In this document: positions 1 through 25,289 of the stretch, piece after piece
How positions within the stretch are numbered: the first letter of the stretch is position 1
Layout of the letters: every line of letters starts with the position of its first letter
Virus record (IMG/VR): IMGVR_UViG_3300034418_005549
Location: 1-25,289 of that record
DNA from: a virus
Length of the DNA stretch: 25,289 bases
Strand: one strand, 5' to 3'
Made by a program: the position numbers and the translations under genes
Notes under the pieces: generated by a model
The model's database searches: none
What the model was told of the DNA's origin: nothing
What the model saw: the letters and a program-made list of their open reading frames with translations, nothing else

Positions 1-79
1 AAACAGCGCCGAGCAGATTGAAAAAACCTACGCTGTTTTCCGTCCCGACCACGCTTTAGGGCTTGTAAACAAAGTGTGA
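1..79 (+). CDS. C-terminal end of a probable tyrosine recombinase (integrase), partial
   Basis: The frame is open from the window edge (first full codon at base 2) to a TGA at 77-79, giving 25 residues that include EKTYAVFRPDH. Phage and bacterial tyrosine recombinases end in a short helix of the form 'x-T-E-x-x-YA-x-x-x-P-D-x-L-x-x-A', where the tyrosine attacks DNA and forms the 3'-phosphotyrosine. The Tyr at codon 29-31 would be that nucleophile. All other catalytic residues (R, K, H, R) lie outside the window, so the call rests on one motif. Base composition fits coding sequence, and it is followed at 126 by a co-directional gene with a strong ribosome site. If correct, the phage is temperate, or derives from a temperate one. 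Alternative: an unrelated protein with a chance match. Confidence 0.5.
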   Translation, partial: NSAEQIEKTYAVFRPDHALGLVNKV

Positions 80-125
80 ACATTTGTAACGTACCGATCT
101 CACCATTTACGGAGGATTAATAACG

Positions 126-383
126 GTGACTGATAAAAATCTTGTCGACTTTCCCCGCCGCACTGACCACCGGCTCCACGCAATTGCGAACGCGGCGGAT
201 CTGGCAATCATGCACGAGGAACACGGGATTTTTGAAATCCATTTCCCTGACGTTACGCTCGACCAGCAGGCGATCATCGAAATCGCGCAGGCTTTAAGCC
301 GGATGAAACTGCGCCAGGTGCAGGCAATTGACATCTTAGCCGACGAGCTTCTGGACAAAAACTCGTCCGAAATCGCGCACTAA
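126..383 (+). CDS. Small plus-strand protein of unknown function (85 aa)
   Basis: The start is GTG at 126, chosen because a strong Shine-Dalgarno GGAGG lies at 111-115, ten bases upstream. The product is soluble, mixed-charge and probably mostly helical, with no transmembrane segment or signal peptide. Its middle part (HGIFEIHFPDVTLDQQAIIE) looks like a beta strand followed by a helix. I do not recognise a family. It lies 46 bp downstream of the recombinase-like frame on the same strand and is followed by a strong terminator at 477-503, so the two probably form the end of one plus-strand unit, convergent with the late genes. A role in lysogeny control or as an accessory gene would be guesswork. 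The ribosome site and terminator make the gene itself likely. Confidence 0.75.
   Translation: MTDKNLVDFPRRTDHRLHAIANAADLAIMHEEHGIFEIHFPDVTLDQQAIIEIAQALSRMKLRQVQAIDILADELLDKNSSEIAH
359..375 (+). repeat. 17-bp direct repeat, copy 1
   Basis: AAACTCGTCCGAAATCG is identical to bases 659-675, exactly 300 bp away and in the same orientation. This copy lies inside the last codons of the plus-strand gene; the other lies inside a minus-strand gene read in the opposite direction. Shared protein ancestry therefore cannot explain the match. Confidence 0.85.
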
Positions 384-435
384 ATACAAAGCGCTACCGA
401 AAATTCATAAAAAAGTTCGAGAAAACAGAAACTTA

Positions 436-469
436 CATGAGGTCGTTTGGGTAATTGTTAGACCTCATG
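436..469. repeat. Perfect 9-bp inverted repeat (stem-loop) before the plus-strand terminator
   Basis: CATGAGGTC at 436-444 and GACCTCATG at 461-469 are perfect reverse complements around a 16-base loop. The element sits in the 122-bp gap between the convergent genes, just upstream of the terminator. It could be an RNA hairpin, a protein operator or part of a recombination site. It is not a terminator itself, because no T-run follows on either strand. Confidence 0.7.
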
Positions 470-476
470 GACTTTG

Positions 477-503
477 GGCCTCGCTTCGGCGGGGTCTTTT
501 TTT
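477..503 (+). terminator. Rho-independent terminator ending the plus-strand genes
   Basis: An 8-bp stem (GGCCTCGC with GCGGGGTC, two G-U pairs) closes on a UUCG tetraloop and is followed by seven T residues at 497-503. This is a strong intrinsic terminator for plus-strand transcription. The other strand has no T-run after the stem, so it is not a good bidirectional terminator. The minus-strand late operon ends at 506, three bases away. Confidence 0.9.
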
Positions 504-505
504 GG

Positions 506-715
506 TCAGTGCGCCACGTCTGGGTCGTTCTCAACCGTGATTTTGCACACTTCACCGCCAATTCTCAGGCGGATTTCAAGGTTTAGGCCCATAACCGCTG
601 CCGCCTCGACCATCTTGCCCACCGTCTCAGCTTGAATGATTTCGGGCGGCACGTCATCAAACTCGTCCGAAATCGGACCATCTTCAAAACCGTCCCAATC
701 CGTCTTAATCGCCAC
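506..715 (-). CDS. Small acidic protein of unknown function, last gene of the late operon (69 aa)
   Basis: The start is GTG at 715, supported by AAGGA nine bases upstream; it overlaps the end of the o-spanin gene by 11 bp. The protein is acidic (an N-terminal DGFEDGP and DEFDD cluster) and ends in a predicted strand-rich segment (LEIRLRIGGEVCKITVEND). It has no membrane segment and no recognised family. Position after the spanins makes it the promoter-distal gene of the lysis cassette, although nothing in the sequence points to a lysis role. The context of AAGGAATTTGA before its start is nearly the same as that before the holin gene at 1256. Confidence 0.7.
   Translation of the reverse strand: MAIKTDWDGFEDGPISDEFDDVPPEIIQAETVGKMVEAAAVMGLNLEIRLRIGGEVCKITVENDPDVAH
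659..675 (+). repeat. 17-bp direct repeat, copy 2
   Basis: This copy is identical to bases 359-375. Here the sequence, read on the minus strand, encodes the ISDEF residues of the small acidic protein. Together the two copies bracket the convergent gene junction, the inverted repeat at 436-469 and the terminator. Confidence 0.85.
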
Positions 716-917
716 AGATCAAATTCCTTACGCGGTTGTGCTGCACGATCTGCCGGATCGTCTCGGTCGTATCATTACGGCTCGCGGTGATCGGCTCGAA
801 AACCACGCACGCCGCCGCCAGGCTCGGAGCGCTAATCTCGGAGGTTTCCCGACTCGCGCAGCTCGTCAACAAGCTCGCTGCGATCAGTGCTGACAGTTTG
901 GCGGGCTTCCAGTGCAT
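705..917 (-). CDS. Probable outer-membrane spanin (Rz1-like lipoprotein), nested start
   Basis: The 70-residue product begins MHWKPAKLSALIAASLLTSC: a short basic N-terminus, a hydrophobic stretch and an LTSC lipobox, so Cys20 would be lipidated after cleavage by signal peptidase II. I chose ATG 917 over the longer frame from 995 because GAGG precedes it by nine bases and only this start gives a proper lipoprotein signal. The C-terminal part (ACVVFEPITASRNDT, then TIRQIVQHN) resembles a domain frequent in Rz1-position proteins of alphaproteobacterial phages, from memory. The start lies inside the preceding spanin gene in another frame, the classic overlapping Rz/Rz1 arrangement. Outer-membrane spanins link to the inner-membrane partner and disrupt the outer membrane at lysis. 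Confidence 0.7.
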   Translation of the reverse strand: MHWKPAKLSALIAASLLTSCASRETSEISAPSLAAACVVFEPITASRNDTTETIRQIVQHNRVRNLICGD

Positions 918-1044
918 CGGCTGCGGCCTCTTGGTCAGTGTGTCGTTGCTGGGCTTGCGCGTGCCGTCTGCCCGCATCGAATGCGACTCCCGCATTGATG
1001 ACGGTCTGCAGCAGCACGCGCAATAGGGTCAGGACGACGGTCAT
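832..1044 (-). CDS. Probable inner-membrane spanin (Rz-like)
   Basis: The 70-residue protein has one N-terminal hydrophobic segment (about residues 3-22, MTVVLTLLRVLLQTVINAGV) followed by a charged, Gln/Glu/Arg-rich helical tail likely to form a coiled coil. This is the layout of an i-spanin anchored in the inner membrane with a periplasmic coiled coil. Its ATG overlaps the holin stop codon as ATGA at 1041-1044, and it overlaps the lipoprotein gene by 86 bp. It is short for an Rz protein (usually well over 100 residues), so the periplasmic arm would be short. Assignment rests on topology and gene order rather than on sequence family. Confidence 0.65.
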   Translation of the reverse strand: MTVVLTLLRVLLQTVINAGVAFDAGRRHAQAQQRHTDQEAAADALEARQTVSTDRSELVDELRESGNLRD

Positions 1045-1256
1045 CCGATCTTGCGGTCTGCCGATACGCGGCCCCAGATCGCCATGCCCGCTGCGCCCAC
1101 GCCGACGACGTTGATGATCCAGTCGACCACGGCGGCTTGAGCCTCCGGCGTTACTTCAGCCAAACCAAACTGCTGTGCTGCGCCGGCTGCGGCCATGACG
1201 ATCACGCCCCAAATGGTGCGGCTGTAAAACCACGGCTTTGCGTTCATTTCTGACAT
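1041..1256 (-). CDS. Putative holin, two transmembrane segments
   Basis: The 71-residue protein has two hydrophobic segments, around residues 13-32 (RTIWGVIVMAAAGAAQQFGL) and 43-61 (VVDWIINVVGVGAAGMAIW), then a short basic tail (GRVSADRKIG). The pattern 'KPWFYSRTIWG ... AIWGRVSADRKIG' is typical of a family of small phage holin candidates. Holins accumulate in the inner membrane and open it at a set time so that the endolysin can reach the peptidoglycan. The start ATG 1256 has AAGGA nine bases upstream, three bases past the endolysin stop. It lies between the amidase and the spanins, as expected for a lysis cassette. Confidence 0.75.
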   Translation of the reverse strand: MSEMNAKPWFYSRTIWGVIVMAAAGAAQQFGLAEVTPEAQAAVVDWIINVVGVGAAGMAIWGRVSADRKIG

Positions 1257-1259
1257 TGT

Positions 1260-2084
1260 TCAAATTCCTTGCAGATAGTGAGAATGCGCCCAGCCGGATT
1301 GCCCGTCATCGGTTGAGACGAACACGTAGCCGGTGGACTGGATGGGCGGCTCGACGGTCAGGCCCGTATTCCAAGGCATCGTCTCGATGACCTCGGCGTT
1401 GATGCTGGGGCCGCGCCGCAGGTTCAGACCGCCGACGGTGGCGACGATCGCCCGGTCGCCGATTGGCATGTCTTCGGCTTTGTCTTCGACCTGTTGCGTC
1501 AGCGCGCGCAGCAGTGGGTCGAGCGTCGGCGAGGTGTCAACTTTGCGATCTGGCGCGATGTCGTGATGACTCAAAACGCCGTCCAGCCCATATTCCGCAT
1601 CAAGGGCCAGGACCAGCTTTTCAAAGGCGCGAAGCTGCTGCGGCGTGTACGGACGATGCCAGGTGTCGCGGCCTTTGCGGTGGCCACGTTCGACCTCGCT
1701 TGCCGACCAAGACGACCCAAACCACGCGCGATAGGTGCCGTCAGTCGTGCGCGACAACTCGCCGGGATTATCGAAGGCGACGCCGATTGAACAGCGGTTC
1801 ATTCCTTTGAGCCACGGCTTTGTCGGATGCTGCGAAACGCCGGCGTGGTAGGCTTGACGATCCAGCGGCACCATCTGCGTCATCGCGCCGTCGCGGCTGA
1901 TGATGACGTGATAACTGGCCTTGCGCGAGCCGTTGGCGATGAAGTTGACGGTGCTGTCGGCGTCGCGTCCCGCCGTGTCGTGCGCAATGACGTAGAGGGG
2001 CAGGTCGCGGTTGATCTGACCGCCGTAGTGCGCGGCCTCGCGCCAGTAAGCGGAACAAACTTTGTGTCGGTTCAACATGACCAT
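1260..2084 (-). CDS. Endolysin: N-acetylmuramoyl-L-alanine amidase with C-terminal SH3 domain
   Basis: The 274-residue enzyme should cut the amide bond between muramic acid and the stem peptide. Residues about 25-190 form an Amidase_2 (AmpD/T7 lysozyme-like) domain: IAHDTAG with His35, the SYHVIISRDG core strand at 57-66, AYHAG at 78-82 and SHHDIAPDRKVD. By alignment with AmpD, zinc ligands would be His35, His173 and Asp183. The usual DPG after the last ligand is DTS here. Residues about 209-274 (GLNLRRGPSINAEVI onward) are a bacterial SH3-type wall-binding domain. No signal peptide is seen, so release depends on the holin. The start overlaps the upstream stop as TAATG and has GGAGG nine bases ahead; an in-frame ATG two codons later is an alternative. 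Confidence 0.9.
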   Translation of the reverse strand: MVMLNRHKVCSAYWREAAHYGGQINRDLPLYVIAHDTAGRDADSTVNFIANGSRKASYHVIISRDGAMTQMVPLDRQAYHAGVSQHPTKPWLKGMNRCSIGVAFDNPGELSRTTDGTYRAWFGSSWSASEVERGHRKGRDTWHRPYTPQQLRAFEKLVLALDAEYGLDGVLSHHDIAPDRKVDTSPTLDPLLRALTQQVEDKAEDMPIGDRAIVATVGGLNLRRGPSINAEVIETMPWNTGLTVEPPIQSTGYVFVSTDDGQSGWAHSHYLQGI

Positions 2085-2329
2085 TATTCGCCGCCTCCGC
2101 CTCGAATTTGCATTGCCGCGCCAACCGCCAGCGCGCCCAGTATGGCGACGGTAATCATGCGCGTGACCGTTTGGCCGATGGTTCGCTTAGCGCCTCGCCA
2201 CGCGCCTAGCAGCCCTTTCAAATCGTGAATGTCGGCAACAGTGTCAGGCGACGACGGATCCAGGCCAAGTGACCGCAGCGTTTCGGCGACTGTCTCGCGT
2301 GCCAGTTTTTTGATTTCGTCGTCGGTCAT
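2084..2329 (-). CDS. Small membrane protein, DUF6127-like, first gene of the lysis cassette
   Basis: The 81-residue protein has a charged helical N-terminal half (MTDDEIKKLARETVAETLRS ... HDLKGLLGAWRGAKRT) and one hydrophobic segment near residues 55-75 (VTRMITVAILGALAVGAAMQI), ending in a Gly/Glu tail. This combination is typical of the DUF6127 family, common next to phage endolysins. It might act as a second holin or pinholin, or as a membrane-bound lysis regulator; the sequence cannot decide. The ATG at 2329 has AGGT seven bases upstream, and the stop overlaps the amidase start by one base (TAATG), suggesting coupled translation. Confidence 0.75.
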   Translation of the reverse strand: MTDDEIKKLARETVAETLRSLGLDPSSPDTVADIHDLKGLLGAWRGAKRTIGQTVTRMITVAILGALAVGAAMQIRGGGGE

Positions 2330-2406
2330 CGTTTTTACCTGTTTGTGCTTTGTATTTTTGCCTTTGACTGGGCGAGGGCGGTGTCGTCCGCGTTAGGTGA
2401 GGTTTT

Positions 2407-3270
2407 TTAGATTTTGTAGCGGATGATGACGACCCCAGAGCCGCCGTTGCCGCCAGCGGCGTTCAGTGTACCACCACCACCACCGGAGCCTGTGTTTGCA
2501 GTGCCATCAGAACCGGGGTTGGTGCCATTCAACACAGCACTGGCACCGCCGCCACCAGAGCCGCCTGACGTTGACGCGCCACCTGTTCCAGCACCGCCGC
2601 CGCCACCAGCTCTGGTGACGCTTGTGCCCGTGATTGATGAGGCCTTTCCGGCACCGCCGACACCGCCGACAGTTGAGCCGTTGGTTCCGGCAGCACCAGC
2701 ACCACCGCCGCCACCCCCGCCGAAGGTAGCGCCGTTATATTTACCGTTACCGCCGTTGTAGCCTTGGCCGGAAGTCGCAGTACCGCCCGAGGGGTCGGCT
2801 GTGCTTGGGTTTAGGTAATCAGCGGCACCACCGCCAGAGCCACCAGCTCCTCCAGAGCCCACTGTGCGGCCCCCGCCATAACCGCCGCCATCGGCAGTCA
2901 CAAGAGAGCCAATCGAGCTGTCCCCGCCGTTGGCCCCCCCATCATTTCCGCTTGAAGCACCAGCACCACCAGCGCCAACGGTGATAGTTTGATTGCCAAC
3001 ACTGAGGCTCGTCAGGGTTCCCTCAAGGTAGCCGCCTGCGCCGCCGCCGCCCGGACCACCTGATCCTCGGCCACCGCCGCCGCCACCGCCAATCACGAGG
3101 TATTCAACGTCGGTTAGCGGTGCTTGGACCGTGAAGGTGCCAGACGAGTTGAACGTGTGAACACGGTAGTTTTGGCCGCCCACGGTGATGTCGGTCTCGG
3201 TGCCGCCTGTAGCAACTACAGTACCCGCCAGAGAAGTGGTGACGCTCATCATCGCCGCTACGCTGCTCAT
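2407..3270 (-). CDS. Glycine-rich tail adhesin/receptor-binding protein
   Basis: The 287-residue protein starts with a beta-rich head (VHTFNSSGTFTV ... VEYLVIGGGGGGG) and then consists largely of glycine runs separated by short hydrophobic or polar stretches, ending GSGVVIIRYKI. This matches the 'glycine-rich domain' proteins found at the tips of phage fibres. In Salmonella phage S16 the related gp38 adhesin folds its glycine runs into a poly-glycine type II helix sandwich that displays receptor-binding loops. Here the loops between glycine runs would be the specificity elements. The start overlaps the fibre stop as ATGA and has GGAG upstream, so it is probably made together with the fibre and caps it. 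It is the last tail gene before lysis. Confidence 0.8.
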   Translation of the reverse strand: MSSVAAMMSVTTSLAGTVVATGGTETDITVGGQNYRVHTFNSSGTFTVQAPLTDVEYLVIGGGGGGGRGSGGPGGGGAGGYLEGTLTSLSVGNQTITVGAGGAGASSGNDGGANGGDSSIGSLVTADGGGYGGGRTVGSGGAGGSGGGAADYLNPSTADPSGGTATSGQGYNGGNGKYNGATFGGGGGGGAGAAGTNGSTVGGVGGAGKASSITGTSVTRAGGGGGAGTGGASTSGGSGGGGASAVLNGTNPGSDGTANTGSGGGGGTLNAAGGNGGSGVVIIRYKI

Positions 3271-5489
3271 GTCAGGTCACTCCCGGCGATAATGGCCGTG
3301 TCGTCACTCACCATTGTCACGGTCGCAAGCGTCCCGGCACCCACCGTTACACTGGTCTTGTTCGTCGCAATGTCGCCATCAAGGTAGGCGTAGGTGATCG
3401 TTCCGCGAGCAATGGTAGTAGTCCCGCTGCGGCTGAAAACCGTCACAATGTCGCCAGCCACAAGGTCACTCAGCGTCAGCGTTGCGGTTGCTGTCACGTC
3501 GTAAAGGGTTGCACCACCGTCCACGTTGACGCTGGACCCTTGTGCAATCCGGTCGGCACGCCTTACGTCCACCGTGTTGCCAGCGTCGGTGACGGTCGTC
3601 AGCGTGCCAAGTGCAACGTCGCCTTTTGTGATCGTGAGGTTGCCAGAGCTGGACCCAGTAAACGACCCGGTTCCAAGTACGAATTTATCTTCGCTTTCGT
3701 CCCAGCCGATGAAGGCGTTGTCCGCCGTGCCGCGCTCAATCACAATACCCGCGTCGTTGATGGGGGCCGTGGTCAGACCGTTTGACAGTTCGATGATGCT
3801 GTCACTCACCGCAAGGTTCGTGGTGTCGATGATGTTGTTCGTGCCGTTGACGGTCAAGTCGCCGGCCAAGATCAGGTCGTTAAACGCTACGTCGTCGGTT
3901 GTCGCTAGTGACTGGTTGATCGCGTCGAGCTTGGTTTTGTCGGCCGCAGCCATCAGGCCCGCCACGCTCGTGGTTGCGGCGGTGGTGTCTGCTAGTTTGT
4001 TCCAACTCCCACCGTGCGCAAAATACATCGCGCCGTCTGCATGGCTGTGCGCGATTGCGCCGTGGTAGGTCGTGGCGTTTGGGAATGCTGCTTGATTGGC
4101 GAAATAGAACGGGACGACCGAACCGCCAGACGTTGCGGTGATTGTGCCGGTCAGGTCAATGTTGCCGGTGCCGGTGATGTCGTTGCTGTTCAGGTCGAGG
4201 TTGCCGCCAAGCTGCGGGGTCGTGTCGTCCACAACGTCCGCAATGCCTGCGTCGGCGATCCAAGCGTAATCGGTGCCGTTGTAGCTGAGAATTTGGCCGC
4301 TGCTGGCGCTGCCGCGGTTCAGGTGCGCATCCACGGAGCTGTCCGTGTAGGCAGTCGTCTGCGCCACCCACGCGTAGTCGGTGCCGTTCCAAGAAAGCAC
4401 GTAACCGCTCGTCGGGTTGGACTGGTTCAGGTGTGCGTCTACGGAGCTGTCAGTGTAGGCGGCGGTCTGCGCCACCCAAGCGTAGTCGGTGCCGTTCCAG
4501 CTCAAAACGTAACCGCTGGTCGGGTTGCTTTGATTGAGGTGCGTGTCGACGTCGCTGTCGGTGTAGCTGCTGCCGCCACTGTTAGCGACCCACGCATAGT
4601 CGGTGCCGTTCCAGCCAAGCACCTGCCCGCTGGTGGCGCTGCTGCGGTTCAAATGCAGATCGACGTCGTTGTCGCCGTAGCCGGTCGCGCCGCTGTACGT
4701 GACCCATGACAGTTGGCCGCTGCCGTTGGTTTGCAGTACTTGGTTTGCCGTGCCGTCTGCCTGCGGCCATGACTGACCGTCCAGCACGACGCTGCCGGTG
4801 GTGTCGGGCGTAATCGCGATATTGCCCGCACTGGTGCTGGTGATCGCGTTGCCGTTGACGTCCAGCGCACCGCCGAGCTGCGGCGTGGTGTCGGTGACAA
4901 GATCGCCGCCGGTTTGTGCCACCCAAGCGTAGTCGGTGCCGTTCCATGACAGCACTTGGTTCGTGGTCGCGGCGCTCGTGTTGAGGTTCGCGTTGACGTC
5001 GCTGTCGCCGTAGCTGCTGGCGGGCGTACCCCAGGCGTAATCAGTGCCGTTCCATTGCAGCGTTTGCCCGCTGGTCGCGCTGCCGGTGTTCAGGTGTGTA
5101 TCGACGTCGCTGTCGCTGTACCCGGCAGCAGGTGTTCCCCAGGACAAGTTGCCCGCGCCGTCGGTTTGCAGCATTTGATTTGCTGTGCCGTCTGCGTTTG
5201 GCCACAGCAAGCCGTCGAGGCTGATTTTCGCGCCGCTGTACGGGTCCAACACAAGGTTGCCGGTCGTGCTGCTGATCGTGTTGCTGTTGACGTTGACGTT
5301 GTCGACTTGCAGGTCGGTGGCTGTGATCTTGCCGGCCTTGTCGACGCTGACCTTTGAGCTGCTGCCGACTTGTAGATCAAGCAGCTTGGAGTCTGCTGCC
5401 GATGCCGTGTCGGTCGCATTCATTTTGATCGACGTGAACGTCGTCGCCCCGTCGTTCCAGACATCCGTCATGTCATAAATGTTGGCCAT
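3267..5489 (-). CDS. Long tail fibre protein with tandem repeats (740 aa)
   Basis: This is a distal fibre subunit, probably trimeric and beta-rich. Residues about 124-410 hold six copies of a 30-residue unit of the form DVDxHLNxSxATSGQVLxWNGTDYAW, joined by short linkers. Two copies each of a 'WPxADGTANQxLQT' unit and a 'DTTPQLGG' unit are interspersed. The C-terminal part carries the TSVAGLMAAADKTKLDAI and SDSIIELSNG ... INDAGIVIERGTADNAFIGW motifs, common in fibres of marine T4-like and podovirus-like phages. The start ATG 5489 has AAGGA eight bases upstream. The product precedes the glycine-rich adhesin with a 4-bp overlap. Low-complexity Thr/Ser/Asp/Asn composition fits a fibre, and no enzymatic motif is visible. 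Confidence 0.85.
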   Translation of the reverse strand: MANIYDMTDVWNDGATTFTSIKMNATDTASAADSKLLDLQVGSSSKVSVDKAGKITATDLQVDNVNVNSNTISSTTGNLVLDPYSGAKISLDGLLWPNADGTANQMLQTDGAGNLSWGTPAAGYSDSDVDTHLNTGSATSGQTLQWNGTDYAWGTPASSYGDSDVNANLNTSAATTNQVLSWNGTDYAWVAQTGGDLVTDTTPQLGGALDVNGNAITSTSAGNIAITPDTTGSVVLDGQSWPQADGTANQVLQTNGSGQLSWVTYSGATGYGDNDVDLHLNRSSATSGQVLGWNGTDYAWVANSGGSSYTDSDVDTHLNQSNPTSGYVLSWNGTDYAWVAQTAAYTDSSVDAHLNQSNPTSGYVLSWNGTDYAWVAQTTAYTDSSVDAHLNRGSASSGQILSYNGTDYAWIADAGIADVVDDTTPQLGGNLDLNSNDITGTGNIDLTGTITATSGGSVVPFYFANQAAFPNATTYHGAIAHSHADGAMYFAHGGSWNKLADTTAATTSVAGLMAAADKTKLDAINQSLATTDDVAFNDLILAGDLTVNGTNNIIDTTNLAVSDSIIELSNGLTTAPINDAGIVIERGTADNAFIGWDESEDKFVLGTGSFTGSSSGNLTITKGDVALGTLTTVTDAGNTVDVRRADRIAQGSSVNVDGGATLYDVTATATLTLSDLVAGDIVTVFSRSGTTTIARGTITYAYLDGDIATNKTSVTVGAGTLATVTMVSDDTAIIAGSDLT
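4260..5120 (-). repeat. Six degenerate repeats coding for a 30-residue fibre unit
   Basis: Copies correspond to fibre residues 124-153, 160-189, 271-300, 309-338, 345-374 and 381-410. The fourth and fifth copies are almost identical in protein (HLNQSNPTSGYVLSWNGTDY in both) and very similar in DNA, with a spacing of 108 bp. These would be the most recent duplication. They are coding repeats and not a CRISPR array: there are no unique spacers and the frame continues through them. Confidence 0.85.
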
Positions 5490-5500
5490 TTTTCGGATCC

Positions 5501-6592
5501 TTAGAGTTTAAGCTGGTAGGCTTCGGGGGTTGAGATAATGCCGGTGCTGCGGAGCGCCGTGCCGGTGTGCGGGCTTAGGCCGATCTGTCTGCCCCACAGA
5601 GCGCGCCTCGATGCAAAATCAGGGATTTCAAAAGAGGTCTTGTAGTGAGTGCTGCTTACATCGCTAATCGCCGCGATCTGCTGGCTCGGCCCAACGTCAA
5701 AGTCGGCCGGAGCCTGAACGAGCGAACTCGTCGCGTCGAATTTGGTCGCGCCGTTCCAGGTGATTGTGGCCCAATTGTAAGCCGTCGACGCAGTGCCTTC
5801 GACCAAGTAGACAGAACCGCTGCTGTCTCGCGCGGAGCCAAACCACTTAGTCCCCGTCAAGTTTGCTGATCTTGGCGGGCGCGGCATGGTTGGCGAGCCG
5901 CCGAGTACGCTGGATAGCGAGTAATCTGCATTTACGTACTTACGCACGAACGTCATGCTATTGACGAGCCAAGGCGTGCTGAGCTGCCATTGATAAGTGT
6001 TGTTGTTGGCGTTGTCGGTGACGTACAGCATGGTCCCGTCTTGGCTGAATGTTATGTCTGAGAAGCCAAACGTCGACGGCACCCAGTTCGTTCCCGACGT
6101 GTAAGGCCCAGCCGTGTAGGTCGCAGACGATGCCAGCCCCGAAAAGTTCCAAGGCTGCGAAAGCGCGACTTGATAAATTTTTAGGTCACTGTCGGCCGGG
6201 TAATATGCCCAGTTGCCATCGCCGCTGACGCAGACGCGATCATACCCAGACAAAGCGATACCTGTCGGGCGTGTGACGGTCGTCCAAGTGCCAGTCGTGG
6301 ACATGTCGAATGGCGTGGATAGCGTCGAGACGTAAAGATCGGTCCCGTTCAATTCCAGCATGACTTGCGAACCGTCAAGCGTGCTGCCGTTCGGCGCACC
6401 GGCCCACTGCACGCTGTAGCCACGCGTTGTCGTTTCCGGCGACGTTCCCACCAACCTAGCGTCGCTCATGCTGCCCTCTACGGTGATCGGTGCAGCCGGC
6501 CGCAAAACGCCGCTTGTGCGCAGCAGATTGTTGCCGCTGGTCTGGATCGGGTTTGCACCGATCAGTCCGCCGTAGTGCCAGCCTGCCGTCAT
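5501..6592 (-). CDS. Tail protein with propeller-type repeats (363 aa)
   Basis: Residues about 85-230 contain repeated blade-like segments: LNGTDLYVSTLSTPFDMST, SGDGNWAYYPADSDLKIYQV and FSQDGTMLYVTDNANNNTYQ, each followed by a 'LSxPW' turn. The pattern 'DGTxLYVTDxxNNTxYQWxLSTPW' is typical of a family of phage tail proteins with beta-propeller-like repeats. A role in the tail fibre or in surface binding is inferred from that and from its place between a small fibre-base-like gene and the long fibre. It starts at ATG 6592, one base after the upstream stop (TAACATG), with GGA about nine bases ahead. No enzymatic residues are apparent. Confidence 0.7.
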   Translation of the reverse strand: MTAGWHYGGLIGANPIQTSGNNLLRTSGVLRPAAPITVEGSMSDARLVGTSPETTTRGYSVQWAGAPNGSTLDGSQVMLELNGTDLYVSTLSTPFDMSTTGTWTTVTRPTGIALSGYDRVCVSGDGNWAYYPADSDLKIYQVALSQPWNFSGLASSATYTAGPYTSGTNWVPSTFGFSDITFSQDGTMLYVTDNANNNTYQWQLSTPWLVNSMTFVRKYVNADYSLSSVLGGSPTMPRPPRSANLTGTKWFGSARDSSGSVYLVEGTASTAYNWATITWNGATKFDATSSLVQAPADFDVGPSQQIAAISDVSSTHYKTSFEIPDFASRRALWGRQIGLSPHTGTALRSTGIISTPEAYQLKL

Positions 6593-6593
6593 G

Positions 6594-6956
6594 TTACTGA
6601 TCCGTCAGCAGCTCGTAACTGCAAATCGCATCAAGCGCAGCCGCATGGCCGGCAGTAATCCGCAGGCTGTCACCTTCTTCGAGGTAAACCGGCTTATTGA
6701 TGACGTCGAGCGTGGACTTGTTTGGCACGTCGATCGCAGTGACGACGCTGTAGTCTGTGCCGCTGCGGCGGAAGTCTACGGTGACGGTTGTGTCTGCGCC
6801 GTAGACGTTGCTGACTATGATTGCGTTGACCTTGTAGACGTCGTCGCTGCCCGCGCCGTTCGCAAGGATTTCAACCGCTGAGCTGTTACCGATTGCGTTT
6901 GCCACTGCGGTCTTGCCGGTGATCGTGAGAACGTTGACGATGTTAGGTGCTGTCAT
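6594..6956 (-). CDS. Small virion-associated protein of marine-phage type (120 aa)
   Basis: A compact beta-rich protein (VYKVNAIIVSNVYGADTTVT, then LDVINKPVYLEEGDSLRITA). The pattern 'I-N-x-I-I-V-S-N ... KPVYLEEGDxLRI' recurs in small proteins encoded beside tail fibres of marine phages, where they may be fibre or tail decoration components. I do not know an established function. The start ATG 6956 has GGAG eight bases upstream, and the stop is one base before the next start. Its position between the short fibre-like gene and the propeller protein supports a tail role. Confidence 0.6.
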   Translation of the reverse strand: MTAPNIVNVLTITGKTAVANAIGNSSAVEILANGAGSDDVYKVNAIIVSNVYGADTTVTVDFRRSGTDYSVVTAIDVPNKSTLDVINKPVYLEEGDSLRITAGHAAALDAICSYELLTDQ

Positions 6957-6959
6957 TTT

Positions 6960-7520
6960 CTAGGCTCCAAAAACGATGGACATGGCGATGGATTTGCCGA
7001 CGGTGGTCACGCCAGTAAGCCCGGTCCCGTCGCCTGTCAGGTTGGTTGCGGCAAGCGTGCCGTTGACTGTCACGGCCGTGGTCGCGGCGGCGTTTGTGTT
7101 GCCAAGCGTGATCGCGTTGTCTGTGCCGACCTGGATGACTGTGACTTTGCCGTTTGTGGCGTCAAAGCCGTCGATCTTGAACGTCGTCGGCGTGGCTTGC
7201 GTACCCACCTCAAGGATCAAGTTGCCCTCGGCGTCGACAGTCGTCGTGCTGGTCGCGTTGCTGTGCTGGACCAGTGTCGGGTCAGTTGTGCCAAGCGTGA
7301 TCTTGTCGGTGTTGTCGCTGATTTGCAGATCGGCGGTTTTGACAGCCGTCAACTTTGTGCCGGGCGCAGCGCTCGAAAACGCGTCGGCCAGCATTGCGGC
7401 CATAGCTCGGATCGCGTTGTTTACACCGCTTGGGGCCATGCCCTCGGCGACGCTGACGCCCTTGATGTCGGTGTTTTCGCTGTCGGTCGTGGACAGGTCA
7501 GGGATCGTGTTTCTTGGCAT
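6960..7520 (-). CDS. Short tail fibre / fibre-base protein (186 aa)
   Basis: The N-terminal segment ENTDIKGVSVAEGMAPSGVN followed by NAIRAMAAMLADAF is a hallmark found near the N-terminus of many phage tail fibre and collar proteins, probably the virion attachment region. The rest is Thr/Asn/Gly-rich beta sequence (ITLGNTNAAATTAVTVNGTL), and residues LTGDGTGLTGV form a motif common in fibre shafts. It probably anchors the fibre complex to the tail or begins its shaft. The start ATG 7520 is immediately after the previous stop (TAAATG), with GAGG nine bases ahead. Confidence 0.75.
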   Translation of the reverse strand: MPRNTIPDLSTTDSENTDIKGVSVAEGMAPSGVNNAIRAMAAMLADAFSSAAPGTKLTAVKTADLQISDNTDKITLGTTDPTLVQHSNATSTTTVDAEGNLILEVGTQATPTTFKIDGFDATNGKVTVIQVGTDNAITLGNTNAAATTAVTVNGTLAATNLTGDGTGLTGVTTVGKSIAMSIVFGA

Positions 7521-9239
7521 TTATTGGTCCTCGTTTAGCAGTGACCCAGCCGCCATACCGGCCAAAGGCGCGCTGTATTGAAGGCCACGGTTCAAGCCAG
7601 TTCCGGCGGCTTGTGCCATTTGCGGAATGTTGCGGTAAACGCCAGGACGGGACAGGCCGGCGAGAAGGCCAAGGCCAGCCAAGGTGCTGCCTGCGCCCAG
7701 CATTGTTTGCGTCTCAAGGTCTTGGTCCATGCCATAATCAGCGCCTATTGCCGTCGCGCCTGCCGCCAAAGGCCCGCCCTCCGTCAATAAGCGCACCACG
7801 GTGCTGTCGCGGGCCGTGCTGTATTCCAGATCCGAAAGCTCGTCTGCGGCCTGATCGGCGAGCTGCTGCAATGGCGCAGTGCCTCTTGCGACCTGGTCGC
7901 CCTCTTTCCTCATGAGCTGGCTGACCGCTGCCTGCAGTTGCTTTGGCGTGAAGCGTTCTGCGGTGCCTCGGCCCTCGGAAATCTTGCGCAAAACCTGCAG
8001 CTTTTTGTAAGCGAAATCCGCGCCGCGCAGACGGGCCGCAAAGTCGCCGCCAACCGCAGCGCCAGCCGCGTCCAGCATGTCTTGGCGGAAAGCGATCAAG
8101 GCGTCGCGAATATCAACGCTTTCGAGCTTAGTCAGCGGGTCGGGGTTTGATGCGCCTTTTTGATAAGTCGCGATCAGCTCGCGCAACAGCGAGTCAACTT
8201 CCTTAAACTTTTTGCCGCTGATCGGCTCCGCGCTGTTTGCCCGGTCGTCAATTGCCTTCAAGCGTTTATTGATCGCCTTCACAGCTTTTTTCGGCAGACC
8301 CTCAAGACCTTCGGACGCAAGATCAACCAAGCTGCCGCCGAGTTGGATGCTGTCAACCGAGCCTAAGATTTCGTCGTAAGCCTTGCCCACCTGCTCGGCG
8401 GCTTCGGTGTAGGCGTCACGGCCAGCCGAGATTTTCGTCGCCGCGCGGCCTGTGCCTTTTAAGACCTCGTTCACAACCGCCGTGTTGAACGCGTCGAGCG
8501 TTTCTTCGCGGCGCTTGCGGAATTCCCCACCGACAAACGGCACCTGTCGCGCAGCCATTTCGAGCGCCTTGCCGCTGTCACCCAAAGACGCGGGCGAAAG
8601 TGGAATTGCGTATTTCTTCGCAAGCTCAATCGCCTTTTCAGAAATGCGAGGCTGCGCAAATTCCGCGAAGCTGCCAAGGCCAGCCCCCAGCGCGCCGCCG
8701 ACTGCTGCACCAGGCAGGCGCTGCATTGCGTCGCCTTCGCCGGTGTTGAAGCCGGCGACTGCCCCCTCTGCGCCGCCGACTGCTGCTGCGCGGCCGTAAG
8801 GGTTCGCCATGATCTTTTGCCCAAGCTCGCCGATCTTAGATGCCGCCGGGGCTTGCTTGCCCTTGGTCGCGCGCAATGCCAAAGCCGTCGGGATAACAGA
8901 ACCGGCGACTTCTGCGCCTAAGAAGGCGAGCGGGCTGTTTTGTGCTGCTTGGCGTATATCGTCGCGGCGGCGCTCAATCGTGTTCGCGGCTGGCACGTTG
9001 CGAATGAAACTTTCCGCGCGGCCTAAGATTTCGTCAGACGCGCCGAGCGAAGCGCCTTGCGTCAGTCCGGCCAGAATGTCGCGCACTTTTGTTGACGATT
9101 TGCGCTGCCCTGTCTGCTGCACGCCGCCGACGTTTTTGATGTAATCGCGGACGGCGGCTTCGGCTTCTGCCTGACTGCCGACGTTAGCCTTTGGGACTTG
9201 ATAAACGTCGCCGTTGACGATGACTCGGTAATTAGCCAT
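7521..9239 (-). CDS. Internal virion (DNA-ejection) protein (572 aa)
   Basis: The N-terminal 35 residues form a small basic beta-helix unit (MANYRVIVNGDVYQVPK). Then come a Gly/Ala-rich region with two weakly hydrophobic stretches (LAFLGAEVAGSVIPTALALR and GAAVGGALGAGLGSFAEF) and a long charged helical region (about residues 200-470). This resembles ejection proteins that are packed in the capsid and released into the envelope to form a DNA-translocation channel; the Gly/Ala stretches may insert in membranes. No enzymatic motif was found. The function is inferred from composition and from its place between the capsid/tail-tube genes and the fibres, where P22 gp7/gp20/gp16 and T7 gp14-gp16 occur. 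GGAGG precedes the ATG at 9239 and the junction is TAAATG. Confidence 0.65.
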   Translation of the reverse strand: MANYRVIVNGDVYQVPKANVGSQAEAEAAVRDYIKNVGGVQQTGQRKSSTKVRDILAGLTQGASLGASDEILGRAESFIRNVPAANTIERRRDDIRQAAQNSPLAFLGAEVAGSVIPTALALRATKGKQAPAASKIGELGQKIMANPYGRAAAVGGAEGAVAGFNTGEGDAMQRLPGAAVGGALGAGLGSFAEFAQPRISEKAIELAKKYAIPLSPASLGDSGKALEMAARQVPFVGGEFRKRREETLDAFNTAVVNEVLKGTGRAATKISAGRDAYTEAAEQVGKAYDEILGSVDSIQLGGSLVDLASEGLEGLPKKAVKAINKRLKAIDDRANSAEPISGKKFKEVDSLLRELIATYQKGASNPDPLTKLESVDIRDALIAFRQDMLDAAGAAVGGDFAARLRGADFAYKKLQVLRKISEGRGTAERFTPKQLQAAVSQLMRKEGDQVARGTAPLQQLADQAADELSDLEYSTARDSTVVRLLTEGGPLAAGATAIGADYGMDQDLETQTMLGAGSTLAGLGLLAGLSRPGVYRNIPQMAQAAGTGLNRGLQYSAPLAGMAAGSLLNEDQ

Positions 9240-11264
9240 TTACTGCCCTCCCGGCGCGATGACGCCATAAGGATTTGAGTAAGGTGACGGGATGCTAATT
9301 CCCGAGCTTGCCGGGTTTTGAACAAGATAATCGTAAGCGCCGCCAGATTGAGCGATGACCGCGTCGGTCAAGGTGATGATGCGCTGCAAGCGTTCCATGT
9401 TCGCTTGATCTTGGCCCCTGCCGCCCTTTGGCTTAATCAGGTTTATAATGCGCCTAACTTCAGAATCCTTAACGTCTTGGCCAGATACGAACGGCAGATA
9501 CGCCGCGACGAATTGGTCGATGGCAGCATTGGCTTGGTTGACCTTGTCAGCCTGAGAGAACGCTAAGCCTCGCCCATAACCTTGCATGCCAGGGCGGATC
9601 GCATCGTCGCCTGTATATAGGTCAATAATTTGCTGGCCCGCTTGCTTCATCTGCAGGGCCGTCATTGCCGCCTGTTGCTGCTTGGCAGTAAACTTTTTGC
9701 CGTCTGGCCCAGCGGCGTCGGCGAAGACAGTGTCGTTAATCGCGTTTTTAAGCTGGTCAGCGTCAAGCGCCGCGAGCGTCTCGGGGTCTTGTCCGGTCAC
9801 AGCAGCGGCGCGCTCGATCAGCGCAGCTTTTTGGCCCACAGCCGCGTCCTGCTCTTTTTGCGCCAACGCGACGTTTGCAATCGCGCCCATGTCGTCGCCC
9901 AGCAACCGCATCAGCTCCTGCGTTTCGGGGTCTTGCTTGCTGATAAACTCGTCAATCCGCTTTTCGCGGTCTTTCTTGTCCTCGCGATCTTGGAAGCCGT
10001 TGTAGGTCTGCAGGCCCAGCCGCATTGCGTCATCAATGTCAGAACCACCAAGCAGCGACAGCCCGAAGGCGATCAGACCAAGGCTCTCGGGGCTGAATTT
10101 CTTGCGCTCGCTTTTGGTCAGCGGCTTTGGCTCTTTAGGGCTGCTCGCGACTTTATCGACTGCTGCCGACGCCGTTTGCGCTACGGCTGCGGCCACGTCG
10201 GGATCGCCGAGCAAGCCAATTTTGCGCGCCTCGCGCATTGGGGCGTCATCGTAGTTCTGAGACGCTTTTGCTGGCGTAGGTTTCGGCGCGACCAAATCGG
10301 CGCTGACGTCATCGCCGCCAGTCGGGATCGCAGTTGCCAGCGGAGCGAACAGCGCCCCGGTCTTGGGCAGCATTTTCGGCACGGCTTTACCGGCCGCTGC
10401 AATCGCAGGGACGGATCTGCCAACTGCGCCGGGAAATATCGGGAAGTCGGTTTGCGTAGGGCGCGCGGCGTTTCGCGCAATATACGCGTCGCGGGCTTCG
10501 TCTTCGGTCATGTTGCCGCGAGCAACCGCGACCATGTCCCCGATGCTGCCCGCCAAACGGTGGCCTGAATTAATCATCGAGCCGGTCGCGCCGCCTAAAA
10601 CAAAATCGTCAAAGCCGCGCGCTGCCGCCATCGCACCGCCGCCGATCATGGGCAGGATGCCGGAGTTTTGCGCGCGCTGCTGCAACGGCATTGATACAGG
10701 CTGAGCCGCCGGAGCGCCGCTGTAGCCTTCAACGCCCATCATTGCGCCAAGCAAAGCCTGCTGCTGCGCTGGGGCGAGCGAGCCAACGCGGTCGTTTAGG
10801 TTGAACCCAGCGCCCGCGATGAGGTCAGGATAAAAGCGGTTTGTGTTGTTTGGGTCGTTTTCCACGGGTATTAGCTCCCCCGTTTCTGGGTCGCGCTTGG
10901 GCTTTGGCGCATAGAATTCGATCATGTCGCCGATGCTCTTGTTTGCGTTTTCGCTTAGGACCATTTCGGCCATTGCCTTGCGGCCCGCCTCGACGGTCGG
11001 AAAAACGTAGTTGCCGCCGTGATCGACGGCGATTGCGCCGCGTCGCTGTGCGCCTGCAAGCGTGCCGGTCAGGTTGCCGGGGTTGTTGTTGCGGTCAGCG
11101 CGCGTGCCTCGCAGCGTTTGGACACTGCCATCGCTCATGCGGGCGCGCGTGTAGCCGTCGCCGCTGTTGAGGTACTCAACGATCTCCGGCGGCATCAGCG
11201 GCGTCGTGTTGATCGGTGCCGGAGCGGCAAGCATGTTCAGCGTTGGCGCGGTGAAAATATCCAT
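9240..11264 (-). CDS. Internal virion protein with an N-terminal RNNNPGN domain (674 aa)
   Basis: Residues about 50-165 carry a domain with DRNNNPGNLTGTL, then GGNYVFPTVEAGRKAMAEMV and MIEFYAPKP followed by a glycine-rich Asn/Tyr segment. This domain recurs in phage virion proteins and is often suspected of binding or cutting peptidoglycan, but I know no proven catalytic residues for it. The remainder is Ala-rich and helical (for example the KEPKPLTKSERKKFSPESL region and a Gln/Ala-rich C-terminal half). Placed between two other ejection-type proteins, it may help the DNA cross the cell wall at entry. The start ATG 11264 has only a weak ribosome site (TTTGGGCTGTAAAG upstream), so the start is less certain than for its neighbours. 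Confidence 0.65.
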   Translation of the reverse strand: MDIFTAPTLNMLAAPAPINTTPLMPPEIVEYLNSGDGYTRARMSDGSVQTLRGTRADRNNNPGNLTGTLAGAQRRGAIAVDHGGNYVFPTVEAGRKAMAEMVLSENANKSIGDMIEFYAPKPKRDPETGELIPVENDPNNTNRFYPDLIAGAGFNLNDRVGSLAPAQQQALLGAMMGVEGYSGAPAAQPVSMPLQQRAQNSGILPMIGGGAMAAARGFDDFVLGGATGSMINSGHRLAGSIGDMVAVARGNMTEDEARDAYIARNAARPTQTDFPIFPGAVGRSVPAIAAAGKAVPKMLPKTGALFAPLATAIPTGGDDVSADLVAPKPTPAKASQNYDDAPMREARKIGLLGDPDVAAAVAQTASAAVDKVASSPKEPKPLTKSERKKFSPESLGLIAFGLSLLGGSDIDDAMRLGLQTYNGFQDREDKKDREKRIDEFISKQDPETQELMRLLGDDMGAIANVALAQKEQDAAVGQKAALIERAAAVTGQDPETLAALDADQLKNAINDTVFADAAGPDGKKFTAKQQQAAMTALQMKQAGQQIIDLYTGDDAIRPGMQGYGRGLAFSQADKVNQANAAIDQFVAAYLPFVSGQDVKDSEVRRIINLIKPKGGRGQDQANMERLQRIITLTDAVIAQSGGAYDYLVQNPASSGISIPSPYSNPYGVIAPGGQ

Positions 11265-11266
11265 CT

Positions 11267-12739
11267 TTACAGCCCAAACAGATTAAACGCTTTAGCGCCG
11301 CCAAGCAGCGTCGCGCCCGCGCCCAGCGCCGTGTTGAACATGCCTTGGTCGCCGTAGCTGGATTGGCCGATGTATGGCTCACCAAGCTGGCTGGCCATGA
11401 CCATGTTGTTGTAGCGCTGCTGTTGCGCCTGGTTGAGCATTTGCTGGTATTGCAGAAGCGCGTTGTTTTGCGCCTGCTGCTGTGCTTGCTGCTGCGCGCC
11501 GATCTGAGCCAGAAGGCCCATGTTCGCCATGTCCATCTGCTGCATGGTCGGGGCGAGCATTGCTTGCTGCTGCGAAGCCGCCGTCAGTCGCCCAGCCAGG
11601 TTGGCGTCTCGGGCGGCATCGGCAGCATCAAACTGTGCGGCGGACTGTGCAAGATTGGCGTCACGGCCGATCGCAGCGTTTTGCATCTGCGCGGCAAACT
11701 GATTAGCCGCCATATCCCGCGCCAAGTCTTGCGCGCTGTAGTTCGCGATCTGACCTTGCAACGCCGCGTCACGGGCAAGACCGGACTCGTTAAAGGACGC
11801 CATTTGACCGGCAATGCTCGCATCGCGCGCCATGCCCTGTTGCGCAAGGTTCGCGAGCAGTCCTTGGCCTTGCAACTGTCGGCCGAAGTTGGTCGCTTGG
11901 ATCGCTGCGCGGCGGTCTGCGATGCCAATGTCTGCGGCGCGATCTGCCTCAAACGCCTGACCCAGCAGGCCGGCGGCTTGGAGCTGTCGAGCCGCGTCGG
12001 CGTTGGCTTGTGCTTGCAGGATAGGGGCCGAAGCGTTTGTCACGCCACGAGCGGCCGCGTCGGCGAAGGCCGTTGACCCAAGCCGCCCGCTGTTGGCGTA
12101 AAGGCTGCTGACGTTTTGTAGCGCGCGGTCGGTCGCGTCTCCAATTTGCGTCTGCAAGTAGGGTGTGACTTCGCGCGTGGTGAAATCGCCGTAAATGTCA
12201 CGTGCGACGTTTTGTTGGCCCATCAGCCCGCCGAGTTCGTCGGTGCTGACCGCTTGAGCCGCAGCGCCTTCTAGGCCGGTCGTGTCAATGCGCTGGCCCA
12301 TGATGTTGCCGAGCGCGCTTGTGTCGGCGCGTTCGCCCAGCATGCCGCGCAGGCCGCTTGTATCGACCCGGCGACCAACCATCCCCAAAACGCCGCTCAG
12401 ATCCGCGCGGTCGCCGATCAGGTCGGTCACGCGGCTCGTGTCAACGGTGCGGCCGAGCTGGTCTCGGATTGGCGAAACGTCGATTGTCGGCGCTTGGCGG
12501 TTCATGGCGCTGCGCGCGTAGTCGCGAGCCGTGCTGAAAAATTCTTTTTGGTCCTGACTGAAGGGCGCGACGGTTGGCCGAATGGGCTGAAACGGCACGT
12601 TCCGCGCGAGGTTCATTGTGGCTCGCGTCTGGTTCTGCACAAACGCCGGCGCTTCCCGCGTTACGCCGCTGGTCTTCTCTGTGCTGAACAGGCCGCCGAA
12701 TGGCTGGAACGCGCCCGTGCGTTTGTTTCTAAATGACAT
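11267..12739 (-). CDS. Repeat-rich internal virion protein (490 aa)
   Basis: An Ala/Gln/Arg-rich, mainly helical protein with two kinds of internal repeat. Residues about 97-175 hold six copies of a 13-residue unit like RVDTSGLRGMLGE. Residues about 302-391 hold five gapless 18-residue copies like GLARDAALQGQIANYSAQ. The C-terminal part is Gln-rich (QQQAQQQAQNNALLQYQQML) and ends in a small Gly/Ala-rich segment. The gene order (after the nozzle-like and GNAT-like genes, before two other ejection candidates) and the composition support a capsid-internal ejection protein. No enzymatic motif is visible. Eighteen residues equals five alpha-helical turns, so the second repeat array probably forms one long amphipathic helix or bundle. 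Confidence 0.65.
   Translation of the reverse strand: MSFRNKRTGAFQPFGGLFSTEKTSGVTREAPAFVQNQTRATMNLARNVPFQPIRPTVAPFSQDQKEFFSTARDYARSAMNRQAPTIDVSPIRDQLGRTVDTSRVTDLIGDRADLSGVLGMVGRRVDTSGLRGMLGERADTSALGNIMGQRIDTTGLEGAAAQAVSTDELGGLMGQQNVARDIYGDFTTREVTPYLQTQIGDATDRALQNVSSLYANSGRLGSTAFADAAARGVTNASAPILQAQANADAARQLQAAGLLGQAFEADRAADIGIADRRAAIQATNFGRQLQGQGLLANLAQQGMARDASIAGQMASFNESGLARDAALQGQIANYSAQDLARDMAANQFAAQMQNAAIGRDANLAQSAAQFDAADAARDANLAGRLTAASQQQAMLAPTMQQMDMANMGLLAQIGAQQQAQQQAQNNALLQYQQMLNQAQQQRYNNMVMASQLGEPYIGQSSYGDQGMFNTALGAGATLLGGAKAFNLFGL
11567..11836 (-). repeat. Five tandem repeats of 54 bp (18 residues)
   Basis: The coded units begin GMARDASIAG, GLARDAALQG, DLARDMAANQ, AIGRDANLAQ and DAARDANLAG, each exactly 18 residues with an invariant Arg-Asp at positions 4-5. 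There are no insertions between copies. The DNA has diverged more than the protein, so the array is old and under selection at the protein level (inference). Confidence 0.8.
12215..12451 (-). repeat. Six repeats of about 39 bp (13 residues)
   Basis: The coded units are RTVDTSRVTDLIGD, RADLSGVLGMVGR, RVDTSGLRGMLGE, RADTSALGNIMGQ, RIDTTGLEGAAAQ and AVSTDELGGLMGQ. The consensus is R-x-D-T-S-x-L-x-x-h-h-G-x (h, hydrophobic). The last copy is the most decayed. Confidence 0.75.
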
Positions 12740-13213
12740 TTACAGGTCTCGGTAATAGGCTTGATATGCAGTCCGCCAACCATCGTTTTTGAGGATCCGA
12801 CCCCAAGCAGCGCGCCCATACCCCTCAAGGTGGTCGCAGCCGATTGACCGTGCATATTCTGTGATTTTGGAGAGCGCCATCCTGTGCCAGCGACTTAGCT
12901 CCGAGCCACCGACAAGATCGACGGCGAGAGCGCTTTTCGCGGGGTAGGCAATGAAGCGTGTTGTGAACGCTGCGGTGATTTTACCGATTTTCGGCTGAGA
13001 TACAAGCCACACCAACATTTCGCCGGTAAGTGCGGCCTCGGCAACGTCATCAAGGCTTAGCAAGCCCTCGCTTTGATCGACGGCAGCGCTTAGGTGCGGC
13101 GCGACGTGTTCCCACACTGCGGGCAGCAGATCGGGCCTGATCGGCATGATTTCGAATTGTTCGGCACGGCGGCGAGAGCGCGAACGCGGCGTCTTTGGGT
13201 TTTTCCTAGACAT
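12740..13213 (-). CDS. GNAT-like protein in the T7 gp13 position (157 aa)
   Basis: After a very basic N-terminus (KNPKTPRSRSRRR) the protein has a layout like the GNAT fold: a strand-rich middle (KITAAFTTRFIAYPAKSALAV), a helix (WHRMALSKITEYARSIG) and a final strand pair (CDHLEGYGRAAWGRILKNDG) with WRTAYQAYYRDL at the end. Small GNAT-like proteins of this kind are encoded between tail and ejection genes in many podovirus-like phages; T7 gp13 is an example. I do not see the classic acetyl-CoA loop R/Q-x-x-G-x-G/A, so catalysis is doubtful. The start ATG 13213 has GAGG four bases ahead. The alternative ATG at 13147 lacks a ribosome site. Confidence 0.55.
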   Translation of the reverse strand: MSRKNPKTPRSRSRRRAEQFEIMPIRPDLLPAVWEHVAPHLSAAVDQSEGLLSLDDVAEAALTGEMLVWLVSQPKIGKITAAFTTRFIAYPAKSALAVDLVGGSELSRWHRMALSKITEYARSIGCDHLEGYGRAAWGRILKNDGWRTAYQAYYRDL

Positions 13214-13234
13214 GGCACCTCGGAAGCCGGGCGG

Positions 13235-13531
13235 CTAACCCAAGACAACATAGGTCAGCGTGCCGGCGCTTGCTGCGGGAGAAAAAGAAACGACAAACTG
13301 GCCGTCGCTGATCGTGACGGTCGCATTTGCAGCGTCAGAATTATTCGGGACAATCAAGACGGCAGAGTTTTCAGATACTTGGCTGTCGGTAACTGTCAGG
13401 CTGGTTTGGCTTGCAGAGATTGCCGCCGTTCGGACGCAGGCCAATTTACCGTCTAATGCTTGGTTGACGGCCGTGGCAACCTCGCGCGGCTGACCGCCTT
13501 GTGGTGGCAGTTTGTTGGCCTGTAACGTCAT
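13235..13531 (-). CDS. Small probable structural protein of unknown function (98 aa)
   Basis: The N-terminal third (QANKLPPQGGQPREVATAVN) is polar; the rest is beta-rich with small residues (ASQTSLTVTDSQVSENSAVL ... TVTISDGQFVVSF), like many phage virion accessory proteins. No family is recognised. The ATG overlaps the stop of the nozzle-like gene (ATGA), and AGGG lies upstream. The position between the nozzle-like and GNAT-like genes suggests a tail or head-tail completion component, but this is inference only. Confidence 0.6.
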   Translation of the reverse strand: MTLQANKLPPQGGQPREVATAVNQALDGKLACVRTAAISASQTSLTVTDSQVSENSAVLIVPNNSDAANATVTISDGQFVVSFSPAASAGTLTYVVLG

Positions 13532-15117
13532 CGGCGACCCTGCGGTGTCGCGTCGTAACTGAAGCCGTGCGCTTGGGTCCAGTTGCCGGAGGCCGTAAAT
13601 TTCAAAGCAAAGTAGCGGCCGGATTTTCGCAGCGGCACTTTGTTGCTGTCATTGAGCGTGGAGAACGGGCCGAAGATTTGGCTGTCGACCTGGCGGGTTC
13701 GGCCGCTGACTGCGCAAGAAACCACCGGACCTGCGCCATCAATGTGCGGGTAGACGCCGCGCACAAGCGTGTATCGGTTTTCTATGGCTTCCTGCTCGCC
13801 GGTCTGGATCGTCAGATCCAAGGCATTGCCGGACAGAGTAGAAAGAACCGTGCCATCGTCCGTTGTTTGGGACAGCGCAAGGATTGACGCGCCGCCCTGA
13901 TAAGCCGCGCTGTCAAATGACACGGTCAGGCTGTCTATGCCCTCGGCTGCGCGCAGGAAAATGGTCGCCCCAGATCGGTCAAGGATCGTTGCGCCCGCGC
14001 GCGTGCGGATGTCGGCAGGCTCAAGCAGTTCGTCCAGACTTTCCAAGCTGCGGCCGGGCAGACGCAAGGTGCCGATTGTCGTGTGAGCAATGCGGGCTAG
14101 GCCCCAGCGGTCGAGAACGTAATCGTAAACGATCAAGCTGTCGTTTTCGCTGGCGCTTGATTGCGACGCGTATGACCAGACCACCAGACTGCGCACCGGA
14201 TCAATGACGCAAGAAATTTCAGAGGCGCGCTCGCGGTTGAAGTCGCGGAAAAAGAAATCGTTGACGCGCTGCGCGCCGATGTTTTGCACGGTCCCGCCAG
14301 CATAACGCTGGAACCCGTCTTCGGACAGGAAGTAGACCTCGTCGGCAGATCGTGACGCCACGCTGCCAGGGAAGTCGCAGCCTTGGTTGCTGACCTTATC
14401 AAAAGTAAAGACCAAAGGCGCGCCGACGTAGGACATCCGATGCACGCCCTCGCGGGTCAAAATTGTGCCTGTCTCGCCCCCAGCCAATCCGGTGATCTCG
14501 GTAGCGTCGCCGATGATCTGGCTGTCTGACTGGTTCGTCCCAATGGACCAACTGCCGCCATCATCAATCGCGGACCATCTGACTTCGGCTTGGCTGTTTG
14601 CCGTGTTTGCGCAGACAACAAACCGCCCGACAACGCAAAGGTGCGTCGGATTTGGCGCGCCTGAGACTGCCGCCGGGGCGGTGGTGCCATCGCTGTTGAA
14701 ACGCTGCAGAACGACCGACGTGCCGCCAGCGGCGTAGATGTGACGCGTGCCGCCCGTGGTGGCGAATTCGACAAATTGCCAACGCGGGATCGACGTGTAG
14801 GTCGGGTCGCTGGTCGTAAACTGAGAAAACTTATTTTGCAGCGTGTCGTATTTCAGCAGCCGGGTCGAGGTGCCGATGTACGTGCGCACGTCTATGCTGC
14901 TGGCGGCAACCTCAAGCGTCGAGTAAACGCCAACGATTTCGGGGATCGGCGTCTCTGCCGCTGGGTTGCCCACGACTTGCTGCGGCGAGGTCGTTGCTGT
15001 TGCATTTGGCACCGCAGAGAACCCACGCGCGGCTGGGAAGCCATTCAGCAATACCTGAACGCCAGGATTGTTGAGCGAAGGCTGATCGGGTAGCCACGGG
15101 CCAAAATCAAACGGCAT
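13528..15117 (-). CDS. Tail nozzle / packaged-DNA stabilisation protein (P22 gp10-like)
   Basis: The 529-residue protein is beta-rich with repeated short blade-like segments (RHIYAAGGTSVVLQRFN, THLCVVGRFVVCA, DEVYFLSEDGFQRYAGG, LIVYDYVLDRWGLARI). This matches the family containing P22 gp10 and related marine podovirus proteins, which attach below the adaptor ring, close the tail channel and hold packaged DNA in place. The N-terminus (FDFGPWLPDQPSLNNPGVQ) is also typical. It directly follows the adaptor gene, as expected, and GAGGG lies ten bases before ATG 15117. Assignment is by architecture and synteny; T7 tail tubular protein B would be the equivalent in T7-like phages. Confidence 0.75.
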   Translation of the reverse strand: MPFDFGPWLPDQPSLNNPGVQVLLNGFPAARGFSAVPNATATTSPQQVVGNPAAETPIPEIVGVYSTLEVAASSIDVRTYIGTSTRLLKYDTLQNKFSQFTTSDPTYTSIPRWQFVEFATTGGTRHIYAAGGTSVVLQRFNSDGTTAPAAVSGAPNPTHLCVVGRFVVCANTANSQAEVRWSAIDDGGSWSIGTNQSDSQIIGDATEITGLAGGETGTILTREGVHRMSYVGAPLVFTFDKVSNQGCDFPGSVASRSADEVYFLSEDGFQRYAGGTVQNIGAQRVNDFFFRDFNRERASEISCVIDPVRSLVVWSYASQSSASENDSLIVYDYVLDRWGLARIAHTTIGTLRLPGRSLESLDELLEPADIRTRAGATILDRSGATIFLRAAEGIDSLTVSFDSAAYQGGASILALSQTTDDGTVLSTLSGNALDLTIQTGEQEAIENRYTLVRGVYPHIDGAGPVVSCAVSGRTRQVDSQIFGPFSTLNDSNKVPLRKSGRYFALKFTASGNWTQAHGFSYDATPQGRR

Positions 15118-15119
15118 GG

Positions 15120-15749
15120 TCAGTAAGCCCTCGTTGGTGTGGACCGGCGGACTTGCAGGTCGTTACCAAAGCGCTGCTTGTCGCTGTCGCGGTCAATCTC
15201 GGCAAGGCAGCGGGTGAATTGCGCGTCGTGATAAATTGACCGCTGCTCGTCCTGCAGGAAGTCGAAGGCCTGTTTCAGCGACCCATGCAGATAGGCGTCG
15301 CCGTGACGGGTCAGCATGGTGTTGGTCGGCGCTGCGTCTGAAAGTGCAGCGACGCCGCCGTTGTAGGTAATCTCCAATGTGATTGCCGCGCTGGGCGTTG
15401 CCATGAGCTTTATTTGATTGGCGACAACCGTATAAAACTCCGTCTTTGTCTGGTTGGCGTCTTGGTCGCGCGTGTTCCACTGGCTCGGCGTGACGTACTC
15501 CAAAACCGTGCGGTCGTTGTCTGCGTCTATCATCGCCACTTCGCGGATGCTGCGGAGGTCTGTCGGCAGGTCAGCAGTTGAGGCGTTGGCCGAAACAGCA
15601 ATTTGCGCAGTAGCTTCCAGCAAGGCGATTTGAAGCTCGCGGCTCATGCGTTGCTCCGCAAGGCTGACAAAAGTCGGGATCTGCGTGGTCAGATCGTCTC
15701 GTGCCAAAAAGTCAGCGATGAAGGCTTTTAGCTCGGTGTAGTTATCCAT
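15120..15749 (-). CDS. Head-tail adaptor protein (gp4/tail tubular A-like, 209 aa)
   Basis: Residues about 1-45 form helices (YTELKAFIADFLARDDLTTQ, then IPTFVSLAEQRMSREL). A beta-rich middle begins with LPTDLRSIREVAMIDADN, with a later LEYVTPSQW. The C-terminus is a long helix with FLQDEQRSIYHDAQFTRCL. This pattern is characteristic of phage adaptor proteins that bind under the portal and connect it to the tail. I use the ATG at 15749, which overlaps the upstream stop (TGATG) and has GAGGG eight bases ahead; a TTG one codon earlier is less likely. It lies between the capsid and nozzle genes, as in P22 and related phages. Confidence 0.8.
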   Translation of the reverse strand: MDNYTELKAFIADFLARDDLTTQIPTFVSLAEQRMSRELQIALLEATAQIAVSANASTADLPTDLRSIREVAMIDADNDRTVLEYVTPSQWNTRDQDANQTKTEFYTVVANQIKLMATPSAAITLEITYNGGVAALSDAAPTNTMLTRHGDAYLHGSLKQAFDFLQDEQRSIYHDAQFTRCLAEIDRDSDKQRFGNDLQVRRSTPTRAY

Positions 15750-16069
15750 CAAACCGCGCCCTCACTCGTTCGGAAAAACCGATTGTCGTAATCGTTCAGC
15801 CACGCTTTCCAGAAACGCGGGTTATCGCGCGGCGTGCCGTGCTTTTTGACCAAGTCCCAATAAAGCGCCTGCGGGATGTCCGCGACGTGCTTCATATGGC
15901 GCTGCGTGTTGCCGATCATTGACTGCTGTTCGGCGTTTCGCTTGTCCCGGTTGGCCTGCAGCAGCTTGTCGGCCTTGTGGACCGAGAAAATGTCGGTAAC
16001 GAAACCCTTGTCGTCAAACTGCGCTACCGTCTTTTTGTCGGTAGTTTCGCTTAGCGTTTTCGTCGTCAT
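15749..16069 (-). CDS. Small conserved phage protein downstream of the capsid gene (106 aa)
   Basis: The predicted protein is charged and helical and contains QRHMKHVADIPQALYWDLV followed by NPRFWKAWLNDYDNRFFRT. A similar 'MKHVADIP ... LND-xDNRFxRT' pattern occurs in small proteins encoded near capsid genes of related phages, from memory; its function is unknown to me. I chose ATG 16069, since GAGGGG lies six bases upstream, over a TTG at 16102 that would read through the hairpin region. It overlaps the adaptor start by one base (TGATG). A virion or head-completion role is inferred only from position. Confidence 0.7.
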   Translation of the reverse strand: MTTKTLSETTDKKTVAQFDDKGFVTDIFSVHKADKLLQANRDKRNAEQQSMIGNTQRHMKHVADIPQALYWDLVKKHGTPRDNPRFWKAWLNDYDNRFFRTSEGAV

Positions 16070-16090
16070 GTCCTGCCCCTCGTTGCGAAA

Positions 16091-16112
16091 GGGGCGACCC
16101 AAAAGCCGCCCC
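16091..16112 (-). terminator. Hairpin after the capsid gene (weak terminator or mRNA-stabilising stem)
   Basis: On the minus strand GGGGCGGC pairs with GTCGCCCC (one G-U pair) around a TTTTGG loop, followed by only three T residues. It lies in the 58-bp gap between the capsid stop and the next gene. Such hairpins commonly cause partial termination, or protect the 3' end, so that capsid message exceeds that of downstream genes (established for other phages, inferred here). Confidence 0.55.
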
Positions 16113-16127
16113 GATCATTACTTCGGT

Positions 16128-17135
16128 TTAGGAAGTCGTCAGAGCGTAAATCGCCGCGTGCGCCTTTGGCGCGGTCACTGCGAGCGAGAACTCAGACAGG
16201 ACGTAGCCGCGAGTGCTGTCGCCCTCTTTCGCCAGGTCTTGCTTGACGAAGTTACGGCCCGGCAGGGTCGTGTATTCGGCATATTCTGGATCAAGCAGGT
16301 AAACGCGCTCGGCTGGCATAAAGCGATCAACAACCGTTTCGAGCTGGCCAAAGTCGGACAGGTAGACCGAAACGGAACCCACAGCCGCAGCCGCTTTGGT
16401 TGCCGTCATGTTGACCTGGTTGGTCACGGTGCTGGTGCCGCCCGAGGTAATGGTCGCTTCAGAGAACTGACGCTTCTGGAACGGGGCCATAACCATCAGA
16501 GACGGATTGCCGCCGTCCTGGTAAGCGGCCTGCATCATGTCCTCGATCAGTGCGACGGACAGATCGCGAGGCGTACCCCAGTCATCAGCCACGCCATCAG
16601 CCGGGGTGGTGTCGGTTGCAGCATCGTCAACAGGCAGGTCGGAGCCGTCTGCTGCGAAGCTGCCGGTTTTGGTCGGGGAAGCGCCCAGTGACGTATTGGC
16701 GATGAAGCTGGACAGAGTGCCGGCTTTGCGATTGCCAGAGGTCGACTTTGCCTGATCGTTGGTCAGGGTGAATTCAATATCGCGGCGCAGCTCAATACCC
16801 TTGAGAAGCGCTTGATAATCGGACTCACGCTGGCGACCAGCGGTGTCAACCGCGTCCATCGAATCAGACACGCTGAACGCTTTGTAAGCGATCTGGTGCT
16901 GGTTCTGCAGGCGGGTGGTTGGCGTGTGGTTGTAGCTGTTGATCGTGTCGCCTTCGCCTTGAGCGTTAGCGGCAGCAGCAGCCAATTCCTGAACCTGCCA
17001 ATCAAAAAGAATGGCGTTCTTGGTGGATTTTTTCAGTGCGGTCAGCACTGGGGTTTCGTCGGGATCAATCCGGCTGATGACGTCGGAAAGGTCTTCGCGC
17101 TGACCGATAGCGGTCGAAGTGGTAAACTGAGCCAT
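16128..17135 (-). CDS. Major capsid protein (SU10/DUF5309-like, HK97-fold family)
   Basis: The 335-residue protein begins MAQFTTSTAIGQREDLSDVI, then SRIDPDETPVLTALKKS. This N-terminus is typical of the SU10 major-head-protein family (formerly DUF5309), which adopts the HK97 fold. Further family-like features are the internal FDWQVQELAAA segment, a long Gln-rich loop (NQHQIAYKAFSVSD) and the C-terminal segment VYLLDPEYAEYTTLPGRNF. It would form the icosahedral shell around the scaffold and later the DNA. The start ATG 17135 has AAGGA about ten bases ahead. The gene follows the scaffold gene by 18 bp and is followed by a hairpin at 16091-16112. Confidence 0.9.
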   Translation of the reverse strand: MAQFTTSTAIGQREDLSDVISRIDPDETPVLTALKKSTKNAILFDWQVQELAAAAANAQGEGDTINSYNHTPTTRLQNQHQIAYKAFSVSDSMDAVDTAGRQRESDYQALLKGIELRRDIEFTLTNDQAKSTSGNRKAGTLSSFIANTSLGASPTKTGSFAADGSDLPVDDAATDTTPADGVADDWGTPRDLSVALIEDMMQAAYQDGGNPSLMVMAPFQKRQFSEATITSGGTSTVTNQVNMTATKAAAAVGSVSVYLSDFGQLETVVDRFMPAERVYLLDPEYAEYTTLPGRNFVKQDLAKEGDSTRGYVLSEFSLAVTAPKAHAAIYALTTS

Positions 17136-17153
17136 TGCTCGTGGTCCTTTGCT

Positions 17154-18188
17154 TTAGCCCCGGCGGCTAAGCAGCACCTCCAGAGCGTCGTCTAATTTTC
17201 CGGTCTTGCTGAGCTTCGACATGGCTTCGCGCTGTCGCTTTTGCTTTGTCGGCTCGGCTGCAACCGGGGCTTTTTTGCGAACGACTTTTTTCGGATGGAC
17301 GCGCTTGGCCTTGGCTTGGCTTTGGCCTTTCTGCATTTGCTCGTATTTCCATGCGTTCAAAAACACGGGCAAAAGCCGGGCGTCGGTGATGTCGTTCATA
17401 ATCTCGTCTTGAGTAAAACCAGCGCGCAAGGCCGTCTGGACGATACCTTCGCGTTCGCGGTTTAGGGTCTCGGGGTCAGACCATTCGGGCAAAAGCTCCA
17501 TCGCGCGCTGGGCCTGGAATTGGACCTCTTGCTGGCGAGCGGCCATTTGCTGCTGCTGAAGCTCAGCGATTTTTTCCTCGCGGGCTTTTTGCAACTCTTT
17601 GATCTGAAGTAGCGCTTTGGGGTCCGCGTCGGCGAGCTGTGCCTCTTGCTCCGGTGTGAGCTGGCTGGCGGCTTGGACGGCGTGAAGTTCCTGTTGCATC
17701 GCCATCAAGTTGTCTTGGTAGGCTTGCAACTGCGCATTTATCTGAGCCTGTTTCTCGCGGTTTTCCTTGGCCTTGGTGGAGGCTTCCTGAAAACGGCGGT
17801 CGGCTGCTTCTTTCTTTTGATGGTTTTCGCGGATTTCGTCAAGACTCACATAATGTTCCTGACCGTCCACCTTGACCATCATCTCCCATTCGCCCGCCTC
17901 GTTTTGGCGCAGCGTTTGGGGAATTTCGATCATTTCGGGTTCGGCATCTGGCTCGGCTTCGGTTTCGATTTCCTCGGCTTCAGCCTCAATTTCTTCGCCA
18001 GCGTCCGCAGCGACTTCATCCGGCGCGTCAGCCTCCGCTGGCTCATCTGCCGCCACTTCCTGCGGTTCGACTGCCTCTGCTTCCGGGCCTGGTTGTGTCG
18101 GTGCTGGGTCCGTCTCTGGCGCATCAGGCGTCGCCGACCGAATTAAGTCCAGCGCCTCGGTGATGCTCAAGGGTGTTTGGTCTGACAT
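17154..18188 (-). CDS. Scaffolding protein (344 aa)
   Basis: The first third is very acidic and rich in Pro/Ala/Glu (EIEAEAEEIETEAEPDAEPE). A short beta segment follows (MMVKVDGQEHYVSLDEI), then a long coiled coil of Gln/Glu/Lys (about residues 120-225, for example REEKIAELQQQQMAARQQEV). The C-terminus is strongly basic (AKRVHPKKVVRKKAPV ... KQKRQREAMSKLSKTGK). Acidic and coiled-coil composition with a basic C-terminal tail that contacts the coat, placed directly between portal and capsid genes, is the signature of phage scaffolds, which direct procapsid assembly and then leave. Its ATG overlaps the previous stop (TAATG). No protease motif is seen. Confidence 0.85.
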   Translation of the reverse strand: MSDQTPLSITEALDLIRSATPDAPETDPAPTQPGPEAEAVEPQEVAADEPAEADAPDEVAADAGEEIEAEAEEIETEAEPDAEPEMIEIPQTLRQNEAGEWEMMVKVDGQEHYVSLDEIRENHQKKEAADRRFQEASTKAKENREKQAQINAQLQAYQDNLMAMQQELHAVQAASQLTPEQEAQLADADPKALLQIKELQKAREEKIAELQQQQMAARQQEVQFQAQRAMELLPEWSDPETLNREREGIVQTALRAGFTQDEIMNDITDARLLPVFLNAWKYEQMQKGQSQAKAKRVHPKKVVRKKAPVAAEPTKQKRQREAMSKLSKTGKLDDALEVLLSRRG

Positions 18189-18418
18189 TAGATCGCCTTT
18201 CGATCATGCTCAAATTTAGAAATACGGTTTTCGCATTCGCGTCGGATGGATTTGATTGCTGTGATCTGCGCATGTGCCTCGCGGCGCGTTTGGTCGTCGT
18301 CTTCGGCGCTGGCCTCAAAGCGAGCGAGCGCCTTGGCCCGCATCTGCTTTTCCAGCTCGGCCCAAAACGGGCTGTTGATTAATTGCTGCGCCCCGGCAAC
18401 AAATTCGGCCTCGGTCAT
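18188..18418 (-). CDS. Small helical protein between portal and scaffold (76 aa)
   Basis: A fully helical, charged protein (FWAELEKQMRAKALARFEAS, then a DDDQTRREAHAQITAI segment) with a basic C-terminus. The start has GGAG five bases ahead and overlaps the portal stop by ATGA; the stop overlaps the scaffold start by TAATG. This tight coupling makes it a real gene. Small genes at this position often encode head-assembly or head-completion components, but I recognise no family. Confidence 0.7.
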   Translation of the reverse strand: MTEAEFVAGAQQLINSPFWAELEKQMRAKALARFEASAEDDDQTRREAHAQITAIKSIRRECENRISKFEHDRKAI

Positions 18419-20412
18419 ACCGCTCCAGGAATGTTGGTCGAAACGCCCGTGTCACCCATCGCCAGTTTGGCGCGGCGCAGTTCAAGTTCGACGGCCATTT
18501 CTTGGCGCTTCAAATCAAGGGTCGCTCGGAGACGTTCGGTTTCGAGCGCGATGTCTGCCTGTTGCTTTTCTCGGCGTAACTGCAGGTCGGCGTCGAATTC
18601 CATGCGCTTTTGGATGATCTCGGGGTCTTCCTGCGGCGGCTGCTGCGCCTCGGCGTCGCGATAGGCGGCGATCTGTTCGGGCGTTGCAAACATCGTGTCG
18701 ACGTCTTTGATGCCCGCCAGACTGGCGACGCGCTTGACGCTTTCGAGGTATTGCTCGACCGAGACGACCGGGTTGTTTAGCCCAAGCTGCTGCAGAATAT
18801 CGCGCTGGATTTGGGCGATCTGTTGCAGTGCCATGCTGCGCTCGGCGTCGCGGCCTGACCCAAGGCCCACGTCAATATCAACGTCGAAATCAGCGTCAAT
18901 CAGCGACGGGTCGATTTGCTGGAACATATCACCGCCGACGCGGATGCTTTGGGGCTGGTCAAGGTGCTTGATTGCCAAGGCGAGCAAAAGCTGTGCAAGC
19001 GGACGCATGCCGGTTTCGGCCAAGGTGCGCGCGATCATCAAGACCTTAGCCTGACCGCCTTGAATGGTGGCGTTTACGGCAGCGGCAGTCGTCGATTGCA
19101 GCGCGTCGGGATCGAGGCCCATTGACGCCTTGCTGAAGCCCGTGCGGGTGTCGCGAACCTCGTCCATGTAGGACAAAATCGACATGCCTTGCGCGCCGAC
19201 TTGCGGAACGGGCAGGGGTTGCACCATGCCAGGCGCGTCCATGCGGACGATCCCGCCGGGGCGTGATTGCAGCATGTCGTCAAGGTTTACGCGGCCTTCG
19301 ACAACGGCGGTGCGCTGATCGTTGGTCAGATAGAGGTTGTCCAGCACGCCGCGCAGGGCCGTGGATTTGATGCGCTGAATGTCCGTCACCATTTCCGCGA
19401 CGCTGCGGCCGACCAAGCGATGCGGCACGCGGATCGGGCTGGCGCAAACGAATGGCGCACGGTCTACAGGCTCGACGTCCAGAACGTAGTTATCCTGCCC
19501 AATCGCCAGCACGCGGTGCAGCGTCGAAATGCCGGTGTCGTGCATGTCCAGCGGCATGTAGCCCTCAACCACGCGCACCAGTTCGTTTTGGCGCATGGCG
19601 TAGTTTTGGTCGTTGCCGCCGTCGACGTCCTCGTGGCGAACCTGCGTTTCTTGCTCGTCCCAGCCTTCACCCAAGCCGACACGCGCTTCGACTTCCTCGC
19701 GGTCATAGCCCTGCGCGATCAGCTCGCCCACGGTCATGTAAGTGCGGTGCGCGACAAAGCTGGCGTCTTCGATGCTTGTGGCTTGCGGCGAAAACAGGAA
19801 GTCTTCGGGCGCAATGTTGTCGATCTTGATCCGGCTTGTCCGCTTGGCGCGGCGCAGCGATACGTCGAAGGATTCGAAAATCGGTTCCTCGCCTGGCGCG
19901 GTCACGTCGACGCTGGTTGACTGCAGCATTTCGACGTCATCGTCAGCCGTAAGCGATGCAACGTCGAATTCGGTCAGGCCTTGATATTGCTCAGTCGTGT
20001 AGCTGACGTCGGTGTCATAGTAGCACTTCAGCACGCCGCATTTGTAAAGCAGCGCGTCTTTGATGAAGTCGTGCAGGATCGTAAAGCCGTTATTCTGGCT
20101 TTGGAAAATGCTGTTGACCAACATGGTCGCGGCTTCGGCTTTGGGCTGATCCTCGGGATGCCGGGGCAGGAACCGGACCACCTCGCCGGAGCGCATGAAC
20201 ACCTCCATCAGACTCGGCATCATGTACTCAATCACGTCCGCAACTTCGGTCGCGACGATCGAGCTTTTGCCTTCTGGAACGGTGTTAAACTGCTTGCCCA
20301 GGTAGTATTCGGTCGCTTCGATGCGATCCTCTGAGAGCTGGCTGTCAGCGTAACCCACAGCCGCGTCAATTTCGGCGCTGAGACGCGCGCGGATTTCGCT
20401 GTTATCCATCAT
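18415..20412 (-). CDS. Portal protein (665 aa)
   Basis: This forms the dodecameric ring at the capsid vertex through which DNA is packaged and released. The N-terminal part (YYLGKQFNTVPEGKSSIV, VADVIEYMMPSLMEVFMRSG) and the middle (IAPEDFLFSPQATSIEDASF; HRLVGRSVAEMVTDIQRIKS) match the P22/marine-podovirus portal family. GFSKASMGLDPDALQSTTAA is part of the conserved portal core. The last ~90 residues form a long charged coiled coil (EFDADLQLRREKQQADIALE), like the P22 portal barrel. Length is within the usual range. It begins ATGATG, overlapping the small AT-hook gene. TerL lies two genes upstream and scaffold two genes downstream, the normal packaging order. Confidence 0.9.
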   Translation of the reverse strand: MMDNSEIRARLSAEIDAAVGYADSQLSEDRIEATEYYLGKQFNTVPEGKSSIVATEVADVIEYMMPSLMEVFMRSGEVVRFLPRHPEDQPKAEAATMLVNSIFQSQNNGFTILHDFIKDALLYKCGVLKCYYDTDVSYTTEQYQGLTEFDVASLTADDDVEMLQSTSVDVTAPGEEPIFESFDVSLRRAKRTSRIKIDNIAPEDFLFSPQATSIEDASFVAHRTYMTVGELIAQGYDREEVEARVGLGEGWDEQETQVRHEDVDGGNDQNYAMRQNELVRVVEGYMPLDMHDTGISTLHRVLAIGQDNYVLDVEPVDRAPFVCASPIRVPHRLVGRSVAEMVTDIQRIKSTALRGVLDNLYLTNDQRTAVVEGRVNLDDMLQSRPGGIVRMDAPGMVQPLPVPQVGAQGMSILSYMDEVRDTRTGFSKASMGLDPDALQSTTAAAVNATIQGGQAKVLMIARTLAETGMRPLAQLLLALAIKHLDQPQSIRVGGDMFQQIDPSLIDADFDVDIDVGLGSGRDAERSMALQQIAQIQRDILQQLGLNNPVVSVEQYLESVKRVASLAGIKDVDTMFATPEQIAAYRDAEAQQPPQEDPEIIQKRMEFDADLQLRREKQQADIALETERLRATLDLKRQEMAVELELRRAKLAMGDTGVSTNIPGAV

Positions 20413-20519
20413 TTCGTTTGTTCCGTTTTGCGGGGTCTGCCGCGCTTGCGCTTTGGCTTTTCGGCGACCGGCTCAGGCTCCGCTTTTTTGCGGATCAGGC
20501 GCGGCTCGCGTTTTGGCAT
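20409..20519 (-). CDS. Tiny AT-hook protein (36 aa)
   Basis: The protein reads MPKREPRLIRKKAEPEPVAE followed by KPKRKRGRPRKTEQTK. KRKRGRPRK is a canonical AT-hook, where the GRP core binds the minor groove of AT-rich DNA. The stop overlaps the portal start (ATGATG), and the start at 20519 has AGGT about 11 bases ahead. The whole protein is basic and likely disordered. It could bind phage or host DNA or act during packaging, but nothing in the window proves a function. Its size is below most gene-finder cut-offs. Support comes from the motif, the coupling to the portal gene and the lack of any other gene there. Confidence 0.6.
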   Translation of the reverse strand: MPKREPRLIRKKAEPEPVAEKPKRKRGRPRKTEQTK

Positions 20520-20539
20520 ATGAAAGATGACCTGTCGGT

Positions 20540-20647
20540 TCACTTGCAGTATTTGCCCTTTTTCATGTTGACGCCCGGCGTCTTGCGCTGGCGTGGCATC
20601 TTTTTGGATCCGGTCTTTTTGGCCTTGTTGGCGTAGTGGCTCGGCAT
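20540..20647 (-). CDS. Tiny basic protein (35 aa)
   Basis: MPSHYANKAKKTGSKKMPRQ followed by RKTPGVNMKKGKYCK: Lys-rich, no hydrophobic segment, one Cys near the end. Very small lysine-rich reading frames like this recur between terminase and portal genes in related marine phages (memory of family patterns), where they are of unknown function. GGTG lies about seven bases before ATG 20647. It fills the gap between two other genes with 14 and 20 bp spacers, which favours a real gene. Confidence 0.5.
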   Translation of the reverse strand: MPSHYANKAKKTGSKKMPRQRKTPGVNMKKGKYCK

Positions 20648-20661
20648 GGTATTCACCCGCT

Positions 20662-20955
20662 TTACTGATTTGTTGTCAGTTTTTTAACATTTTGAGCGGG
20701 CTTTGCCAAACCAGCGGCCTTTTGGTCTGCAATGTACTGCTCGACCTCCTCGGGCCGCATGGTGCGGAATTTCTGCTTGAAGCGCTCGGCGAGCTTGTCG
20801 CGGCACAGCAGCGCGCGTTCTTTGAGCTGGTCGCGGTCGAGGCTTTGAGTTGACCCACTGTCACCCACGCAAGCCCGGTCGCCGTTCTCGCCGACAAAAT
20901 AGAATTTGTAATCAATGCGCGCCCAAGCGGGCAGGTCAGACGATCCAGCTATCAT
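20662..20955 (-). CDS. Small protein of unknown function after TerL (97 aa)
   Basis: I use ATG 20955, which overlaps the TerL 3' end by 20 bp; an upstream start at 21021 would overlap it by 86 bp and is less likely. The first half contains LPAWARIDYKFYFVGENGD and two Cys; the second half is helical and charged (DQLKERALLCRDKLAERFKQ, RTMRPEEVEQYIADQKAAG). I recognise no family. It lies between TerL and the tiny genes before the portal, so it belongs to the packaging cluster. Confidence 0.6.
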   Translation of the reverse strand: MIAGSSDLPAWARIDYKFYFVGENGDRACVGDSGSTQSLDRDQLKERALLCRDKLAERFKQKFRTMRPEEVEQYIADQKAAGLAKPAQNVKKLTTNQ

Positions 20956-22330
20956 CGTATCCAATCGTTTTGGCGTAGCGATACCCAGCCGCAGACCCGG
21001 CGCGGGCGGCTTGGCCGGCAAAGGTCAAAACGAACGCGTCAGCCAAGTCAGGCGATTTCAGCCCCCGGCGTTTCATCTCGTCTTTGCCTTCGACCTTCAT
21101 TTTGCCAGTGCTGAGAAACGTGAAAGTCGGCGCGGTCAGCTCGGCGATCAGCTTTTCGTCGTCGGGGATCGTGCAGTCGCGTTCCTCAAAAAAGGCGCGC
21201 GTTTTACCCCACAATTCATCACGCAGTTTGGCGTACTTACTGGCCATTGCGGGACTTTCTGAGACGTTAACTCCGCGGACTTGCGGGCCGAGGTCGATTT
21301 CGCGCAAACGGTCGACCACGCCAGCGCCCAAACCAATCACGTCAATCAGGATTTCGCTTGGCCGATCGTCGTATGGCGTGGCGTCGTATTCCTGTATCAC
21401 GCGGCCCACGACCTGCATGGTGTCGAGGTCTTGCCACGACTTGACCGGCTCGACCAATTCGTTGCCGCGCCGTTTTGCCAGTGCTGTTCGGTCTGACCCA
21501 AAGCGCGCCACGTCGAGACCCCAAACCGTCTTGATGCCGAGCGTCGGTTCGACGTCGCGGTCGCGCGCCGCTTCGACAAGGTGGCGCGGGATCAGGCTGT
21601 CGCTGTCGCCAGTTGGGAATTCTCCTAATACGCGAACACGGTAGGCGTTGCTCTCGTCTCCGTATTGGGAGGCCATGTCCGCGATGAAGGCGTCTTGCAC
21701 GTAATCGGCGTCTTCGGAGCTGACGGTTTGCTTGGCCCAGCGGTCTGCATTCTTGTTGAACGCGTCGAAGAAATAGCCCTGCGCGCGGGTCGGGTTGCCC
21801 ACCATGATGATCTTTGCGCCCTCGGTGGACAGCGCGCCCTGGGCCGTCTCGAAGATGATTTCCGGCACGCCGGAGGCTTCATCCACGACAAACAGCATAT
21901 TGTCGGCGTGAAAACCTGCCAGCGCTTCGGGCTGGTCGCGGCGGGCGGTTCGAGCCACGGCAAAGCTGTCTTCGCCGCCGACGAGCGTGATTTTGTCGGA
22001 TTTGATTTCGAGCTGACTGGCGAACGCGTCGTTCATGCGGCCGTGCCATTTGCGGATTTCGGACCACAAAACATCGTTAAGCTGACTCGCGGTGTTCGCG
22101 GTGACGGCGACTTTGACGGGGTAGCGGGTCGAGAGAAACCACAGAATGGCCCACGACAAGAAAGCCGTTTTGCCGACGCCGTGGCCGGATTTGACGGCGA
22201 CGCGGTCGTTGTCGCGGAGGTTTTCGAGGGCGCGCTTTTGCCAGCGTTGCGGCGTTGCGCCGATGACCTGCGTGACGAATAACGCCGGGTCGTCGCGGAG
22301 TTTGGCGAGGTAGGATTGCCAGTCACTCAT
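20936..22330 (-). CDS. Terminase large subunit (ATPase and nuclease)
   Basis: The 464-residue motor protein drives DNA into the prohead and cuts the concatemer. The ATPase half shows Walker A SGHGVGKT (48-55), Walker B MLFVVDEAS (145-153) and the coupling motif GNPT (178-181). The RNase H-like nuclease half shows WGLDVARFGSD with Asp273, EILIDVIGLGAGV with Asp330 and LKSPDLADAF near the C-terminus with the third acidic cluster. All key residues are present. The start ATG 22330 overlaps the methyltransferase stop by 8 bp. It resembles TerL of P22-like and marine podoviruses in length and motif order. Confidence 0.95.
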   Translation of the reverse strand: MSDWQSYLAKLRDDPALFVTQVIGATPQRWQKRALENLRDNDRVAVKSGHGVGKTAFLSWAILWFLSTRYPVKVAVTANTASQLNDVLWSEIRKWHGRMNDAFASQLEIKSDKITLVGGEDSFAVARTARRDQPEALAGFHADNMLFVVDEASGVPEIIFETAQGALSTEGAKIIMVGNPTRAQGYFFDAFNKNADRWAKQTVSSEDADYVQDAFIADMASQYGDESNAYRVRVLGEFPTGDSDSLIPRHLVEAARDRDVEPTLGIKTVWGLDVARFGSDRTALAKRRGNELVEPVKSWQDLDTMQVVGRVIQEYDATPYDDRPSEILIDVIGLGAGVVDRLREIDLGPQVRGVNVSESPAMASKYAKLRDELWGKTRAFFEERDCTIPDDEKLIAELTAPTFTFLSTGKMKVEGKDEMKRRGLKSPDLADAFVLTFAGQAARAGSAAGYRYAKTIGYDDSWIV

Positions 22331-23531
22331 CCAGCAAGACCGCCGTTTCGCCGGTGTAGTCTTCCCAGCGCTTTATGATGACGTCGCAATATTTCGGGTC
22401 GAGCTCCATCAGCCGGGCTTCGCGGCCTGTCTTTTCGCAAGCGATAAGCGTGCTGCCGGAGCCGCCGAAAAGGTCGAGAACAAGCGCGCCCGCAAGCGAG
22501 CTGTGGCCAATTGCGTTTTCGACCAATTCGACAGGCTTCATCGTCGGATGTAAGTCGCTGGAACGCGGGCGAGGGAAATCCCAGACGTTTGTGAGCTTGC
22601 GGTCATTTGTAAAAGCCGACCCAGTCTTGTTCCAGCCAAACCAGCACGGCTCATATTTGTTCTGATATTTGCCGCGCCCCAGCGTGAATTGGTCTTTGTT
22701 CCAGACAATCGTGGTGCTGCAATGCAGCGCTTTGTCTAACTCAGTAAACATAACGCGCCCGTCGGCACCGGGCGGGCCAAAAACATAAACGCAGCCATCG
22801 CAATGCGCCTTAATGCAACCGACAAAAGAGGCGCAAAAATCCGCAAACGCGCCGATTGACATGTTGTCGTTTTCAATCGACCGCGCCTTAAATTTTGGGT
22901 GTTTAATATTGCCGTAATCAATGTTGTAAGGCGGGTCGGTGAAAACCATGTCCGCTTTGCCGCCGTCCATCAGCCGGTCGACCGCGTCAATCGACGTGCT
23001 GTCGCCGCACATCAGGCGATGCCGCCCAAGCTGCCACACGTCGCCCAGCTTTGTTGTCGGCTCTTCCGGCACCTCCGGCACGGCGTCATCATCGGTCAGC
23101 CCAGCTTCAAGCGGGTCGGCCAGGAACACGTCAATTTCCTTGGCGTCAAAGCCGGTCAATTCGAGATCAAAGCCCAAGTCGCCCAGCTCGGCGAACTCGA
23201 CTTTCAGCATTTCCTCATCCCAGCCAGCGTTCAGCGCGAGCCGGTTGTCCGCAATGACGTAGGCGCGTTTTTGCGCGTCGGTAAGATGCCCAAGCCGCAA
23301 ACACGGCACCTCGTCAATTCCGAGCTTACGCGCGGCGCTAAGGCGTCCATGCCCTGCGATGATGCCGCCATCCTCGTCAATCAGGATCGGATTGGTAAAC
23401 CCAAACTCTTTGATCGATGCCGCGATCTGCGCGACCTGGGCGTCATCGTGCGTGCGGCTGTTGCGGGCGTATGGGACCAGATCCGCAGCGGGCAAGATTT
23501 CGATTTTTTGGGGGAGTGTCACGTCAGTCAT
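22323..23531 (-). CDS. ParB/sulfiredoxin domain fused to an adenine or cytosine-N4 DNA methyltransferase
   Basis: Residues about 10-110 are a ParB N-terminal-like domain (VPYARNSRTHDDAQVAQIAA; GHGRLSAARKLG at 60-71, whose GxxR box binds nucleotide in this superfamily). Residues about 160-395 are an amino-methyltransferase: TDPPYN with catalytic DPPY at 199-202 and the SAM-binding DLFGGSGST at 353-361. Motif IV precedes motif I, which is the beta-class order. The product is N6-methyladenine or N4-methylcytosine; the recognition site cannot be read. No restriction partner is seen, so it looks like an orphan that protects phage DNA from host nucleases or marks it for packaging or regulation. It overlaps TerL by 8 bp and the zinc-ribbon gene by 8 bp. 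Confidence 0.9.
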   Translation of the reverse strand: MTDVTLPQKIEILPAADLVPYARNSRTHDDAQVAQIAASIKEFGFTNPILIDEDGGIIAGHGRLSAARKLGIDEVPCLRLGHLTDAQKRAYVIADNRLALNAGWDEEMLKVEFAELGDLGFDLELTGFDAKEIDVFLADPLEAGLTDDDAVPEVPEEPTTKLGDVWQLGRHRLMCGDSTSIDAVDRLMDGGKADMVFTDPPYNIDYGNIKHPKFKARSIENDNMSIGAFADFCASFVGCIKAHCDGCVYVFGPPGADGRVMFTELDKALHCSTTIVWNKDQFTLGRGKYQNKYEPCWFGWNKTGSAFTNDRKLTNVWDFPRPRSSDLHPTMKPVELVENAIGHSSLAGALVLDLFGGSGSTLIACEKTGREARLMELDPKYCDVIIKRWEDYTGETAVLLDE

Positions 23532-23664
23532 TTACACCAACCGCCTTGCAGGGCTTGCCGCAGCGCCCGCAGTCGTTCTTGAACCGCCAAAACACGCGGC
23601 ACGCGGCGCACCACCACATCGTTTCATTATGCTGAAATGCCTCGGCGACGGCTTGAGCGACCAC
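23524..23664 (-). CDS. Small zinc-ribbon protein upstream of the methyltransferase (46 aa)
   Basis: The protein begins VAQAVAEAFQHNETMWWCAA and has WWCAAC then CGRCGKPC, that is CxxC and CxxCxxxC knuckles that would hold one zinc. The start GTG 23664 is chosen because GAGG lies seven bases ahead, right after the terminator T-run. An internal ATG, 15 codons later and next to the WWC, is the alternative. It overlaps the methyltransferase by 8 bp, so the two are translationally coupled. Such tiny zinc ribbons often bind nucleic acid or protein partners. A partner role for the methyltransferase is inferred from coupling only. A longer overlapping frame in another phase lacks a ribosome site and motif, so I prefer this one. 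Confidence 0.65.
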   Translation of the reverse strand: MVAQAVAEAFQHNETMWWCAACRVFWRFKNDCGRCGKPCKAVGVND

Positions 23665-23871
23665 GGCGAAACCTCAAAAAAATGCCCCGCCGGTGGAGGA
23701 TGGGCGGCGGGGCGAGTTTTCGGCAACCCGAAAGAGAGATATTGCCCCCGGCGCGGCGTTGACGGTGATCGCAAAAGTTGAAGGGAGGAAGCGACCACCA
23801 TCACCGTTGTTTCACACACCAAGGAGGCAAACCGACTGTTACAAATTGGTGGTCGGTAGGCAAGGGCAAAA
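23665..23871 (-). promoter_or_regulatory. Structured leader RNA upstream of the zinc-ribbon/methyltransferase/TerL genes
   Basis: This 207-bp gap holds no convincing gene, but on the minus strand it shows a chain of inverted repeats. GTCGGT (23852-23857) pairs with ACCGAC (23831-23836). GGTGGTCG (23848-23855) pairs with CGACCACC (23792-23799). ATCACCGT (23800-23807) pairs with ACGGTGAT (23762-23769). TTTCGG (23718-23723) pairs with CCGAAA (23728-23733) around a GTTG loop. A terminator follows at 23676-23713. The first two helices share bases and exclude each other. This is the layout of an attenuator or riboswitch-like leader, but it matches no class I recognise. It may contain a promoter; I see no clear -35/-10 pair. 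Confidence 0.5.
23676..23713 (-). terminator. Intrinsic terminator directly before the zinc-ribbon ribosome site
   Basis: On the minus strand GCCCCGCCG pairs perfectly with CGGCGGGGC (9 bp, 12-base loop) and is followed by A then seven T residues. The GAGG ribosome site of the next gene starts at the very next base (23675). A promoter cannot fit between them, so the downstream packaging genes need read-through or antitermination of this stem, or a separate promoter inside the zinc-ribbon gene. Confidence 0.85.
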
Positions 23872-24243
23872 TTACAGTTTCGGATAAACGAGCGTGTCCT
23901 CCGCAACCTCGGTCGGCCCAGCATCGCGCGCGTTAGCCTCGGTGGCGATCAATTCGGACAATACGAGCGCGTTCCAGACGATCGCGTCGGTATGTTCGAG
24001 GCCATGCGCCATTGCGCCAGGATCGTCGGCGTCGGCGATTTGGCCGCTGCACAGGGCGAGCGCGTGGCGCATCAACGCGTCGAGATACGCCTCGACTGTG
24101 CCGTTGCGCCAGTTTTGATCGCCGTATTGCGCTGCGCCGAAGTCGTTGCGTTCCATCGCTTTGAGCAAACAGGCGTGGCCGGGCAGACGCGCGAGGCGTG
24201 ACCAGCGGGGCTTGTCGGCGTTGTTTTTGCGGAAGGTGGGCAT
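23872..24243 (-). CDS. DUF5664-type dATP/dGTP diphosphohydrolase-like protein (123 aa)
   Basis: The middle of the protein reads FGAAQYGDQNWRNG, then EAYLDALMRHALALCSG, then DADDPGAMAHGLEHTDAIVW. This follows the all-helical MazG-like pattern of the DUF5664 family ('KYGxxNWRxG ... YxxAxxRHLxAxxxG ... HxxHxxxNxxxL'), annotated as the dATP/dGTP diphosphohydrolase N-terminal domain. Members hydrolyse purine dNTPs to dNMPs in some phages, some of them supporting altered DNA bases. Acidic residues expected for Mg2+ binding occur (EAYLDA, DADD). The basic N-terminus (FRKNNADKPRWSR) is also family-like. It lies three bases after the previous stop and ends before the leader and terminator at 23676-23871. 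Activity is inferred from family only. Confidence 0.75.
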   Translation of the reverse strand: MPTFRKNNADKPRWSRLARLPGHACLLKAMERNDFGAAQYGDQNWRNGTVEAYLDALMRHALALCSGQIADADDPGAMAHGLEHTDAIVWNALVLSELIATEANARDAGPTEVAEDTLVYPKL

Positions 24244-24246
24244 GGG

Positions 24247-24507
24247 TTAGGCGGTCTCGGTCAGCTCGTTATGCAGTTCTTCGCAGCGATCCAACAACTC
24301 ACCATGCGCAATCTCGGCGAATTCGTGGGCAATAGATGATCTGCAAGTGTATTGAGTGATGAACCCGTGGCCGTCAGGCGGACAGACGCGGATTTGGAAA
24401 TGTTCAAAGTTTGACTCGAATATCTTTTCAGTAGCGCGACCGGCTTCTTGGGCGGCTTCAATAAGCGCGTTTAGGCGCTTCACGGTTTCAATTTTTTTTT
24501 CGTCCAT
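24247..24507 (-). CDS. Small protein of unknown function with a nine-A tract near its start (86 aa)
   Basis: A mixed helical protein: KRLNALIEAAQEAGRATEKI, then a short beta segment (FEHFQIRVCPPDGHGFITQY), then helices (HEFAEIAHGELLDRCEELHN). No family is recognised. The start is ATG 24507; the ribosome site is weak, with AGGA about 12 bases ahead. Codons 3-6 contain nine consecutive A residues, a slippery tract that could change the reading frame. It lies between TerS and the DUF5664 gene with 3-bp spacing to the latter, so it is probably in the same operon. Confidence 0.6.
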   Translation of the reverse strand: MDEKKIETVKRLNALIEAAQEAGRATEKIFESNFEHFQIRVCPPDGHGFITQYTCRSSIAHEFAEIAHGELLDRCEELHNELTETA

Positions 24508-24601
24508 TGGGGTGTCATCCTGTTTTCAGATTGAGAAAGGGGGGGCTAAGGGGGGCGCCAAATAATAACTGCCCCCGCGTGTCTGAGCGAAGGGGGGGGG
24601 T
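24508..24601. other. Homopolymer-rich gap between TerS and the next gene
   Basis: On the plus strand this 94-bp gap has runs of seven G (24539-24545), six G (24550-24555) and nine G (24592-24600), plus five C (24572-24576), which can pair with a G-run to form a hairpin. No gene is seen. The long G-runs could fold into a G-quadruplex on the plus strand, or serve as a terminase recognition feature; neither is shown by the sequence alone. Confidence 0.6.
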
Positions 24602-25180
24602 CTAGGTGTCGTCCGCCTGGGCGCGTCGGGCGGCTTTCTTGCGCCGGTTCGCGACGCTCTGCTTCGCGCCTTTCAGCAGCCGATCCGTCGCCGCTTCGGC
24701 GTCCATTGTCGCTGGGGTATAACTTCCGTCATCCTTAACCTTTTGATCGTACAAGGCTTTTCGCTTTGGCTGTTCCTCAAGTCGTCCGACTTCGGACGCA
24801 TCGCCGTCGATGACCTTGGTTTGCGCCATCTCGCGCAGGGCCGATGCGAGCGTGACCTCGCCTTTGACCTCGACGTCGAGCTTCTCGGTCCAGCGGCCCT
24901 GCGTCTTGAGGTAAAACATCAGCGATTGCGTGTCGCCGTCGAGCGCTTTTTGCACGAGCGTCTGGGCAACTCGACCTATGGTATTACTTCTACCCTCCTG
25001 ATAAATTTCCATGATTTCAGGGTCTTCCCTACACATCGCGTCGAAGTTCGCCTGACTGATCCGAAAGTATGCGGCGACCTGATTGATGTTCAACAACCCA
25101 GCCAGCCGCCGGAGCTGATCGAGCTCGTCGTCTGTCAGCTTGCGCCGTGCGCCGAATTCTTTGTGTTTGCGCTCAGTCAT
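24602..25180 (-). CDS. Terminase small subunit
   Basis: The 192-residue DNA-recognition subunit of the packaging motor. The N-terminal region RKLTDDELDQLRRLAGLLNI, then QVAAYFRISQANFDAMC, is a helix-turn-helix. It is followed by the helical segment EGRSNTIGRVAQTLVQKALD and GDTQSLMFYLKTQGRWTEK. This 'HTH ... GDTxxxxFYLKTQxxW' layout is a common small-terminase family in alphaproteobacterial phages. The C-terminus is basic and probably binds TerL or DNA (RLLKGAKQSVANRRKKAARR). It starts at ATG 25180, ten bases after the upstream stop. Unusually, TerL is separated from it by four genes and a terminator. Confidence 0.85.
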   Translation of the reverse strand: MTERKHKEFGARRKLTDDELDQLRRLAGLLNINQVAAYFRISQANFDAMCREDPEIMEIYQEGRSNTIGRVAQTLVQKALDGDTQSLMFYLKTQGRWTEKLDVEVKGEVTLASALREMAQTKVIDGDASEVGRLEEQPKRKALYDQKVKDDGSYTPATMDAEAATDRLLKGAKQSVANRRKKAARRAQADDT

Positions 25181-25189
25181 GCGGTCAAT

Positions 25190-25289
25190 TTACCCAACCG
25201 GATCCGGTTTGTCATTGGTATCGGCACGCGGCAGGAACACGTGGTCGATGTTTACGTTGTCCGACTTGTGCGCCGGCACGTCTAAGCGC
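25190..25289 (-). CDS. C-terminal end of an unidentified phage gene, partial
   Basis: The minus strand is open from the right edge to a TAA at 25190-25192, encoding 32 residues that include DVPAHKSDNVNIDHVFLPRA and end TNDKPDPVG. The composition looks coding and the stop lies nine bases before the TerS start, as expected for an upstream operon gene. I do not recognise the protein. The rest is outside the window. Confidence 0.55.
   Translation of the reverse strand, partial: RLDVPAHKSDNVNIDHVFLPRADTNDKPDPVG

Follow-up and report, generated by a model that had tools for sequence, protein, structure and literature searches.

The DNA analyzed here, called the window, spans the full 25.3 kb of a virus record from IMG/VR. 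On its minus strand the genes run in the order TerS, an 86-aa ORF, a dATP/dGTP diphosphohydrolase-like gene, a leader, a zinc-ribbon-like ORF, a ParB/DNA methyltransferase, TerL and a SU10-type portal. The leader is the minus-strand intergenic stretch 23871-23665 (207 nt), and it is followed by these genes:

23526..23664, minus strand: zinc-ribbon-like ORF of 46 aa with a GTG start, the first gene past the terminator
22323..23531, minus strand: ParB-like/N6-N4 DNA methyltransferase (Pfam PF01555, PHROG 498), cargo between the leader and TerL
20936..22330, minus strand: large terminase subunit, TerL (PHROG 2, Pfam PF03237), the gene with which the RNA unit tracks

The zinc-ribbon-like ORF was kept in the relatives L004, L007, L008, and L125. 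A coding role for the leader was considered and rejected: the 130-aa ORF spanning it (23924-23532) does not resemble those running across the leaders of relatives.

The leader is strongly folded, at -81.5 kcal/mol against -62.1 +/- 3.9 kcal/mol for dinucleotide shuffles (z -5.0), and the inferred RNA alone gave a z of -4.5; across the representative set of leaders the z-scores ranged from -1.0 to -6.3. A first-pass annotation had described inverted repeats ending in a 9-bp terminator whose T-run touches the GAGG ribosome site, and these were located where it had put them, together with the further inverted repeats I6 and I7:

23792-23800/23847-23855, minus strand: inverted repeat I3
23762-23769/23800-23807, minus strand: inverted repeat I4
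23718-23723/23728-23733, minus strand: inverted repeat I5
23677-23692/23705-23720, minus strand: inverted repeat I1 (terminator)
23684..23713, minus strand: intrinsic terminator hairpin of 9 bp, loop CCCAUCCUCCAC, with CCUCC at 23699-23695
23676..23682, minus strand: seven-T run of the terminator (AT7 past the stem), abutting GAGG at 23675-23672

The terminator arms, GCCCCGCCG and CGGCGGGGC, pair with a probability of 0.94-1.0. The hairpin was found in all positive relatives, in many of them with a CU-rich loop. With the terminator directly against the next gene's ribosome site, some transcripts must read through it or start upstream. The same annotation had held that the packaging operon depends on read-through or on another promoter, and in the window and the relatives that were read a promoter has no room 3' of the terminator. 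Covariation, the check that it had proposed, turned out weak: close leader pairs held 16 one-sided changes that kept pairing, 12 that broke it, and no two-sided changes. MAFFT alignments of the leaders (A4, A5) were uninformative on formal covariation because the lengths of loops and stems vary, the alignment of stems among distant leaders being unreliable.

At the 5' end of the leader lies a promoter-like element with a dyad in its spacer:

23836..23863, minus strand: promoter-like element TTGCCT (23863-23858)-N16-TAACAG (23841-23836), recognized by consensus, with a weak -10 in the window
23840..23858, no strand assigned: operator-like dyad TAC-N13-GTA in the promoter spacer, which holds the helices described as competing by the first reading

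All leaders of the set begin with TTG(AC)-N16-18-TA. The relatives' versions include TTGATT-N16-TAACAG/TAATGT (L005, L007), TTGACA-N17-TATACC (L156), TTGACC-N17-TATATT (L213, L216), and TTGAC-N17/18-TACACC (L113, L117, L125). All six leaders in the branch to which the window belongs share the TAC-N13-GTA dyad (the window, L005, L007, L113, L117, and L125); it is palindromic in L005 and L007, between which two further arm positions differ on both sides. Two helices had been proposed to compete for the same bases (pairings 23848-23855 and 23852-23857). Both use 23846-23857, that is, the spacer of the conserved promoter-like element, which would be DNA 5' of the inferred start and outside the main transcript, and the helix 23831-23836/23852-23857 overlaps the dyad. 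Since the competing helices fall in the promoter spacer, they more likely mark an operator in the DNA than a structure in the RNA.

Small RNAs with anti-Shine-Dalgarno (aSD) loops, encoded on alphaproteobacterial chromosomes, have known roles in stress and nutrient regulation. The putative transcript of the leader has loops of this kind:

23676..23829, minus strand: inferred small RNA of about 155 nt with an approximate start, drawn from promoter spacing, the fold z of the RNA, the terminator, and a covariance match to the Rfam family ar14 at 23811-23678
23823..23827, minus strand: first CCUCC motif, paired in the window with the G-run 23749-23745 (P 0.997)
23760..23803, minus strand: hairpin with loop UUCCUCCCUUCAACUUUU (loop 23790-23773), the main accessible aSD loop, its motif unpaired with P 1.0
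23718..23741, minus strand: CU-rich stretch UAUCUCUCUUU and small hairpin UUUCGG/CCGAAA, aligning to the second aSD hairpin of ar14

The equivalent of the first CCUCC motif is mostly unpaired in L005, L007, and L113, and the UCCUCCC loop recurs on differing stems in L113, L117, L125, and L156. The CU-rich hairpins carry the loops UUCCUCCC (window and L005), UCCUCCCAU (L113), AUUCCUCCCUC (L117), ACUCCUCCUCCCA (L125), and CUUUCCUCCC (L156), while terminator loops among the leaders include CCUCC, AUCUCUCCC, UUCUCUC, and UCCUCCC. In 14 representative leaders UCCUCC occurred 14 times (1.56 expected) and [UC]CUCC 37 times (9.7 expected), and none of 1000 shuffle sets reached either count; this enrichment was not fully blind because part of the leader set had been chosen by eye from upstream regions. 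The motif windows were also more accessible, with an unpaired probability of 0.70 against 0.50 for other C-rich pentamers (p 0.0013). A true CCUCC is absent in several leaders (L213, L157, L207, and L155).

Relatives were gathered by TerL, methyltransferase, and portal searches of IMG/VR; the close ones have TerL at 88-91%, and many others are more distant. We found that the unit stands alone in them: a promoter-like element, an RNA of ~95-165 nt with CU-rich aSD loops, and a terminator, placed just 5' of terL or of cargo genes. In L007/L008 the leader is followed by the zinc ribbon, methyltransferase, and TerL, and in L125 by the zinc ribbon. In L005/L006 TerL begins 20 bp past the terminator stem, with neither zinc ribbon nor methyltransferase between them; in L123 a PAPS-reductase-like gene lies between leader and TerL; and in L113, L120, L124, and others the leader precedes an N-terminally extended TerL. 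A search for terminators 5' of TerL that was blind to loop sequence recovered a matching arrangement in L156, L157/L160, L158, L212, L213/L217/L223, and L225, and at a slightly lower score in L216/L218/L220/L221/L222. Looser versions were found by reading in L206/L207, L155, and L161/L166, the last pair without a U-run. The promoter-RNA-terminator unit extends down to ~60% TerL identity.

On the TerL tree the RNA-bearing phages formed two neighbouring clades within a 27-row group (SH-aLRT 94), which also holds one leaderless set (L141, L142, L144, and L145). Three changes sufficed to map RNA presence, compared with 15.7 after shuffling; L119, a short contig whose TerL is identical to that of the leader-bearing L125, was scored as leaderless here. 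The leaderless phages placed elsewhere on the tree include the isolates C72C1 and phiM5; the leader is absent in both of these cultured phages, and blastn found none. The distant relative phiM5, which lacks the RNA, infects Sinorhizobium. Prophages were searched in two genome scans: the first found no TerL relatives, and the second found relatives at <=59%, with no RNA unit in the six upstream regions read. All four RNA-bearing records above 30 kb have a phage integrase, as does one of 24.8 kb, against 0 of 10 RNA-less records above 33 kb, a difference confounded with clade; no integrase was seen in the window or G003, both of them RNA-bearing fragments. The unit is probably kept in a clade of mostly temperate phages.

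Gene content varies on both sides of the RNA unit (L005 1271-1681, L007 4072-4476, L123 1622-2407, and window 22323-23664), with 134-136-aa ORFs on the 5' side and a zinc ribbon, a methyltransferase, or a PAPS-reductase-like gene on the 3' side. The unit looks as if it were the border of a cargo insertion site.

The idea of alphaproteobacterial small RNAs carrying CCUCCUCCC predated the relaxed Rfam scan. At the gathering threshold the window leader matched no family. In the relaxed scan of 4227 families the top match was ar14 (RF02344), at 29.5 bits (E 5e-4), over the full model 1-123 and on the correct strand, and CcsR1 (RF02791) matched weakly at 13.2 bits. The best match was also ar14 for the leaders of L125 (33.2 bits) and L161 (22.5 bits). 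Searched for as a single family in 20 records, ar14 hit exactly the leaders of the window (E 1.2e-5), L125 (3.6e-7), and L161 (9.8e-5), with others at 6-8 bits. None of these three leaders reached the gathering score of 58.8 bits, and most relatives' leaders had no ar14 match.

The founder of ar14, NfeR1, is a 123-nt RNA of three hairpins, each with CCUCCUCCC, that blocks ribosome-binding sites (PMC10746234). Three aSD hairpins define the family and the stems are highly diverged (PMC10746234, PMC3927594); for the related SmelA075 a covariance model was judged inadequate because the stems differ highly (PMC3927594). By full-model alignment and folds, the window RNA has three hairpins of which the last is the intrinsic terminator; its minimum-energy fold differs from the ar14 alignment in the middle hairpin and adds an outer helix. 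The phage RNA resembles ar14/NfeR1 in its aSD-loop hairpins with the terminator last, in a sigma-70-type promoter, and in loops that stay while stems diverge. It differs in being phage-borne, in lying 5' of terL with a downstream operon that is read through, in its extra 5' outer helix, and in length (~155 against 123 nt). The motif differs as well: ar14/NfeR1 carry the ultraconserved CCUCCUCCC in every loop, whereas the phage RNA has UCCUCC/CUCUC. The window loops read UUCCUCCCUU, UAUCUCUCUU, and AUCCUCCACC, and among the leaders only L125 has UCCUCCUCCC. Because it falls short in both score and ultraconserved motif, the phage RNA is probably ar14-like in its mode of action and not a member of ar14. 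CcsR1 and the SmelA075/SmelA099/RS0680a-type CCUCCUCCC RNAs likewise consist of aSD hairpin modules in variable number (PMC3927594), and differ in being chromosomal and stress-induced. An alphaproteobacterial MAG (L274) gave an ar14-like match of 32.8 bits with the loop CCUCCUCCC at 5024-5132, in what is presumably a 3' UTR; it is a possible cellular counterpart of the phage RNA.

Considering the promoter-driven RNA, its conserved aSD loops, and its resemblance to ar14, we favour a small RNA that also leads the late operon over a ligand switch. We put the probability at about 0.6 that the leader encodes a phage aSD small RNA which probably blocks ribosome-binding sites in trans and at the same time serves the packaging operon as its terminated leader. 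Transcription would begin from a sigma-70-type promoter at 23863-23836, for which the spacer palindrome is probably a regulatory site, and stop at the intrinsic terminator (23713-23676), giving an RNA of ~155 nt folded into hairpins. Its accessible UCCUCC/CUCUC loops are complementary to Shine-Dalgarno sequences, and would act in trans like alphaproteobacterial NfeR1/ar14, blocking translation by pairing with ribosome-binding sites on mRNAs of the host and perhaps of the phage. Packaging and structural mRNAs would arise from partial read-through or from transcripts coming from upstream; since read-through is needed, the small RNA would double as a terminated late-operon leader. What the sequences show is the conserved anatomy, the enrichment and accessibility of aSD motifs, the independence from the methyltransferase, and the ar14 resemblance; promoter activity, the start site, trans action, its targets, and the setting of read-through we infer. 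A regulated promoter, a terminated aSD small RNA, and partial read-through together make the most economical account, although the CU-rich loops could serve a protein instead. Judged from sequence, this is probably a conserved phage small-RNA gene, a variant of known aSD small RNAs. If so, late gene expression in phages is coupled to a wide-ranging regulator of translation that they carry fixed before the packaging operon, and the homologous leaders form a defined set that a reporter could test. More tentatively, a clade of temperate phages, and others independently, may have a late-operon promoter that fires a mimic of the 16S rRNA aSD tail, reshaping host and phage translation as the packaging genes switch on.

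At lambda pR'-tR' (6S RNA) a late promoter yields a short terminated RNA, and the late genes need Q-dependent read-through. A late-operon leader of this style is the best placed of the other explanations, though a good deal less probable: promoter and terminator together would act as a checkpoint that a phage antitermination factor lifts, with the short RNA merely incidental and the CU-rich hairpins serving as the sites which that factor recognizes. The late promoter, the short terminated RNA, and the read-through requirement are shared, the unit is placed before packaging and structural genes, with its terminator abutting the first ribosome site, and the promoter spacer looks regulated. On the other hand, the phage RNA has aSD loops and lies directly before terL, and Q-type antiterminators (PF06530, PF03589) were not found in 10 records of 21-37 kb including the window, some of them incomplete, a search that antiterminators of other types would escape. 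Such a leader also leaves unexplained the conservation of aSD-like loops and the ar14 resemblance.

It is rather improbable that the locus is an ordinary terminator of the upstream operon next to the promoter of the downstream one, with hairpins and CU-rich loops devoid of function. The strength of the terminator, the weak formal covariation, and the highly variable promoter-terminator interval are what such an arrangement would give, yet in all relatives the promoter lies 5' of the terminator, not 3'. Motif enrichment and accessibility, fold z-scores mostly of -2 to -6 in independent leaders, and persistence across large TerL divergence also speak against it.

A metabolite riboswitch, or feedback on the methyltransferase through SAM or the enzyme itself, had been the first reading, and correcting it matters because it is tempting: in the window, L007, and L008 a structured leader does lie 5' of a methyltransferase. 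We consider it very unlikely. The leader persists where no methyltransferase follows (L005/L006 and the L113-type phages) or where other cargo does (L123), so the unit is not tied to that gene. The first-pass annotation had itself seen no match to a riboswitch class, and Rfam gave none at either the gathering or the relaxed threshold. No conserved sequence resembling a ligand pocket was found; the loops, promoter, and terminator alone are conserved, and the downstream gene varies. The proposed antiterminator, in which the G-run pairs with a terminator arm, is predicted at -58.0 kcal/mol when forced, against -68.9 kcal/mol for the terminator fold, a cost of ~11 kcal/mol. In the predicted ensemble the G-run pairs with the 5' UGCCUCC, and with the terminator at P 0.0, which leaves mutually exclusive terminator and antiterminator folds improbable. 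What stands of the proposed cis-acting switch is a structured phage RNA of no recognized class with a terminator; the switching, with its competing helices and antiterminator, does not. Equally improbable is a packaging RNA akin to phi29 pRNA, belonging to the terminase motor or helping it, since, for all the tight link to the terminase gene across the clade, many relatives whose TerL is similar do without the unit, no packaging role suggests itself for aSD loops, and the phi29 packaging ATPase is unrelated.

Several other elements were seen at these loci. One conserved element (ACCCCCCC-hairpin-GGGGGC, then an AT-rich/TATATA stretch) occurs at 24560-24603 (minus strand) of the window, at 313-360 of phiM5 (L137), and in L163, L172, L186, L215, and others, just 3' of terS or 5' of terL in many relatives. 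It may be a terminase cut site, because in phiM5 it coincides with the end of the annotated direct terminal repeat (base 357). In another phage group, RNAs with UCCUCC-type hairpin loops and terminators lie directly 5' of ParB/methyltransferase genes (L080 3060-3225, L108 4060-4212, and L083 ~2170-2300), with TerS-like genes 3' of the methyltransferase. A general link to methyltransferases was rejected, as aSD hairpins lay upstream in only 3 of 74 other methyltransferase loci. Just 3' of TerL in L027, at 2180-2310, a strong terminator accompanies two hairpins whose loops read UUUUCCUCCC and UUCUCCUCCCAUUC. Finally, L225, a relative of the window phage, carries a group I intron at 5306-5591 (Rfam RF00028, 85.8 bits).
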